A DNA stretch of 64,000 nt from Myxococcaceae bacterium JPH2 (GTDB taxonomy: Bacteria > Myxococcota > Myxococcia > Myxococcales > Myxococcaceae), in NCBI GenBank assembly GCA_016458225.1, contig JAEMGR010000006.1:62001-126000 (forward strand). The letters are read 5' to 3'. Below are positions 1 through 64,000 of this stretch, one piece after another. Both the position numbers and the translations under genes were made by a program. The notes beneath the pieces are model-generated. The model was not told where the DNA came from, searched no databases, and saw nothing but the letters and a program-made list of their open reading frames with translations. Position 1 is the stretch's first letter, and each line of letters opens with the position of its first letter.

Positions 1-596
1 CGCTCGCGGCGCTGCGCCAAGAGGGAGCCGATCGGCTCATGCTCGACCTGCGGCACAATCCAGGGGGCCGGGTGGACGAGGTGCTCCGGGTCGCGGGGCT
101 CTTTCTCGGCCCCATCGAGGCGGGCCGGCGCGTGAGTCGTGCCCAAGGTGACGCGCCGCTCACGGGTCCCGCCGCGAGTCGCTCGCCTGGCGCGGGCAAG
201 GCGGACAGCGACGGAGCGCAGGCGGGCCGTTCCTCGGAAGGTGTCCCGGTCCTGGCCGAGGGCCCGCGCGAGGTGGACTGGCCGCTCGTGGTGCTCGTGG
301 ATGGAGGAACGGCGAGCGCGGCGGAGCTGTTGGCGGGCGCGCTGCAAGCGCATGGGCGAGCGGTGTTGGTGGGCCGACGCTCGCATGGCAAGGGGTTGGT
401 GCACGGGCTGTTTCCCCTCGTGGACGGCTCGGCGTTGATGGTGTCGCTGGGCACGCTGCGGACGCCGCGAGGACGCGAGCTTCAGGACGAGCCCCTGGTG
501 CCTGAAGTGGTCGTCCCTTGGGAGGGGCCGCTGGATGCCGTCCCGAGCGTGGATGATCCGCAGTACATGCGAGCGCTCCAACTCCTGACTCGGTGA
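1..596 (+). CDS. S41 family C-terminal processing peptidase, 3' part only
   Basis: Reading is open from the left edge, so the start, signal peptide and PDZ domain lie outside the window. The visible part begins with the family segment LMLDLRHNPGGRVDEV, which in C-terminal processing proteases precedes the catalytic domain. The serine nucleophile motif GGTASAAELLAGAL is followed about 25 residues later by the general-base lysine in RRSHGKGLV, so the Ser/Lys dyad is intact. Such enzymes act in the periplasm on C-terminal tails of proteins. It ends about 110 bases before the next gene on the same strand, with no clear terminator. The family call is firm; the substrate cannot be told. Confidence 0.85.
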   Translation, partial: LAALRQEGADRLMLDLRHNPGGRVDEVLRVAGLFLGPIEAGRRVSRAQGDAPLTGPAASRSPGAGKADSDGAQAGRSSEGVPVLAEGPREVDWPLVVLVDGGTASAAELLAGALQAHGRAVLVGRRSHGKGLVHGLFPLVDGSALMVSLGTLRTPRGRELQDEPLVPEVVVPWEGPLDAVPSVDDPQYMRALQLLTR

Positions 597-707
597 GTCC
601 GCGGGGTGGGGCGGGCTGGATGGTGGTGGGGCGGTCGGGCAGTCGGGCGTCCGCTGCTGCGCTGGGGGGCGGCAGGGCGCATCGTTTCCAGAGCGGAAGG
701 GAGCACG

Positions 708-1790
708 ATGGAAGGCACCCGCCAGGACGAGGTTTCCGAGCAGGATGAGGCATGGGACGGCCCCCTCGTGCGCCGTCGTCGATGGTGGTGGGTCCCTGGC
801 GCGGTGCTGCTGGTGGCCTTCCTCGCGTTCGTGTTCTCGCGGCACTCGGAGGAGCAGCAGTTCCTTCGCCTGCTGCGCGCGGCCCGGCCCGTCTGGCTCC
901 TCGTCGCGTTGGGGCTGCAATTGGCGACCTACCTGTGCGTGGCCGGCATCTGGCACATCGTGCTGGGGCGGACGGGCGTGCGCGTCTCGGTGTGGTCGCT
1001 GTCGCGCCTGTCGGTGATGAAGCTGGCGTTCGATCAGGTCATCCCCACGGCGGGCATCGGCGGCACGCTGGTCGTGGCGCGCGGGCTGCGGCGCGAGGGG
1101 GCGGCGCCCGGGGTCGCGGCCGGCGCGGTGCTGCTGACGGTGCTGTGCTTCTACGCCGCACAGGCCCTGGGGGTCGGCGCGAGCATCGTCTTCCTGTGGG
1201 CGCGCTCGGAGCTGAGCCCGCTGGTGCAGATGCTGGTGACGGCCTTCGGCGCGCTGGCCATCGTCGTCCCGGTGCTGATTCTGGGGCTGTCGCGGCGGCG
1301 CAACTGGAAGCCGGGCCGCTGGCTGCGCCGCGTCCCCGGGCTCGAGGCGCTGGTGAAGGCCCTGGCCGAAGTCCCGCCCGGTCTGCTGGGCAGCCCGAGC
1401 CTCCTCGTGCGCGGCATCGCGCTGCAGCTCTCCGTCTACGTGCTGGACGCGGCCACCCTGGGCGCGATGTTGCGCGCGCTCGGGCAGCAGGAGGTGCCGC
1501 CGAGCACGGTGTTCGTCAGCTTCATGGTGGCGTCGATGGCGGAGACGGTCTCCATCATTCCCGGCGGCGTGGGCACCTACGAGGCGGTGTCCGTGGGGAT
1601 GCTGAACTTCATGGGCGTGCCCGTGGAGGTCTCGCTCGCGGGCACCTTGCTCCTGCGGGGCTTCACGCTGTGGCTGCCGATGGTGCCGGGGCTCTACCTG
1701 CTGCGGCGCACGTTCACGACGCACCCTCCGGAGATGCGCACGCCCACCGAGGCCGGGTCCCCGCCGGGCATGGAGAAGCAACCGGACTGA
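708..1790 (+). CDS. YbhN/UPF0104-type (lysylphosphatidylglycerol synthase TM-like) membrane protein
   Basis: About 360 residues with a charged cytoplasmic start followed by many hydrophobic helices, the first at about residues 27-47. The pattern LAFDQVIPTAGIGGT in the middle and PGGVGTYEAVSVG near the end is typical of the flippase-like membrane domain shared by YbhN proteins and the N-terminal half of lysyl-PG synthases. The cytosolic transferase domain of true MprF is absent, so lipid or sugar-lipid translocation is the family-based guess. I chose the ATG at 708 because GAAGGGAG lies just upstream; an in-frame GTG at 606 would add a non-hydrophobic extension. The P-type ATPase gene starts 13 bases after the stop, so the two are probably cotranscribed. 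Confidence 0.75.
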   Translation: MEGTRQDEVSEQDEAWDGPLVRRRRWWWVPGAVLLVAFLAFVFSRHSEEQQFLRLLRAARPVWLLVALGLQLATYLCVAGIWHIVLGRTGVRVSVWSLSRLSVMKLAFDQVIPTAGIGGTLVVARGLRREGAAPGVAAGAVLLTVLCFYAAQALGVGASIVFLWARSELSPLVQMLVTAFGALAIVVPVLILGLSRRRNWKPGRWLRRVPGLEALVKALAEVPPGLLGSPSLLVRGIALQLSVYVLDAATLGAMLRALGQQEVPPSTVFVSFMVASMAETVSIIPGGVGTYEAVSVGMLNFMGVPVEVSLAGTLLLRGFTLWLPMVPGLYLLRRTFTTHPPEMRTPTEAGSPPGMEKQPD

Positions 1791-1803
1791 GGAGGGCAGG
1801 GGC

Positions 1804-4347
1804 GTGAAGCGGCGCGAGACACGCGCGAGGACCGAGGGTCCACCTCCCTGGAGTGGAACGGAGGCGGCGCTGCTGACGCGACTGGGCAGCGCGCCGGTGG
1901 GGCTGAGCGAGCCGGAGGCCCAGGCGCGCTTGGCGCGGCTCGGCCCGAATCGAGCAGAGCCCCATCGCCGGTCGCTCGCCTGGGACATCCTCGCGCGCTT
2001 CGGCAATCCGCTCGTGCTGGTGCTGCTGCTGGCCAGCGCGGTGTCGGCGGTGGTTCATGACCTGACCAGCTCCGCCATCATCGCGACCATCGTGCTGATG
2101 AGCGTGGCGCTCGACTTCGTGCAGGAGCACCGCGCGGGCAACGCGGCGGAGCGCCTGCGAGGCCGGGCCGCCCTGCGCGCGCGTGTGCTCCGCGATGGCG
2201 AGGAGCGCGAGGTCCCCGCCGCGACGCTCGTGCCCGGGGACGTGGTGCTGTTGGCGGCGGGCAGCCTGGTGCCGGCGGACCTGCGGCTGCTCGCCTCGCG
2301 CGACCTCTACGTCAATCAAGCGATGCTGACGGGCGAGCCCTATCCGGTGGAGAAGGAGACCGGCGAAGTCTCTCCGGACGTTCGCCTCACCGAGGCACGC
2401 AACGCGGTGTTCGCGGGCACGGCGGTCATCAGTGGCACCGCGCGGGGACTCGTCTTCGCCACCGGGGCGCGCACCACGGTGGGGGACATCGCGCGAGGGC
2501 TGGATGCGCCCGCGGTGTCCACCGCGTTCGCTCGGGACATGCGTGCCTTTGGCCTGATGTTGATGCGGCTGACGGTGCTGCTGGTGCTCTTCGTCCTGCT
2601 GGTGAGCGTGACGGCGCATCGCCCGCTGCTGGAGTCGTTCCTCTTCGCGGTGGCGCTGGCGGTGGGGCTGACGCCGGAGCTGTTGCCCATGGTGGTGTCG
2701 GTGACGCTGGCGCGAGGCGCGCTGCGGATGGCGTCGCGCGAGGTCATCGTCAAGCGCCTGAGCGCGGTGCATGACCTGGGCAGCATGGACGTGCTGTGCA
2801 CGGACAAGACGGGCACGCTCACGCAGGCGCGCATCCACCTGGAGCGCTACGAGGATGCGTCGGGGGCGCGGAGCGACTCGGTGCTGCGCTGGGCCTGGCT
2901 CAACAGCCACTTCGAGTCGGGCCTGCGCGGCCCCATGGACGAGGCCATCCTCGCGCACACGGAGCTGTCCGAAGATGGCTGGGGGAAGGTGGACGAGGTG
3001 CCGTTCGACTTCGTGCGCCGGCGGGTCTCCGTGCTCCTGGAGCGGGCGGGGCGCCGCGTGCTCGTGGTCAAGGGCGCGCCGGAGGAGCTGCTCACCCGCT
3101 GCGTCCACCTGGAGGAATCCGCGGGGCAGGTCCGGGAGATGGACGCGGGGCGGCGGAGGGCGCTGCTCGCGCGCTTCGGTGCGCTGGGCGAGGAGGGCTA
3201 CCGGGTGCTCGCGGTGGCGTGGCGCGACGCCGCCCCAGAGGTCGAGCGCGCGGACGTGGGAGATGAGTCGGGGCTCGTCTTCGCGGGCTTCACCGCCTTC
3301 TTGGATCCGCCCAAGGAGGGCGCGCGCGAGGCCCTGGCCGCGCTCATCCAGGCGGGCGTGGCGGTGAAGGTGGTGACGGGCGACAACGAGCGGGTGGCCA
3401 CGCAGGTGTGCCGCGAGCTGGACCTCACCGTGGAGGGCGTGCTCACGGGCGAGGAGGTGTCGCGACTGGACGAGCCGGGCCTGAGCGCGCGCGCGGAGCG
3501 CACCACGGTGTTCGCGCGCGTGTCCCCGGCCCAGAAGAGCCGCGTGGTGCGCGCGTTGCGGCAGGCGGGCCACGTGGTGGGTTGCATGGGGGATGGCATC
3601 AACGACGCACCGTCCCTGCGCGCGGCGGACGTGGGCATCTCGGTGGACTGCGCGGTGGACGTGGCCCGCGAGGCCGCGGACCTCTTGCTCTTGCGCCAGG
3701 ACCTGGGCGTGCTGCACGAGGGCGTGCTCGAGGGGCGACGCACCTTCTGCAACGTCATGAAGTACATCCGCATGGGCACCAGCTCCAACTTCGGCAACAT
3801 GCTCAGCATGGCCGGCGCGTCCGTGGTGCTGCCGTTCCTGCCCATGCGGCCCCTGCAGATCCTCCTCAACAACCTGCTCTATGACGTGTCCGAGCTGGCC
3901 ATCCCCCTGGACACCGTGGACGACGCGCAGCTTTCGCGTCCCACCCGGTGGGACCTGCGACACGTGCGCTGGTTCATGGCCCTCTTCGGCGCGCTCAGCT
4001 CCGTGTTCGACGCGGCCACCTTCGTGCTGCTGCTCGTCGTCTTCCGCGCGGACGCCCCCCTCTTCCAGACGGGCTGGTTCGTCGAGTCGCTCATCACCCA
4101 GGTGCTCGTCATCTTCATCATCCGGACGCGGGGCGTGCCGTGGCGCAGTCGGCCCTCGGGGTGGCTGATTGCGTCCTCGCTGGGCGCGGTGGGCGTGGCG
4201 CTCGCGCTGCCGTATCTCCCGCTGGGGCGCTCGTTCGGCTTTGTGCCGCTGCCCCCTCAGGTCCTCCTGGCCTTGATGGGCCTGGTGATGCTCTACCTGC
4301 TGGCCGCGGCGGGGCTCAATCGGGGTTTCTCTCGCCGCTGGGGTTGA
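1804..4347 (+). CDS. mgtA: MgtA-type magnesium-translocating P-type ATPase
   Basis: An 847-residue inner-membrane P3B ATPase, slightly shorter than E. coli MgtA (about 900). The phosphorylated aspartate is Asp334 in CTDKTGTLT; the preceding LTPELLPMVVSVTLARGA and VIVKRLSAVHDLGSMD are hallmarks of the MgtA subfamily rather than Ca2+ or Cu+ pumps. The actuator loop reads TGEP (residues 176-179) instead of TGES. The hinge motif GDGINDAP is near residue 597, and the C-terminal hydrophobic block supplies the last helices. Start is a GTG behind GAGGAGGGCAG. Expected role is Mg2+ import under limitation. I saw no MgtA-type leader riboswitch, and the 13-base gap to the upstream gene leaves no room for one. 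Confidence 0.88.
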   Translation: MKRRETRARTEGPPPWSGTEAALLTRLGSAPVGLSEPEAQARLARLGPNRAEPHRRSLAWDILARFGNPLVLVLLLASAVSAVVHDLTSSAIIATIVLMSVALDFVQEHRAGNAAERLRGRAALRARVLRDGEEREVPAATLVPGDVVLLAAGSLVPADLRLLASRDLYVNQAMLTGEPYPVEKETGEVSPDVRLTEARNAVFAGTAVISGTARGLVFATGARTTVGDIARGLDAPAVSTAFARDMRAFGLMLMRLTVLLVLFVLLVSVTAHRPLLESFLFAVALAVGLTPELLPMVVSVTLARGALRMASREVIVKRLSAVHDLGSMDVLCTDKTGTLTQARIHLERYEDASGARSDSVLRWAWLNSHFESGLRGPMDEAILAHTELSEDGWGKVDEVPFDFVRRRVSVLLERAGRRVLVVKGAPEELLTRCVHLEESAGQVREMDAGRRRALLARFGALGEEGYRVLAVAWRDAAPEVERADVGDESGLVFAGFTAFLDPPKEGAREALAALIQAGVAVKVVTGDNERVATQVCRELDLTVEGVLTGEEVSRLDEPGLSARAERTTVFARVSPAQKSRVVRALRQAGHVVGCMGDGINDAPSLRAADVGISVDCAVDVAREAADLLLLRQDLGVLHEGVLEGRRTFCNVMKYIRMGTSSNFGNMLSMAGASVVLPFLPMRPLQILLNNLLYDVSELAIPLDTVDDAQLSRPTRWDLRHVRWFMALFGALSSVFDAATFVLLLVVFRADAPLFQTGWFVESLITQVLVIFIIRTRGVPWRSRPSGWLIASSLGAVGVALALPYLPLGRSFGFVPLPPQVLLALMGLVMLYLLAAAGLNRGFSRRWG

Positions 4348-4352
4348 ATGCC

Positions 4353-4778
4353 ATGGAGTACGACGTCAACAACCTGGGACCCGCGTTGTTTCTTCACCCG
4401 GGGGTCAAGGTTCGTCCCTGCGAATGGGGCATGGGGGTCTTCGCCGACGAGCCCATCGCCGCGGGCGCGCTCATCGAGGAGTGCCACTACCTGAAGGTCC
4501 CGCAGAAGCAGTGCCGCGGAGAGCCGCTCGATGACTACGTCTTCGAGATCCGCTGGAACCGCCACGAGGAGCCGCGCCCCGGCAACTGGGTCGCCCTCGT
4601 GATGGGGTACGGGATGATCTACAACCACTCCAACGAGCCCAACGCCGTCTACACGCGCGCCTCGGATCGCGATGTCTTCCGCTTCCACGCATTGCGCGAC
4701 ATCTACCCAGGCGAACAGATATGCGTGAGCTACGGTGAGGCATGGTGGTCTGCTCGGGGAATGACGGTGCCTCCCTGA
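4353..4778 (+). CDS. Small SET-domain protein (lysine methyltransferase fold)
   Basis: A 141-residue protein that is almost only a SET domain. It shows an N-terminal strand segment WGMGVFADEPIAAGALIEE, the cofactor-binding and pseudoknot motif MIYNHSNEPNAVY (canonical NHS), and the closing GEQICVSYGEAWW containing the catalytic-tyrosine region. SET domains methylate protein lysines with S-adenosylmethionine; bacterial single-domain versions are poorly characterised and their targets are unknown. The ATG at 4353 starts 5 bases after the mgtA stop with no good ribosome binding site, which suggests translational coupling; an ATG at 4348 is in another frame. The tie to Mg2+ transport may be only positional. 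Confidence 0.8.
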   Translation: MEYDVNNLGPALFLHPGVKVRPCEWGMGVFADEPIAAGALIEECHYLKVPQKQCRGEPLDDYVFEIRWNRHEEPRPGNWVALVMGYGMIYNHSNEPNAVYTRASDRDVFRFHALRDIYPGEQICVSYGEAWWSARGMTVPP

Positions 4779-4887
4779 AGGGCAGGAAACGAATTCCTCA
4801 CTGAAACCCGGGACGGGGCCGTATAGATTGCGGAGGCCCGAGTGACAGGCCGGTCGCCGCGCGCGGGTGCGAGGAATTCGAACACCT

Positions 4888-6501
4888 ATGAGATTCCGTC
4901 GGTTCTTGCTGGCCTCGGCGCTTGCCTTGTCTTCTGGTGCCTGCATGACGGGCAACATCGGCGGGCAGGATGAAGCCCCGGAGAGCGCCGCTGCACCCGC
5001 GCGCGTTCGCCGATTGACTCGGGACGAGTACGACAACTCGGTGTCCGCGGTGTTGGGGTCGCCGCAGACCGTGGGTCAAGGCTTCGCCGCCGAGGACTCC
5101 ATCCTCGGATTCTCCACGCATGAGCGCCTCCAGGTGACATCGCTGCTGGCGGATCAGCTGGACACCGCCGCGGTCAACCTGAGCGAAGTGGGCGTCACGC
5201 AGCTCAAGGGCCTCCTCACGTGTCCGGGGCAGACGCCCGAGGCGTGCGCGCGCGCCTTCATCCGGAAGGTGGGCGCCCGCGCGTTCCGACGTCCCGTGAC
5301 GACCGAGGAGGAGAACGACCTGCTGGCGCTCTACAACGCCGGGGCCACCGGGGCCACCGCGACCGATGGCGCCAAGCTCGTGCTCCAGGGCATCTTCTCC
5401 TCGGCCTCGTTTGTCTATCGCACGGAGCTGGGGCCGGAGCGTGGCCGCCCCGGGCAGCTCGTGGAGATGACGCCCTACGAGGTCGCCTCCGCGCTGTCCT
5501 ATGCCGTCACCGCGGGTCCCCCCGATGACGCGCTCCTCGCCGCCGCTGACTCCGGCGCATTGTCCTCCGCCGACGAGCGCGAGCGACAGGTGCGCCGCCT
5601 GCTCGCCACCCCCGCGGCGCGCCGCCAGCTTCACGAGTTCGTCTTGGAGTGGCTGGGGCTGACGGGTGTCAGCAAGATCAACAAGAACAACCAGGTCTAT
5701 CCAGACTTCAGCGTGGAGTTCCGCGAGTCCGCTCAAGCTGAGACAGATGCCTTCATCGACGATGTGCTGTCGCGCACGGGCGGCTCGGTGACGGAGCTGT
5801 TGGGCGCGGGCTATTCGGTGGCGGACGAGCGGATGGCCAACTTCTATGGCGTGTCCGCGCCGACGACCTTGGATGCGTCAGGGGTTGGCCGCATCACGTT
5901 GCCGGCGGATCGCGCGGGCATCCTCACCCAGGCCAGCGTCATGGCCACCTACGCGCACTTCGACTCCAGCTCGCCCATCAAGCGCGGCAAGTTCATCCTC
6001 ACGCGCCTGTTGTGCCGCACGGTCTCACCGCCGCCTCCGTCGGTGGTCATCATCTCGCCGTCGCCTCGGCCAGACACCACCACACGCGACCGCTTCGCCG
6101 CGCACACGAACAACCCCGCCTGCTCGGGCTGCCACAAGGTCATCGACCCCATCGGCTTCGGCATGGAGGACTTCGATGGCCTGGGGGCGCACCGCACGGA
6201 GGAGAACGGCTTCCCCGTGGACGCGTCGGGCGGACTCGACGCTCCGGACGGCACGCGGTTCTCGTTCTCCGGTGGCGCGCAGCTCTCGCGCTACCTGTCC
6301 ACCAGCAACGAGGTGGCGGACTGCGTGCCCTTGCAGTTGTTCCGCTACGCCATGGGCCGTGAGGAGCGGCCCTCGGACGCGGATGCGCTGACCGCCATGC
6401 GAGGCGGCGCGTTCCGCTCGGAGCGCCTGAAGGTGACCGAGGCGCTCGTCAGCCTCGTTCGGGCCCCCTCCTTCACCCAGCGACGCGTTCCTTCCCGGTG
6501 A
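4888..6501 (+). CDS. DUF1592/DUF1588/DUF1585-group lipoprotein with CxxCH motif
   Basis: A 537-residue exported protein. The start at 4888 gives a lipoprotein signal ending in SSGAC (Cys at about residue 19). The PSD-type modules of planctomycete and myxobacterial proteins follow: VRRLTRDEYDNSV near the N-terminus (DUF1587-like), a central helical DUF1592-like region, the haem-like CSGCHKVIDPIGFGMEDFD (DUF1588-like), and a C-terminal DUF1585-like stretch with QLFRYAMGRE. Only one CxxCH is present. The biochemical role of the family is not established; gene order with a DUF1552 protein is the usual arrangement. The next gene overlaps its stop in a GTGA, so they are translationally coupled. Confidence 0.82.
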   Translation: MRFRRFLLASALALSSGACMTGNIGGQDEAPESAAAPARVRRLTRDEYDNSVSAVLGSPQTVGQGFAAEDSILGFSTHERLQVTSLLADQLDTAAVNLSEVGVTQLKGLLTCPGQTPEACARAFIRKVGARAFRRPVTTEEENDLLALYNAGATGATATDGAKLVLQGIFSSASFVYRTELGPERGRPGQLVEMTPYEVASALSYAVTAGPPDDALLAAADSGALSSADERERQVRRLLATPAARRQLHEFVLEWLGLTGVSKINKNNQVYPDFSVEFRESAQAETDAFIDDVLSRTGGSVTELLGAGYSVADERMANFYGVSAPTTLDASGVGRITLPADRAGILTQASVMATYAHFDSSSPIKRGKFILTRLLCRTVSPPPPSVVIISPSPRPDTTTRDRFAAHTNNPACSGCHKVIDPIGFGMEDFDGLGAHRTEENGFPVDASGGLDAPDGTRFSFSGGAQLSRYLSTSNEVADCVPLQLFRYAMGREERPSDADALTAMRGGAFRSERLKVTEALVSLVRAPSFTQRRVPSR

Positions 6502-7898
6502 GCACTTCGACCATGGCTCGTGACTTCTCCCGACGCAGCATCTTGAGGGCGCTGGCTGGCACGGCGCTGACCGCTCCCTTCGCGCACCTGCTGACCAGCT
6601 CGGCGGCGGAGGCCGCGGATGCGGGCCCCCTGCGCTTCATCGCCCTCTTCACGCCCCACGGCAGCCTGCCGGAGTACTGGACCCCGCGCGGCGGCGAGAC
6701 GGACTTCGACATCTCCTTCGAGAACTCGGTGCTGTCCCCGCTGGACCGCCACCGCTCGAAGCTGCTCGTCCTGGACGGGCTGGACTACAAGGTCCTCTAC
6801 GAGCACGGCCGCACCGGCCACGAGGGCGGTCCCGTCACCTTCCTCACCGGCAGCCAGGTGGTGGCCGACAGCGGCGAGGAGCTGCCCTCGGGCGCCTCGT
6901 TGGATCAGGTGCTGGGCGACAACATCGGCGGCGCCACCCAGTTCCGCTCGCTCCAGCTCCACGCCTTCGAGCAGTACGGGGCGCAGCACGTCTACAACAG
7001 CATCAGCTTCACGGCGAACGGCACGCGCGTGCCCTTCGAGCTGAACCCGGCCAACGTCTACACGCGCCTGTTCGGCTCCATGGCGGGCTCCAGCGACGAG
7101 GCGAAGCAGCAGCTCGCGCGGCGCAAGAGCTTGATGGACTACCTCATCAAGGACGCCACCCGCCTGAAGAACCGGCTGGGCAGCACCGAGCGGCAGAAGC
7201 TGGACACGCACATGGCCGCGCTCCGGGACATCGAGCGGCGTCTGACCAACGCGGGCGCGCTCGGGTGTGTGAAGCCAGACGAGCCGCAGGCGTATGGCAT
7301 TGGCGAGCTGGGCGACGTGGACCGCATGCCTGAGTTCACCCAGCTCCACCTGGACCTGGTGGCCCGCGCCTTCGCGTGTGACCTGACGCGCGTGGTGACC
7401 ATGACCATTCCCGGGCCCACCATGCCGTGGATTGGCATCTCCGAGGACATCCACAACGACATCGCCCACCGCACGGACATCAGCTCCGAGCCGCTGCGCA
7501 CGGAGATCCGCCTCAAGATGGTCCGCGTGCAGCAGTGGTACGCCGAGCAGGTGGCCCGGCTGATGGACACGCTGGCCGCCACGCCCGAGGGCAGCGGCTC
7601 CGTCCTGGACAACACGCTCATCCTCTGGGGCAACGAGCTGGGAGACGCCTCGGGCCACATGAACGTGGCCATCCCCACGGTGCTCGCGGGCGGCGCGGGC
7701 GGGAAGTTCCGCATGGGCCGCTTCCTGCGCCTGCGCCCGGGCACGGATCCGCTGGCCCACTGGCAGGGCGTGGGCGAGCCGCTGCCCGGCGCCGTCGCCC
7801 ACAACAAGCTGCTGACCTCCATTGCCCAGGCGTTCGGCGTGCAGGTGGACCGCTTCGGCCACCCGGACTACACGGGCACGCTGTCGGGCCTGACGTAG
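6498..7898 (+). CDS. DUF1552 family exported protein, Tat-type signal
   Basis: A 466-residue partner of the DUF1592-group lipoprotein. The N-terminus carries a twin-arginine-like signal, RDFSRRSILRAL followed by a hydrophobic stretch and an Ala-rich cleavage region (SSAAEAADA), so it is probably exported folded. The mature part has the FIALFTPHGSLPEYWTPRG start and the late ILWGNELGDASGHMNVAIP segment expected of DUF1552 proteins, which relate distantly to the sulfatase/DUF1501 group. Start: GTG at 6498 overlaps the upstream stop; ATG at 6513 is an equal alternative and keeps the signal. Function is unknown; the recurrent pairing with CxxCH-bearing proteins suggests a redox or surface polymer role (inference). 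Confidence 0.82.
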   Translation: MSTSTMARDFSRRSILRALAGTALTAPFAHLLTSSAAEAADAGPLRFIALFTPHGSLPEYWTPRGGETDFDISFENSVLSPLDRHRSKLLVLDGLDYKVLYEHGRTGHEGGPVTFLTGSQVVADSGEELPSGASLDQVLGDNIGGATQFRSLQLHAFEQYGAQHVYNSISFTANGTRVPFELNPANVYTRLFGSMAGSSDEAKQQLARRKSLMDYLIKDATRLKNRLGSTERQKLDTHMAALRDIERRLTNAGALGCVKPDEPQAYGIGELGDVDRMPEFTQLHLDLVARAFACDLTRVVTMTIPGPTMPWIGISEDIHNDIAHRTDISSEPLRTEIRLKMVRVQQWYAEQVARLMDTLAATPEGSGSVLDNTLILWGNELGDASGHMNVAIPTVLAGGAGGKFRMGRFLRLRPGTDPLAHWQGVGEPLPGAVAHNKLLTSIAQAFGVQVDRFGHPDYTGTLSGLT

Positions 7899-7914
7899 TC
7901 CCCTGGAAAAGCGA

Positions 7915-7956
7915 ACGGGAGCGGGTGCCCTGGCTGCTGGCGAACCCCGCTCCCGT
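7915..7956. terminator. GC-rich hairpin between convergent genes
   Basis: Perfect 11-bp inverted repeat (ACGGGAGCGGG and its complement) with a 20-base loop, 17 bases past the DUF1552 stop and 34 bases before the end of the convergent hydrolase gene. There is no U-tract, so it may be a bidirectional transcript end or only a 3' stabilising stem. Confidence 0.4.
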
Positions 7957-7989
7957 CCTTTCCCGTCGGTGGTGCGTCAGCCGGAGTGG

Positions 7990-9297
<1,308 letters not shown>

Positions 9298-9338
9298 CCA
9301 GCTTCTCCAGGGGACTTCGGGTTGGGTGAAGCCCCTGA

Positions 9339-9353
9339 TGATACAATGTATCA
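9339..9353. promoter_or_regulatory. 15-bp palindrome, possible operator
   Basis: TGATACA-A-TGTATCA, a perfect 7-1-7 palindrome in the 201-bp divergent gap, 42 bases before the pectinacetylesterase start. It lies in a locally AT-rich stretch, as expected for a repressor or activator site. The cognate factor is unknown. Confidence 0.45.
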
Positions 9354-9498
9354 GCGGAAAGCAGGAATATTTGTAGGTCCGGTAAGTTCAGAAATGTAGG
9401 TTGCGCATCGACTTCCGGGGAGACGACTGTTGATGCGATGCGGCATGGATTGGCGCGTGGGTTGCGTGGCGCGGGGCGCGCGGGCAATCTGAGTCGGA

Positions 9499-10164
9499 AT
9501 GAGCGACAAGGCCCGTTGGAAGCTGCCGCTGCTCGCCGCGTCGGTCCTGCTGGTGGCGGGGGTGTTCGTGGCGGTGGACACGCTGCGCGCGCCGCCTGGC
9601 CACGCGCCTGTCCCCCCGAGCGAGGCCCCGAGGCCGTCCGAGCCCGCTCCGGCGCCCGCGTCGACGGCGGTGGCGCCTCGCGCGAGGGGTGGCGGGCCGG
9701 ACCTGGTCGCGGCGGCGGTGGCGAACCTGCCCGAGGATCCCGAGGGGCCCGCGCGAACGCTGGTGGACCTGGAGCGGTTGCGCGCGCGCATGCCGGACAA
9801 CCTCTACTGGGAGGTGGGCGTCCCGACGAAGGACCCCGAGGTGCTGCGCAAGCGGGCCGAGGCGGAGCGTCAGTGGAACGTCGTCTTCGGCAAGGTGCAG
9901 ACGGGCGAGGCCACCGAGGAGGAGATCCACCGCTACTTCGACTACCGCCGCAAGCTCTCGGAGGACTCCATCGCGTTCGCCCAGGGCGTGCTGGGGGAGT
10001 ACGGGGATTCGCTGCCGGCTCAGGACCGGGGCCTCTACGAGCTGAGCATCCGGATGCACACCACGCGGCTGCAGGAGATGCCGCGGCAGACGGACGAGGC
10101 GCTCGCGCGCCACGAGGCGACGGCGAAGCGCCAGCGCGAGTGGCGTCAGCGCGGCGGGAACTGA
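9499..10164 (+). CDS. Single-pass membrane-anchored protein of unknown function
   Basis: 221 residues. A short basic start (MSDKARWK) is followed by one hydrophobic helix (about residues 8-27), then a Pro/Ala-rich linker (about 33-60). The remainder is a soluble, highly charged and helical part containing LYWEVGVPTKDPEVLRKRAE and an Arg-rich tail. No cysteines or catalytic motif stand out. The topology suggests an N-terminally anchored periplasmic protein. I do not recognise the family. Coding bias matches its neighbours. It converges on the LysR gene with 13 bases between the stops. Confidence 0.7.
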   Translation: MSDKARWKLPLLAASVLLVAGVFVAVDTLRAPPGHAPVPPSEAPRPSEPAPAPASTAVAPRARGGGPDLVAAAVANLPEDPEGPARTLVDLERLRARMPDNLYWEVGVPTKDPEVLRKRAEAERQWNVVFGKVQTGEATEEEIHRYFDYRRKLSEDSIAFAQGVLGEYGDSLPAQDRGLYELSIRMHTTRLQEMPRQTDEALARHEATAKRQREWRQRGGN

Positions 10165-10177
10165 GCGCGCGTCCGCG

Positions 10178-11065
10178 TCACACCACGGGGTCCACGCCGG
10201 TGAGCGCGCGCACCATGCGGCTGGCGGCGCGCCCGGGGTGCGTGGCCGCGCGGTGGTGCAACCGAGGCTGGAAGGCGTGGATGGCGCCTCCGGGCAACTT
10301 GAGCGCGCGCAGCACGCCGCGCTTGAGTTCGCGCCCGGCCAGGTGCTCCGGCAGCCAGCCAAAGCCAAGGCCCTCCATGATGGCGGCCTTCTTGGACGCG
10401 AAGTCGTTGAGGTGCACCGTGGAGCGCGTCTCCAGCGGGCCCGTGCTCAGTTGGAGGCGCGGGTCCGAGCCGCGCACGGTGAGCAGCAGGTGGGGCTCCA
10501 GGTCTTCGTCGCGCAACGGGCCGCGACGGCGGGCCAGCGGGTGGTCCTTGTGCGCGACGAGCACCGCCTTGAGCACGGGCAGGGCGTAGGAGCGCAGGCC
10601 GGGGAGCGCGGGCGGCAGCAGCGACACCATGAGGTCCGCCTCGTCGCGGGTGAAGGCCGCCTCCACGCCGGCGAGGAACTCGGTGGACACGTGGAAGCGC
10701 GTGCCCGCGCCCTCGGCTCGAAGCTGCTTCACCACGCGCAGCACGGGCTCGGCGGGGAAGATGCCGTCGAAGATGACGCGCAGGCTGGGCTCCCAGCCGG
10801 AGCGAATCTCCGCGCAGGCCGCCGCCAGCTCACGCTCGGCCGCCAAGAGCCGGCGGCAGTGCTCCAGCACCCGCTCTCCCGCGGGCGTCAGCCGGGTCCG
10901 ATAGCCACGCCGATCCAACAGCACCAACTCCGTCTGCTCCTCCAGGGTCCGCAGCGCGTACAGCACCGCGGTGTGGCCCTTGTGCAGCGCCTCGGCCGCG
11001 GCGGCGAAGGTCTGGTGGCGGGCGAGCGCGTCCAGCGCGCGGGCCTGCTCGAGCGTGACGTTCAT
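10178..11065 (-). CDS. LysR-family transcriptional regulator
   Basis: 295 residues. The N-terminal winged helix-turn-helix (residues 1-62) includes HQTFAAAAEALHKGHTAVLY and the RLTPAGERVLEHCRRLLAAE linker helix typical of LysR. An effector domain with the periplasmic-binding fold follows (about 90-290), including LKAVLVAHKDHPLAR and FGWLPEHLAGREL. I chose the ATG at 11065, because the longer reading frame upstream lacks LysR features. It lies 85 bases downstream of the helicase gene on the same strand. LysR proteins usually control a divergent neighbour, but none is present here, so the target is unknown. Confidence 0.87.
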   Translation of the reverse strand: MNVTLEQARALDALARHQTFAAAAEALHKGHTAVLYALRTLEEQTELVLLDRRGYRTRLTPAGERVLEHCRRLLAAERELAAACAEIRSGWEPSLRVIFDGIFPAEPVLRVVKQLRAEGAGTRFHVSTEFLAGVEAAFTRDEADLMVSLLPPALPGLRSYALPVLKAVLVAHKDHPLARRRGPLRDEDLEPHLLLTVRGSDPRLQLSTGPLETRSTVHLNDFASKKAAIMEGLGFGWLPEHLAGRELKRGVLRALKLPGGAIHAFQPRLHHRAATHPGRAASRMVRALTGVDPVV

Positions 11066-11150
11066 GCCCCGGGATTGTGCATGGCCTGGACTGTTTGGGC
11101 GCGTCTTTGTGCATCGGAACGTCGGGCGCACGCCTGCCCGGACGGGCGGC

Positions 11151-13262
11151 TCAGGGGGCGAAGCTGCGCACGAGCGGGGAGCGGACGCCGGAGGACAGCA
11201 CCCAGAGCTGGTGGGACGTGCGGGTGACGGCCACGTGCAGCCGGCGGCGGGCATCGTCCTCGCTGGGGTAGGCGCGCGCCGTCACGTCGGGCAGGAGCAC
11301 GTAGTCGAACTCCAGCCCCTTCACGTTGTCCACGTCCGTGACGTCCACGCCCGGCTCGAAGGAGAACTCGCCGTCGCGCACCAGCCGAGCCCAGGGCATG
11401 TCGGCGATGACGCGATAGAAGGACGCCGCGGCGTCGCGGCTGCTGGCGATGACTCCGATGGAGGCGTGCGGCTCGCGCAGCACGAGGTCCCTCAGCGCGT
11501 CGCCCAAGAAGAGCCAGGTCTGCGCCTCGTCCGGGAAGTGGTGGAAGCCCACGGGCGCGCCATCTCGACCGGGGCGCGCGGGCGCGGCTGGAGCCAGAGG
11601 CCCGAGCACGTGCTGCGCCAGGGTCACCACCGGCTTGGGGCAGCGATAGGACACCTGGAGGCGGCACGTCGCGGCGTCGCGGATGTCCAGCTCGCCCAGC
11701 GCGGCGGACCAGCCCGCGAAGCCCGAGGTCGTCTGCTGCATCTCGTCGCCCGCCAGCGTGCAGCTTCGCCCCGCGCCCAGCAGCTGGCCCACGACGTACA
11801 GCTCGAAGAGGGAGAAGTCCTCGGCCTCGTCGAGCACGATGTGCGCCACCCGGTCCGCGCCCAGCGGGCCGTGCTGTCCCTTGAGGAACATCAGGATGGG
11901 CAGGTCGTCCAGGTCGAGCGTCTCGGCGAGCGCGTCCGGCGTGTCCGCCTCGATGGACTTGCCGTCCACGGTGACGAGGCTCTCCGGGTCATAGTCCTTG
12001 AGCGCGCGCGAGAGCGGGACCGCGAGCTGGAGCTTGGTGTGCTCGAGCGTCTCGTTGATGGCCGTGAGCGGCAGCTCGCCCCGGGCCGCGCTCACCACGC
12101 TCTCCAGGAAGCGGCGGTCCATGTACGCGTCCGTCAACCGCGTGCGCAGGCGGTCCAGCGTCACCGAGGTGGACTTCTTGGGCACGCCCATGCGGGCCGC
12201 GAGCGCGCGGCGCAGGGCCGGGTGGCGCTTGAGCCGTGAGACGAGCGCGGGCGTCTCCGGCGCCAGCTTGATGCCCGGCACGCTGAACACCGAGCGCGCC
12301 GTCGCCAGCGACCACGCCTCCAGCGTCTGCACGGACACGCGTCCCAGCCCGAGCGGCGCGAGCAGTCGCCGCGACAGCCGCGCCAAGCCCTCCTCGGGGA
12401 CGATGACCTGGGTGCGCGCGGGCGGGTACTTCGCGGGCGCGTCGAAGGCAATCTTCGCCAGCCGGTGCAGCGCCACCGTCGTCTTGCCGCTGCCAGCGCT
12501 GCCCAGCACCAGGAGGGGCTCGTCCGCGCCGGTGCTGACGGCCTCATACTGCTCGGCGTCGAGGAGCGCGGTCACTCCGAAGGCATCCGCGTTGGGAGCG
12601 GTGCCCTTGCCCACGCCGAGGAACTCGGGGCGCGCTGCCTTGCCCGTGCCTCCCGCGAGCAGCGACGACGCGCTCATCCCCGCGCGCCGCCATGCGCCGT
12701 CCGGCGTGCGCTCCAGCACCCGCGCGCCCAGGCTCACGCGCGTCAGCACGCCGCGCTCGATGACCACCAGCCGCCGCGCGGTGACGGTGCCCTCGGACAG
12801 GCGGTCACCGAAGGACTCCTCGTACGCGTCGCCTTCCTCGTAGCCGTAGAACACGCGCGCCACGGGGGCGAAGCGCCAGTCGATGACGCGCACGCCCGCG
12901 CTCACATCCGCGAACGTGGTGCGGCCCAAGAGGTAGTCGCGCTCGCCGGTGACGCCGTCGAGGCGCAAGTGCGCGAAGTAGGGCGCCTGCGGGTCCGGCA
13001 GCGTGACGGGCGTCTGGCGCTCCATCAGCGCGCGGGCCTCGTTCATCTGCGTGAAGATGTGCGGCAGGTCCGCCTCGTGGGCCGTGGACGCATCGTCGCG
13101 GAGCACCGCGAGCTGGGCCACCAGGCCGCGCGTGTCCAGCGCCCGTCCCGCCGCCGCCTGCCGCGCGACGCCAATGGCCTGTCGCACGCGCTCCAGCAGC
13201 GCCTCCTCCTCCGCGATGAGCGCGCGATCCTCCACGGAGAGCTCGTGCTCGGGCTGGCCCAT
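11151..13262 (-). CDS. HelD/UvrD-like superfamily 1 helicase (RNA polymerase-recycling type)
   Basis: 703 residues. The N-terminus is an Ala/Glu-rich coiled-coil region (about 1-75), followed by the IDWRFAPVARVFYGYEEGD segment characteristic of HelD-like proteins, where UvrD would begin directly with motif I. Walker A is VLGSAGSGKTT (Lys260). Walker B reads VLDEAEDFS (Asp478), so the usual Gln of DEAQ is Glu. A C-terminal helicase half contains KGLEFDYVLLPDV and the late VAVTRTSHQLWVLS motif. HelD proteins use ATP to release stalled RNA polymerase from DNA. The ATG at 13262 has GAGGAG 6 bases upstream. Reading stays open above it, but that extension has no homologous features. Confidence 0.78.
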   Translation of the reverse strand: MGQPEHELSVEDRALIAEEEALLERVRQAIGVARQAAAGRALDTRGLVAQLAVLRDDASTAHEADLPHIFTQMNEARALMERQTPVTLPDPQAPYFAHLRLDGVTGERDYLLGRTTFADVSAGVRVIDWRFAPVARVFYGYEEGDAYEESFGDRLSEGTVTARRLVVIERGVLTRVSLGARVLERTPDGAWRRAGMSASSLLAGGTGKAARPEFLGVGKGTAPNADAFGVTALLDAEQYEAVSTGADEPLLVLGSAGSGKTTVALHRLAKIAFDAPAKYPPARTQVIVPEEGLARLSRRLLAPLGLGRVSVQTLEAWSLATARSVFSVPGIKLAPETPALVSRLKRHPALRRALAARMGVPKKSTSVTLDRLRTRLTDAYMDRRFLESVVSAARGELPLTAINETLEHTKLQLAVPLSRALKDYDPESLVTVDGKSIEADTPDALAETLDLDDLPILMFLKGQHGPLGADRVAHIVLDEAEDFSLFELYVVGQLLGAGRSCTLAGDEMQQTTSGFAGWSAALGELDIRDAATCRLQVSYRCPKPVVTLAQHVLGPLAPAAPARPGRDGAPVGFHHFPDEAQTWLFLGDALRDLVLREPHASIGVIASSRDAAASFYRVIADMPWARLVRDGEFSFEPGVDVTDVDNVKGLEFDYVLLPDVTARAYPSEDDARRRLHVAVTRTSHQLWVLSSGVRSPLVRSFAP

Positions 13263-13497
13263 GGTCTGCTCCTCGCGACGGCGAGCGCACAGGCGTCGTG
13301 CCTGGGCTCCGCGTCGGCCGCGCAAGGTGACCTCTGGGCCGGCGCAGGTCAACCCGTTGGTTTTGCGGGCCGAATTGCTACAGTGTTTGACGTTGCGAGC
13401 GCGGCCACTGTCGTCCTCCAACGCTGTGCCCTTCTTCGCCTTCCCTGCCCTCTGCGCCGCGCCCACAGTCGCCGCCGCTCTGCTCACGGAGGGGCGC

Positions 13498-14340
13498 ATG
13501 CTGAGGACTGCAAGGCTTTGCTGGACGCTGTCGGTGCTGTTCACGCTGGGACTCGCCGCACCCGCGGCGGCCCAAGAGAGCCCGGAGGCGCAAGGGGCTC
13601 CACCCGAATCCGATGCAGCGAGCATGGAAGCCCGGATGAAGGCGGCGCGCATCGAGGCCGTCAAGAACACCACCGGCTTCCAGATGGCGCTCAGCGTGAA
13701 CGGCGGCCTGGGCGCGGGCTTCGTCTATAAAGAGGGCACGTCGCGCACGGGCCAGTTGGAGAACCTCAAGATCACCGACGCCGCCAAGGCCTCGCTGCCC
13801 GTCATCCTGGAAGTGGGCTATCGCGTCACGCCGCACCTGTACGGCGGTGCCTACGGCTCCTACGAGGAGGTCTTCACCAAGCGCAACCCACTCTCCTGTC
13901 CCGAGAACTTCGACTGCGCGACGTGGCAATGGCGCTTCGGTGTCGAGGCCCGCTACCACTTCGCGCTCGGCATGTTCGACCCCTGGGTGGGCCTGGGCGT
14001 GGGCATGGAGTTCCTCAAGAGCCGCGTGAAGGGAGACATCTCCGTGCCCGTGGCCGGCGTGGGCGCGGTGCCCGGGAAGCTGGAGACGCATGTCACGGAC
14101 CGAGGCCCCACCTTCGCGCGGCTCTCCTTCGGCGGTGACTTCCGGCTCGGTCGCTACGTGGCGGCGGGCCCTGCCTTCACCGCGTCGGTGGGCAGCTACA
14201 CCGTGCGCACGGGCACGCAGACCGTGACGTTGAGCGTCCCCAACACCGAGCCCATCGAGAGCCAGGTGTCCGCCGTGAAGGACGGCTTCCACGCCACCTT
14301 CACCATGGGCGTGCGCTTCGTCTGGCTCCCGTTCTTCTGA
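13498..14340 (+). CDS. Outer-membrane beta-barrel protein of unknown function
   Basis: 280 residues with a Sec signal (cleavage near AAPAAAQE, about residue 23) and an acidic linker with a short helix (about 40-58). A run of alternating polar and hydrophobic strands follows, for example YGGAYGSYEEVF, WRFGVEARYHFALG and FTMGVRFVWLPFF. The C-terminal aromatic ending Phe-Phe fits BAM-dependent barrel insertion. Its size suits an 8- to 10-stranded barrel. The ATG at 13498 has GGAGGGG upstream. It is divergent from the helicase gene with a 235-bp gap. No ligand can be inferred. Confidence 0.75.
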   Translation: MLRTARLCWTLSVLFTLGLAAPAAAQESPEAQGAPPESDAASMEARMKAARIEAVKNTTGFQMALSVNGGLGAGFVYKEGTSRTGQLENLKITDAAKASLPVILEVGYRVTPHLYGGAYGSYEEVFTKRNPLSCPENFDCATWQWRFGVEARYHFALGMFDPWVGLGVGMEFLKSRVKGDISVPVAGVGAVPGKLETHVTDRGPTFARLSFGGDFRLGRYVAAGPAFTASVGSYTVRTGTQTVTLSVPNTEPIESQVSAVKDGFHATFTMGVRFVWLPFF

Positions 14341-14354
14341 GGCGGGCCATCCTG

Positions 14355-14383
14355 CCCTCGGCACCCCATGACGGGTGCCAGGG
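14355..14383 (+). terminator. Hairpin after the beta-barrel gene
   Basis: A 7-bp stem (GGCACCC/GGGTGCC) extended by four pairs across one bulged C, with a 6-base loop, 15 bases after the stop. There is no U-tract, which is common for terminators in very GC-rich genomes. Confidence 0.38.
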
Positions 14384-14470
14384 CGGCGGGTCCGTCAAGT
14401 CCTGACGAACCCGTTAGACACGACTAGTATCGTGCGAGTCGGGCGGACCCAGTTCCCGAGGACTCGCACC

Positions 14471-15616
14471 ATGCACGAGCGGTTCACCCCCGAGCACGAC
14501 GCCTTCCGCCGCACGGTGCGGCAGTTCGTGGAGCGGGAGCTGGCGCCCCACGCGCTGGAGTGGGAGCGCGCAGGGGGCTTTCCCCGCGACGTCTTCACGA
14601 AGTGCGGCGCGCTGGGGTTCTTCGGCATCAACCATGATCCGCGCTACGGGGGCAGCGGGCTGGATTACTGGTACGTGGCGGCGTTCGCGGAGGAACTGGC
14701 GCGCAGCCAGAACGCGGGCGTGAGCATGGCGCTGCTGGTGCAAGGGCAGATGGCCACGCCGGTGCTCAACGAGCTGGGCACGGAGGAGCAGAAGCGCGAG
14801 TTCCTCGCACCCGCGCTTCGGGGCGAGCGCATCGCCGCGCTGGCGATGAGCGAGCCGGGCGCGGGCTCGGACCTGGCCCAGCTGCGCACCACCGCGCGGC
14901 GGGACGGGGATGACTACGTCATCCATGGCTCCAAGACGTGGATCACCAACGGCGCGAGCGCCGACTTCCTCGTGCTGGCGGTGCGCACGGCAGGCCCGGG
15001 TGCGCCGGGCATCTCGCTGGTGACGTTCCCCACGGACGTGAAGGGCTTCCAGGTGTCGCGCAAGCTGGAGAAGGTGGGGCAGCGCGCATCGGACATGGCC
15101 ATCCTCTACTTCGAGGACTGCCGCATTCCGGCGCGCTACGTGCTCGGCCGTGAGAACGACGGCTTCTCGTACATCATGAGCAGCTTCCACTCGGAGCGCC
15201 TGGTGACGGCGCTCAACACGGTGGCGGTGATGGAGTGGCTCTTGAAGGACGCGCTGCGGTACGGCCGCGAGCGCGAGGCCTTTGGTCAGCGGTTGATCGA
15301 CTTCCAGGTGTGGCGCCACAAGTTCGTGGAGCACCTGACGATGCTCGAGGCCGCGCGGCGCCTGACGTACCACGCCGTGGACCTGTACGAGCGCAGCCGC
15401 AAGGCCAAGCCCGTGAAGGAAATCTCCATGGCCAAGCTGCTCACCAGCGAGCTGGCCCAGCGCGTGGCCTATGACTGCCAGCAGTTCTACGGCGGCATGG
15501 GCTACGTGGAGGAGACCCCGGTGGCCCGCGCGTGGCGCGACGTGCGCATGCTCACCATCGGGGGCGGCACGTCCGAGGTCATGAAGGAGATCATCGCGCA
15601 CACCTTCGCGTTCTGA
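14471..15616 (+). CDS. Acyl-CoA dehydrogenase
   Basis: 381 residues, the normal family length. FAD and substrate signatures are present: ALAMSEPGAGSDLAQLRTT, the SKTWITNGASADFL segment, and the late GGMGYVEETPVARAWRD with LTIGGGTSEVMKE. At the position of the MCAD catalytic Glu (YEGT) there is GGGT. A Glu at about residue 255 (VMEWLLKDA) sits where long-chain and isovaleryl-CoA dehydrogenases keep their base, so that branch is more likely. It oxidises acyl-CoA to enoyl-CoA and passes electrons to ETF. The ATG at 14471 has GAGGA 8 bases upstream. It appears to be monocistronic. Confidence 0.9.
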   Translation: MHERFTPEHDAFRRTVRQFVERELAPHALEWERAGGFPRDVFTKCGALGFFGINHDPRYGGSGLDYWYVAAFAEELARSQNAGVSMALLVQGQMATPVLNELGTEEQKREFLAPALRGERIAALAMSEPGAGSDLAQLRTTARRDGDDYVIHGSKTWITNGASADFLVLAVRTAGPGAPGISLVTFPTDVKGFQVSRKLEKVGQRASDMAILYFEDCRIPARYVLGRENDGFSYIMSSFHSERLVTALNTVAVMEWLLKDALRYGREREAFGQRLIDFQVWRHKFVEHLTMLEAARRLTYHAVDLYERSRKAKPVKEISMAKLLTSELAQRVAYDCQQFYGGMGYVEETPVARAWRDVRMLTIGGGTSEVMKEIIAHTFAF

Positions 15617-15739
15617 AGGGGCCCGCGCCTGGGCTTCAGCTGAGAACGCCCGCTGCTTTGCACTTCTTCACACGCCCCAGGGGGTTGGCTTCATGCACGC
15701 CCCCGAGGATGCCGGCGTGGACAAGCTGCGAGGTGGACG

Positions 15740-16648
15740 ATGATTCTCGTAACGGGCGCGACGGGCCGCGTGGGGCGCGCCGTCGTGACGCAGTTGCTCT
15801 CGGCGGGTGAGCACGTCCGCGTGCTCTCTCGGGAGGGCGTGCGGCCGATGGGGCTCGATGCGCGCGTGGAGGTGGTGCGGGGTGACCTGGGCCAGCCGGA
15901 CTCGCTGCCCGCCGCCATGCGCGACGTGGAGCGCCTGTTCCTCCAGACTCCGGGGCCCACGCTGGTGCCCGCGGCGCATGCGCTGGATGCGGCGAAGCAC
16001 TCGGGTGTGCGTCACGTGGTGACGTTGTCCGCGCTGTCGGCGGGCATGGCGCCGCTGTCCCTCTTGGGGCAATGGCACCGCGACCGCGAGCAGCTCCTGG
16101 AGACCTCGGGTCTGGCGTGGACCGCCATCCGCCCCGGCGCCTGCATGTCGGACGCGCTCCAGTGGGCGGCCTCCATTCGCGCGGAGGGCGCGGTGTATCA
16201 CTTCACGGGAGACGGACGGGTCGCGCCCATCGATGCGAGCGACATCGCTCGGGTGGCGGTCACCGCGCTGACGCAGCCGGGCCACGAGGGCAGGACATAC
16301 GAACTCACCGGCGCGGAGTTGTTGAGCGTGGGCGAGCAGGTGCGCATCCTGTCCTCGGTGCTGGGCCGTCCGCTGCGAGGGGTGAACCTGTCGGTGGAGG
16401 CCGCCGCTTCGCTCATCCGCAAGACGGGCTGCCCTCCTCTGGTCGCTGAGGCGGTGGTGCAGGATTCCGCTCAGGTCAGAGCAGGCAAGGCAGCGGTGGT
16501 GACGCCCACCGTTGAACAGATGACGGGCCAGCGTCCGCGCAGCTTCGAGGCCTGGTGCCAGGCGCACTCCCAGGACTTCCTCGGGGTGACGACGGACCTG
16601 GCCGCGGCCGCCCACGTGCCTGCTGCGCGAGGTGAGGCGCTGGCCTAG
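15740..16648 (+). CDS. NmrA-like NAD(P)-binding oxidoreductase
   Basis: 302 residues of the atypical short-chain dehydrogenase group. The N-terminal nucleotide-binding motif is ILVTGATGRVGRAVVTQLL. It lacks the Tyr-x3-Lys pair of classical enzymes, as NmrA-like proteins do, and shows AWTAIRPGACMSDALQWA and the ITALTQPGHEGRTYELTG-like region used for substrate or ligand binding. Such proteins act as NAD(P)H-dependent reductases or redox sensors; the substrate is unknown. A GAGGTGG ribosome binding site precedes the ATG. It ends 12 bases before the glutaredoxin-like gene, so they may form an operon. Confidence 0.8.
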   Translation: MILVTGATGRVGRAVVTQLLSAGEHVRVLSREGVRPMGLDARVEVVRGDLGQPDSLPAAMRDVERLFLQTPGPTLVPAAHALDAAKHSGVRHVVTLSALSAGMAPLSLLGQWHRDREQLLETSGLAWTAIRPGACMSDALQWAASIRAEGAVYHFTGDGRVAPIDASDIARVAVTALTQPGHEGRTYELTGAELLSVGEQVRILSSVLGRPLRGVNLSVEAAASLIRKTGCPPLVAEAVVQDSAQVRAGKAAVVTPTVEQMTGQRPRSFEAWCQAHSQDFLGVTTDLAAAAHVPAARGEALA

Positions 16649-16660
16649 GCTGCGCACGCC

Positions 16661-17575
16661 ATGCGCCTTGCACTCGTGCTGTTGCTGTCGCTCGCTGCTC
16701 CCGCGCTCGCGGCCTCGCCCGTGGAGGTTGCCCGGGGTCACCTCAAGAAGGGGCACCTCGACGAAGTCCTCTTCGCCTTGGATGGACAGAACGTGTCCGC
16801 CGAGGAGCGCGCTCCCGCCGCGGCGGTCCTCGCGGACGCGAGCCGCGCCGCGCTCGCGAAGAAGGACACCATGCTCGCGCTGCAGTTCTCGCAGATGGCG
16901 CTGCGCTACGACGCGGAGCAGCCCGCCGCGCTCGAGGTGGCCTCGCGCGCCTACTTCGCGGAGAAGCAGATCTCCTCCGCGGAGGACACCTGCGAGAAGT
17001 GGTTGCGCGTGACGAACTCCGCGCCCGCGGCGCGCCTGCTGCGCGCGGAGATCGCCAGCGGCGAGGCGGAGTGGTCTCGCGTCCTCACGCTGCTGTCGGC
17101 GGAGGTGCCCGCGTCGCTGGCCAAGCCGGCTCAGTCGAAGTGGCGCGCGCTCCGCAAGGACGCGGCCCAGCAAGAAGCGTCCAGCAAGAAGGCCCGCGGG
17201 CAACTGGAGGCAATGGACGCTCACCTCGCAGCGGCCCAGGGCGCCGCGGCGGATGCGCCGAAGTCGCAGCGCCCGGAGACCGTTGCGGCGGCCCCCAGCC
17301 CGTACCCCATCATCCTCTACGTCCGAGGAGGCTGTGAGATTTGTCGGGACGCCGCGACCTTCCTCACGACCCAGCGCGTGACCTTCGTCCAGAAGGACAT
17401 CGGCAAGGACGCCGCTGCGCGCGATGAGCTGCAGGCCAAGAAGCAGCGGGCCCACGTCACGTATGACGGAGTCCCCATCACTGACTTTGGGGGCCGCATC
17501 GTGCCTGGGTATGAGTCGCGCCTCTTCAAAGAGGAGCTGCGGCTCTACGCCGGCGACCCGGACGCCTTCCGCTGA
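16661..17575 (+). CDS. Exported protein with helical repeats and C-terminal glutaredoxin-like domain
   Basis: 304 residues. A Sec signal (residues 1-18) is followed by a TPR-like alpha-helical region (about 20-175) with Ala-rich repeats, then a linker. The C-terminal thioredoxin fold (about 205-304) starts IILYVRGGCEICRDAATFL, giving a CEIC redox pair, and has GVPITDFGGRIVPGYE with the expected cis-proline after GV. Periplasmic placement and a CxxC motif suggest thiol-disulfide exchange on exported proteins (inference). The combination of a helical scaffold with glutaredoxin is uncommon. It follows the NmrA-like gene by 12 bases. Confidence 0.75.
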   Translation: MRLALVLLLSLAAPALAASPVEVARGHLKKGHLDEVLFALDGQNVSAEERAPAAAVLADASRAALAKKDTMLALQFSQMALRYDAEQPAALEVASRAYFAEKQISSAEDTCEKWLRVTNSAPAARLLRAEIASGEAEWSRVLTLLSAEVPASLAKPAQSKWRALRKDAAQQEASSKKARGQLEAMDAHLAAAQGAAADAPKSQRPETVAAAPSPYPIILYVRGGCEICRDAATFLTTQRVTFVQKDIGKDAAARDELQAKKQRAHVTYDGVPITDFGGRIVPGYESRLFKEELRLYAGDPDAFR

Positions 17576-17701
17576 AGGCCGCCCGCCTGGGCCCCGGCGC
17601 GGCGCGCGGAGCCTCGGGTTCGTCGGTGCGCCCAGGGGGTGTGCGGTGTTTCTTCATGGAGCCCGTGCCACCGGACACCACGTCCCAGGAAAGGAGGGGC
17701 C

Positions 17702-19651
17702 ATGAGCCGAACACCGTCGGACCGCGCGAGCCCCTCCGAGCCGTTCCTGCCGGTGGCGCCCCTCCTCTGGATGGGGGAGCGCGAGCCGCCGCGCCTGCGC
17801 TGGCTGAGTCGGTCGCTCGCCCAGGTGCTCGGCCGCCGTGAGGGCGAGGCCTGGGAGCCCTCGCTGCTCGAACGCATCGTGGACCCCAGGGACCTGCCTG
17901 GGCTGCAAGACGCGTGGCGCTCGGTCGTGGACTCGCGTGCTCCGGCGACGGTGGATGCTCGCGTGACGTGCCCCGAGGGCGGCGTGCTGCGGCTCTCTAT
18001 CGCGCTCAGTCTCGTGGAAGGGGCGGACGACGCGGGACAGGTGCTGGGCACGGTGCAGGTGCTGGGGGCGGGGGACACGGCGTTGGATCCCGACCCCGCC
18101 ACGGCGCGCTGTGAGGTCGCCGAGCTTCAGCTCACGCGTGCGCGGCGCGAGCTGGAGGAACTCATCGACAGCATCGACGGCATCGTGTGGGAGGCCGATG
18201 CGAGCTTCCGCTTCACCTTCGTGAGTCAGCAGGCAGAGCGTCTGCTCGGATATCCCGCGCGCCAGTGGGTCGAGGACCCGGGCTTCTGGGTGAAGCACCT
18301 GCACCCCGATGACCGGGACTGGGCCTCGTCGTTCTGTCGTGAGTCGGCCGAGCGGTGTCTGCCGCACGAGTTCGAGTATCGGATGCTCACGGCCGATGGC
18401 CGCGTGGTGTGGCTGCGCGACCTGGTCACCGTGCTGACCGAGGCGGGCCGGCCCCATCGGCTGCGCGGCATCATGGTGGACGTCACCCAGCAGCGCGGCG
18501 CGCAGGAGCGTCTGGAGCGCACGGTGTCGCTGTTGGAGGCCACGCTCGATGCCACGACGGACGGGCTCCTCGTGGTGAACCGGGAGGGGCGACTCACGGC
18601 CTACAACCGCCGCTTCCAACGGATGTGGGGGGTGTCCGAGGAGCTGCTGAAGGGGGGGCAGGACGCGCGGATGCTGCGGACGGCGAGTGAGCAGGTGAAG
18701 GACCCCGAGCAGTTCGTCGCCCGCGTGCGCGCGCTGTACGACACGCCGGACGCGGACAGCTTCGACATCATCGAGCTGAACGACGGGCGGGTGATGGAGC
18801 GCTCCTCTCAGCCACAGCGCCATGGCGGTGTCATCACGGGGCGGGTGTGGAGCTTCCGGGATGTCACCCAGCGAGTGCGCGCGGCCCGGGAGCGCGAGCG
18901 TCTCCTGCGTGAAGCGCACGAGGCCATCCAGGTGCGCGACGACTTCCTCTCCATCGCCTCGCATGAACTCAAGACGCCGCTGACGCCATTGCGCCTGCTG
19001 CTCCAGTCCCTGCGCAACGCGCTCGTCGCCGGCCAGCCCGTGACTCCCGAGCGCGTGGACAAGGCGCTCGGGCAGGTGCGTCGGCTTGCGTCGCTCGTCA
19101 ATGACTTGCTGGACGCGTCCCTGGTGGGGGCCGGTCGGCTGGAGATGCAGCGTGGTCCCGTGCCGCTCCAGGACGTCGTGCGCGAGGTGACGTCCGACTT
19201 CCGCGACGCGAGCGAGCGCCACGTGGTGACGTACGAGGCGCCCAGCGAAGAACTCATCGTCCAGGGTGACCGAGGCCGCCTGACCCAGGTGCTGTCCAAC
19301 CTGGTGGAGAACGCCATCAAGTACAGCCCGCTGGGCGGCGCGGTGCGCATCACGCTGACTCGGGAGGGGACCGCGGCCGTGCTGTCCGTGACGGACTCGG
19401 GCATCGGGATTCCCACCGAGGAGCAGGCGCGCCTGTTCAATCGCTTCTTCCGCGCGCACAACTCGCCAGTGTCGGGCTTCGGGGGGCTGGGCCTGGGGCT
19501 CTACATCTGCCGCGACATCGTCGAGCGCCACGGCGGTCGCATCTGGGTGGAGAGCGAGCTGGGGCGCGGCTCCACCTTTCGTGTCTCGCTCCCGGTCCGC
19601 GCGCACGCCGCGGTGCGACCCTCCACGGAGTCGGGCGGCGCGCCTCCGTGA
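17702..19651 (+). CDS. PAS-domain sensor histidine kinase
   Basis: 649 residues, with no membrane segment, so probably cytosolic. At least two PAS domains are visible: about residues 155-270 (FRFTFVSQQAERLLGYPARQ with a PAC-like VWLRDLVTVL tail) and about 280-400 (TTDGLLVVNREGRLTAYNRR). A weaker one may lie in the first 130 residues. The dimerisation box SIASHELKTPLTPLR holds phospho-acceptor His421, followed by an HATPase domain with NLVENAIKYSP, DSGIGIP and GLGLGLYICRD. It starts behind the very strong AGGAAAGGAGGGG. No response regulator is adjacent, so it is an orphan kinase, as is common in myxobacteria. Confidence 0.88.
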   Translation: MSRTPSDRASPSEPFLPVAPLLWMGEREPPRLRWLSRSLAQVLGRREGEAWEPSLLERIVDPRDLPGLQDAWRSVVDSRAPATVDARVTCPEGGVLRLSIALSLVEGADDAGQVLGTVQVLGAGDTALDPDPATARCEVAELQLTRARRELEELIDSIDGIVWEADASFRFTFVSQQAERLLGYPARQWVEDPGFWVKHLHPDDRDWASSFCRESAERCLPHEFEYRMLTADGRVVWLRDLVTVLTEAGRPHRLRGIMVDVTQQRGAQERLERTVSLLEATLDATTDGLLVVNREGRLTAYNRRFQRMWGVSEELLKGGQDARMLRTASEQVKDPEQFVARVRALYDTPDADSFDIIELNDGRVMERSSQPQRHGGVITGRVWSFRDVTQRVRAARERERLLREAHEAIQVRDDFLSIASHELKTPLTPLRLLLQSLRNALVAGQPVTPERVDKALGQVRRLASLVNDLLDASLVGAGRLEMQRGPVPLQDVVREVTSDFRDASERHVVTYEAPSEELIVQGDRGRLTQVLSNLVENAIKYSPLGGAVRITLTREGTAAVLSVTDSGIGIPTEEQARLFNRFFRAHNSPVSGFGGLGLGLYICRDIVERHGGRIWVESELGRGSTFRVSLPVRAHAAVRPSTESGGAPP

Positions 19652-19670
19652 GCGGCGCGGTGCCTGGCGC

Positions 19671-22517
19671 TCAGTGTCTCTTCGCCAGCCACTGCTCGAC
19701 CTCGGTCGTCTCCTTGTTTCGCGCGCCCGGGAAGCGCCGGTAGATGTCGAGCGTGGAGTTCGCGAGCCGCAGGGCCCGGGCCCGCTGGCTGGGCTCGCTC
19801 ACCAGGGCCTCGGCCAGCAGGAAGCGCATGTCCGCGAGCACCAGCTCGTCCTGCCCCACGGCGTCATGCTCGTAGGTTCGCAGCGCGCGCTCCAGGTAGT
19901 CGCGGGCCTGACGCGGCTCGGCCATCGTCAAGAAGTCCGAGCCCAGCATCGCCAGGTCGTAGGCCACCTCCAGCGCTTCGGGGCCCAGGGCCGCCTCGCG
20001 GATGGCGAGCGCGCGCCGGTGTGTGTCCACGGCCTCGCGATGGCGCCCGAGCCGGAGCAGGGCCTGCCCCATGCTGGAGAGGGTGGAGGCATGGTCGGGA
20101 TGCTGCGGGCCGAGCACCTTGGCCTGGATCGCCGCCGCCTTCTCGTACGTCGCCACGGCTTCGGCGTGGTGGCCCAGGTCTCCGAGCATGTTGCCCACGT
20201 TCTTCAGGGAGGACGCCACCTCGGCGGACTCCGCGCCGAACGCGCGCTCGAAGAGGGCCAGGGCGCGTCGTTGATCGACGAGCGCCTGCTCGGGCTTGCC
20301 GGTGTAGATCTCCTGGACGGCGATGGACTCGACGACGATGGCCACGTTCGGGTGCTCGGAGCCCATGGCCGCCGTGTAGAGGGCCTCGGCCTCGCGAAGC
20401 AGGGGGATGGCCTCGGCGTGGCGGCCCGCGCGTGCCATCATCTGACCCGCGCCGAGCAGCGCCGTGCCGGTGCGTCGATCGCCTGGCGGAAAGGCCTTTC
20501 GAGCCAGCTCGACGGCGTGCAGGGACTGGGCGAGTGACTCCGGGAGCTTGCCCTGGGCGAACAACAAACTGCCGGTGTTCGCGGCGAGCATGGCCTCGAG
20601 CTGCGCATCGCCCCCCAGTCGTTGGATCGCGGCGGCGGCGTGTTGAGGCAGTTGATTGCTGGGGTCCGCGTCCTTGGCGTCCAGGAAGCTCGTCAATCGC
20701 ACCAGCTGGACCCAGCCCTCGGCGGCTTGCCGATCCAACCGCGCTGCCTCCGCGACCTGGATGGCCCGATGCAAGGTCTGCACGGCGTCTCGGTCCTGCG
20801 TGGCCCGGCCCTGGGCCTCGGCCACCCCCAGCAGGGCTTCGGCCTCGAGCGGGGGATAACCCAGTCCATCGATGTGCGGCAGCACCGCGTTGGCGAGCTC
20901 CAGGGCGGGCATCGGCTGGCCTGCTTCGAAGCGCGCGCGCATGCGGCCCAGGTCGCGACGCAGTTCCTCCATCTTCCGCTGGGACTCGGCATCCGTGGGC
21001 GGGGGCCGAGGCGAGGTGAGCGATTGCAGATCCGCGCAGCGCGCCACGTCCTCCAGGCCATGCACCGCGCGCACCGCGTTGCGCACGGCGGAGTCGTCCG
21101 CCGCGCTCAGCACTTCCACCAGCGCGGCCACGTCCTTCTTGCGCTGGTCCAGGCAGAGCAGGTGTCGCTCGAACATGCCCTCGGTCTGGCGCCCCTGCAC
21201 GCGCGTGGCCTCGCACGCCTGCCGGTGCGCGCCTCTCCACCTCGTGGCATAGGCGTCGAGCGCTCGCTCCACCTCGCTCCACGCCGCGCCGCCGATGGGC
21301 AGCGGGCTGTGCGTCAGCGCGGTCTTCACGGCCAGGTGCTGCGGCGCATCCCAGGTCCCCGCGAAGGCCACCTCGGCGCCACCACACGGGTCCCTCGGCG
21401 GGAGGAGGTGTCGCACCGCGCCCACCGCGACCAGCGGCGTCGCCACCGCGAGCGCCACCGCCAGCTTGCGCCAGTGTCGCCGGGGCGTCTGCTCCAGTGC
21501 CTGGATGAGCGCGCACATCGACGAATGGCGCGCGCTGGGCTCGGGCGACAGCCCCTTCATGACGGCGCGATGGAGCCATCCCGGGATGCTTGGCTCTCGG
21601 GACAGGGGGCGTGGATTGCGCGCCGTCGCGGGCCCGGGCGCGACGCAGGGGCGCTTGCCATACAGCGCCTCGTAGAGCGCGACGCAGAAGCTGAACTGGT
21701 CGCTCCGCGCGTCAGGAGACTCGCCGCGCGCCTGCTCCGGCGACATGTAGCCGGGCGTCCCAAGCAACGTGCCTGTCTGGGTGATGGCCTCACCCTGCGC
21801 GGTGGGAGAGGGGAGACCTGGGCTCTGCGCCACGGCCTCTTCCGCGCTGGTGACGAGCCGCGCCAGCCCGAAGTCGGTGATGCGCACCCGCCCATATGGC
21901 CCGATGAGGACGTTGTCGGGCTTGAAGTCGCGATGCACGAGCCCCGCCTCGTGCGCCGCGGAGAGGCCGCGTCCGGCCTGGATGAACAGCTCGAGCGCCT
22001 CGCGCCAGGGAAGGAGGCCTTGGCGCATGCGCGCGCCCAGCGTGGTGCCTTCGACCAGGTCCATGGCCAGGAAGACCATGTCGTCGATGCGGCCCACGTC
22101 GTGGATGGCGATGACGTTGGGATGGTCGATGCGCGCGGTGGCCTGGGCCTCACGCAGCAGTCGCGCCTGGGCCTCCGCGCGCCGCTCGGGGGCGTGGACC
22201 TCCACCCGGATGAGCTTGAGCGCCACACGGCGGTTCAGCTCGGGGTCCCTCGCGGCATACACGACCCCCATGCCGCCCGCCCCAATGCGCTCGAGCACCA
22301 CGTAGCGCCCGAGGGTCGCTCCCGCGCAGAAGAACCTGGACGCGGTCACGCCATCGGAGGACGGCGACGAGTGTCCATCCTCCGAGGCCACGCCCTCGGC
22401 GACGAGCGTGCGGCACTGGGCGCATGCGTCCAGGTGCGCCCGCAGAGGCGCCGCCTCGGTTTCGGGGAGAAGCCCGCGGACGAAAGCGAGCAGGGTCTCG
22501 GTGCTGGGACACGCCAT
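19671..22517 (-). CDS. Hanks-type Ser/Thr kinase with N-terminal zinc anti-sigma motif and TPR sensor region
   Basis: 948 residues. The first 40 contain Cys3 and the His28-x3-Cys32-x2-Cys35 array of zf-HC2/ZAS anti-sigma domains. A complete kinase domain follows (about 60-330): GAGGMGVVYAARD, an ALKLI lysine, HRDFKPDN (His195, Asp197) and TDFGLAR (Asp215). A single membrane helix lies at about 350-372. The rest, presumably periplasmic, contains helical and TPR-like repeats with GxxxxA patterns. It is divergent from a sigma-factor gene with only 23 bases between the start codons. By family and context it may sense a periplasmic cue and release or phosphorylate that sigma factor; this is inference. 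Confidence 0.88.
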   Translation of the reverse strand: MACPSTETLLAFVRGLLPETEAAPLRAHLDACAQCRTLVAEGVASEDGHSSPSSDGVTASRFFCAGATLGRYVVLERIGAGGMGVVYAARDPELNRRVALKLIRVEVHAPERRAEAQARLLREAQATARIDHPNVIAIHDVGRIDDMVFLAMDLVEGTTLGARMRQGLLPWREALELFIQAGRGLSAAHEAGLVHRDFKPDNVLIGPYGRVRITDFGLARLVTSAEEAVAQSPGLPSPTAQGEAITQTGTLLGTPGYMSPEQARGESPDARSDQFSFCVALYEALYGKRPCVAPGPATARNPRPLSREPSIPGWLHRAVMKGLSPEPSARHSSMCALIQALEQTPRRHWRKLAVALAVATPLVAVGAVRHLLPPRDPCGGAEVAFAGTWDAPQHLAVKTALTHSPLPIGGAAWSEVERALDAYATRWRGAHRQACEATRVQGRQTEGMFERHLLCLDQRKKDVAALVEVLSAADDSAVRNAVRAVHGLEDVARCADLQSLTSPRPPPTDAESQRKMEELRRDLGRMRARFEAGQPMPALELANAVLPHIDGLGYPPLEAEALLGVAEAQGRATQDRDAVQTLHRAIQVAEAARLDRQAAEGWVQLVRLTSFLDAKDADPSNQLPQHAAAAIQRLGGDAQLEAMLAANTGSLLFAQGKLPESLAQSLHAVELARKAFPPGDRRTGTALLGAGQMMARAGRHAEAIPLLREAEALYTAAMGSEHPNVAIVVESIAVQEIYTGKPEQALVDQRRALALFERAFGAESAEVASSLKNVGNMLGDLGHHAEAVATYEKAAAIQAKVLGPQHPDHASTLSSMGQALLRLGRHREAVDTHRRALAIREAALGPEALEVAYDLAMLGSDFLTMAEPRQARDYLERALRTYEHDAVGQDELVLADMRFLLAEALVSEPSQRARALRLANSTLDIYRRFPGARNKETTEVEQWLAKRH

Positions 22518-22540
22518 ACCGCCAGTGTAGGCTCGTCGAG

Positions 22541-23248
22541 ATGGCGAAGGCACCCGAGACCGGGGACCACCTCGACGACTTGCGGCTCGCGAAGGCCTGC
22601 GCCCAAGGCGACGCCGTCGCGCTCGCCGAGTTCGAGGCGCGCTTCGTCCCGCAGGTGCGCTCGGCCCTGTCGCGGCGAGGCGTGGCACCCGCCCACGTCG
22701 ACGAGGTCGTCCAGCGCTTGCGCTCGCACGTGCTCGTGAAGGACGGCGAGGGGCCGCCGCGCATCGCCGAGTACGGAGGCCGAGGTCCCTTGTCCGCGTG
22801 GCTCCGGATGACGGCGCTGCGCCTCGCCTGGAGCCTCGCGCATGAGCCCCGCGCGGTCGCATTGCCGGACGACTCGCGGCTGCAAGCCCTGGCCACGGCG
22901 GCGGAGGACGTGGAGCTGGGGTACCTCAAGGACCGCTACGGCGCGGACTTCAACGAGGCGTTTCGCGCGTCCCTGGCGGACCTGGAGCCGCGCTCCCGCA
23001 CGCTGTTGCGCATGCAGGTGGTGGAGGGGCTGACGACCCAGCAGATTGCCCGCCTCTATGGCGTGGATCGCTCCTCGGTGAAGCGCTGGCTGGCGAGCGC
23101 TCGCGAGTGGTTGCTCCTCCAGACGCGACAGCGCTTCGCCGCGCGGGTGGGCACGGAGGTCGCGGAGCTGGGCAGCCTGCTCGAGAAGCTCCAGAGCCAG
23201 CTCGATGTGAGCATCCGGCTCCTCATGCCCGGACCCGAGCCCCGCTAG
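22541..23248 (+). CDS. Sigma-70 family factor, Myxococcales-type (Sig-70_gmx1-like)
   Basis: 235 residues. A region-2-like N-terminal part (about 15-110) has PLSAWLRMTALRLAWSLAHE, and a clear region 4 (about 140-200) carries the helix-turn-helix LTTQQIARLYGVDRSSVKRW. Region 3 is missing, as in ECF-like factors, and the C-terminus extends about 35 residues. The pattern and the kinase neighbour match the myxobacterial family TIGR03001. The ATG at 22541 was chosen because the longer frame overlaps the divergent kinase gene. The promoter of each gene must lie inside the other's coding region, which makes mutual regulation plausible. Confidence 0.82.
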   Translation: MAKAPETGDHLDDLRLAKACAQGDAVALAEFEARFVPQVRSALSRRGVAPAHVDEVVQRLRSHVLVKDGEGPPRIAEYGGRGPLSAWLRMTALRLAWSLAHEPRAVALPDDSRLQALATAAEDVELGYLKDRYGADFNEAFRASLADLEPRSRTLLRMQVVEGLTTQQIARLYGVDRSSVKRWLASAREWLLLQTRQRFAARVGTEVAELGSLLEKLQSQLDVSIRLLMPGPEPR

Positions 23249-23255
23249 GGACCGC

Positions 23256-23286
23256 GCGCGCACGGGCAAGAAGGCCCCGTGCGCGC
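23256..23286. terminator. Strong 11-bp hairpin between convergent genes
   Basis: Perfect inverted repeat GCGCGCACGGG/CCCGTGCGCGC with a 9-base loop, 7 bases after the sigma-factor stop and 20 bases before the end of the convergent lipoprotein gene. It is placed to stop transcripts from both sides, although no U-tract follows. Confidence 0.55.
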
Positions 23287-23306
23287 AGCGGTGGTGCGGC
23301 CAGACG

Positions 23307-25544
23307 TCAGTGCGTGAACGACTCCGCCGGGCGGACGACGTTCAGCGGCTCCTCCGTCTCACCCACGAAGAACTGCGCGCGGGTGTCCAGCACCTTCTTG
23401 ACCACGGCGAAGTCGGTGATGGGGCCGACCTCGAACTTCGGATCCGAGCTGAGCGGGCCCACCGGATCGATGGGCACCACGCCGGCCAGCTGCCCCACGG
23501 CGTCCACCAGCCCGCCGGAGAAGACGGGGAAGCGCGAGCAGAACGTGCACGTGGCCAGCTGGTTCAGCCGGCGCCAACGACGGTCCAGGTCCGCGAAGCG
23601 CCACTTGGCGCCACTGGCCGGGAACTGCGTGTCGGAGACGGAGATGAACGAGCCCGGGCCACCGCCGGTGAGGAACGAGGACAGCGCCGCGGGGATGCCC
23701 GTCGTCGGCTTCACGTGGGTGAACACGGTGGCCGTGTCGCTGCGGTGGCAGCCCTGGCAGGTGTTGAGCGAGAAGTCATGCCGCGCGCACAGCTCCTTGG
23801 GAAGCGCCGGGTTGATGCTGGTGGCCTTCCAGAAGTTGGGCGGGATGAGCGAGTTGCCACCGCGGAAGCGCGTGCTCAGGAACGAGTAGGGCACCGTGTA
23901 GTTGGACGAGCACTGCGCGGGCGCCGGGCCCGAGCCCGCCGGAACCGTGGGCAGCACCACGTTGCGCACGTACTGGTCCACCAGCGGGCTGCTCGCCGCC
24001 GGGTGCAGGCCGTCATCCGGGCTCTGCGCCACGGTGTGCGGCCGCAACAGGCCGCTGACCGGCGTGTCCGTGCCGGTCACGAAGTTCTCCGCGCTCAAGG
24101 TGAACTCACGCAGCTCCCACTTGCCGTCCGTCGCCAGGGAAATCTCGTTGGTGCGAATCTGGTTCAGCGCGTTCTTGTTGCCCTTGGTGGGCGCCAGGTT
24201 GGCCATCACCACGCGCTGCGTGATTCCCTGCAGCGCCGTCAGGTAGCCGCTGTTGAACGTGGCGAAGCTGTTGAGGTTGAGCCAGTCACGCGCCCAGGCC
24301 ACCACGTTGGAGCAGCCCGTGATGGGCACGCCGTACTCGAAGATGGTGGTGAACTGCTTCAGGCCGCAGTTCGTCGCGGAAACCTTCTGCGTCACGCCGA
24401 AGATGAAGCGCAGCTCGCCCGCGTTCACCGGCTGGCTCGTCGTGCCGCCGCCGTAGCCCGCCGGGCCGTTCACCGTGCGGCCCAGGTCCACGCGGTTCAC
24501 GATGGCCAGCAGCCGGAAGGGCGCGATGTTGAGGTTGAGCGGCGCCGTGAGGCTGACGCCGAGCCGGCCCGACCCGTCCACCACCAGGGTCGCCGTGCCA
24601 CCGCTGGCGGTGGCCCACGGCTGGATGACCTGGTTGAACATGTTGAGGCGCTGGGCCACCGAGTCATTGTTGATGACCTGCGGGTTGAGCCACGTCTCCA
24701 GCCAGCGCTGCACGAAGATGTCCGGCGTGTTGCCCGAGTTCGTCGCGAGCTGACGCATCAGGTGCGCGAACGTCCAGACACCGCCCTGCGTGCCAGCGCC
24801 CGTGCACGGGTCCCACGTGCGCGTGGGGTCCTGCACCACTTGCGGCGCGGTGATGAGCAGCGACTTGCCCCACGCGGCCGTGGTGGACGCGGGCGTCACC
24901 GGGCACAGCATCGCGGGCACCGCGATGCCCGCGTTGAGCGAGGCCAGGTCGAAGGACAGGCCCTTGGCCATCGATACCGGCGAGCGCCCCTCGAACAGGA
25001 CCGTCTCCGGGGTCGTCTCACCAAACTTGCCTGACAGCAGCCCCGCCTCGTTCTCCAGGCGGGTGTCGATCTCCTTGTCGTCGAAGTTCGACAGCGAGGT
25101 GAAGAACTCCGGCCCCGGGCTGGACTTGATGAGGCCCATCTGCGCGAGCGCGTCCGAGCGGAACATCACCACCGGGCTCGACTCGGAGCCCACGATGCGG
25201 ATGAGGCTGTCCTTGAGCTTGTCGTTGGACGGCGCCGGCAGCCGGACGTGCACGGCCGTGTTCTCGCTGAGCGCCGTCTTGTCACTCAGCCGTTGGATGA
25301 GCGTGTCCGCGGACTTCGCGGCGTCCACCATCGGCAGTGTCGACATCGCCTCGATGGTGGTCTCTGGCTCCGGGTCCTCGTTCGTCGCGGCTTGCGCCGT
25401 CGAGTCAGGATTATTCTGTTGTGGTTGTGTTTGAGCCGACGCGGGAGTTGTTCCCTGCTCAGCGCCGGCGTTACAGCCCGCTGTGACAACAAACATTCCA
25501 GCCAACGACAATGCTGTCACGGCATGACGGATGTTTCTGTACAT
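23307..25544 (-). CDS. Large lipoprotein with one CxxCH motif, unknown function
   Basis: 745 residues. The start at 25544, behind GGGGGTG, gives a lipoprotein signal ending VTAGC (Cys about 23), then a Gln/Thr/Pro-rich low-complexity linker (about 25-55). The body is mostly beta and contains TLVVDGSGRLGVSLTAPLN and RLLAIVNRVDLGRTVNGP. Near residue 600 is NTCQGCHRSDTATVF, a c-type haem attachment motif followed by further Cys (CTFCSRFP). Multi-haem arrangement is absent. I do not recognise the family; surface-exposed redox or sensing lipoproteins of this type are frequent in myxobacteria. The PBP gene lies 144 bases upstream on the same strand. Confidence 0.72.
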   Translation of the reverse strand: MYRNIRHAVTALSLAGMFVVTAGCNAGAEQGTTPASAQTQPQQNNPDSTAQAATNEDPEPETTIEAMSTLPMVDAAKSADTLIQRLSDKTALSENTAVHVRLPAPSNDKLKDSLIRIVGSESSPVVMFRSDALAQMGLIKSSPGPEFFTSLSNFDDKEIDTRLENEAGLLSGKFGETTPETVLFEGRSPVSMAKGLSFDLASLNAGIAVPAMLCPVTPASTTAAWGKSLLITAPQVVQDPTRTWDPCTGAGTQGGVWTFAHLMRQLATNSGNTPDIFVQRWLETWLNPQVINNDSVAQRLNMFNQVIQPWATASGGTATLVVDGSGRLGVSLTAPLNLNIAPFRLLAIVNRVDLGRTVNGPAGYGGGTTSQPVNAGELRFIFGVTQKVSATNCGLKQFTTIFEYGVPITGCSNVVAWARDWLNLNSFATFNSGYLTALQGITQRVVMANLAPTKGNKNALNQIRTNEISLATDGKWELREFTLSAENFVTGTDTPVSGLLRPHTVAQSPDDGLHPAASSPLVDQYVRNVVLPTVPAGSGPAPAQCSSNYTVPYSFLSTRFRGGNSLIPPNFWKATSINPALPKELCARHDFSLNTCQGCHRSDTATVFTHVKPTTGIPAALSSFLTGGGPGSFISVSDTQFPASGAKWRFADLDRRWRRLNQLATCTFCSRFPVFSGGLVDAVGQLAGVVPIDPVGPLSSDPKFEVGPITDFAVVKKVLDTRAQFFVGETEEPLNVVRPAESFTH

Positions 25545-25688
25545 TGGCACCCCCAGATGCGCCCGGAACGAGTCGTCCCGAGGTCGCACTTGGAGTGTAT
25601 CCAACACTTGTCTTCCGTTGAATTGTGAGTAAGCAGATTCTTCGGAAATGATTGCATGGGTAGATATTCGCCTCCGGGGGGTCGGCGA

Positions 25689-27560
25689 TTACTTCACGGC
25701 GCTCACGAACCTCGCGGCAATGGGCGCGGCGACACGCCCACCCACGCCTCCGCCCTCGACCAAGACCGCGAAGCCGAGGCCCGCGTGGAAGCCCACGAAC
25801 CAGGCATGGGTGGGCAGCGGCGGCGTGGTGCCGAACTCCGCGGTGCCTGTCTTGCCGCCCGCGCCAGGCACGCTCGCCAATGCGCGGCCCGTACCCTCGG
25901 TGACGACCGCGCGCATCATCGCGGCGAGCGGCCCCGAGGTGCCGGGCGCGAGTGACTCGCGAGGCCCCGGCTCCTGCTCCTTCACGAGATAGGGCGCGCG
26001 CCACTGGCCGGCTGCCACGGCCCCTCCCACCGATGCCAGATGCAGCGGCGTGGCCAGCACCCGGCCTTGTCCGATGGCGGCGGACGCCAGCTCGGCCACG
26101 TCGCGCGGCGGCGGGAAGGACGCGCCCGGCGTGGGGAGCCCCGCGCGGTACGGCACGTCGAAGCCGAAGCGGTGCGCCGCCGCGGCCAGTCGCTCCGGGC
26201 CCAGTTGCTCCGCCAGCGCCACGTACGCCGTGTTGCACGAGTGGGCAAAAGCCAGACGCAAGGACGTGGTGCCCAGGAACTCATCCTCGAAGTTGCGGAA
26301 GGTCCTGCCTCCGACCGTCACGGTGGGGGGGCAGGCCACCGGGGTGCGGGGCTCCAGCCCTTCGGCGAGCAGCGCCTCGGTGGTAACAATCTTGAACGTG
26401 GAGCCAGGCGGATAGCGGCCCGTGAGGGCACGGTGCGCGGGCTGCGCGAGCGGGCGGCTGACGATCGCCACGATGGCGCCCGTGGCGCTGTCCACCGCGA
26501 CGAGCGCGGCGGGCTCCACCACCCCGTCGAGGGCGGCCTCGGCGGCGGCCTGCACCTCGGGGCGCAGGGTGGTGCGCAGGGGCGCCCCCGGGGTTCCCTC
26601 GAAGTGGAAGAGGACGCGCGTGTCGCCCGCCGCGCGTGTCACCGTCACGTCTCCGGAGGGGCTGCCGGCCAGCTGCCGCTCATAGGCCCGCTCCAGTCCA
26701 GACAGCCCGACCACGTCACCCGGTTGATACAACGGGCCCAACTGCGCGAGTGCCTCGGCGGTGACTTCACCCACGCGACCCAGGGTGTGCGCCGCGAAGC
26801 CCTCCGCGGGCGTGAGCCGCGCGCTCTTGCGACGAAAGAAGATGCCCGGCACCGGCGCCAGCGCGGGCCGAGCCACCTGATAGCGCTCGGGCCGCACGTC
26901 GACGATGGGCACGAACCCGTCGGTCACGGTGGCGCCCGCGGGCCCCAGGGCTTGTTCCACTCGCTCCGGGGAAATGCCGAGCTGGGTCTCCAGCGCGGAG
27001 GTCACCGCCGTGCGTGAGCGCACGCGCGCGGGATTCACCCCGATGGTGATGACGTCGCCCAGGTGCGTCAGCGTCCGGCCCGCGTCATCGAGCAGGTCGG
27101 CGCGCGCCCCCCAGGCCCGCGTGCGGGAGAACCGCTCGCCGCCTTGCACGTCCGGATGGAGGACCGCGGGTGTCCAGCGCACCCCCCAGCGACCCTCGCG
27201 GCGCGAGAGCCTCAAGGCCCCGTCCACCGGCCATTCGCCCAGGCCTCGCAGCCAGTGGTACGCGCGGAAATGCGCGACGGCGCTGTCTCCTCCCTGCCAC
27301 GTCACCTCGCCCAACTCGAAGCGCGAGGAGACGATGCGCAGCCCATCGCGGAAGCGCGCGTGCTGGGCCTCGAAGTCCGCGGGAGGCGCGAGCACCGCAC
27401 CGCGAAGCCGCGACAGGTCTCCGGTGCTCCAGACCTGGAGATAGGCCTGGGCCGCGTCGGCGGGACCGGGGGGCGGCGGTGGTGGGCGGACCGTGGCGCA
27501 AGCTCCCAGCGCCAGGGCCGCGATGACTCCGAAGATGAACTCACAGGTGCGTCGTGACAC
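25689..27560 (-). CDS. Lipidated class B penicillin-binding protein with MecA_N-like domain
   Basis: 623 residues. The GTG at 27560 yields a lipoprotein signal ending ALGAC followed by a proline run and linker. An NTF2/MecA_N-like domain (about 35-150) contains AQAYLQVWSTGDLSRLRGAV, then a PBP dimerisation-type region precedes the transpeptidase. All three active-site motifs are intact: STFK (Ser387), SCN in AFAHSCNTAY, and KTGTAE (Lys570). It should cross-link peptidoglycan in the periplasm. Most class B PBPs are anchored by a transmembrane helix, so lipid anchoring is unusual. Reading continues upstream to 27686 but without a better signal. The start choice is moderately certain. Confidence 0.85.
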   Translation of the reverse strand: MSRRTCEFIFGVIAALALGACATVRPPPPPPGPADAAQAYLQVWSTGDLSRLRGAVLAPPADFEAQHARFRDGLRIVSSRFELGEVTWQGGDSAVAHFRAYHWLRGLGEWPVDGALRLSRREGRWGVRWTPAVLHPDVQGGERFSRTRAWGARADLLDDAGRTLTHLGDVITIGVNPARVRSRTAVTSALETQLGISPERVEQALGPAGATVTDGFVPIVDVRPERYQVARPALAPVPGIFFRRKSARLTPAEGFAAHTLGRVGEVTAEALAQLGPLYQPGDVVGLSGLERAYERQLAGSPSGDVTVTRAAGDTRVLFHFEGTPGAPLRTTLRPEVQAAAEAALDGVVEPAALVAVDSATGAIVAIVSRPLAQPAHRALTGRYPPGSTFKIVTTEALLAEGLEPRTPVACPPTVTVGGRTFRNFEDEFLGTTSLRLAFAHSCNTAYVALAEQLGPERLAAAAHRFGFDVPYRAGLPTPGASFPPPRDVAELASAAIGQGRVLATPLHLASVGGAVAAGQWRAPYLVKEQEPGPRESLAPGTSGPLAAMMRAVVTEGTGRALASVPGAGGKTGTAEFGTTPPLPTHAWFVGFHAGLGFAVLVEGGGVGGRVAAPIAARFVSAVK

Positions 27561-27670
27561 GCGGCGCACTCTGCGGGGCCCGGCGCTCCGCGTCACGCGC
27601 GAACCTCGTCCCCGGCGACATTCCCGCACCGCTTCCTCGGGCTGAGAGGCCTTTGTCAATTTCGTGAAGC

Positions 27671-27680
27671 ATTCGCGAAT
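27671..27680. promoter_or_regulatory. AT-rich divergent promoter region with 10-bp palindrome
   Basis: ATTCGCGAAT is a perfect palindrome in an unusually AT-rich stretch (about 27650-27710) between the PBP gene and the papain-like peptidase gene. A TTGTCA at about 27653 could serve as a -35 element for the plus-strand operon. No consensus -10 is clear. Confidence 0.3.
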
Positions 27681-27759
27681 TACCAATTATCCACATTTAA
27701 TTCCTGGCATGATGCGGCGGGCGCAGCGTCTTGCCCTGCGCCCTTGAAAGGGTCATTCC

Positions 27760-28302
27760 ATGCTCAGAAGAAAGATGTGGCTGGCTGCCCTGTTGGTGTC
27801 TGGTACGGCCTCCGCGGCCTATACGGACCTGTCGGTGCCGCTGATTGGCCAGCAGTATGACCAATGGTGTCACGCGGCCTCCATTGACATGATTGCCACG
27901 TACTGGGGTGAGAGTTATTGGACCCAGTGTGACATCGTGAAGCGCGAGTTCGGCGGCACGACGTGTCCGAACAGCCCCACCGCGAGCATCGGCCAGACGT
28001 GCACGGGCCTGCAGTCCATGGGGTACGCGTGCAGCGTGGCGTACGCGCCGCTGACGTTCGCCCAGTCCTTCTCCAACGTGTACAGCTCCGGCTGGCCTTT
28101 CATCCCGCGCATTGGCTGGACGAGCGGCGGCGGCCACCTGATGGTGATTCGCGCCGTGGATGACTCGGGGCCGCAGTACGTGCGCTACAACAACCCGCTG
28201 CCCGTGGGCTCGGGTGGAGTCTCCAGCTGGGTGACGTATGCGTACTTCCAGAGCAACAGCAGCTGGACCTGGACGCACACCGTCTGGAACATCCACAAGT
28301 AG
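27760..28302 (+). CDS. Secreted papain-like cysteine peptidase (C39/C70-like)
   Basis: 180 residues with a Sec signal (cleavage about residue 20, SAA). The mature protein opens with SVPLIGQQYDQWCHAASIDM, giving the papain-fold oxyanion Gln and nucleophile Cys37. The active-site His is His126 in SGGGHLMVIRAV, and VRYNNPLP (Asn144/145) supplies the orienting residue. This matches AvrRpt2-like C70 or bacteriocin-processing C39 folds, without an ABC transporter. Extra cysteines (57, 69, 81, 91) may form disulfides. A 27-base gap to the next gene suggests an operon in which that gene may encode an inhibitor or partner (inference). Target proteins are unknown. Confidence 0.75.
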   Translation: MLRRKMWLAALLVSGTASAAYTDLSVPLIGQQYDQWCHAASIDMIATYWGESYWTQCDIVKREFGGTTCPNSPTASIGQTCTGLQSMGYACSVAYAPLTFAQSFSNVYSSGWPFIPRIGWTSGGGHLMVIRAVDDSGPQYVRYNNPLPVGSGGVSSWVTYAYFQSNSSWTWTHTVWNIHK

Positions 28303-28329
28303 TCCTCCCATCACTCACAGGTGAGACCC

Positions 28330-28983
28330 ATGAACGCGATGAAGACCTTCCTGTCGACGTGTGTGAGCTTGGTGATGCTGGCGGGTGTGCCCAGCCTGGC
28401 GGCCGGGGCCGAGCAGTCCCGCATTGATGAGCAGGTGGGGTACGGCCTCAAGGAGATGCAGCGCGTCCTCGCTCGCGACACGTCCGGACTGGCCGAGTTC
28501 GGCCTGAAGGACGCCCGCGAGTTGGAGCAGCTGAGCGTCGGGGCGCCCGTCGAGGCGTTCCGGTTGGACCCCGCGGGACTGAATGCCTATGCGCCCGGCG
28601 CCGCCATCGCGCCGCTGCTCACCGCCATGGATGAGCTGTACTTCCCGGTGAAGGTGAATGGGAAGACGCGGCTGGTGATGTGGCTGGCGAAGCTGGACGG
28701 CGTCTGGCAGTTCGCGGGCTTTGGCCAGTCGGACCTGGCCACCGCGTTGGATGGGCTGTCGGCCAAGTATGCCCAGCCGGGCGCGCGGCTGCGCTTCGTG
28801 CTCCAGGCCCAGACGCAGGCGAAGCTCCTCCTGGTGGTGTCGGGAGGACAGGAGCGCATCTTCTACCTGTCCAGCCAGCCGTGGAGCTTCAACGCCGCGA
28901 TTCGCGCCGACCAGACGGCGCTGCGCCAGCCCGAGCTGATGCAACAGCTCAAGGAGTCCGCCAACCAGATGCTGCGCAACTGA
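28330..28983 (+). CDS. Exported protein of unknown function, paired with the papain-like peptidase
   Basis: 217 residues with a Sec signal (about 1-26, ending SLAAGA). The mature part begins with a helical region (EMQRVLARDTSGLAEFGLKD), then alternating strands, including LYFPVKVNGKTRLVMWLAKL and LRFVLQAQTQAKLLLVVSG. No catalytic motif or cysteine pair is evident. The fold resembles small secreted binding proteins, but I do not recognise a family. Start options are the ATG at 28330 or 28339; both retain the signal. The close 27-base spacing behind the peptidase suggests a dedicated inhibitor, chaperone or co-secreted factor. Confidence 0.65.
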   Translation: MNAMKTFLSTCVSLVMLAGVPSLAAGAEQSRIDEQVGYGLKEMQRVLARDTSGLAEFGLKDARELEQLSVGAPVEAFRLDPAGLNAYAPGAAIAPLLTAMDELYFPVKVNGKTRLVMWLAKLDGVWQFAGFGQSDLATALDGLSAKYAQPGARLRFVLQAQTQAKLLLVVSGGQERIFYLSSQPWSFNAAIRADQTALRQPELMQQLKESANQMLRN

Positions 28984-29004
28984 CGCGGCCTCGGTGGGGC
29001 ACGC

Positions 29005-30294
29005 TCACATCCACTTCCCGATCGTGCCCAGCAGCTGACCTGTCTGGATGTCGAAGACGTCCAGCCAGGTCCAATGGGGGACGTACAGGCGCCCCCCCTG
29101 GAGCCACAGCGCGTTGGGCGGGGTGCCGTCCTTCGAGCCCGGGATGGGCACATCCCAGACCACGGCGCCGGTCCGGATGTCTCGGCGAGTCAGTCGCATG
29201 CCTCCCGCCTTGAGGCCGTACCCGAGGTAGAGCGCGTCCGGCGTGACTTCCACCGCCTCGGAGACACTCTCCGCGAGCAGCAGCGGATTCATGTCCGCGA
29301 CCAGTCCATGCCACAGGGGCTTCGGCGCTTGCGCCTCGAACACGGCCGCCATGGGGACCGAGGAGCCGGGGGAGCGAGAGCCCATCACCAGTCGAAGGTC
29401 TCCGACCCGGTAGACCATCCGAGGCTCGAAGCCGGCGATGTCGGGGACCTTGCGCGGCGCCTCACAGCGAGTGGACAGCGCGCGCGGGCGGAACATGGAG
29501 CAGGTCATCTCTCCCAGGGGCTGCTTCGCGCAGGACGGCGGGGGCTTGGGCGCGGGACGGGACGTGCCGCTCGGCACGTCGAGCTGGAGATGCTGACCAT
29601 CCTCCACCTCCACCCAGAGGGAGTGGAGGTCGCCCGCGGGGACGCACAGGTAGCTCGGCTTGTCTGACAGCGGCACGCGCCCGAGGGTCCGGCCCGTCGC
29701 TGGCTCCAAGATGCGCAGCGCTCCGGGCTCGGTCATCACCAGCCGCCCGGCTTGCTTCGCGACCCAGGTCCTCGACATCACGTCGGAGGCGGGTCCTTCT
29801 GGGGCCACCTCCCACAGCTTCGCGAAGGTCTTTCCGTCGAACGCGGCCACCAGCTCGCGCAGGGTCCCACCGGCCTGCAGCGGGATGGCGCGCACGGGTC
29901 CGATGATGTCTTCCGTCCCGTCTCCGTTGAGGTCCATGGCGACAGGGCCGTTGGCCGCGTCCCAGTGGATGTTCTCCACGGGGAGCTCCTTGGGCGGAGG
30001 CACGGGGCGCGTCGCCACGCGAGGTGGAGTTGCCCGCGGAGGAGGGTTGCCGGGGCTCTGGATGAGGAACGCCACCGCGCCAGCGCCGCCCACGACGAAC
30101 ACGATCGCAGCGACCGTTACTCCCATGACGGACGACGACGAGGGGGGTGGAGGTCGGGGCGCCCGAGCTGGGGCGCCGTTCAGGTCGATGGAGGCGCCGC
30201 AGTAGCCGCAAGTGTAGAGCGTCTGACCCGCGACGAGGGGGAAGGGGGCCTTGCAGGAGGGACAGCGGGCCGCGCGCGCGCCGAGGGAGGGCAT
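29005..30294 (-). CDS. Zinc-ribbon membrane protein with beta-propeller-like domain
   Basis: 429 residues. The N-terminus is a zinc ribbon, CPSCKAPF and YTCGYCGAS (two CxxC pairs at about 14-36), presumably cytosolic. A Pro/Ser-rich stretch and one membrane helix (about 57-81) follow, then a Pro-rich linker. The periplasmic part (about 110-429) has FG-GAP/PQQ-like features: VAMDLNGDGTEDIIGPV, RLTRRDIRTGAVVWDVPI and a closing DIQTGQLLGTIG, which suggest an outer-face beta-propeller. The architecture of ribbon, helix and propeller suggests a sensor or scaffold rather than an enzyme. It is convergent with the preceding secreted-protein gene. Confidence 0.68.
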   Translation of the reverse strand: MPSLGARAARCPSCKAPFPLVAGQTLYTCGYCGASIDLNGAPARAPRPPPPSSSSVMGVTVAAIVFVVGGAGAVAFLIQSPGNPPPRATPPRVATRPVPPPKELPVENIHWDAANGPVAMDLNGDGTEDIIGPVRAIPLQAGGTLRELVAAFDGKTFAKLWEVAPEGPASDVMSRTWVAKQAGRLVMTEPGALRILEPATGRTLGRVPLSDKPSYLCVPAGDLHSLWVEVEDGQHLQLDVPSGTSRPAPKPPPSCAKQPLGEMTCSMFRPRALSTRCEAPRKVPDIAGFEPRMVYRVGDLRLVMGSRSPGSSVPMAAVFEAQAPKPLWHGLVADMNPLLLAESVSEAVEVTPDALYLGYGLKAGGMRLTRRDIRTGAVVWDVPIPGSKDGTPPNALWLQGGRLYVPHWTWLDVFDIQTGQLLGTIGKWM

Positions 30295-30368
30295 GGCGGG
30301 GGTTCTATCACCTGGGCCCGTCCCGCCCCCGGCGATGATCCGGGGGCGGGTGGGGGAGGCACGGGGGA

Positions 30369-31085
30369 CTAATCAACCTTGCAGATGGCGGGCGCGGCGA
30401 GGTCGGGCCGCATCAGCTTGAACGGCTGGAGGAGATCCGGGACGCGCAGGAGGGCGTCACGGCAGTTCGCTTCGTCGTTGCCCTGGATGCTGACCTTGAA
30501 GCTGCACTCCTGGGCGCCCTCGCAGACGCTTCGGGCCAGTCGCGCGTAGCACTCGGTGGCCTGCGCGCAGGTGCCGCCGTTCACATGCACGGAGGCGGAG
30601 GTGGAAGCGCCCGAGACAGACGCCGTGGCGGATCCGCCGGTGATGGACGCCGTCGCGGTGCCCGCGGTCACGGACGCGGTGGCCGTGGGCTCGGTGGGGG
30701 CGGCGGCGGTGACGAGCAGTCGGGTGTTGAGCTGGTCCTGAGCGCAGGCGTAGAGCGCCTCGCCCTTCTGTCGCGCCGCCGTGAACCGGGCATCCAGTTC
30801 GGGGGCGGGGACCGCCTTGTCATCCACCACGACTTGCAGGGTGTAGGTGTCGCTGCCGTCGTAGCGATAGTAGAGCGTGGAGGCCGCGTCGTAGCGGACG
30901 CTCACGCCGTCCGGGTCCATGGGCTGTGATTCGAGACCTTGCTGGGTGGCACAGGCGGCGAGGTTCGAGCGGGTCTCGGTGGCGCGGCTGGAGTCGACCG
31001 GCAGCGAGTAGTACTTGCTGGCGCCGCACGCGGCCAGCGACAGACACAGGGACGACAGGGCCAGGCCCCGGATGAGGCGGATCAT
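30369..31085 (-). CDS. Lipoprotein with Ser/Thr/Ala repeat segment
   Basis: 238 residues. The lipoprotein signal ends SLAACGAS (Cys about 20). The N-terminal half contains RYDAASTLYYRYDGSDTY and a predicted beta-rich domain. The middle (about 135-170) is a repetitive segment with units such as TASVTAGTATASITGG and SATASVSGAS, probably an extended surface stalk. The C-terminal part holds four or more cysteines (CAQATECYARLARSVCEGAQ). An AAGGAG site lies 9 bases before the ATG at 31085. A 10-bp hairpin sits in its leader. The family is not recognised. Confidence 0.62.
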   Translation of the reverse strand: MIRLIRGLALSSLCLSLAACGASKYYSLPVDSSRATETRSNLAACATQQGLESQPMDPDGVSVRYDAASTLYYRYDGSDTYTLQVVVDDKAVPAPELDARFTAARQKGEALYACAQDQLNTRLLVTAAAPTEPTATASVTAGTATASITGGSATASVSGASTSASVHVNGGTCAQATECYARLARSVCEGAQECSFKVSIQGNDEANCRDALLRVPDLLQPFKLMRPDLAAPAICKVD

Positions 31086-31108
31086 GGATGCATGCTCCTT
31101 GGTGGAAA

Positions 31109-31136
31109 TGACTCCGCGAGCGCATCCGCGGAGTCA
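31109..31136 (-). terminator. 10-bp hairpin between two minus-strand genes
   Basis: TGACTCCGCG and its exact complement flank an 8-base loop. On the minus strand it follows the Cys-rich-repeat gene by 105 bases and is succeeded by TTTCC, so it may terminate that transcript. It also lies 24 bases before the next ATG and could act as a 5' leader structure. Confidence 0.4.
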
Positions 31137-31240
31137 GCGCCTTGACGCGGGCGCCTGCTGCCCATTCAACCCAGATTCAGGAATGGGGCAAGGAAGGCGG
31201 TCGTCAAACCGGGGGGCTTTGGGGGGAGGGGGAGGATGCG

Positions 31241-31942
31241 TCAGCGGGTACCGAGACCGCAGATGCTGGGCTGCCCGTGGCAGGAGTGGCCCGACTCGAT
31301 TTCGCAGACACTGTTGCAGCCGTCGCCGGAGAGCTGGTTGCCGTCGTCGCACTGCTCGGCACCCGAGGTGTAGCCGTCACCGCAAACAACGGGGCGAACC
31401 GTCTCCACCGCGTCGATCGTGAAGACCGAGGCCACCACACCCCGGATGCGCACGTACCGATACGCCTGGGGGGACGCCGGGTAGTGCACCACCGCGACAT
31501 GGGAGCCCAGCCCCAGCTCCAGCAGATTCGCAGGCGTGGTGGCGAGCACGTGGCCTGACGCACTGATGAAGTCCACCTGCGCCAACACCGCCACGTTGAG
31601 GCCGTTGTAGTAGATCTTCAGGTTGCCGTTGCCCTCCTCGCCCGCGCCCATGTCGAGCACGAGCGCAGTATTGAGCAGGCCCACGACGGTGGCGGTGAGG
31701 CCGTCGGGGGCGCCCAGGACGTTGAACGCGTTGAGCACGACGGACGTCGTCGCGGGGGAGATGGCGTCCGCGTAGGGATCGCCACCCGGAGTGAGGGAGA
31801 ACGCCTCGCTGGACTCCTCGGGAGGCGGGGCATCGGACACGTAATCCTGCTCGGCGGGACTGCTGTCCCACGCACCCAGCAAGCCAGCGGCCAGGAGGGG
31901 ACCCAGGACACGTGACAGCGTGATGCTCTGACGCTTGCTCAT
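31241..31942 (-). CDS. Exported protein with C-terminal Myxococcus Cys-rich repeat
   Basis: 233 residues. A signal-like N-terminus (RVLGPLLAAGLLGAW) precedes an acidic Pro/Glu-rich linker and a beta-rich domain (about 50-185), in which YPASPQAYRYVRIRGVVAS resembles a discoidin or jelly-roll edge. The C-terminus (about 190-231) is one copy of the repeat known as TIGR02232/DUF4215: CGDGYTSGAEQCDDGNQ and SGDGCNSVCEIESG. These repeats decorate myxobacterial surface proteins. No MYXO-CTERM sorting tail is present. The residue where a lipobox Cys would be expected is Trp (see findings). A GGAGT site precedes the ATG. Confidence 0.75.
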   Translation of the reverse strand: MSKRQSITLSRVLGPLLAAGLLGAWDSSPAEQDYVSDAPPPEESSEAFSLTPGGDPYADAISPATTSVVLNAFNVLGAPDGLTATVVGLLNTALVLDMGAGEEGNGNLKIYYNGLNVAVLAQVDFISASGHVLATTPANLLELGLGSHVAVVHYPASPQAYRYVRIRGVVASVFTIDAVETVRPVVCGDGYTSGAEQCDDGNQLSGDGCNSVCEIESGHSCHGQPSICGLGTR

Positions 31943-32607
31943 GTGGACTCCAATTCACCCGGTGGATGGGATGGGGCGGCTGGGTGTGAGCCTTTTCTGT
32001 GGAGGAGCCTCATCCCGGGCCCTTCATCGCCGAGTCGAGGCGTCACGGTCTCACGAGGAAAGCCTCCCTATCGGGTGCTCGACACAGAATGAGATGGAAT
32101 GCTTGCCGCGAGACGTGGACACACCTGGAATTTGCTGCTCAGTCCACGCTGTCTTCCATCAACCCCGTCTGGAATCAGTCGCAAACGAGCAGCCGTGCGT
32201 GCTCGCGCGACGTCTCACGCAAGGGAACGCCGCCGCCGAGCGCCCAGGGAACCCCTGAAGAGAGGCCTCATCCTGAGGCGCGTCGTCGCGGGGGGCTCCA
32301 GGCCGAGTGCCCAGAGGTGGGGCGGGGCGCTCCTGTGAGAGCGGACCTCCCACCGTGCGCCGGGCCCGGGTGCGCCGGACCCTGGCCGAAAGGACACGGG
32401 TGCGCGCGGCCCCGCCTGGGCGATGAATGACAACACTTGCTCGATGGCCCTGCGGCGCGGTGGCGCAAGGCGAGCGGTCCATGCCTCCAAGGAAGGAGGG
32501 GGCGCGGGACCGCGCGCACGAAGGCGCGCCGTGAAGTTGATTTCTCAAAAGGAGATCAGGGACAGTTCCTTGGGTTCCAGTGCTCATCCCAGACACGGAG
32601 TCATGCC
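31943..32607. other. 665-bp divergent intergenic region
   Basis: Lies between the Cys-rich-repeat gene and a divergent lipoprotein gene. Several short frames run through it on both strands, but none has a ribosome binding site, signal or family resemblance. The right part is extremely GC-rich. The last 100 bases, with AAAGGAGATCAGGG around 32550, probably hold the promoter and leader of the next gene. I see no RNA gene. Confidence 0.5.
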
Positions 32608-33204
32608 ATGCAAGGATTCAAGTGCGCAGTGGGTCTGCTCGCCGTCCTGTCTCTGTCCGCCTGTGGTTCCGAGGGCGAGCCGCAGGATTCCCAGACACTG
32701 GCGGCCCAGTCGCAGCGACTGACGACCGGGACATCGCAGGGCTGTTCCTTCACCATCGCTTCGACCGCGCTGTCGATGAGCCCGCCGTACTACCGGGTGG
32801 ACCTGGCGCGCGCGGCCTCGGCGACGTGCACGGCGGACACGGTGACGTTGGGCTATTCGTACACCACACCGGTCATCTCGTTGGCGGCCAATGACCTGGG
32901 AGTGGCGGTGAGCTTCGCCTACCGAGGCAGCCCGAGCCCGGCCGGCAACATCCAGTGCAAGGTCAAGCATGTTGCCCCGGACACGCTGAGCATCGTGCGT
33001 GACACGGACCTCGTGGTGAACTTCGGCGCGGGCAACGTCAACTCGTGCAGCCTCTCCATCTCGGGGGATGGGACGACGCTGACGGCCTCGGGGACGAAGA
33101 CGGGCCCGTTCCCGGGACAGACGGGAACGGGCGGCACCTACTACATCGCCACGTACGCGAACTTCTTCACCAGCACCACGCCCCCCACCTACGTGGGCTT
33201 CTGA
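32608..33204 (+). CDS. Small lipoprotein, beta-rich, unknown function
   Basis: 198 residues. A lipoprotein signal ends SLSACGSE (Cys about 19), then a Gln/Ser-rich linker. The mature domain is rich in Thr, Ser and Val, with alternating strands such as TVTLGYSYTTPVISLAAND and VNSCSLSISGDGTTLTASG. Four cysteines (CSF, CTA, CKV, CSL) could make two disulfides. It ends without a membrane or sorting tail. Probably a surface lipoprotein with an immunoglobulin-like fold (inference). I chose the ATG at 32608; the frame extends upstream to 32437 without signal features. The next genes are convergent. Confidence 0.62.
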   Translation: MQGFKCAVGLLAVLSLSACGSEGEPQDSQTLAAQSQRLTTGTSQGCSFTIASTALSMSPPYYRVDLARAASATCTADTVTLGYSYTTPVISLAANDLGVAVSFAYRGSPSPAGNIQCKVKHVAPDTLSIVRDTDLVVNFGAGNVNSCSLSISGDGTTLTASGTKTGPFPGQTGTGGTYYIATYANFFTSTTPPTYVGF

Positions 33205-33236
33205 GTCACCCGCCGAAGGGCTCCGTGTTCGTGTGC

Positions 33237-33569
33237 TCAGCAGTCCTTCCAGGCTGCGCTCTCGTACACGGAGTTTCGGACTCGGCACTGATACTTCGCG
33301 AAGGTGGTGCAGTTGCCGTACTCCACATTCGGGTAGGGCCCGGCCAACGGTTGGTTCTTGCACTTGATGTAGCAACACGCCTTGAACTCACCCACTTCGC
33401 CCGTGCTCGACGCGTCGTCCGGAGCCGATGACGGCCGCCCGAGGAGGACTTCGAGTCGGGAGGATGGCTCCCCTTGCGCCACGGCGGAGTCGGGTGCCTC
33501 GCCGCCACAGCCGAACAGCGAGACACCGCTCGCGAGAATCACCACCACGTCACGATAGGAAGTCTTCAT
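33237..33569 (-). CDS. Small Cys-rich lipoprotein, second of a tandem pair
   Basis: 110 residues. The lipoprotein signal ends SLFGCGGE (Cys about 19-20). The C-terminal half carries the Cys-rich unit CCYIKCKNQPLAGPYPNVEY, then NCTTFAKYQC, with a final WKDC at the very end. All six cysteines align with those of the adjacent upstream gene, as do the GPxPxVxY and W-x2-C elements, so the two are paralogues. Its ATG lies 7 bases after the stop of that gene with no clear ribosome binding site, which suggests translational coupling. Function is unknown; a disulfide-stabilised secreted module is likely. Confidence 0.65.
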   Translation of the reverse strand: MKTSYRDVVVILASGVSLFGCGGEAPDSAVAQGEPSSRLEVLLGRPSSAPDDASSTGEVGEFKACCYIKCKNQPLAGPYPNVEYGNCTTFAKYQCRVRNSVYESAAWKDC

Positions 33570-33576
33570 GGAGGAC

Positions 33577-33873
33577 TCAGCACTTCTTCCAGACGTTGCC
33601 GCGATAGGGGAGGTGCTTCTGACCACAGAAATAATTTCCGTACTCAGCGCAGAGATTGTATTTGACCTTGGGGAAGGGGCCATACCAGGTCCCATTGCAT
33701 TGGACGTTGCAGCAGATGGCGCTGTCCTCGACCTCGTCCTCCTGAGGAGCCGCGGCCCAGGAGGTTTCGGATTCATCGGAGGCGACTTCGTCTTGCGGCG
33801 TCGCGGGGCCACAACCCCATGCGAGCGCGCTCCCAACCGCGAGCAGGCAGAGTCCTTTGAAGCAAGATGTCAT
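33577..33873 (-). CDS. Small Cys-rich lipoprotein, first of a tandem pair
   Basis: 98 residues. Lipoprotein signal ending ALAWGCGPA, then an acidic linker (DEVASDESETSW). The C-terminal unit, CCNVQCNGTWYGPFPKVKY, NLCAEYGNYFC and WKKC, matches the downstream paralogue, sharing all six cysteines. GAGGT precedes the ATG at 33873. A perfect 17-bp Fur-like palindrome is centred 63 bases upstream, so the pair may be iron- or metal-regulated. Possible roles are a metal-responsive surface protein, a predation toxin or a binding module; nothing in the sequence decides between these. Confidence 0.65.
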   Translation of the reverse strand: MTSCFKGLCLLAVGSALAWGCGPATPQDEVASDESETSWAAAPQEDEVEDSAICCNVQCNGTWYGPFPKVKYNLCAEYGNYFCGQKHLPYRGNVWKKC

Positions 33874-33927
33874 GGGACCTCGGGGGAGGCTCTGGGGGAG
33901 TTCGGAGGACCCGAGCCTTGATCCTCC

Positions 33928-33944
33928 ATGACAATGATTGTCAT
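33928..33944. promoter_or_regulatory. Fur-family operator candidate
   Basis: ATGACAAT-G-ATTGTCAT, a perfect 17-bp palindrome that contains TGACAATGATTGTCA. Its centre agrees with the Fur 7-1-7 consensus TGATAATnATTATCA at all but one base per arm. It lies 55 bases upstream of the tandem lipoprotein operon and 220 bases before the divergent gene. A Zur or PerR relative could also bind. Confidence 0.6.
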
Positions 33945-34163
33945 TGCGGGCCGCGGTCGCCAGCGCAGCTCAGGTAAGCGCGGTCTGGAAATGACAGTTT
34001 TCCCCGGAGTCGTGCGGAATTGCCCAGCCACCTTGCCCCATGGGCGTGACGTCCCATTTTCGTACGCGAGTCCTGCTTTCCAAGAACGCGCCGAGGGGCA
34101 GTCGCGAGTCCGGATTCCAAGGAATCGGCTGTAGGCGCAGCACGCCTGTGCTACGGATGGGGT

Positions 34164-35507
34164 GTGGAACAGAAAGACAGCGCGACCCGCATCGTTCCCT
34201 ATGTGGTGCCCTCGACGTACCCCATCGTCCCGGGGCTGGCCCGAGAACTCGGGCATGGAATCTGGGCGGTGCTCGTCCAGGACCTGGATGGGATGGTCAC
34301 GGGACTCCAGCCGGCGGACCTCGCGTCACTTGGCGCGGACTCCATCGAAGCCGCATGGAAACAGGCCCTCGCGCAGCTCGACACGTTCTTCTCGAAGGAG
34401 GTCCAGGCCCGCCTCTACTCGGACGACCCGAGCCTGCCTTTCATCGTGCTGTCGGGGCCGTGGCTCGTCGCCACCTGCATCGTCCTGCCGCGCCTGCACA
34501 CCTTCTCCGCGCGCGTGCTGAAGACGCCGGAGCTGCTGGTCTCCATTCCTCATCGCCAATCGCTCGTCATCTTTCCCAAGGGCGACGTGAAGTCCCGCGA
34601 GCGGATGCGCGAGCGGATTCGCGAGGTGGACTCGGGCGCGCCCAAGCCGCTCACGTTCGAGCTGTTCAACCTCTCCGAGTCCGGTGTGACGCCGTTCGAC
34701 GAGCCGACGAACCCAAAGGACGCCGCAAGCAAGAAGCCCGCGGCGAAGAAGCCCGCGGACAAGAAGGCCTCGAGCAAGAAGAACCCCGCCGAGTCCGTGG
34801 AGGCCGCCGAGTCACGCCTCCATGTGCAGCTCCCGCCCGAGTATCGGACCTGGGCACTCGACCGGAAGCAGTACGCGCCTGGGGCCAAGTACGTGGAGGT
34901 CCGCGCGCCCGAGCAGCTCGCGTGGATCTCGGGCGAGGACCATCCGCTCGAGAATGACCTTCTCCTGGTGGGCAGTCGGCAGTCCGACCTCCTCGTCTTG
35001 CGCATCAAACGCTGGCAACAAGGCGAGGGCGGCGCCTCCGCCACGCTGAACCCCACGGTCTATCGCGTCGACTCCATGAAGGAGGGCGCCAGGCCGGTGA
35101 AGCTCGCCGATGACTTTCTGGAGCTGATGGTGCGCGTCGGGCCCGCGCCCACGCAGGATGTCCGCGCCGATGCCGAGCGCCGCCGCACCGCGCAGGTGCT
35201 GCTGGGCATCCATCCGTCGCAGAAGTCCTTTACGGACGAGGAGCGCGCCGTGGCCATGCGCCGCCATCCGACGCTGTTCTCCGCCGCGCAACTGTTCGAG
35301 GAGCTGACGGATCCGCGCTTCCGCTTCCTCCGGACGCCCGAGTTCCTGCTCGCGACGGGCGTGGCGCTGGGCCTCGAGAAGAACCCGGTCCGCCTGTTCG
35401 ATCGCTTGATGGGCATCTACCTGCGAACCGAGAAGCTCCAGGACGAGAGTTCACGCGACGCCCTCGCGGACGCGGTGCGCAACGGCCTGGCGACCTTGGA
35501 GCCGTGA
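34164..35507 (+). CDS. Cytosolic two-domain protein with Lys/Ala-rich linker, unknown function
   Basis: 447 residues with no signal or membrane segment. The N-terminal domain (about 1-180) contains LVSIPHRQSLVIFPKGD, which weakly recalls DUF1444-type proteins. A basic low-complexity linker (about 185-215) repeats KKPAAKKPADKKASSKK, like histone H1 tails. The C-terminal part includes LPPEYRTWALDRKQY and PEQLAWISGED, and ends in a helical region with LRTPEFLLATGVALGLEKNP. Start is the GTG at 34164. Both family links are tentative. The linker hints at nucleic-acid or polyanion contact. It stands alone. Confidence 0.6.
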   Translation: MEQKDSATRIVPYVVPSTYPIVPGLARELGHGIWAVLVQDLDGMVTGLQPADLASLGADSIEAAWKQALAQLDTFFSKEVQARLYSDDPSLPFIVLSGPWLVATCIVLPRLHTFSARVLKTPELLVSIPHRQSLVIFPKGDVKSRERMRERIREVDSGAPKPLTFELFNLSESGVTPFDEPTNPKDAASKKPAAKKPADKKASSKKNPAESVEAAESRLHVQLPPEYRTWALDRKQYAPGAKYVEVRAPEQLAWISGEDHPLENDLLLVGSRQSDLLVLRIKRWQQGEGGASATLNPTVYRVDSMKEGARPVKLADDFLELMVRVGPAPTQDVRADAERRRTAQVLLGIHPSQKSFTDEERAVAMRRHPTLFSAAQLFEELTDPRFRFLRTPEFLLATGVALGLEKNPVRLFDRLMGIYLRTEKLQDESSRDALADAVRNGLATLEP

Positions 35508-35571
35508 CGGCCGCGCGCCAGCGGCGCTGTGTCGAGCACGCAACAGTGAACGCGCGCGCTCGACCGTTTCA

Positions 35572-35601
35572 TTGGCATTCTTGATTTGCTTGAAATATAG
35601 G
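35572..35601 (+). promoter_or_regulatory. Housekeeping-type promoter candidate of the subtilase gene
   Basis: TTGGCA, an 18-bp spacer and TATAGG lie in a locally AT-rich stretch about 140 bases before the subtilase ATG. The predicted transcript would start near 35608 and carry a leader of about 130 bases that includes the 10-bp hairpin at 35686. Confidence 0.4.
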
Positions 35602-35685
35602 TAAATCGCTTCTGTCGTGAATGGCCTGTTTGCGCCTGGGTGTCGGCGAGTCATTCGTGGGAGCGGGTGTCCAGGTGCGGCAGCG

Positions 35686-35713
35686 CTGGAGACGTTTGGG
35701 AAGACGTCTCCAG
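35686..35713 (+). promoter_or_regulatory. Leader hairpin upstream of the subtilase gene
   Basis: CTGGAGACGT and its perfect complement flank an 8-base loop, ending 27 bases before the ATG at 35741. It could be an mRNA structure that affects translation or stability, or a DNA palindrome bound by a regulator. It is not followed by a U-tract, so a terminator is less likely. Confidence 0.45.
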
Positions 35714-35740
35714 GCACTCGAATACAGGGAGCACCGACAC

Positions 35741-38047
35741 ATGCGAAAGACGTCCTCGTGGTCGGCGGGCCAGTGGCGCCCGCTGAAGACCGTCGTCCTG
35801 ACGTGCGCGCTCGTCGCGCCTGGGTCCCTTCTCGCCGCCAGCTCGGAGGCGGGGCCCACCCGGTCCGCGGCTCCGGGCGCTGTCCGGTTGGTGCCCGCGA
35901 AGCTCGTGACAGAGAGCGGCGTGGTGGCCGAGCGTGAGGGGCGCTATGTCCTGACCACCGCATCCGGACTCGTCATCCACCGCACCGGGCAGCCCGTCTC
36001 CGCGCTGCGCAGCCTCGCCATTCCAGACACCACCCTCCAACTCCATACGTGGCAGGAGTTGCAGGCGGATGGAACGCGTCAGGCATTCACGGCCTATACG
36101 CGGGACGGCGCGGTGTTGCTCGGCCGCGCTCGGCCTACCAGCTACCTGGTGCGGCTGGACGGCGCGCAGTTCGATCCGCTCCAGGTCACCCAGCCCCTGG
36201 CGGCCAACCTGCTCGCGGCGGATGCAGACAACACCTTGCAGTTGGTCCAGTTCCTCGGGACGCCGCTGCCCGAGTTCCGCGAGGCCATCGAGCGCGCGGG
36301 CGGCAAGGTGCTGCGCTTCCTCACGGACCACACCTTCGTCGTGGAGATGGACGCGGACGCCCAGAAGCGCGTCCAGTCGCTCCCGTATGTCCGCTGGGTG
36401 GGGCCCTACCATCCGGAGTACCGGCTGGAGCGAGAGCTGCGTGACGCGCTCGTGGGCCTGGCGCCCGCCCTGCCGCGACAGCGCTACTCGCTCATGCTGG
36501 GCGAGGCGGGGAAGGCTCGGCAGGCGGAGGTCATCGCGCTGGTCCAGCGCCTGGGTGGCGCGGTGGACCTCGTGGAGCCGGGCGGCCTGCGCGTCGAGGC
36601 GACCCTGAGCGCTGACCAGCTCCTGTCCACCGTTCGCTCCAACGCGATTCAGTTCATCGACCGCTGGGGCGGGCCGGGCGAGGTCGACATGGACATTGTC
36701 CGCGAGGTCGGCGGCGCCAACTACCTGCAGTCGGTCAAGGGGTGGACCGGCCAAGGCGTGCGCGGCGAGGTCTTCGACACGGAGCTGCTCACCACGCATC
36801 GGGAATGGGGCAAGGCTCCCATCATCCAGAGCACCGGCAACACCGGCTCCGAGTACCACGGCACGAGTTGCTACAGTAACAACTTCGCCAAGGGCGTGGA
36901 TCCGCTCGCCCGCGGCATGCTGCCGGACGCGCAAGGCATCTTCTTCCGCTACAGCGAGTCCACCCAGTTTGGTGGCACCAAGTCTCGCTATGACATCAAC
37001 CGCGAGCTGACGGATCCGAACGGGACGTACCGGGCGGTCTTCCAGACCTCGAGCGTGGGCAGCGCTCGCGTGCGCACGTACACCACGCTGTCCGCCGAGG
37101 TGGATGACTACCTGTTCAAGTACCCCATCCTGAGCACGCAGTCGCAGAGCAACGCGGGCAGCCAGGACTCGCGGCCCCAGGCCTGGGCGAAGAACATCGT
37201 GTCGGTGGGTGGCTTCAATCACCAGGGGACCGTCGCGCGCACGGATGACCGATGGAGCTCCAGCGGCAGCATCGGCCCGGCCGCGGATGGACGCATCAAG
37301 CCGGACCTGTCGTTCTTCTACGACAACATCCACTCGGCCACGGGCACCGGCACCGCGAGCTACACGGAGTTCGGTGGCACCAGCTCCGCCACGCCGCAGA
37401 CGTCGGGGCACTTCGGGCTGCTCTTCCAGATGTGGCATCAGGGCGTGTGGAGTGGCTTCGGGGGCCAGGCGGATGTCTTTGCCAGCCGTCCGCAGATGGC
37501 CACGGCCAAGGCGCTGATGATCAACAATGCCTATCGCTACAACTGGCTGGCGGGCGGCTCCAACTCGGACCTGGACCGCTACAAGCAGGGGTGGGGCACG
37601 TCGGATCTCCGCCGCCTGCTGGACCGAGCGCCCGTGACGAGCGTGATTGACGAGACGGATGTCATCACGCCGCTGGGCGTCAAGAGCTACAACGTCTCGG
37701 TCGCCACGGGCTCCACCGAGCTGAACGTCACGATGGTCTACACGGACCCGATGGGCACCGTGGGCGCGGCGCAGGCGCGCGTCAATGACTTGTCGCTCCG
37801 CGTGACGGCGCCCAACGGGACCGTCTACTGGGGCAACAACGGCCTGACGGCGGGGAACTTCTCCACCTCCGGGGGCACGTCCAACACCATGGACACGGTG
37901 GAGAACGTCTTTATCCAGAACCCCGCGGTGGGCACGTGGAAGGTCGAGGTGCTCGGCGATGAGATTGTCCAGGACGCCCACGTGGAGACGCCCGCGGTGG
38001 ACGCGGACTACGGCCTCGTCGTGAGCGGTGGGCTCATCGTTCCGTGA
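35741..38047 (+). CDS. Secreted subtilisin-family (S8) serine protease
   Basis: 768 residues. A Sec signal (about 15-32, ending LLAAS) is followed by a long pro-region (to about 330) containing FLTDHTFVVEMDADAQKR. The catalytic domain shows Asp346 in RGEVFDTELL, His373 in SEYHGTSCYS and Ser548 in FGGTSSATPQTSG. The C-terminal beta-jelly-roll (about 640-768), with VTMVYTDPMG and LSLRVTAPNGTVYWGNNG, resembles the extra domain of KP-43-like subtilases. It probably acts outside the cell in macromolecule digestion, as expected for a predatory myxobacterium. The ATG at 35741 follows CAGGGAG. Confidence 0.9.
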   Translation: MRKTSSWSAGQWRPLKTVVLTCALVAPGSLLAASSEAGPTRSAAPGAVRLVPAKLVTESGVVAEREGRYVLTTASGLVIHRTGQPVSALRSLAIPDTTLQLHTWQELQADGTRQAFTAYTRDGAVLLGRARPTSYLVRLDGAQFDPLQVTQPLAANLLAADADNTLQLVQFLGTPLPEFREAIERAGGKVLRFLTDHTFVVEMDADAQKRVQSLPYVRWVGPYHPEYRLERELRDALVGLAPALPRQRYSLMLGEAGKARQAEVIALVQRLGGAVDLVEPGGLRVEATLSADQLLSTVRSNAIQFIDRWGGPGEVDMDIVREVGGANYLQSVKGWTGQGVRGEVFDTELLTTHREWGKAPIIQSTGNTGSEYHGTSCYSNNFAKGVDPLARGMLPDAQGIFFRYSESTQFGGTKSRYDINRELTDPNGTYRAVFQTSSVGSARVRTYTTLSAEVDDYLFKYPILSTQSQSNAGSQDSRPQAWAKNIVSVGGFNHQGTVARTDDRWSSSGSIGPAADGRIKPDLSFFYDNIHSATGTGTASYTEFGGTSSATPQTSGHFGLLFQMWHQGVWSGFGGQADVFASRPQMATAKALMINNAYRYNWLAGGSNSDLDRYKQGWGTSDLRRLLDRAPVTSVIDETDVITPLGVKSYNVSVATGSTELNVTMVYTDPMGTVGAAQARVNDLSLRVTAPNGTVYWGNNGLTAGNFSTSGGTSNTMDTVENVFIQNPAVGTWKVEVLGDEIVQDAHVETPAVDADYGLVVSGGLIVP

Positions 38048-38055
38048 GCCCGCGA

Positions 38056-38093
38056 GCGAGCCCCGTTCGTTGAGCGGCGGGGTGGGGGCTCGC
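38056..38093 (+). terminator. GC-rich hairpin after the subtilase gene
   Basis: Nine-bp perfect stem GCGAGCCCC/GGGGCTCGC with a 20-base loop, starting 8 bases past the stop. No U-tract. It is the only stem of this strength between the subtilase and rubredoxin genes. Confidence 0.4.
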
Positions 38094-38230
38094 CCCATCA
38101 CGCGGGATGAGCCGCACGGATGGCGTGGCTCGCCCAGTCGGACAGCATGGCCCCTCGGGCGTCGGGAGGAATCTCCCTGGACGCCCGAGGGGAATCGCCT
38201 TCTAGTGCCGGCACACCACGGGAGGCGTTC

Positions 38231-38395
38231 ATGCGGAAGTACAAGTGCCAGGGCTGCGGCTTTGTCTACGACCCCCAGCAGGGAATCGAGGAGGACGGCT
38301 TTCCTCCGGGGACGCCCTTCGAGTCCATCCCGATGGAGTGGACCTGCGGCGAGTGCGGCGCGGACAAGGCAGACTTCCAGCCCCTCGACGGCTGA
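38231..38395 (+). CDS. Rubredoxin
   Basis: 54 residues, the usual rubredoxin length. The single iron site is formed by CQGCGFVYD near the N-terminus and CGECGADKADFQPLD near the C-terminus; the aromatic core residues and PPGTPFESIP loop are also typical. It carries one electron at low potential to partners such as alkane hydroxylase, ruberythrin or superoxide reductase. No partner gene is adjacent, so its pathway cannot be read from the context. The ATG at 38231 has GGGAGG upstream. The longer open frame upstream shows no homology. Confidence 0.92.
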   Translation: MRKYKCQGCGFVYDPQQGIEEDGFPPGTPFESIPMEWTCGECGADKADFQPLDG

Positions 38396-38548
38396 GTCGC
38401 GCGCGGCGGATTGAATAGCCCAGGAATTGTGACGTCCAGGCTCGTCCCCGCGGTGGCGTGACGCGGGGAAGAGGTGTCCTCGTGGGGAGGACAGCCTCTG
38501 AACATCAGAGCCGACTTGCGCGGGTTCGTCCCAGGGGTGAGCGCACGA

Positions 38549-39799
38549 ATGTCGACGCGGCAGATTGAGATGTTCTGGCGGTGCTCGAGTTGCCAGCACA
38601 GGAACCTCGGCCGCCACAGGGTGTGTCAGCGCTGCAAGAAGGCCAAGGATGGCAGCGAGCCGTACGAGATGCCGGAGGACACGGCGTCCGCGGCGACGGT
38701 GACCGACGCGGCGCTCCTGCGAATGGCCACCGCGGGCCCCAACTGGCGTTGCGCCTATTGCGACAGCGACCAGCGGGCCTTGAACGGAGACTGCGAGAAC
38801 TGCGGTGCCTCCGCGCCCCCGAGCCCTGAGCCCGCTGGAGCCGTGCTGCCGCGCGCGCAGAAGAAGCCGGTCTCGTTCATGCGAGGCTGTCTTTATGTCC
38901 TCTTGGGCCTGGCGTTCTTCGGGTGCTGCTGCCCGATGGGCGTCGGCATCTTGACCGGGGTGAAGAAGGCGGCGCCGGGTTCCCAGGATGCCGGGACGCC
39001 AGACGCGGGCTGGGCCCTGGCCCTCCAGGTGAAGGAGGTCTCCTGGGAGCACCTGGTGGACGTGGAGCGCTACCGCGCCGCTCAGGAGGAAGGGTTCGAG
39101 GAGGATCGCCCGGAGAACGCCATCCAGGTGAAGTCCCGCGGCTCCCGCCATCATCACGACGAGCAGGTCCTCGATGGCTACGAGACCGTCTACTACACGG
39201 AGCAGAAGCAAGACGGATACACCACGGAGTCCTATCGCGAGCAGGAGGCCTGCGGGCAGGACTGCAGCACCACGCCGCGTTCATGCAGTGAGAAGTGCAC
39301 GAGCAACAAGAATGGCTTTGCCACGTGCAAGACGTCTTGCACCGGAGGCGAGCGACGGTGCTCCACCCGCTATTGCTCCGTGACCAAGACGCGCAAGAAC
39401 CCGCGCTATGTCGACGTGCGTCGCTCGCGGCAGGAACCCCACTATCGAAGCGTGCCACGCAATGCGACCTGGTACTCCTGGACGCAATGGGATTGGGCGC
39501 ACGACCGGACGGTGAAGAAGAGCGGGAGCACGCTCGAGACCTCCTGGCCATCGGATGTGGAGCTTCGCCCCGCGCAGCCCTTGGCGAAGGGACAGAAGGA
39601 GCGCACCTCGCGCAGCGCGAAGTACCGTGTCGTGTTCCAAGGGGGAGGGCAGCCTCCCGTGACGTACACACCCGCGACGCTGGAGGAGTTCCAGCAGTAC
39701 GCCGTGGGGAGTACGCACACGCTTCAGGAGAAGGATGGGCAGATCTCGGTCGTGCCCAAGACCCCGCCGCCCGCGCCCGCTGACGCTTCAACGAACTGA
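38549..39799 (+). CDS. Membrane protein with two zinc ribbons and a Cys/Tyr-rich exported part
   Basis: 416 residues. The N-terminus contains two RanBP2-like ribbons: FWRCSSCQHRNLGRHRVCQRC and, about 45 residues later, NWRCAYCDSDQRALNGDCENC. One membrane helix (about 110-135) with GCCCPMG follows. The outer part contains YETVYYTEQKQDGYTTESYR and a dense cysteine cluster (about ten Cys between residues 230 and 280), then aromatic-rich NATWYSWTQWDWAHD. I do not recognise the whole. The topology suggests zinc binding inside the cell and a disulfide-rich domain outside. The ATG at 38549 follows AGGGGTGAG. Confidence 0.62.
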   Translation: MSTRQIEMFWRCSSCQHRNLGRHRVCQRCKKAKDGSEPYEMPEDTASAATVTDAALLRMATAGPNWRCAYCDSDQRALNGDCENCGASAPPSPEPAGAVLPRAQKKPVSFMRGCLYVLLGLAFFGCCCPMGVGILTGVKKAAPGSQDAGTPDAGWALALQVKEVSWEHLVDVERYRAAQEEGFEEDRPENAIQVKSRGSRHHHDEQVLDGYETVYYTEQKQDGYTTESYREQEACGQDCSTTPRSCSEKCTSNKNGFATCKTSCTGGERRCSTRYCSVTKTRKNPRYVDVRRSRQEPHYRSVPRNATWYSWTQWDWAHDRTVKKSGSTLETSWPSDVELRPAQPLAKGQKERTSRSAKYRVVFQGGGQPPVTYTPATLEEFQQYAVGSTHTLQEKDGQISVVPKTPPPAPADASTN

Positions 39800-40303
39800 G
39801 GCGGAGAAGGCAGGGTGGTAGGTCACCACGCCTTGAGGCAGGTCCCCCGTGAAGGCCAGCGATTGGAAGTACGCGGCCTCCACGCCGGGGAAGACGAGCG
39901 AAGGTTCCGCGCGAAAGCCGAAGCGGCCGTAGTACGCGGGCTCTCCCAGCACGACGCAGCCTGAGGCGCCCAGGTCGCGCAGTCGCTGGAGCGAAGCCCG
40001 CATCAGTGCGGCGCCAATCCCCGTGCCGTGTCGTTCCGGCACCACCGAGATGGGTCCCAGACCGAACCAGCCGGAGGCGCCATCGGCGATCGACACGGGG
40101 GAAATGGCGACGTGGCCGACGACGACTCCCTGGTCCTCGGCGACCAGCGAGACGGTGAGCGCGCCGGCCTCGCGCAGCGCACGAACGATGTCCTGCTCGG
40201 TGTGGCTCGTATGCGGCGCCTCGCGAAAGGCGGCGATGGTGACCGCCTCGATGGCCTGCGCATCAGCGGACGTCTCGGGACGGATGGCAATGGAAGAGGT
40301 CAT
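39788..40303 (-). CDS. GNAT family N-acetyltransferase (YhbS-like)
   Basis: 171 residues. A typical GNAT layout: N-terminal IAIRPETSADAQAIEAVT, the central GLGPISVVPERHGTGIGAALM, which holds the acetyl-CoA pyrophosphate loop (R/Q-x-x-G-x-G/A), and LGEPAYYGRFGFRAEP, characteristic of YhbS-type proteins. It transfers acetyl from acetyl-CoA to an unknown amine. The ATG at 40303 was chosen since the upstream extension is Arg/Pro-rich and unrelated. It converges with the zinc-ribbon gene, overlapping its 3' end by 12 bases. Confidence 0.85.
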   Translation of the reverse strand: MTSSIAIRPETSADAQAIEAVTIAAFREAPHTSHTEQDIVRALREAGALTVSLVAEDQGVVVGHVAISPVSIADGASGWFGLGPISVVPERHGTGIGAALMRASLQRLRDLGASGCVVLGEPAYYGRFGFRAEPSLVFPGVEAAYFQSLAFTGDLPQGVVTYHPAFSASVR

Positions 40304-40422
40304 GGGCGCCGACCACGGGCTCCGCGCCCGTCGAAAGGGAGAGCCACGCGTCTTCCCGCGCGGAGCGTTCCCATGTCCAGGGAAACCATCGCGTGGTGTG
40401 CGCGCCTTCACGCGAGGCGCTG

Positions 40423-40683
40423 TCATGCGGGCACGTCAGCCCTGGGGTTGCGTCTTGGGGTCAGGATGCTCACATCGGAGCGCTCGGAGTCTCCGGCGAC
40501 GGAGAAGACCTGGGTGGCGAGCAGACCCGCCACGAGCGGGCCGTGCGTATAGACACCCAAAGCGGACGGGCCCAGTGACAGCTTCCCCGCCCCGAGTCGC
40601 AGGTCCGAAGCGGTCGGGAGCGCGAAGGTCCCGCCCGCTCCCAGGTTGAGCCCGCTGGGCAGGTTGGCGGCAAGAGAGGGCAT
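40423..40683 (-). pseudogene. Remnant of an outer-membrane porin-like gene (neuromedin U/transporter-type)
   Basis: An open stretch with NLGAGGTFALPTASDLRLGAG, then KLSLGPSALGVYTHGPLV and QVFSVAGDSERSDV, matches the internal part of bacterial MetA/neuromedin U-like outer-membrane transporters (pattern GxGPTFxLPTASD, GPxAVxLxxPGPWVxGALxNNxWSxAGDxxRxDV). The normal upstream signal and first strands, and the downstream QPFVNYN and later strands, are absent: the matching core is only about 60 codons (40462-40650). It looks like a decayed fragment rather than a working gene. The match is from memory of the family pattern and needs a database check. Confidence 0.5.
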
Positions 40684-40879
40684 GGGGCTGTCGCGCGGTG
40701 ATACCCATGCCTCGTGAACGAGCCCGTGAAACACGTCAGTGTGCTGAGGGATTGCTCCGCATTTGCCAGGCGGTGCAGCAGATTGAAGACGCTGGCTGAG
40801 ACTCGATGCCTTGTTGCGCAAATGAAAAGAGCCCGGACCGCGTGTGTCCGAGCTCCTGGATGCATCTGCTTGTGCCGCG

Positions 40880-41326
40880 TCAGGGATCCTGCGGCTCGTT
40901 TCCGATGCGGGTGTAGCACCGATTCCCGTACCGGATATTCTGCTCACCGCAATCCAACTCCGTGAAGTCGTTGGGAGTGACGGTCCTTTTCAAAGGAACG
41001 ACTTCCTTCCAGCACGACCCGCCGAGGGCGCGTTGTCCCTCTTCGCAACTGCCTTGGCGCTTCGGATGTCGCTCTCGCGAGTCATAAAACGTCGGGTTGC
41101 GTTTGAGGAGAGACTTTTCCATGGGGGTCATGGGCCTCCCCATCTCTGCCGCCTCGACCTCGTCTTCCGTGACCGCGCCGCGAGCGATCAGGCGGGCCTG
41201 CTCGACCTCTCGGACTTGTTCGATCTGCGCCTGTTGCGCCTGCTGCTCCTGGCGGGAGCAGACCTTCGCGAGCACGACGAAACCGATGAGCCCCAGCTTG
41301 ATCGAAATCAAGGTGCTGCGATTCAT
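40880..41326 (-). CDS. Small exported or membrane-anchored protein of unknown function
   Basis: 148 residues. A hydrophobic N-terminus (about 5-22, ISIKLGLIGFVVLAKVC) precedes a Gln/Glu-rich helical segment QEQQAQQAQIEQVREVEQAR, a likely coiled coil. A basic region and a C-terminal Cys motif follow: QGSCEEGQRALGGSCWKEV and LDCGEQNIRYGNRCYTRIG. The four C-terminal cysteines may form two disulfides. I do not recognise the family. The base composition is lower in GC than the neighbours. The gene is preceded by GAAGG-like sequence and stands alone. Confidence 0.6.
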   Translation of the reverse strand: MNRSTLISIKLGLIGFVVLAKVCSRQEQQAQQAQIEQVREVEQARLIARGAVTEDEVEAAEMGRPMTPMEKSLLKRNPTFYDSRERHPKRQGSCEEGQRALGGSCWKEVVPLKRTVTPNDFTELDCGEQNIRYGNRCYTRIGNEPQDP

Positions 41327-41425
41327 GAATTTCCCCTCGTAACTGGCGTTGCACCGTGCCGAGACTTTTCAGGAATGACCAGTGTGTGCTGGGCATGAGT
41401 CATTCCGAGGGGCGGTGCGCGGTGC

Positions 41426-42136
41426 TCAGCCTTCGGCGCGGGCGGAGGGGGCGCTCGACAGCGTCCTGGGCGGAGGTGAGAACTTCTGTCGGTAGTAGCG
41501 CACCCAGAGCCGAAGACCCGTGAGCCCGACCACCGTGGGGCCGAGGAACACCGCGAGCTGCATTCCCTCGATGCCCAGGTTCCGGGCATTCACCACGAGG
41601 ACCGCCGTGAGCGTGCCGATGCCCGAGGTCACCATGGCGCCCATGTGCTGGAACCACCAGTGCATGCGCTCTCCAGGAACGCTGAGCCAGTAGCGCAGCG
41701 CCGAGCCACCCGCGAGGATCCCCACGGGCGCGAAACCCCACAGCAGCGGCGCGTGCATCACCACACCCCAGGCCAAGGTCACCAGCCCCATGCCGAGCGT
41801 GAGACTGGCAATGCCCAGGTCGTAGAGGCTCCGATGCGCGGCGGTGCGGTGCTTCGCGCGCAGCACCCGAACTCCCAGCGAGGCCGCCGCCGCGCTCTGG
41901 ACGCTGAGCGAGATGAAGAACAGGGCGCTGGAGCGAGCGGCCGGTTCCACGATGAACCGCGTCCCCGAGAGAACCAGGGCCGTCAGTGCAACAACACCCA
42001 TGGCGCTCACGTACACCCAGCCCACGCGCCGGTGCAGCGTGCCGCCCTTTCGAGCCACGAGCGGCAACCACAGGCTGATGAATCCGACGATGCCGGCGGC
42101 GATGTGGACCGAACGGGCAAGCGAGTAGAACGTCAT
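41426..42136 (-). CDS. DUF2306-like integral membrane protein
   Basis: 236 residues with about seven hydrophobic helices. The opening SVHIAAGIVGFISLWLPLVA and RKGGTLHRRVGWVYVSAM, including the conserved histidine pattern, is typical of DUF2306 proteins, which have a cytochrome b561-like look. AAHRSLYDLG and MHWWFQHMGAM supply further conserved His residues. Function is unknown. The ATG at 42136 was chosen because the long upstream extension overlaps the divergent kinase gene. The divergent gap of 114 bp holds the promoters of this gene and the two-component system. Confidence 0.75.
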   Translation of the reverse strand: MTFYSLARSVHIAAGIVGFISLWLPLVARKGGTLHRRVGWVYVSAMGVVALTALVLSGTRFIVEPAARSSALFFISLSVQSAAAASLGVRVLRAKHRTAAHRSLYDLGIASLTLGMGLVTLAWGVVMHAPLLWGFAPVGILAGGSALRYWLSVPGERMHWWFQHMGAMVTSGIGTLTAVLVVNARNLGIEGMQLAVFLGPTVVGLTGLRLWVRYYRQKFSPPPRTLSSAPSARAEG

Positions 42137-42250
42137 GTGTGCCTCCGACGAACGGCGAGTCGGTGGCCAAGGTACGGAAGGGCGAGCGAGCCCACATCTG
42201 CGGGAAGTCACATCGCGCCCGTGTGACTTCCGGCACATGCTCGTCGCGTG

Positions 42251-43423
42251 ATGCGCCCTATGCTGAGGCACATGGCCCAGAGGCATGGCGCTGCGAAATC
42301 CCCCTCCACTCGGCGACTGCTGCTCACCGCCGGGCTGCTGACGTGGGCCGTCGTCGGCTCGCCTCATGTCGAGGGGATGGTGCGAACGAGAGACGCCTCG
42401 CCCCTGGCGTTGGTGTGGTGGGTGGCCTTCGTGGGCTTTGGCGCGGCGTACTGTCGCAACGCCATCGCCGAGGATGCCGGCAGCGTGCCCGCGCTGGTGC
42501 TCCAGAGTCTCACGGGGCTGGTCGCTGTCGGCACCAGTGGCACGGGAGTGGATGGCGCGTTGCTCGCCATCGTCGCGGCCCAGGTGCCCGAGCTGTTGTC
42601 CCAGCGTCGCGCGGTGTTCTGGGTCGCCGCGCAGTCGGCGGTGCTGGTAGGGGTGTATCTGTGGATCCTGCCCTTCGCATCGGCCCTGGTTCAGGGGCTC
42701 ATCTTCATCGGCTTTCAGGGGTTCACTCTGGCCTCGGCCACCGTCGTGGTTCGTGAGGCGCAGGCGCGGCGGGAGCTGGCTCGGCTCCACGCGGAGCTTC
42801 AGTCCACGCAGATGTTGCTGGCGGCTCGGGAGCGAGAAGGGGAGCGATTGCGCATCGCACGAGAACTACACGACTCGCTGGGGCATCACCTCACGGCCCT
42901 GTCCCTCAATCTGGAGGCCGCCGCGTACACCGCGAAGGACACACCCTCGGCTGATCATTTACGGCGCGCCCGCGAGGCCGCCCGGACACTGCTCTCCGAG
43001 GTGCGAGAGACCGTGTCTGCCTTACGCGACACCCCGCCTCCGCTGAGGGCCTCACTCCAGGCGCTCGTGGGGAATACGCCGGGCCTGACGGTCCATCTCG
43101 ACATCCTGGAAGACCTCACGCTCGCTTCGTCCGAGGCGACCCATTCACTCATTCGCTGTGTTCAGGAAGTCATCACGAACACGCTGCGCCACGCACGCGC
43201 CACGCAGCTGTGGATCCGCGTCGAGTCCACCGCGGAAGGTGGAGTCCGCGTCGTCACGAAAGATGATGGCCGGGGCGCAACGACGCCGACGCCGGGGGCG
43301 GGGCTCCTGGGAATGCGCGAGCGCTTCACGCGACTGGGTGGAGACGTGTCATGGCGGGCGGAGGCGGGGAGCGGATGGGAGCTGGAGGCCTGGCTGCCCG
43401 CGAGTGTGAGGGGGACCGCATGA
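42251..43423 (+). CDS. NarL-type sensor histidine kinase, membrane-bound
   Basis: 390 residues. An N-terminal membrane region of about five helices (20-165) has no large periplasmic loop. A HisKA_3 domain follows with RIARELHDSLGHHLTALSLN, phospho-acceptor His207, then an HATPase domain containing EVITNTLRHARATQLWI and GAGLLGMRERFTRLGGDVSW. Two TTA codons (42959, 43022) are unusual for this GC content. GTG at 42248 is an alternative start directly before the ATG. The stop overlaps the regulator start as ATGA, so the pair is coupled. Confidence 0.88.
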   Translation: MRPMLRHMAQRHGAAKSPSTRRLLLTAGLLTWAVVGSPHVEGMVRTRDASPLALVWWVAFVGFGAAYCRNAIAEDAGSVPALVLQSLTGLVAVGTSGTGVDGALLAIVAAQVPELLSQRRAVFWVAAQSAVLVGVYLWILPFASALVQGLIFIGFQGFTLASATVVVREAQARRELARLHAELQSTQMLLAAREREGERLRIARELHDSLGHHLTALSLNLEAAAYTAKDTPSADHLRRAREAARTLLSEVRETVSALRDTPPPLRASLQALVGNTPGLTVHLDILEDLTLASSEATHSLIRCVQEVITNTLRHARATQLWIRVESTAEGGVRVVTKDDGRGATTPTPGAGLLGMRERFTRLGGDVSWRAEAGSGWELEAWLPASVRGTA

Positions 43424-44061
43424 TTCGGCTCGTCCTGGCGGATGACCATGCGCTGGTGCGGCAGGGCCTGCGAAGTCTGCTGGACCTCACCCCGGACCTC
43501 CGGGTGGTGGGTGAGGCGGTGGATGGAGAAGAAGCGCTGCGCAAGGTCGCGGAGTTGGAGCCGGACGTGGTGTTGATGGACGTGCGCATGCCGCGCATGA
43601 CGGGCTTGGAGGCCCTGCGTGTGCTGCGCCGTGAGAGTCCACATCGTCGCGTGGTGTTGCTCACCACGTTCGATGAAGACTCCGCGATCATTGAGGCACT
43701 GCGTGCGGGGGTGCAGGGCTTCCTGCTCAAGGATGTCTCCCTGGACGAACTCGCGGATGCCATCCGCCGAGTCCACGCGGGACAGACCTTGCTGCCGCCC
43801 GGAGTTGCGGAGCGAGTGGCGCGAGGGCTGGCGGAGCTGCCGCGAGACTTCCCTCACGCGGAGCTGCCCGATGGCCTCACGCGCCGCGAAGTGGAAGTGC
43901 TGCGCCTCATCGCGAGAGGCCTGTCCAACCGAGAGATCGCCGATGCGCTCGGGACCGCCGAAGGGACCGTGAAGAATCAGACCTCCAGCATCCTGTCCAA
44001 GCTGGGAGTCAGGGACCGCACCCGCGCCGTCCTCCGCGCCATGGAACTCGGCTGTCTGTGA
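43420..44061 (+). CDS. NarL/FixJ-family response regulator
   Basis: 213 residues. The receiver (1-120) has LVLADDHALVRQGLRSLLDL, phospho-acceptor Asp54 in VVLMDVRMP, and the conserved Lys in GFLLKDVSLDEL. The C-terminal LuxR-type helix-turn-helix (about 145-205) reads LTRREVEVLRLIARGLSNRE and TAEGTVKNQTSSILSKLGVR. It should bind DNA after phosphorylation by the kinase encoded directly upstream, with which it overlaps by 4 bases. Regulated genes are unknown; the divergent DUF2306 gene is a candidate. Confidence 0.92.
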   Translation: MIRLVLADDHALVRQGLRSLLDLTPDLRVVGEAVDGEEALRKVAELEPDVVLMDVRMPRMTGLEALRVLRRESPHRRVVLLTTFDEDSAIIEALRAGVQGFLLKDVSLDELADAIRRVHAGQTLLPPGVAERVARGLAELPRDFPHAELPDGLTRREVEVLRLIARGLSNREIADALGTAEGTVKNQTSSILSKLGVRDRTRAVLRAMELGCL

Positions 44062-44094
44062 ATGTTTCGGGGCGTGGGGTGGCTTGGTATGTGT

Positions 44095-45309
44095 TCATGC
44101 GCTCCGTGACGCGATGAGCGCGAGGTTGCGCGGAGACAGACTCGGGTTGAAGAGCTGGAGGAGTTCGACCTGGAAGCCCCATTCCTCCAGGAGGAGCGCG
44201 CGGTCCAGCAGGAGCACGACCTCCAGTGCTCTCGCGAAGCGATCCCTCAGCAGATGGCAGAGCAAGAGGTCTCGTGTCTCGGCGCGAACGGACACCTCAA
44301 AGGCATCCAGTTGGGCGTCCGTCAGGCTGAGCTTGAGACCCAGTCGCTTCAGCCGATCGAGCGCGTAGTCGGCGAACCTCCCGGCATAGAGCGCCCGGGG
44401 CGCATCTCCTGCTCTCACGAAGCTGTGCCCGGGAAAGTGCCGCCTCGCGAGGAGGTGGAACGCGAATCGCCACGCGTAGACCCGCTTCATCCGCGAGAAC
44501 TCCTCCTCGGTCTTGTGTTGCCGACCTCGCGTCGTCAGTGCCAATGCATACGGAGTGAAGGGCAGCGGATGCGCGCCCCCGCAGCGGGAGACGGGGTAAT
44601 CCCGAGGGACCTCCAGCTTGTCGTAGCAGCAGCCAATGTTCAGGATGAAGCCTGCCTCCTGGCTCTTGCGGATCTGCGTGAGGGCGAGCGGCCCGCAGGT
44701 ATGCAGACCCATGGAAGCCCGGTCCCTGCCGGAGAAGAGCGGATCGACCTGGGGTTGGGGCTCGTCGGCGACGGAGGCCTGGACGAAACACAGGGAGTCC
44801 TCGTCCGAGGAGCGGGTTCTCGCCAGCCACTGCCGGCCCTTGTCCTGCAGCGCGGCATCCCGGTCGATGCTGTGGAATGTCCACCCGAACGTCCGCGCAC
44901 AGAGTCGGGCGAGATGCCCCATGCCGCCGCCGATATCGACCGCCTGCCGGATGGAGTGTGTCCTCGGCGCGAGCAGGGCGAGCACCTGCTCCAGTTCGTG
45001 GGTCTTCTTGGCGCTGAGGCCCTGCGTCTGAGTGACTGTGAGTGCGTGACGACCCTCGTGCCAGGGCAACTCCGTCAGGTCCTTGAGTGAACCCAGGAGA
45101 GCGACCAGCGAAGGCGGCGGGATGCCCATGAGCGCCCCCTGATCCAACCGCCGCTCGCCTGCTTCATCGAGGGACCGGGCATAGGCCAACCACTCCTCGG
45201 GATAGGCGGCGCCGGACTCGGGCCAGCCCTGGAGGATGGAGCGGGACCAGAGTGGGGCCCAGGGCCGGAGTTGGTGCGTGAGCGCCTCGAGTCGCGCCTG
45301 GAAGTTCAT
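44095..45309 (-). CDS. METTL25/RRNAD1-like S-adenosylmethionine methyltransferase
   Basis: 404 residues. The methyltransferase core begins RQAVDIGGGMGHLARLCARTF (SAM loop) with HSIDRDAALQDKG after it. The family markers are SMGLHTCGPLALTQIRKSQ and FILNIGCCYDKLEVPRDYP, followed by the FPLS-type loop (HPLPFTPYALALT). This combination is characteristic of eukaryotic METTL25 and RRNAD1 proteins. The substrate is unknown. The ATG at 45309 overlaps the upstream phosphatase stop as ATGA; an in-frame ATG at 45327 is the alternative. Operon structure with the phosphatase implies a shared task. Confidence 0.75.
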   Translation of the reverse strand: MNFQARLEALTHQLRPWAPLWSRSILQGWPESGAAYPEEWLAYARSLDEAGERRLDQGALMGIPPPSLVALLGSLKDLTELPWHEGRHALTVTQTQGLSAKKTHELEQVLALLAPRTHSIRQAVDIGGGMGHLARLCARTFGWTFHSIDRDAALQDKGRQWLARTRSSDEDSLCFVQASVADEPQPQVDPLFSGRDRASMGLHTCGPLALTQIRKSQEAGFILNIGCCYDKLEVPRDYPVSRCGGAHPLPFTPYALALTTRGRQHKTEEEFSRMKRVYAWRFAFHLLARRHFPGHSFVRAGDAPRALYAGRFADYALDRLKRLGLKLSLTDAQLDAFEVSVRAETRDLLLCHLLRDRFARALEVVLLLDRALLLEEWGFQVELLQLFNPSLSPRNLALIASRSA

Positions 45310-45872
45310 CGCGGAGAGTTCTTCCATCCGCGCTTCTCGATCTTCCGGACATCCGGTTCGGAGGAGAGGGCTGCGAGGTACTTCGCCAAGTCGAGCAGCT
45401 CGGAGTCGTCCTCTTGTCCCTTGTGCTCGCGCACGTAGATGGCGTTGCCGTAGTTGTGGATGCACTTGGCCGGGGTGTCATCGACAATCAAGGTTCGCGC
45501 GGGCGAGTACCCTCGACGTTTCACTTTGTGGAGCTTCTTGGCGTAGGCGTAGTGCGAGGAGGGATCGAGGTAGCCGTCGTGTTCGAGTCGGGTGCGATCG
45601 AGCGAGAACGTGCAGCGACTCCGGCCCCAGGTGAATTCGAGCCTTGTCTCACTCGGGATGATTCGCTTCACAATCTCTCTCACGTAGTCATCCGAGGCCG
45701 ATGACCAGACGGCAAGGCGGAACAGGGATGAGCACTCGGCCAGGAACTGGGCGAGATGCGGACCGGTGTAGACAAAGTAGTCGAACACGCGGAAGTCCGC
45801 GTCTCGCTCCAGCGGCGTCTCGCGCGCATGGATGAGCGTCTCATCAAGGTCCAGAATCAAGAGGCTCTGCAT
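45306..45872 (-). CDS. SCP/NIF-family HAD phosphatase
   Basis: 188 residues of the FCP1/SCP-like HAD group. The catalytic motif is LLILDLDETLIHARE (Asp8 and Asp10, DxDxT/E type). Then AVWSSASDDYVREIVKRI supplies motif II and RTLIVDDTPAKCIHNYGNAI motif III with the double Asp. The family dephosphorylates protein serines, including the RNA polymerase II tail in eukaryotes; bacterial members are poorly known. It is the first gene of a two-gene operon with the METTL25-like enzyme, whose start overlaps its stop. ATG at 45872. Confidence 0.85.
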   Translation of the reverse strand: MQSLLILDLDETLIHARETPLERDADFRVFDYFVYTGPHLAQFLAECSSLFRLAVWSSASDDYVREIVKRIIPSETRLEFTWGRSRCTFSLDRTRLEHDGYLDPSSHYAYAKKLHKVKRRGYSPARTLIVDDTPAKCIHNYGNAIYVREHKGQEDDSELLDLAKYLAALSSEPDVRKIEKRGWKNSPR

Positions 45873-46545
45873 GGGGGGCGACCCGTGAAAAGCTCGGGTC
45901 TTGGAGGGGCATTGGGAGGGGCATGGGTGACACAGCGTTCCGGCGACCCCTGACCATTATCTACCGAGCCCTCGCGGCCCTGTGACGAGGCGGGGCGCTG
46001 CCGATGGGATGACGCCTGCTGGAACCTCAAGGTTACTGGGGCCTGCTGGGCTCCGTGCGCTTGGGCAGGACGGCATCGCAGCTCCTTCATCGCGGTCACG
46101 ATGCCCACTGCGTGCTGATGGCGGGTGATGCCGACGCGCAACCGCTGGCAGTGGGCGGACGGGCAGGTCCGGAACTGGGGCAGCGCCTTCAGTCAGAAGC
46201 AATTGTGGGTCAGAACTCACCAGGGGCCGGTGGCGGAGCCTTCAGGTGCGGTCGGAGGGCCCGCTTCCTGACGCATGCAGGCCCATCACGCGGAGGTACG
46301 GGTTCAAGTCCCTTGCCCCTCGCCCCATCGGTTCTCCTCAGCCGACCCCGGGCATCCAGGCGTCGACCCGCCGACCGGGACCCATGTCCTGAGTCGGACA
46401 CCTGCCTCATCCCCTGGGGCAGGCTGACGGGCCCCCCGTTGCTGTGAGAGTCCTACATGCGACGTGGGGACTCCTCAGAGCTCGCTGCGCGAGGCGGAGC
46501 GCGCTGGTTCGATGTGACAGGAAGGGTGTGTCAGCGGGAGCCAGA
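45873..46545. other. Intergenic region without recognised gene
   Basis: About 670 bases between the phosphatase start and the tRNA terminator. Short frames exist (for example 46055-46447), but none has a ribosome binding site, plausible composition or family features. A tRNA T-arm-like string occurs at 46299-46315 (see rejected items). The promoter of the phosphatase operon should lie in the left part. Confidence 0.5.
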
Positions 46546-46584
46546 AAAAACAAAACCCCAGCAAGTCCGAAGACTTGCTGGGGT
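46546..46584 (-). terminator. Rho-independent terminator of the tRNA operon
   Basis: On the minus strand a perfect 13-bp stem ACCCCAGCAAGTC/GACTTGCTGGGGT encloses a UUCG tetraloop and is followed by TTTGTTTTTT (46545-46554). This is the clearest intrinsic terminator in the window, 6 bases past the tRNA-Asp 3' end. Confidence 0.93.
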
Positions 46585-46589
46585 CTGAG

Positions 46590-46666
<77 letters not shown>

Positions 46667-46673
46667 ATAACCA

Positions 46674-46745
46674 TGGGCGGAACAGGGATTGAACCTGTGA
46701 CCCTCGCCTTGTAAGGGCGACGCTCTACCGCTGAGCTATCCGCCC
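46674..46745 (-). tRNA. tRNA-Val (TAC)
   Basis: 72 bases. The acceptor GGGCGGA pairs with TCCGCCC, discriminator A. The anticodon stem-loop TCGCC-CTTACAA-GGCGA gives TAC (46711-46713), and the T-arm is ACAGGTTCAATCCCTGT. No CCA is encoded, unlike the neighbouring tRNA-Asp, so it must be added by the nucleotidyltransferase. Confidence 0.97.
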
Positions 46746-46778
46746 TCGGCGGTCCGCCGCGCTGCAACGAGGTGGGCT

Positions 46779-46805
46779 TTTATAGGCGCTGCCCCACACT
46801 GTCAA
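46779..46805 (-). promoter_or_regulatory. Promoter of the tRNA-Val/tRNA-Asp operon
   Basis: On the minus strand TTGACA, a 15-base spacer and TATAAA lie 34 bases upstream of the tRNA-Val 5' end. Both hexamers are near consensus and stand out in GC-rich surroundings. The spacer is two bases shorter than ideal. Confidence 0.8.
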
Positions 46806-47109
46806 GCACCTGTTTGCGGGCCCTTCGCATCAATTCTTGGCCCCCCTCTCATCCTCCTCTGGAGGCTCCGAACCCGTCTCCGCGCGATCACACTCATGGC
46901 CTCATGGGTATGCACTCATCGTCCGCGTGGCATCGCGCCGGACATGACGGATGCGCTTCGCTCCAGTATGACCCGCCCGTGAATGCGGGGGGCCGAGAGC
47001 GGGTGACGTGCCGGGCTTCTTCCACCCTTCTTCTGGCCCCCTTCTTCTGGCAGCCACCTTCCGGGCCCTCCCTCATGAGGCAGGGGCCCCCTCGCAGCAG
47101 GGACACGAC
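46806..47109. other. Intergenic region upstream of hemE
   Basis: About 300 bases between the tRNA promoter and hemE. Frames present here (such as 46772-47113) lack coding features. A run CCCTTCTTCTGGCCCC is repeated as CCCCCTTCTTCTGGC near 47024-47050. It presumably contains the hemE promoter, which I cannot place. Confidence 0.45.
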
Positions 47110-48156
47110 GTGAACGACAGACTCCTGAGGGCCGCGCGCCGCCAGCCGACCGACACCACCCCGGTGTGGCTCATGCGCCAGGCCGGCCGCTACCTGCCCG
47201 AGTACCGGGCCATCCGCGGCAACATCGCCTTCCTCGACCTCTGCAAGGACCCTGACCTGGCGGCCGAGGTGACGGTCCAGCCCGTGACTCGCCTGGGCGT
47301 GGACGCGGCCATCATCTTCTCGGACATCCTCATCCCCGTGGAGGCCATGGGCATCCACCTGGAGCTGGGGGACAAGGGTCCGCACTTCCCCAATCCGGTC
47401 CGGACCGGGGCGGACATCGACCGGCTGGGCGTGCCCGACCCCGTCCAGGGCACCGGCTTCGTCGCCGAGGCCATCCGGCGCACGCGCCGCGCGCTCAATG
47501 ACTCGGTGCCCGTCATCGGCTTCGCGGGCGCGCCCTTCACGCTGGCCGCGTACATGGTGGAGGGGGGCGGCTCGAAGAGCTACATCCTCATCAAGCGCCT
47601 CATGTTCGAGCAGCCCGCCCTGGCGCACCGCCTCTTCCAGAAGCTGACCGACACCCTCATCCCGTACCTCAAGATGCAGGTGGAGGCCGGCGCGAAGGTC
47701 GTTCAAATCTTCGACTCGTGGGGCGGCGAGCTGTCCCTCTGGGACTTCGAGCGCTTCAGCCTCCCGTACCTCACGCGCATGGTCTCCGAGCTGAAGGCCA
47801 CGGGCGTCCCCGTCATCGTCTTCGGTACCGGCATGACCCCGCACCTGCCGTTGCTCAAGCGCACGGGCGCGGACGTCATCGGCCTGGACTGGCGCGTTCC
47901 CCTCGACGAGGGCCGCCGCGTGCTCGGTCCCGACGTGGCCGTGCAGGGCAACCTGGATCCGCTCCACCTCTTCCTTCCGCGCGACGAGCTGGAGGGCCGC
48001 GTGCTCGACATCCTCCGTCGTGCTGGCCCCACCGGGCACATCTTCAACCTCGGCCACGGCATCCTTCCCCCCACCGACCCCGAGGCCGCGAAGTTCCTCG
48101 TGGAGGCCGTGCACCGCCACGGCGCCGCGCTCCGCCAGGCGTCCGCGAACCCGTAG
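47110..48156 (+). CDS. hemE: Uroporphyrinogen decarboxylase
   Basis: 348 residues, the normal length. Signature 1 is VWLMRQAGRYLPEYRAIRG and signature 2 is GFAGAPFTLAAYMVEGG; KVVQIFDSWGGELS and HIFNLGHGILPPTDPEA complete the active site of the TIM barrel. It removes four carboxyls from uroporphyrinogen III to make coproporphyrinogen III in haem synthesis. Start is a GTG at 47110, because the alignment to the family begins there (VNDRLLRAAR); the upstream extension is Pro-rich and unrelated. The fad operon follows 100 bases later and is probably separate. Confidence 0.95.
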   Translation: MNDRLLRAARRQPTDTTPVWLMRQAGRYLPEYRAIRGNIAFLDLCKDPDLAAEVTVQPVTRLGVDAAIIFSDILIPVEAMGIHLELGDKGPHFPNPVRTGADIDRLGVPDPVQGTGFVAEAIRRTRRALNDSVPVIGFAGAPFTLAAYMVEGGGSKSYILIKRLMFEQPALAHRLFQKLTDTLIPYLKMQVEAGAKVVQIFDSWGGELSLWDFERFSLPYLTRMVSELKATGVPVIVFGTGMTPHLPLLKRTGADVIGLDWRVPLDEGRRVLGPDVAVQGNLDPLHLFLPRDELEGRVLDILRRAGPTGHIFNLGHGILPPTDPEAAKFLVEAVHRHGAALRQASANP

Positions 48157-48256
48157 GGCCAACGGGCCTCCGGTTGACTCAAGAATCAATCCGAGGTTGA
48201 CGCGGCGCATCAGCGCTCGTTAGATGCGCTTCACTCGTCGTAGGAGGGTGAGGCAC

Positions 48257-49558
48257 ATGGCAAGCGAGAAGCGAAACGGCCACCGCCGGGTGGCCATCGT
48301 CCGCGGCTTGCGGACGCCGTTCGTGAAGGCGGGCACCGTCTTCTCGGGGCTGACGGCCTTGGACCTGGGCCGCATGGTGGTCCAGGAGTTGGTCCAGCGG
48401 GCCGAACTCGACCCGAACGAAATCAATCAGGTGGTGTTCGGGCAGGTCATCCCCACGTTGACCGCGCCCTCCATCGCGCGCGAGGTGGTGCTGGCCTCGG
48501 GGCTGCCGCGCCACATCGAGGCCTTCACGGTGGCGCGCGCGTGCGCGACGTCCATCCAGGCCATGACGACGGCGGCCAACGCCATCGCGGTGGGCGAGGC
48601 GGACGTCATCATCGCGGGCGGCACCGAGTCCATGTCGGACGCGCCCATCTTCACCAGCCGTCCCCTGGCGCACGCGCTCGTGGCGTCCTCGAAGGGGCGC
48701 ACCCTGCCGGAGAAGCTGCGCCCCTTCCAGAAGCTCAAGGGCAAGGACCTGCTGCCGGTGCCCCCCGCCATCGCCGAGTTCTCCACGGGCCAGACGATGG
48801 GCGAGAGCGCGGAGAAGATGGCCAAGGAGAACGGCATCACCCGCGAGGAGCAGGACCGCATCGCGTTCAACTCGCACCAGAACGCGGCCCGGGCGTGGAA
48901 GGACGGCCGCTTCGACAACGAGGTCATGCACGTCGTGGTGCCGCCGAAGTACGAGCAGGTGGTGCCCAAGGACAACATCATCCGCGAGGACACCACGCTG
49001 GAGGCGCTCGCCCAGCTCAAGCCGGTGTTCGATCGCAAGTACGGCTCGGTCACCGCGGGCAACGCCTCGCCGCTCACGGATGGCGCCGCCGCACTGCTCT
49101 TGATGACCGAGGAGAAGGCGCGGCAGCTCGGCTATGAGCCGCTGGGCTTCCTTCGCTCGCACGCCTTCGCGGCCACGGATCCGGGAGACCAGCTGCTCCA
49201 GGGCCCGGCGTACGCGGTGCCCGTGGCGCTCAAGCGCGCGGGCCTGACGCTGGCGGACATCGACCTCGTGGAGATGCACGAGGCGTTCGCCGCGCAGGTG
49301 GCGAGCAACCTCCAGGCCCTGGCCTCCAAGTCCTTCGCGAAGAAGGCGGGCTGGAGCGCGCCGGTGGGCGAGGTGGACCGCGACCGGCTCAACGTGACGG
49401 GTGGCTCCATCGCCATCGGGCATCCCTTCGGCGCCACGGGGGCGCGCATCGTCACGCAGGCCCTCAACGAGCTGAAGCGTCGCAACAAGAACACGGTGAT
49501 GTGCACTGTCTGCGCCGCTGGCGGCCTGGGCGCCGCGGTCATTCTGGAGCGTGCGTGA
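48257..49558 (+). CDS. fadI: Acetyl-CoA C-acyltransferase (3-ketoacyl-CoA thiolase), FadI-like
   Basis: 433 residues. The nucleophile is Cys96 in VARACATSIQAMTT; the second active-site region contains GGSIAIGHPFGATGAR (His) and the last CTVCAAGGLGAAV (Cys). The length and the internal loop FQKLKGKDLLPVPPAIAEF fit the FadI class rather than shorter FadA. It cleaves 3-ketoacyl-CoA with CoA in the last step of beta-oxidation. The ATG at 48257 has GGAGGGTGAGG upstream. Its stop overlaps the start of fadJ by one base (TGATG), so both subunits are made from one message. Confidence 0.93.
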   Translation: MASEKRNGHRRVAIVRGLRTPFVKAGTVFSGLTALDLGRMVVQELVQRAELDPNEINQVVFGQVIPTLTAPSIAREVVLASGLPRHIEAFTVARACATSIQAMTTAANAIAVGEADVIIAGGTESMSDAPIFTSRPLAHALVASSKGRTLPEKLRPFQKLKGKDLLPVPPAIAEFSTGQTMGESAEKMAKENGITREEQDRIAFNSHQNAARAWKDGRFDNEVMHVVVPPKYEQVVPKDNIIREDTTLEALAQLKPVFDRKYGSVTAGNASPLTDGAAALLLMTEEKARQLGYEPLGFLRSHAFAATDPGDQLLQGPAYAVPVALKRAGLTLADIDLVEMHEAFAAQVASNLQALASKSFAKKAGWSAPVGEVDRDRLNVTGGSIAIGHPFGATGARIVTQALNELKRRNKNTVMCTVCAAGGLGAAVILERA

Positions 49559-51798
49559 TGGCCATCAAGCTTGACGAGGTCGAGGCGAAGCAGGGCTTCC
49601 GTTACGAGGTCGAGGGCGGCGTCGCGGTCATCACGTTCGACCTGCCGGACTCGGCGGTCAACACGCTGTCCCCCGAGACGGGCGAGGCCTTCACCGCGCT
49701 GATGCGCCACGCGGAGGGCGACACGACCGTGAAGGCCGTCGTCTTCATCTCCGGCAAGAAGGACAACTTCGTCGCTGGCGCGAAGATCGATTTCCTCCAG
49801 ACGCTCCGTTCCGCCGAGGAGGCCACCACCCTCAGCCGCAACGGCCAGCAGGGCTTCGAGCAGCTCGATGCCTTTCCCAAGCCGGTGGTGGCGGCCATCC
49901 ACGGCGCGTGTCTGGGCGGCGGCCTGGAGTGGGCGCTCGCGTGCGACTACCGCATCGCCACCGACAGCCCCAAGACGACGCTGGGTCTGCCCGAGGTGCA
50001 GCTCGGCCTGATTCCGGGCGCGGGCGGAACGCAGCGGCTGCCGGCGCTCATCGGCGCGCAGCAGGCGCTGGACCTCATCCTCACCGGGAAGAACGTCAAG
50101 CCGGCCAAGGCGAAGAAGCTGGGGCTGGTGGATGAGGTGGTGCCCGTGCCGCTGCTTCGCTCGCTCGCGCTCCAGCGCGCCGCGGAGCTGGCGGCGGGGA
50201 CGCTGAAGGTGACGCGCTCGCACGGACAGGGCCTCAAGGCCGTGGCCTCGAATGGCAAGGCGAAGGGGCTGGCGGGCTTCCTCAAGGGCCTGGCCAACAA
50301 GGACCTGTGGACGGAGGTCGCCCTCGAGGACAACCCGCTGGGCCGCAAGGTCCTGTTCGACCAGGCGCGCAAGCAGCTCCTGAAGAAGACGCGCGGCAAG
50401 TACCCCGCGCCGGAGAAGGCGCTGCAGGTCATCCGCGTGGGCCTGGAGTCCGGGCACGCCGCGGGCCTGGAGGCCGAGGCCAAGGCGTTTGGCGAGCTGG
50501 TGGTGTCCGATGTCTCGCGGCGGCTGGTGGAGATCTTCTTCGCCACCACGGCGCTGAAGAAGGAGAACGGCACCGCGAACCCGAGCGTGAAGGCGCGCGA
50601 GGTCAAGAAGGTGGGCGTGCTGGGCGGCGGGCTCATGGGCGGCGGCATCGCCTACGTGTCCTCGGCGCTCCAGGGCGTGCACGTGCGCGTGAAGGACAAG
50701 GACGACGCGGGCGCGGGGCGCGCGCTCAAGCAGGTGCAGACCGTGCTGGACGAGCGCGTGAAGCGGCGCTCGCTCACCTCGCGCGAGGCCGTCGCCAAGA
50801 TGGCGATGGTCACCGCGGGGACGGACTACAGCGGCTTCAAGACCGCGGACCTCGTCATTGAAGCGGTGTTCGAGGACCTGAAGCTCAAGCACCGCATCAT
50901 CGCGGAGGTCGAGGCTGTCACGCGCGAGGACTGCATCTTCGCGTCCAACACCTCCAGCCTCCCCATCTCCGAGCTGGCGAAGGGCAGCAAGCGGCCCGCG
51001 CAGCTCATCGGGATGCATTACTTCAGCCCGGTGCACAAGATGCCGCTGCTGGAGATCATCACCCACCCCGGTACCGCAGAGTGGGTCACCGCCACGTGCG
51101 TGGAGGTGGGGCGCAAGCAGGGCAAGACGGTCATCGTCGTCAATGACGGGCCCGGCTTCTACACGTCGCGCATCCTCGCGCCGTACATGAACGAGGCCGC
51201 GTACCTGCTGGCGGACGGCGCGGACATCACCGAGCTGGACAAGGCGCTGGTGGAGTTCGGCTTCCCGGTGGGGCCGATTACCCTGCTCGACGAGGTGGGC
51301 ATCGACGTGGCCCACAAGGTGGGGCCCATCATGGAGGGCGCCTTCGGCAAGCGGATGGCGGCGCCCAAGGCGCTCGACGGCGTGGTGGCCGACGGACGGC
51401 TGGGCCGCAAGACGCAGAAGGGCTTCTACCTCTACGAGAACGGCAAGAAGAAGGACGTGGACCCCACCGTCTACGCGCTCTTGCCCCACGGGAAGGACCG
51501 CAAGCCCATGGAGCGCGCGGAGATGGCCGAGCGGTGCGCCCTCCAGATGGTGAACGAGGCCGTGCGCTGCCTGGGCGAGAACATCCTGCGCAGCCCGCGC
51601 GATGGCGACGTCGGGGCCATCTTCGGCCTGGGCTTCCCGCCGTTCCTCGGCGGTCCGTTCCGGTACGCGGACAGCCTGGGTCCTGCCCAACTCCTGCGCA
51701 AGCTGGAGCACTACCAGGACAAGTTCGGCGAGCGCTTCACGCCCGCGCCGTTCCTCATCGAGCAGGTCCGCGCAGGCAAGTCGTTCCACGGCGGCTGA
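49558..51798 (+). CDS. fadJ: Multifunctional enoyl-CoA hydratase/3-hydroxyacyl-CoA dehydrogenase, FadJ-like
   Basis: 746 residues. The N-terminal crotonase domain (about 10-200) contains AAIHGACLGGGLEWALACDY and IPGAGGTQRLPALIGAQQAL with the catalytic glutamates. The dehydrogenase half begins KKVGVLGGGLMGGGIAYVSS (NAD-binding), then SNTSSLPISELAKGS and GMHYFSPVHKMPLLEIIT. The C-terminal domain (about 500-746) is complete with GIDVAHKVGP. It hydrates enoyl-CoA and oxidises the product, passing it to FadI encoded directly upstream. No FadR-like operator was noticed. Confidence 0.93.
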   Translation: MAIKLDEVEAKQGFRYEVEGGVAVITFDLPDSAVNTLSPETGEAFTALMRHAEGDTTVKAVVFISGKKDNFVAGAKIDFLQTLRSAEEATTLSRNGQQGFEQLDAFPKPVVAAIHGACLGGGLEWALACDYRIATDSPKTTLGLPEVQLGLIPGAGGTQRLPALIGAQQALDLILTGKNVKPAKAKKLGLVDEVVPVPLLRSLALQRAAELAAGTLKVTRSHGQGLKAVASNGKAKGLAGFLKGLANKDLWTEVALEDNPLGRKVLFDQARKQLLKKTRGKYPAPEKALQVIRVGLESGHAAGLEAEAKAFGELVVSDVSRRLVEIFFATTALKKENGTANPSVKAREVKKVGVLGGGLMGGGIAYVSSALQGVHVRVKDKDDAGAGRALKQVQTVLDERVKRRSLTSREAVAKMAMVTAGTDYSGFKTADLVIEAVFEDLKLKHRIIAEVEAVTREDCIFASNTSSLPISELAKGSKRPAQLIGMHYFSPVHKMPLLEIITHPGTAEWVTATCVEVGRKQGKTVIVVNDGPGFYTSRILAPYMNEAAYLLADGADITELDKALVEFGFPVGPITLLDEVGIDVAHKVGPIMEGAFGKRMAAPKALDGVVADGRLGRKTQKGFYLYENGKKKDVDPTVYALLPHGKDRKPMERAEMAERCALQMVNEAVRCLGENILRSPRDGDVGAIFGLGFPPFLGGPFRYADSLGPAQLLRKLEHYQDKFGERFTPAPFLIEQVRAGKSFHGG

Positions 51799-51806
51799 GG
51801 CGATGT

Positions 51807-51841
51807 CCCCCGTCGCGAGGGCTTTCCCTCGCGGCAGGGGG
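51807..51841 (+). terminator. Terminator hairpin after fadIJ
   Basis: An inner perfect 8-bp stem CGCGAGGG/CCCTCGCG with a CTTT loop is extended by CCCCC/GGGGG across a small internal loop, starting 8 bases past the fadJ stop. No U-tract, but very stable. Confidence 0.5.
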
Positions 51842-51889
51842 CGGGTGGCTTGACGGCGGGGCGGAAGTGGACCAAGGGCAGACCTGCCC

Positions 51890-53017
51890 ATGGAACGCTC
51901 CGCCTCCCGTACCGTGTTGCTCACCGGGCTTGGTGCCCTCCTCGTCTGTACCGCCACCGCCACGCTCGCGGCGATGGCGTGGCAACTGACGCCGCTGCCG
52001 CCGCAGGACTGGTTCGGCTCGGCGCTCTTCAAGGGCTGGGTGCGCTGGGACGCGGGCTGGTACGCCCACATCGCCACGGTGGGCTACAGCTACACGCCCG
52101 GCCAGCAGAGCCCGGTGGCGTTCTTCCCCGCGTATCCGTTGACGGTGCGCGCCGTGAGCTGGCTCGGGCTGAACACGAACCTGGCGGGCGTGCTGATTGG
52201 AATGACGTGCGGCATCTCCGCGCTCTTCGTCTTCACGCGCTGGGCTCGCACGCGCGCGGACGAGGCCGTGGCGCGCGACGCGGGGCTCATCCTGGCGCTG
52301 TATCCCTTGGCCTTCTTTCTCTACGGGCCCATGTACTCGGACGCGCTGTTCCTCCTGTTGGTGGTGAGCGCGTTCCTGCTGCTGGAGCGTGGGCACCTGG
52401 TGGCCGCGGTGCTCCTGGGCGCGGTGGCTACCGCGGCCCGTCCCGTGGCGCCCGCGCTCGTGCTGGGCTTGCTGGCGCGACGGCTGGAGTGGAAGCGCGA
52501 GCGCGGCCTGCGGTGGAACCTGTGGGACCTGCTCCCGGTGCTCGCCGCCACGGGCTTCATCTTGTACGTGCTCTACCAGTGGCGCGCGTTCGGCGAGCCC
52601 TTCGCCTTCGTGAAGACGCAGGGCTCCCCAGGGTGGGACCAACAGCCGGGCTGGCGCACGTGGCTCAAGCTGCGATGGTTCCAGGGCTACGGCTGGCACA
52701 TGCGCCTGCCGGTGTTCTGGCGCCTGACGGGGCACGCGCTCGTGACGGTGGGCGCGTTCGCGCTGGTGTGGCCCACCTTCAAGCGGCTGGGCTGGGGCTA
52801 TGGGCTCTTCACGCTGGCCATCGTGGGGATGCCGGCGATGGCCACCAAGGACTTCATGAGCATGGGGCGCTACCTGCTCGCGGCCTTCCCGCTGTTCCTC
52901 ACGTTGGCCATGCTCCTGCGTGAGCGACCCCGCGTGCACCGCGCCGTGCTCGCGTTCAGCGCGGCGTTGATGGTGGTGCTCGCGGGGGCGTTCGGAGCCG
53001 GGGCCTACGTCACGTGA
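51890..53017 (+). CDS. PIG-V-like mannosyltransferase, integral membrane (GT-C)
   Basis: 375 residues with about ten hydrophobic helices. The first outer loop has KGWVRWDAGWYAHIATVGY, where RWDAxWY matches the PIG-V/GT-C active-site loop. VAFFPAYPLTVRAVSWLG and YPLAFFLYGPMYSDALFLL follow, both characteristic of the family. Such enzymes transfer mannose from polyprenyl-phosphate mannose on the outer membrane face. The neighbouring glycosyltransferase, which resembles polyprenyl-phosphate mannose synthases, could make that donor. Its 3' end overlaps the convergent deacetylase gene by 8 bases. Confidence 0.8.
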   Translation: MERSASRTVLLTGLGALLVCTATATLAAMAWQLTPLPPQDWFGSALFKGWVRWDAGWYAHIATVGYSYTPGQQSPVAFFPAYPLTVRAVSWLGLNTNLAGVLIGMTCGISALFVFTRWARTRADEAVARDAGLILALYPLAFFLYGPMYSDALFLLLVVSAFLLLERGHLVAAVLLGAVATAARPVAPALVLGLLARRLEWKRERGLRWNLWDLLPVLAATGFILYVLYQWRAFGEPFAFVKTQGSPGWDQQPGWRTWLKLRWFQGYGWHMRLPVFWRLTGHALVTVGAFALVWPTFKRLGWGYGLFTLAIVGMPAMATKDFMSMGRYLLAAFPLFLTLAMLLRERPRVHRAVLAFSAALMVVLAGAFGAGAYVT

Positions 53018-53837
53018 GCGCGCGGTAGGTGCTGAGCGCCACGTCGCGCTCGCGCAGCCGCTCGCGCACGCGGGGGCTGGTGAGCGCGGCCAGCTCCGCC
53101 TCCCATCCATACGTCCACGCCGGGTCTTCCGGTACGTGTGGCGTGCCATCGCCGGGGTGACACCCCAGCTCGAAGTCCCCGGCCGGCAGTGAATCCAGCA
53201 CCGCGAGCAGCGCGGGCTCATCCAACCGGCCTGCCTCGAACACGCCGCCCGCGCTGACACGGCGCAGGTTCGGTGAGGCCAGGGGCGCCGTGCGCGCGAG
53301 CACCGCGAGCACGGTCGTCTTCAACGCCGGGCCGGGCGCGCGCAGCCAGCCGAGGCGGGGCATCGCGTCGGGCCACCGCAGCGGCAGTCGCTCGCGCTCC
53401 GCCAACGCCTCGACGATGGCGCGCACGCCGGGCAGCACGTGCAGGTGTTGATGCCCATCCAGATGATCCACGTCCACGCCCAGCGCGCGAGCCCGGGACA
53501 CTTGAGCAGACAGCTCTCGCTCCAGCTCGTCGCGCTGAACCTGTCCGGTGAGCCAGGCGCGCGCGAACGTGGCCCAGCTCTGCCGCAGCCGTCCTTGAGG
53601 CGCCACCGTGGGCACGTCGGAGGCGGCCGAGGGCAGGCGCGTGGACAGCGCCAGATGCACGCCCACCGCCAGCCCCTGCTCACGGGCCTGTCGCGCCGCC
53701 TCGGGCGCGGTGGGCCCGGTGGACAAGAGCGTGGCGCTGGTGACGATGCCTTCGCGGTGCGCCTTCAGGATGCCTGCATCCAGTGAGGGATGCAGGCCGA
53801 GGTCATCCGCGTTGACGATGAGGCGGGTGCGGGCCAT
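53010..53837 (-). CDS. YdjC/ChbG/HpnK-family polysaccharide or hopanoid-linked deacetylase
   Basis: 275 residues. The metal site typical of the family is present: RLIVNADDLGLHPSLDAGIL (two Asp), GLAVGVHLALSTRLP (His) and VDHLDGHQHLHVLPGV (His cluster). FELGCHPGDGTPHVPEDP closes the active site. The family deacetylates N-acetylated sugars such as chitobiose, and HpnK members act in hopanoid synthesis; the exact substrate is unknown. The start at 53837 is an ATG directly before the family N-terminus. It sits 5 bases downstream of the GT2 gene, so they form an operon. Confidence 0.83.
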   Translation of the reverse strand: MARTRLIVNADDLGLHPSLDAGILKAHREGIVTSATLLSTGPTAPEAARQAREQGLAVGVHLALSTRLPSAASDVPTVAPQGRLRQSWATFARAWLTGQVQRDELERELSAQVSRARALGVDVDHLDGHQHLHVLPGVRAIVEALAERERLPLRWPDAMPRLGWLRAPGPALKTTVLAVLARTAPLASPNLRRVSAGGVFEAGRLDEPALLAVLDSLPAGDFELGCHPGDGTPHVPEDPAWTYGWEAELAALTSPRVRERLRERDVALSTYRALT

Positions 53838-53842
53838 GGGGC

Positions 53843-54637
53843 TCAGCCGCGCGCGGCTCGGCCCGGGGCGGGCGGCGTGCGCAGGGCGGCCACCGTCGGC
53901 GGCAGGCGCACCGGCTGCTGCGGCGCCGTCGGGGTGCGCGTCTCCGGGTACAGCCGCACCAGCTCCTTCACCATCTTCACGATGACCGAGGGCGAGGCCA
54001 GCGTGGAGATGCCACGCGTGCGCGGGAAGTAGTCCACGCCCATCTGGAACACGCGGAAGCCCTTGCGGATGGCCTTCACCACCAGCTCGGCGTCGATGAA
54101 CGAGCCCTGGCTCTTGAGCTCGATGGACTCCAGCACGCGGCGGTGCATCACCTTGAAGCTGAAGTTCACGTCCTTGATCTGGATGTCGAACAAGGAGCGG
54201 ATGAGCATGTTGTAGACGAACGAGTAGATGATCCGCTTGGGACCCTCGCTCGTGCGGTCGAACCGGAAGGCGCAGATCATGTCCGCCTCCAGGTACTCCA
54301 TGAGATGCAGCGCGCGCTCCAGCTCGCGCATGTCCCACGGCAGGTCGATGTCGGAGTAGGCGATGATGTCCTTCGTCGACGACGAGAAGCCGGTGCGCAT
54401 CGCGCCGCCCAGCTTCAGGTTCTCCGGATGCGTGATGACGCGGACCTGCGGATGCTTCGCGGCCAGCGCGTCACAGATTTCCTGCGTCCGATCCGTGGAT
54501 GCGTCGTTGACGATGATGACTTCGTAGTCGTCGGTCAGTCGCGCCAGCGCCTCCAGGGCGCGTTCGACGGCTCGCTCGACGTAATCCTCTTCATTCCACG
54601 CGGGAAAAAAGAGGCTGATGCTCGGGTACTTGCCCAC
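53843..54637 (-). CDS. Family 2 glycosyltransferase (polyprenyl-phosphate mannose synthase-like)
   Basis: 264 residues. The GT-A fold is evident: SISLFFPAWNEEDYVERAVE, DYEVIIVNDASTDRTQEICD and the metal-binding DIIAYSDIDLPWDM (DxD). DVNFSFKVMHRRVLE and GSFIDAELVVKAIRKGF are acceptor-side motifs. There is no membrane helix, so it is probably peripheral on the inner face. The GTG at 54637 has CGAGG upstream; an ATG at 54745 would overlap the divergent cyclase gene and add unrelated residues. It likely supplies an activated sugar lipid for the nearby PIG-V-like enzyme (inference). Confidence 0.83.
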   Translation of the reverse strand: MGKYPSISLFFPAWNEEDYVERAVERALEALARLTDDYEVIIVNDASTDRTQEICDALAAKHPQVRVITHPENLKLGGAMRTGFSSSTKDIIAYSDIDLPWDMRELERALHLMEYLEADMICAFRFDRTSEGPKRIIYSFVYNMLIRSLFDIQIKDVNFSFKVMHRRVLESIELKSQGSFIDAELVVKAIRKGFRVFQMGVDYFPRTRGISTLASPSVIVKMVKELVRLYPETRTPTAPQQPVRLPPTVAALRTPPAPGRAARG

Positions 54638-54743
54638 CAGGGAGACCTCGCGGCGTGTGTGCGGCTCTGAACGGCGCTCGCTAGCAGAGCCTTCCCGAGG
54701 AACGCAAACCGGGACTCGCTCTCCAGTCAACACTCGTGCTACC

Positions 54744-55721
<978 letters not shown>

Positions 55722-55795
55722 CCTGGGTCATTAACCCTGAGTCTGATTTGACCCCTCAGTGCCGGGTGGGTTTGGATTGACCCTGACGCTAATTG

Positions 55796-55819
55796 TCACA
55801 CCCCGAAAAACGGGTGTGA
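55796..55819. promoter_or_regulatory. Inverted repeat, candidate upstream activator site
   Basis: TCACACCC-N8-GGGTGTGA, a perfect 8-bp inverted repeat centred about 67 bases before the predicted sigma-54 transcription start. Three TT(G/A)ACCCTGA-like direct repeats lie further upstream (55730, 55747, 55776). A minor terminator role for the upstream cyclase gene is possible. Confidence 0.5.
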
Positions 55820-55847
55820 TTCCAGGGACTTCGCGTGCTTCCAGGGT

Positions 55848-55863
55848 TGGCAGGGGCATTGCA
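55848..55863 (+). promoter_or_regulatory. Sigma-54 (-24/-12) promoter
   Basis: TGGCAGGGGCATTGCA has the invariant GG and GC separated by exactly 10 bases and matches TGGCAC-N5-TTGC at all but one position. Transcription should start near 55874, giving a leader of about 12 bases that still includes the GGAAAG ribosome binding site before ATG 55886. Confidence 0.7.
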
Positions 55864-55885
55864 AAAGTCAGGCGTCGGAAAGTCC

Positions 55886-57462
55886 ATGGGGCCTCAGGTG
55901 GCACAGGTGCACGCACAGGAAGCAGTCCCTCGCGGGAGACTGCTGCTCGTGGACGACGAGGAGAACATCCTCAAGTCCATCCGCCGCGTGCTGCGTCGCG
56001 GTGACTGGGACATCGAGACGGCGACGGACGCGGAGCAGGGGCTGCGGTTGCTCGAGCGGTTCCACCCGGAGGTCGTCATCTCGGACTTCCGGATGCCGGG
56101 GATGAACGGGGTGGAGTTCCTCACCCGCGTGAAGCAGCAGGAGCCGCGCGCCCAGCGCATCATGCTCACCGGGCAGGCGGATCAGCAGGCCATCGAGGAG
56201 GCCATCAACCGCTCGGAGATCTTCCGCTTCATCTCCAAGCCGTGGAACGACAGCCACCTGGTGCTCACGGTGAAGAGCGCGTTCGAGCAGTACGCGCTCC
56301 AAGCGGAGAACGAGCGGCTGTACCGCGTGACGCAGGAGCAGAACGCGGAGCTCAAGCGCCTCAACGCGGACCTGGAAGAGCGCGTCGCGCAGCGCACGCG
56401 CATGCTCAGCCTGGCCAAGCGCGAGTGGGAGCTGTCGTTCGACTGCATGGAGACGCCGCTGGCGGTGGTGCGCACGCGCGACTTCGCCGTGCGCCGCGCC
56501 AACGTGGCCTACGCGCAGGTGGCGCACCGCTCCATCGAGGAGATTCCCTCCGATACGCCCTGCCATCGCTATCTCTTCGGCCGTGACGAGCCGTGCGTGG
56601 GCTGTCCGCTGCCCGCGGCCATGGAAAGCGGCAAGGGCGCGCGCGGCGAGGTCCAGCAGGCGGGGCGCACCTACGTGGTGGCCGCCTATCCCTTCGCGGG
56701 AGATGACCGCGCGGTGTGCACGTACCGCGACGTCACCGAGGAGCAGGCCATCACCCGCCGGCTTATTGAGACCGAGAAGATGGCGGCAGTGGGGCAGCTC
56801 GCGGGCGGCGTGGCGCACGAAATCAACAACCCGCTGGGAGGCATCCTCGCCTTCGCGCAGCTCATGTCGCGCGACGCGGGCCGTGTCGACTCGGACCTCG
56901 AGTCGCTCAAGCTCATCGAGGAGAGCGCGCTGCGCTGCAAGCGCATCGTGGAAAGCCTGCTGAAGTTCAGCCGCCACAGCCGCGTGGAGGACCGTCGCCT
57001 GTTCGACGTGTCCAAGTGCGTGGAGGACGCGGCGGTGCTCTTCCGCGCGCAGCTCAAGTCCACGCCCAAGGTGGAGCTGTCCCTGGGGCTCATGGAGGGG
57101 TTGCCCAAGGTGTACGGCGACCCCGGCCAGCTCGCGCAGGTGGTGCTCAACCTGCTGCAGAACGGCTTGCAGGCGCTGCCGACGCCCGAGGGGAAGCTGA
57201 CGCTGGAGACGGGTCGCGACGGCGACCGGTGCTTCTTCGCGGTGTCGGACACCGGCTCGGGCATCGAGGAGCGCTACCTGCCGCGCATCTTCGAGCCGTC
57301 CTTCACCACCAAGCCCCCTGGCGAGGGCACGGGCCTGGGCCTGTCCATCGCCTACCGCATCGTCCAGGACCACGGGGGGAGCTTCCACGTGGATACCCAG
57401 CCCGGCTCGGGTTCTCGCTTCACCGTCTTCCTGCCTATTCCCCTGCAGCTCGAGAGGTTGCC

Positions 57463-57466
<4 letters not shown>
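55886..57466 (+). CDS. Hybrid response regulator-histidine kinase
   Basis: 526 residues. An N-terminal receiver (about 15-135) holds LLLVDDEENILKSIRRVLRR, phospho-acceptor Asp67 in VVISDFRMPG, and FRFISKPWND (Lys). A coiled coil follows (about 145-185), then a PAS-like domain with CHRYLFGRDEPCVGCPLPAA, where the CxxC pair could bind metal or sense redox. The kinase core has GGVAHEINNPLGGILAFAQL (His311), NLLQNGLQALPT and GTGLGLSIAYRIVQDHGG. It overlaps the downstream activator gene by GTGA. The order suggests a relay: own receiver, own kinase, then the sigma-54 activator. Confidence 0.9.
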
Positions 57467-58926
<1,460 letters not shown>

Positions 58927-58936
58927 CGCCTGGGGC

Positions 58937-60277
58937 TCACCCGTCCTCGCCCGGCTCGCTCTCCGTCACGCGACGGGCAGCGAGCTGGCGCTGGATGTCC
59001 TCGTAGCGCTCGGACAGCTCTCGTTCGAAGCCGTTCTGCGAGGGGTTGTAGAAGTGCCGCGAGCGCAGGGCCTCGGGCAGGTAGTTCTCGGGGACGTAGT
59101 GGCCCTCGAAGTTGTGCGGGTACTTATAGCCGCCGCCGTAGCCCAGCGACTTCATCAGCTTGGTGGGCGCGTTGCGCAGGTGCATGGGCACGGGCAGCGC
59201 GCCCTCCTGCGTGACGGCGGCGCGCGCGGCGGCGTAGGCGGTAATCACCGCGTTCGACTTGGGCGCCAGCGCCAGGTACGTGACGGCCTGGGTGAGGGGC
59301 AGGGTGCCCTCGGGCAGGCCCATCAACTGGAAGGCTCGCAGCGCGTCCACCGCCACGCTCAAGGCGCGAGGGTCCGCGTTTCCCACGTCCTCCGACGCGA
59401 AGATGACCATGCGGCGGAAGATGAAGACGGGGTCCTCGCCCGCCTCCAGCATGCGCGTCATCCAGTAGAGCGCCGCGTCCACGTCGCTGCCGCGCATGGA
59501 TTTGATGAAGGCGCTGACGACGTTGTAGTGCTCCTCGCCGCCCTTGTCGTAGAGCAGCATCTTCTGCTGGAGCGACTCCTCGGCGGCCTTGCGGTCCACC
59601 TGCGCGCCCCCGTAGGCCGCGGCCACCTCCAGCGCGGTGAGCGCCTTGCGTGCGTCGCCGCCCGCCGCCTCCGCGATGAAGGCCAGCGCCTCGTCATCCA
59701 CCTGCACCTTGCCCGCGAGCCCCCGTGGGTCTCCCACCGCGCGGCGCAGCAGCGATACCAGCTCGTCCTCTTCGAGCCCTCGCAACGTGACGACGCGCGC
59801 GCGGGAGAGGAGCGCGGCGTTCACCTCGAACGAGGGGTTCTCCGTGGTGGCGCCGATGAGCGTCACCGTGCCCTTCTCCACGTGGGGCAACAGCGCGTCC
59901 TGCTGGGCCTTGTTGAAGCGGTGGATCTCGTCGATGAACAGGAAGGTGCGCTGCCGGTTCATCTTCCAGCGCTCCTGCGCGCGCGCCACCGTCTCGCGGA
60001 TGTCCTTCACGCCCGCGAGCACGGCGGACAGCGCCTCGAACGCGGCGCCCGTGCTGCGGGCCACGAGCTGTGCGAGCGTCGTCTTTCCAGTCCCCGGGGG
60101 GCCCCAGAGGATGAGGCTGGGCACCCGGTCCTGCTCCAGCGCCCGGCGCAGGAAGCGCCCCTCGCCCGTGAGGTGCTCCTGGCCCAGAAACTCGGCCAGG
60201 GTGGTGGGCCGCATGCGCTCGGCGAGCGGGGCCTGGGCGGCCTGCTCCTTGAGGCCCGCGTGTTCGAAGAGGTCCAT
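58937..60277 (-). CDS. rarA: Replication-associated recombination protein A (AAA+ ATPase)
   Basis: 446 residues, the normal MgsA/RarA length. The N-terminal PLAERMRPTTLAEFLGQEHL is typical of clamp-loader relatives. Walker A is LILWGPPGTGKTTLAQLVAR and Walker B TFLFIDEIHRFNKAQQDALL; sensor 1 is in IGATTENPSFEVN. The C-terminal MgsA_C domain includes VSAFIKSMRGSDVDAALYW and the terminal KYPHNFEGHYVPENYLPE. It acts at stalled forks with SSB. The ATG at 60277 was chosen since the family starts at MDLFEHAG. It is convergent with the sigma-54 activator gene, 10 bases apart. Confidence 0.94.
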   Translation of the reverse strand: MDLFEHAGLKEQAAQAPLAERMRPTTLAEFLGQEHLTGEGRFLRRALEQDRVPSLILWGPPGTGKTTLAQLVARSTGAAFEALSAVLAGVKDIRETVARAQERWKMNRQRTFLFIDEIHRFNKAQQDALLPHVEKGTVTLIGATTENPSFEVNAALLSRARVVTLRGLEEDELVSLLRRAVGDPRGLAGKVQVDDEALAFIAEAAGGDARKALTALEVAAAYGGAQVDRKAAEESLQQKMLLYDKGGEEHYNVVSAFIKSMRGSDVDAALYWMTRMLEAGEDPVFIFRRMVIFASEDVGNADPRALSVAVDALRAFQLMGLPEGTLPLTQAVTYLALAPKSNAVITAYAAARAAVTQEGALPVPMHLRNAPTKLMKSLGYGGGYKYPHNFEGHYVPENYLPEALRSRHFYNPSQNGFERELSERYEDIQRQLAARRVTESEPGEDG

Positions 60278-60405
60278 GTCGAGGGCCCACCCTAGCGTCC
60301 CGCCCGGGAAAATCCCCGGTTCGCGCACCGCCAGATGTCCGGGGGCGGGCAGCTCGCATTTCCGGTGAGCGCCCGGCCAGCCGCCTGGATTAGAAAGGGG
60401 GCCGC

Positions 60406-61251
60406 GTGCAGACCCTGGCAATTGTCGCGAAGAGGGATAAACCCGAGGCCGTGGCGCTGGCGGTGCAGATCCGCGAGCGCTACCCCCACCTGACCGTCCT
60501 GGCGGACCGGACCCTGGCGCAGACGCTGGGCTGGCCGCGGGTGACGGACCGGGAGCTGGCCACCCGCTCGGACCTGGTGGTGGTGCTCGGCGGAGATGGC
60601 ACGCTCATCTACGCAGCGCGCATGCTCTCGGGGCGAGGCGTCCCCATCCTGGGCGTCAACCTGGGCAGCCTGGGCTTCATGACCGAGATTCCGGTCGAGG
60701 AGCTGTTCTCTACGCTGTCCGAGGTGCTGGAGGGGCGCTTCCAGACGGACTCGCGCATGAAGCTGTCGTGCCGGCTCCTGCGCGAGGGCAAGGTGCTCGT
60801 CGAGGACGAGGTGCTCAACGACATCGTCATCAACAAGGGCGCCCTGGCGCGCATCGCGGACCACGAGACGTCCATCGATGGGGTGCCCATCACCACGTAC
60901 AAGGCGGACGGCGTCATCCTCGCGACGCCCACGGGCTCCACCGCGTACTCGCTGTCGGCGGGGGGGCCCATCGTCCATCCCTCGGTGGACTGCACGGTGC
61001 TGTCGCCCATCTGCTCGCACGCGCTCACGCAGCGCTCGATTGTCGTCCCCGCGGACCGCGTCATCCGCATCACGCTGCGCAGCGAGACGGCGGACACCTA
61101 CCTCACGTTGGATGGGCAGACGGGCCACTCGCTGCAAGGCGGGGACTGCATCGAGGTGGTGCGCTCGTCCAACCGCGTGAACCTGGTGCGCAACCCGCGC
61201 GTGGCCTACTTCACCATCCTCCGGCAGAAGCTCCACTGGGGAGAGCGCTGA
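60406..61251 (+). CDS. nadK: NAD kinase
   Basis: 281 residues. The active-site GGDGT motif is in VVVLGGDGTLIYAARMLSG (about 65-80), followed by LGVNLGSLGFMTEIPVEEL, the NDIVINKGALARIADHE (NE/D motif) and ATPTGSTAYSLSAGGPIVHP. It phosphorylates NAD to NADP. GTG start at 60406 behind AAAGGGGG. It has the normal bacterial length. The downstream DUF218 gene begins 10 bases after the stop. The divergent gap to rarA is 128 bases, which holds both promoters. Confidence 0.94.
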   Translation: MQTLAIVAKRDKPEAVALAVQIRERYPHLTVLADRTLAQTLGWPRVTDRELATRSDLVVVLGGDGTLIYAARMLSGRGVPILGVNLGSLGFMTEIPVEELFSTLSEVLEGRFQTDSRMKLSCRLLREGKVLVEDEVLNDIVINKGALARIADHETSIDGVPITTYKADGVILATPTGSTAYSLSAGGPIVHPSVDCTVLSPICSHALTQRSIVVPADRVIRITLRSETADTYLTLDGQTGHSLQGGDCIEVVRSSNRVNLVRNPRVAYFTILRQKLHWGER

Positions 61252-61261
61252 CCGTCGGGCG

Positions 61262-62038
61262 ATGTTCCTCTTCCTGTCGAAGGTGCTGGACCTGCTCCTC
61301 GCGCCGCTGACGTGGGCGCTCGTGGGCCTCGTGGCGGGCACGGTGCTCGCGCGCCGCTGGCCCCGGGGCTCGCGGGTGTTGTTGGGCCTAGGGCTCGCGG
61401 TGCTGCTGGCCTTCTCGTCCGAGCCCGTGTCCGCATGGCTTACGCGCGCCACCGAGGCGAGCGCGGTGAGCACCTGGCGCGAGGAGGTCGTCTACGACGC
61501 GGTCATCGTCCTGGGCGGTGGGTTGGACCCCTCGGCCTCCGAGCGCACGGGGCAGCCCGAGTACAACGCGGCCGTGGAGCGCGTGCTGCGCGGCTTCGAG
61601 TTGCTGCGCGCGGGCAGGGCGCGGCAGGTGCTGCTGTCCGGTGGCTCGTTGGATCCGCGCCCGGAGGCGGTGGTGGAGGCGGACGTGCTCGCGAAGCAGC
61701 TCCAGGAATGGGGCATCGCGCCCGAGCGCATCATCACCGAGGGCCGGAGCCGCAACACGCGCGAGAACGCCTTGGAGTCCGCGCGCATCATCCGTGAGCG
61801 GGGCTGGCGCTCGCTGCTCCTGGTGACGAGCGCCGCGCACATGCCTCGCGCGGCCGGCTGCTTCGCCGCGGTGGGGCTGCACCCGGACACGCTCGTGGTG
61901 GACGTGCGCGCCTCGAATACGCCGCTGTCGCGCATGAGCTGGTTGCCGCGCGCGGGCGCGCTCAGCCAGAGCACGGATGTGCTGCGAGAGCTGGCCGGGC
62001 GCTGGGTGTACCGCGTGCGCGGGTGGACCGCGCCCTGA
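61262..62038 (+). CDS. YdcF/ElyC-like DUF218 membrane protein
   Basis: 258 residues. Two N-terminal helices (about 5-50) anchor a periplasmic DUF218 domain: YDAVIVLGGGLDPSASERTG, LLSGGSLDPRPEAVVEADVL, IITEGRSRNTRENALESARI and LLLVTSAAHMPRAAGCFAAV. The family includes ElyC and SanA, linked to envelope integrity and lipid II metabolism. The conserved Asp, Arg and His suggest an enzymatic site, but the reaction is unsettled. It is cotranscribed with nadK (10-base gap). It converges with the di-heme lipoprotein gene with no spacing at all. Confidence 0.85.
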   Translation: MFLFLSKVLDLLLAPLTWALVGLVAGTVLARRWPRGSRVLLGLGLAVLLAFSSEPVSAWLTRATEASAVSTWREEVVYDAVIVLGGGLDPSASERTGQPEYNAAVERVLRGFELLRAGRARQVLLSGGSLDPRPEAVVEADVLAKQLQEWGIAPERIITEGRSRNTRENALESARIIRERGWRSLLLVTSAAHMPRAAGCFAAVGLHPDTLVVDVRASNTPLSRMSWLPRAGALSQSTDVLRELAGRWVYRVRGWTAP

Positions 62039-63487
62039 CTAGAGCGACTCGAGGAAGGTGACCACCGCGGCGCGTGCGTCCTCGGACAGTGCGCGGAAGC
62101 GCGCTTGCGCGGGCGCTGCTTCTCCTCCGTGCCAGAGGATGGCCTCGGTGAGCGAGCGCGCGCGGCCGTCGTGCAGGAAGCGCGTGTGGCCACTCACCAT
62201 GCGGGTTCGGCCCACGCCCCACAGCGGCGGGGTGCGCCACTCGCGGCCCGTGGCTTCGAAGTCTTCGCGTCCGTCCGCGAGCCCCTCGCCCAGGTCGTGC
62301 AGCAACAGGTCCGAGTACGGCCAGATGCGCTGGCCAGACAGCTCCGGGTATCCCTCCAGTGTCCCGGTCACGTACGAGGGCCGGTGGCACTTCGCGCAGC
62401 CCAATTCATGGAACAGGCCTTTGCCTCGCAGCACCGCCGGCGCATCCACGCCCGAGCGCGTGGGCGTGGCCAGGGTGTGGCTGAAGAAGTCGAGCGCCGC
62501 GGCCTGTCGCGCGTTCACCTCGGGCGCGCCTCCCGATGGTTGGGCCTGACACGCAGCCTGCCCCGGCATGCAGTTCTCGGTGGGCAGCAACGGAGACGTC
62601 AGCCCGAGGTCACCCAGGAGCGCGCCCGCGTTCTGGTGCTCCAGGTCCGGCTGATTGGCCTTCCACCCGAAGCGCCCCACCACCGTGGCGCCGAGCCGCC
62701 GATTCCAGACGCGGTTCGGCCGACCGGAGATGCCATCGCCATTCGCATCGTCGGCGTCTGCCCAGGACAGCAGGTCCGTCTCGGTCACCGCTGCGAGCAG
62801 GCCCAGGCCAATCATGGGCTGCGCCACGCGCGCGGAGGTGCGCAGGTCCGGCGACATCGGCCCGTGGGCCAGCCCCTGCAACAGGAACTCTGGATGGGTC
62901 AGCGCGTAGGCCGTGCCATCGGTGAACGTGCCGGACACCTCGGTCCAGCGGGCGCGCACCTGGCCCTCCGCGGGCACGCCGGGGATGGCTCGCGGCTGGA
63001 GCTGGTCTCCGTACGTGGGCTCGGGAACGGGAGCGCCGTGTGCGTCGCGCCCGGGCACTGACAGGCGCACGAGCAGCGTGTCGGCCACCTCGCCCACCGC
63101 GGGTGCGCGGCCTCGGCCATGACCGAGATGGCACGCGACGCACGAGACGGAGTGGAAGAGGGGACCCAGTCCATCACGGTCCGCGCGAGCACCCGGTGCG
63201 GCCATCCAGTCCGCTTCGAAGAGGGCCTCGCCCACCAGGAACTCGGTGCGGCGCTCCAGCGTGAGGTTCGCGGCGGGTCGCGTGAAGGCGCTCGCGCTCG
63301 AGTCGGCCACGCTGGTGGTGCCTCCGGGTCGCTCCTCGCCTTCCTCCACCACGTCGTGGCGGGCGGGAGGCTCGGGCGTGACGGGCGGTTGGGTGGTGGG
63401 CGGCTCCGTGGGCCGCGTGTCCTTCGTCTCACCGCAGCCGCCCAGCGCGAGCAGGGCGAGCAGCCCGAGCCGGGCGGCGCGGCTCAC
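62039..63487 (-). CDS. Di-heme oxidoreductase-like lipoprotein (DUF1111 family)
   Basis: 482 residues. A lipoprotein signal ends LLALGGCGE (Cys about 18) with a Thr/Pro-rich linker. The two c-type haem sites are SVSCVACHLGHGRG (about 127) and LGCAKCHRPSYVTG (about 365). GLGLLAAVTETDLLSWADAD, FGWKANQPDLEHQNAGALLG and the late RTPPLWGVGRTR with FLHDGRARSLTEAILWHGGE are typical of the DUF1111 or thiol oxidoreductase-like family, distantly related to MauG. Substrate unknown. The GTG at 63487 overlaps the stop of the upstream RCC1-repeat gene (GTGA), so translation is coupled. Confidence 0.87.
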   Translation of the reverse strand: MSRAARLGLLALLALGGCGETKDTRPTEPPTTQPPVTPEPPARHDVVEEGEERPGGTTSVADSSASAFTRPAANLTLERRTEFLVGEALFEADWMAAPGARADRDGLGPLFHSVSCVACHLGHGRGRAPAVGEVADTLLVRLSVPGRDAHGAPVPEPTYGDQLQPRAIPGVPAEGQVRARWTEVSGTFTDGTAYALTHPEFLLQGLAHGPMSPDLRTSARVAQPMIGLGLLAAVTETDLLSWADADDANGDGISGRPNRVWNRRLGATVVGRFGWKANQPDLEHQNAGALLGDLGLTSPLLPTENCMPGQAACQAQPSGGAPEVNARQAAALDFFSHTLATPTRSGVDAPAVLRGKGLFHELGCAKCHRPSYVTGTLEGYPELSGQRIWPYSDLLLHDLGEGLADGREDFEATGREWRTPPLWGVGRTRMVSGHTRFLHDGRARSLTEAILWHGGEAAPAQARFRALSEDARAAVVTFLESL

Positions 63488-64000
63488 GGCAGCACCACCT
63501 GGAGCGGATCCGGGAAGGACCAGTTCTCCAGAAGGTCCGTGCGGCCCAGCGACCCCTTCGAGTTCCAGCCCCAGACGTAGACGGAGTTGTCGCCGCGCAT
63601 GCTGATGACGTGGGTGGCGCCCAGTCCCAGCGAGGCGATGCGGCCGAGCCCCGGGGCCGACGGAGTGGGGGTGCCCTTGTCCTTCGTGTCGCTGAGGCCG
63701 AGCTGACCGTTGCCGTTCTGCCCCCAGCCCATCAGCGTGCCATCCGCCCGGCGCACGAATCCAAACAGCCCGTTGGCCCAGACGGCGCGCGCGTCCGTCA
63801 TTCCCTTCACCTTCACGGGGACGGCGCTCTGCTTCTCCGCGCTGATGGCACCCGTGCCGAGCTGTCCCGCGGAATCCAGGCCCCACGCGGACACCGTTCC
63901 ATCCGCGTGAACGGCGAGGACGTGGTCGCGGCCCGTGGCGATGTCCACCACGTTCTCCACGCCGGGGACCTTCTCGGGAGTCGGGTGATTGACGGCGTCC
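63484..64000 (-). CDS. RCC1-repeat beta-propeller protein, 3' part only
   Basis: The reading frame continues unbroken to the right edge, so the true start lies outside. Three RCC1-type repeats are visible, each with the DGTVSAWG-type core: HADGTVSAWGLDSAGQLGTG, RADGTLMGWGQNGNGQLGLS and the degenerate GDNSVYVWGWNSKGSLGRT. About seven such blades form a propeller used for protein binding; exported bacterial versions are common in myxobacteria. It is the upstream partner of the di-heme lipoprotein in a translationally coupled operon. The signal peptide is not visible. Confidence 0.85.
   Translation of the reverse strand, partial: DAVNHPTPEKVPGVENVVDIATGRDHVLAVHADGTVSAWGLDSAGQLGTGAISAEKQSAVPVKVKGMTDARAVWANGLFGFVRRADGTLMGWGQNGNGQLGLSDTKDKGTPTPSAPGLGRIASLGLGATHVISMRGDNSVYVWGWNSKGSLGRTDLLENWSFPDPLQVVLP

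What the first reader, a model, noticed from the sequence alone, without database searches (positions are those of the whole stretch)
19671..23248. Hanks kinase with a built-in zinc anti-sigma motif, divergent from a sigma factor with 23 bp between starts
The kinase begins with Cys3 and His28-x3-Cys32-x2-Cys35, the layout of ZAS anti-sigma domains. It has an intact kinase domain, one membrane helix and a large periplasmic TPR part. The adjacent gene is a Myxococcales-type sigma factor. This suggests one protein that is sensor, kinase and anti-sigma at once, with control by binding, by phosphorylation or by both.
Basis: partly seen in the sequence, partly recalled or inferred. Interest (0 to 1): 0.65.

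Follow-up and report, generated by a model that had tools for sequence, protein, structure and literature searches.

The report
Membrane kinase carrying an anti-sigma domain
In this myxobacterium, and across its phylum, a membrane protein kinase carries at its cytoplasmic tip the small zinc domain that other bacteria use to hold a sigma factor (a gene-switch protein) inactive, and it is almost always encoded beside one particular family of sigma factors, so one protein probably senses a signal, restrains the switch and releases it.

Summary
Kinase 19671-22517(-) begins with C3-x24-H28-x3-C32-x2-C35 and passes Pfam's zf-HC2 cut-off. It has an intact Hanks kinase domain, one membrane helix and a TPR part. 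Sigma 22541-23248(+) is a TIGR03001 (gmx1) member.

In a survey of 141 gmx1 loci of the same family, 129 have a neighbouring kinase with the same motif and spacing. No neighbouring kinase with a readable N-terminus lacks it. The first ligand is Cys in 124 and His in 5, a swap that preserves zinc binding. All 23 closest homologues keep motif and gene pair.

In this genome about 85 kinases exist; only the three next to the three gmx1 sigmas carry zf-HC2. The modelled domain matches only anti-sigma structures (RslA, ChrR, RsiW, DdvA). Its divergence tracks the sigma factor better than the kinase domain does.

Best reading: a membrane-anchored ZAS anti-sigma factor fused to its own kinase. Binding is well supported by inference. 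Release by phosphorylation is inferred. The sigma factor keeps its acidic 2.2 pair, so EcfP-type activation at that site is unlikely. No helix 4 is predicted. Nothing was tested biochemically.

The parts
19671..22517 (-). Hanks Ser/Thr kinase with N-terminal ZAS-like domain, 948 aa
   Evidence: ORF and domain matches
22380..22517 (-). Residues 1-46: three-helix zf-HC2/ZAS domain with ligands C3, H28, C32, C35 (ligand span 22413-22511)
   Evidence: zf-HC2 25.6 bits; H28/C32/C35 invariant, C3 at least 90%; AF2 pLDDT 92.5; fold and profile match only anti-sigma structures
22311..22379 (-). Residues 47-69: variable, mostly disordered linker rich in Ser/Thr, candidate autophosphorylation stretch (inference)
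   Evidence: pLDDT below 50 at 49-59; linker lengths vary, no conserved Ser/Thr position
21480..22310 (-). Residues 70-346: PknA/PknB-like kinase domain, catalytic residues intact
   Evidence: Pfam, alignment, fold match to PknA/PknB
21402..21458 (-). Residues 354-372: predicted membrane helix
   Evidence: hydropathy
19674..21401 (-). Residues 373-948: predicted periplasmic part with TPR repeats; four Cys at 378, 435, 455, 494
   Evidence: Pfam TPR_12/TPR_10 matches, Cys positions; topology inferred
22518..22540 (.). 23-bp spacer between divergent start codons with a GCCTACA element shared with the closest homologues
   Evidence: no sigma70-type promoter found
22541..23248 (+). TIGR03001 (gmx1) ECF-type sigma factor, 235 aa
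   Evidence: 223.5 bits vs cut-off 154.6
22700..22705 (+). D54-E55: acidic pair of region 2.2, retained across the family (D/E 0.89 and 1.00)
23126..23227 (+). Conserved C-terminal extension (residues 196-229) with near-invariant Ser212
   Evidence: also kept in gmx1 sigmas without a kinase neighbour

Best explanation
The kinase is a membrane-anchored anti-sigma factor. Its N-terminal zinc three-helix domain binds the neighbouring gmx1 sigma factor, most likely its region 4, and holds it at the membrane away from RNA polymerase. The periplasmic TPR part receives an envelope or extracellular signal and switches on the kinase domain. The kinase then phosphorylates its own anti-sigma domain or linker, and possibly the bound sigma, so that the complex opens and the sigma is released. 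This would be a single-chain version of the M. tuberculosis arrangement in which PknB phosphorylates the separate ZAS factor RshA and weakens its hold on SigH. Shown here by computation: the domain, its ligand conservation, its near-exclusive company with gmx1 sigmas, its anti-sigma fold and its co-divergence with sigma. Inferred: zinc binding, sigma binding, signal sensing, and phosphorylation-driven release.
For: Company: in this genome 20 zf-HC2 domains pass the cut-off; 19 lie within about 1 kb of a sigma gene or in a kinase beside one; 3 are in kinases, and those are the kinases next to the only 3 gmx1 sigmas, out of about 85 kinases (chance about 1e-5). In G007 all 7 kinases with an over-cut-off zf-HC2 lie within 4 kb of one of its 10 gmx1 genes. 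Survey: 129 of 141 gmx1 loci have a ZAS kinase, in three gene orders (kinase first, sigma first, divergent), so the pair survives rearrangement. Other Myxococcota families show the same. Closest homologues: 23 of 23 intact. Ligands: C/H-x24-H-x3-C-x2-C in 129 of 129, first ligand C in 124 and H in 5. Fold: the profile hits only anti-sigma chains among 177,635 PDB sequences (RslA 1.7e-7; DdvA, ChrR and RsiW weaker); the AF2 model of 45 residues matches RslA (rmsd 1.7 over 44), ChrR (1.0 over 45) and RsiW (1.9 over 45). Co-divergence: 38 ZAS columns correlate with sigma distances at r 0.84; the whole kinase domain gives 0.75; no 38-column kinase window tested exceeds 0.77; the same order holds in 42 non-redundant loci. 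Catalysis also matters: active-site residues are intact in 128 of 129 kinases. Precedent: PknB phosphorylates RshA and disturbs its SigH binding (PMC4601284).
Against: No helix 4 is predicted; in known class I domains helix 4 contacts sigma region 2 (PMC7406223), and here residues 49-59 are disordered. Eleven of 141 gmx1 sigmas have no kinase within 4 kb, so the family can work without one beside it. Two kinases near gmx1 sigmas in distant lineages lack the motif (L231, L248). No conserved phosphosite was found in the domain or linker. The co-divergence signal is partly phylogenetic. No complex could be modelled and no biochemistry exists.
Confidence: 0.58

Rival explanations
1. The kinase is an activator. 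The zinc domain is only a docking arm that brings the sigma to the kinase, and the sigma works only after it is phosphorylated, as EcfP by PknT or EcfK by PknS.
For: ECF/kinase gene pairs are known to work this way in group ECF43 (PMC8999054; PMC13147305), and PknS has the same kinase-membrane helix-TPR order with an 83-residue N-terminal segment. Active-site residues are intact in 128 of 129 kinases. Phosphorylation outside region 2.2 remains possible, as T106 in the EcfK linker.
Against: ECF43 sigmas lack the acidic DAED motif; gmx1 sigmas keep an acidic pair there (D/E 0.89 and 1.00). The most conserved Ser outside the HTH (S212) is kept equally in sigmas without a kinase neighbour, so it is not an obvious target. 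The docking domain has the fold of an inhibitor.
Confidence: 0.25
2. A redox switch: the zinc site itself senses oxidants and releases sigma, as in RsrA and RslA, and the kinase domain serves a separate pathway.
For: The Hx3CxxC zinc site resembles that of redox-responsive RslA and RsrA (PMC2877774).
Against: A sensor in the cytoplasmic tip would leave the kinase domain and the large C-terminal part without a role, yet an active-looking kinase is kept in 128 of 129 loci. Cys-to-His swaps at ligand 1 (5 loci) remove a thiol that RsrA uses.
Confidence: 0.1
3. The zinc domain is a generic module, for instance for dimerisation or kinase regulation, and does not touch the sigma factor.
For: Pfam calls zf-HC2 only a 'putative zinc-finger'; no interaction data exist.
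Against: In this genome only gmx1-adjacent kinases have it, and sequence, fold and co-divergence all point to sigma.
Confidence: 0.06

Closest known systems
M. tuberculosis PknB / RshA / SigH (kinase phosphorylates a separate ZAS anti-sigma; PMC4601284, PMC8999054)
   Same: Hanks kinase of the PknB type, zinc anti-sigma domain, ECF-type sigma, phosphorylation proposed to weaken the complex
   Different: There kinase and anti-sigma are separate proteins; here they are one chain, nearly always encoded beside the sigma
RslA (M. tuberculosis, PDB 3hug) and ChrR (PDB 2q1z)
   Same: Three-helix zinc core, Hx3CxxC; RslA is also membrane-associated
   Different: Both have a fourth helix; the domain is followed by a membrane or cupin part, not a kinase
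DdvA of Myxococcus xanthus (PDB 8rlz; DdvS/DdvA, PMC4374960)
   Same: Myxobacterial membrane anti-sigma with an N-terminal domain of this type
   Different: Not described as a kinase; a related long chain in the PDB is named a CHAT-domain protein; its partner is the ECF sigma DdvS
PknT/EcfP and PknS/EcfK (ECF43 kinase/sigma pairs; PMC8999054, PMC13147305)
   Same: Membrane Hanks kinase (PknS with TPRs) encoded beside an ECF sigma
   Different: Those sigmas lack or have a changed DAED motif and are activated by phosphorylation; no zinc anti-sigma domain is described in the held text

Membership tests
Zinc-containing class I anti-sigma domain (ZAS/ASDI) | Hx3Cx2C plus an upstream ligand about 25 residues before His | tested here: met
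   C3-x24-H28-x3-C32-x2-C35; 129 of 129 relatives
Zinc-containing class I anti-sigma domain (ZAS/ASDI) | Three-helix zinc core of the ChrR/RslA type | tested here: met
   AF2 pLDDT 92.5; ChrR rmsd 1.0 over 45, RslA 1.7 over 44
Zinc-containing class I anti-sigma domain (ZAS/ASDI) | Fourth helix contacting sigma region 2 | tested here: inconclusive
   Residues 49-59 disordered in the monomer model; it could fold on binding, complex not modelled
Zinc-containing class I anti-sigma domain (ZAS/ASDI) | Encoded beside its sigma factor | tested here: met
   23 bp away; 129 of 141 gmx1 loci, 23 of 23 closest homologues
Zinc-containing class I anti-sigma domain (ZAS/ASDI) | Binds zinc and inhibits the sigma factor | not testable with these tools
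   needs protein work
ECF43-type kinase-activated sigma (EcfP/PknT) | Sigma lacks the acidic DAED motif in region 2.2, Ser/Thr in its place | tested here: not met
   D54-E55; D/E 0.89 and 1.00 in 141 sigmas
ECF43-type kinase-activated sigma (EcfP/PknT) | Adjacent Hanks kinase | tested here: met
TIGR03001 Sig-70_gmx1 sigma family | Score over curated cut-off | tested here: met
   223.5 vs 154.6 bits
Hanks-type Ser/Thr kinase (PknB-like) | Intact catalytic residues and PknB-type fold | tested here: met

The most novel reading that the evidence does not exclude
A phylum-wide class of one-chain 'kinase/anti-sigma' receptors in which the kinase's key substrate is its own anti-sigma domain, in cis, so that a transmembrane signal frees a sigma factor without proteolysis, without a separate anti-sigma factor and without activating phosphorylation of sigma.
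Probability: 0.4. Interest if true: 0.78.

Novelty: new variant of a known kind. Interest (0 to 1): 0.62.

Why it matters
A review of ECF control (PMC8999054) lists kinase-linked ECF groups outside ECF43 as unexplained because their sigmas keep the acidic region 2.2 and would not need phosphorylation there. A built-in anti-sigma domain would explain one such case at once and make it testable with a 45-residue fragment. It would also give a function to a sizeable set of myxobacterial receptor kinases (3 in this genome, about ten in G007) and a way to predict which sigma each one controls.

Tried and rejected
First genome-contig scan with the window sigma alone: no relatives; one diverse sigma alignment had no conserved stretch; a closer alignment worked. 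Literature searches for a zinc anti-sigma domain fused to a kinase found none in the held library; the main ECF classification paper is not held, so prior mention there cannot be excluded. Considered Ser212 of sigma as the kinase target: rejected as specific evidence because 11 of 11 gmx1 sigmas without a kinase neighbour keep it too. Looked for a sigma-kinase gene fusion: none in the 141 loci. Looked for a conserved phosphosite in the linker: none. Searched a sigma70-type promoter between the genes: none. L075, L192 and L207 first looked like kinases without the motif; their N-termini are cut off by contig ends. L125 was a nearest-kinase error and does carry the motif. A complex of sigma and the zinc domain could not be modelled with the monomer tool.

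Full report
What is there. The kinase gene runs 19671-22517 on the minus strand (948 aa) and the sigma gene 22541-23248 on the plus strand (235 aa), with 23 bp between their start codons. The kinase matches zf-HC2 at residues 9-36 (25.6 bits, cut-off 22.2), Pkinase at 72-292, and TPR repeats over its C-terminal part. The hydropathy maximum is at 354-372. The sigma matches TIGR03001, 'Myxococcales family 1', with 223.5 bits against a cut-off of 154.6.

It is a family rule. TIGR03001 sigmas occur over the cut-off in 103 of 179 genomes of the window's phylum, and in none of 14 control genomes. I fetched 140 gmx1 loci of the same family plus the window and looked for a kinase by sequence alone, without asking for the zinc motif. 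129 of 141 have a Hanks kinase whose N-terminus carries C/H-x24-H-x3-C-x2-C. One more kinase is cut by a contig end. Eleven have no kinase within 4 kb. No neighbouring kinase with a readable N-terminus lacks the motif. The gene orders are about evenly kinase-first, sigma-first and divergent, so adjacency has survived several rearrangements. Loci from other families of the phylum show the same pairing. So does a set of 80 named loci, where 64 show it, two kinases do not (L231, L248), two are cut, and the rest have no kinase nearby. That set includes Myxococcus, Corallococcus, Archangium, Sorangium, Nannocystis and Polyangium, and overlaps in part with the first.

Close homologues. The 23 closest homologues of this sigma (48-67% identical, 17 genomes) all keep a divergent kinase with the full array. 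The spacer stays short: 23-26 bp in the closest group. Only the two-gene pair, not its surroundings, is shared with genome G048, and the congener G017 has no comparably close match, so the pair seems to be gained or lost as a unit.

Specificity within a genome. In the window's genome 20 zf-HC2 domains pass the cut-off. All but one belong to genes beside a sigma gene, three of them kinases; the exception looks ChrR-like by eye. Of about 85 kinases only three have the domain, and these are the neighbours of the only three gmx1 sigmas, a match expected by chance about once in 100,000. In the single-contig genome G007, all seven kinases with an over-cut-off domain lie within 4 kb of one of its ten gmx1 genes.

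Zinc ligands. Across 129 kinases the spacing is invariant. The first ligand is Cys in 124 and His in 5 (L051, L067, L071, L076, L088), an exchange that keeps metal binding possible. In a 44-sequence alignment H28, C32 and C35 are as invariant as the catalytic residues.

Fold. A profile of 31 such domains, run against 177,635 PDB sequences, matched six at E up to 1: RslA at 1.7e-7, then DdvA (two chains), ChrR (two) and RsiW, all anti-sigma proteins. The 45-residue AF2 model (pLDDT 92.5, three helices) matches RslA, ChrR, RsiW and DdvA structures, ChrR with rmsd 1.0 over 45 residues; the other two Foldseek hits have probability under 0.1. Foldseek E-values and Z-scores are weak in themselves because the domain is so small; the point is that nothing else competes. 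A fourth helix is not predicted. In RslA that helix covers the beta-prime-binding face of sigma (PMC2877774), and in class I domains generally helix 1 faces sigma region 4 and helix 4 faces region 2 (PMC7406223). The domain here therefore most likely grips region 4 alone, or its linker folds on binding (inference).

Co-divergence. Pairwise distances of the 38-residue zinc domain correlate with those of sigma at r 0.84, against 0.75 for the 271-residue kinase domain, and no 38-column kinase window tested exceeds 0.77. Partial correlations are 0.65 (zinc domain given kinase) and 0.36 (kinase given zinc domain); the bootstrap interval of the difference is 0.22 to 0.37. In 42 non-redundant loci the order holds (0.65 against 0.59, best kinase window 0.56). 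Shared ancestry contributes to all of these numbers; the comparison between domains of the same protein is the informative part.

Phosphorylation. Active-site residues are intact in 128 of 129 kinases, so catalysis is under selection. The exception, L123, has Met for the ATP-binding Lys yet keeps the zinc motif. The sigma keeps two acidic residues at region 2.2, so the EcfP mechanism, where a phosphate supplies the missing charge (PMC8999054), does not apply there. Phosphorylation elsewhere on sigma, as at T106 of EcfK (PMC13147305), is not excluded. The nearest precedent for release is PknB phosphorylating RshA (PMC4601284).

Conclusion. The most likely reading is a one-chain receptor: periplasmic TPR sensor, membrane helix, kinase and zinc anti-sigma tip. 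I put binding of the neighbouring sigma by the tip at about 0.85, and the whole chain with phosphorylation-driven release at 0.58. It is a new variant that combines two known kinds, the ECF/kinase pair and the ZAS anti-sigma factor. I found no held paper describing it, but the main ECF classification paper is not in the library.

Noticed in passing
window 23126-23227: gmx1 sigmas share a conserved C-terminal extension after region 4 with near-invariant Ser212 (98%) and frequent Ser219 and Ser224; it is kept also in sigmas without a kinase neighbour, so it is probably structural.
   Followed up: partly
L031, L039, L041, L048, L053, L066, L069, L070, L083, L087, L099: Eleven gmx1 sigmas have no kinase and no convincing zinc anti-sigma gene adjacent to them; how they are controlled is unknown.
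   Followed up: partly
window 22518-22540; L264-L284: The short divergent spacer holds a conserved GCCTACA (closest group) or GGCTATC-like (next group) element shortly before the kinase start codon, possibly a shared promoter element.
   Followed up: partly
L179 (G000:C3:19366-26000): Another ECF sigma and Hanks kinase stand divergently in this genome, but this kinase has no zinc domain and the sigma is not gmx1 and keeps DAED; a natural contrast.
   Followed up: partly
   Followed up: no
L123: A gmx1-adjacent kinase with Met in place of the ATP-binding Lys, a possible pseudokinase that keeps the zinc motif; a natural test of whether the domain works without catalysis.
   Followed up: no
window 19674-21401, kinase residues 378, 435, 455, 494: Four Cys lie in the predicted periplasmic part before the TPRs, possible disulfides of an unnamed sensor domain.
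   Followed up: no
window 25689-27686(-), 17639-19651(+), 16661-17575(+): Neighbours: a class B penicillin-binding protein with a MecA_N-like domain, a PAS histidine kinase, and a protein with a glutaredoxin-like domain; the flanks are not shared with the homologous pair in G048.
   Followed up: partly
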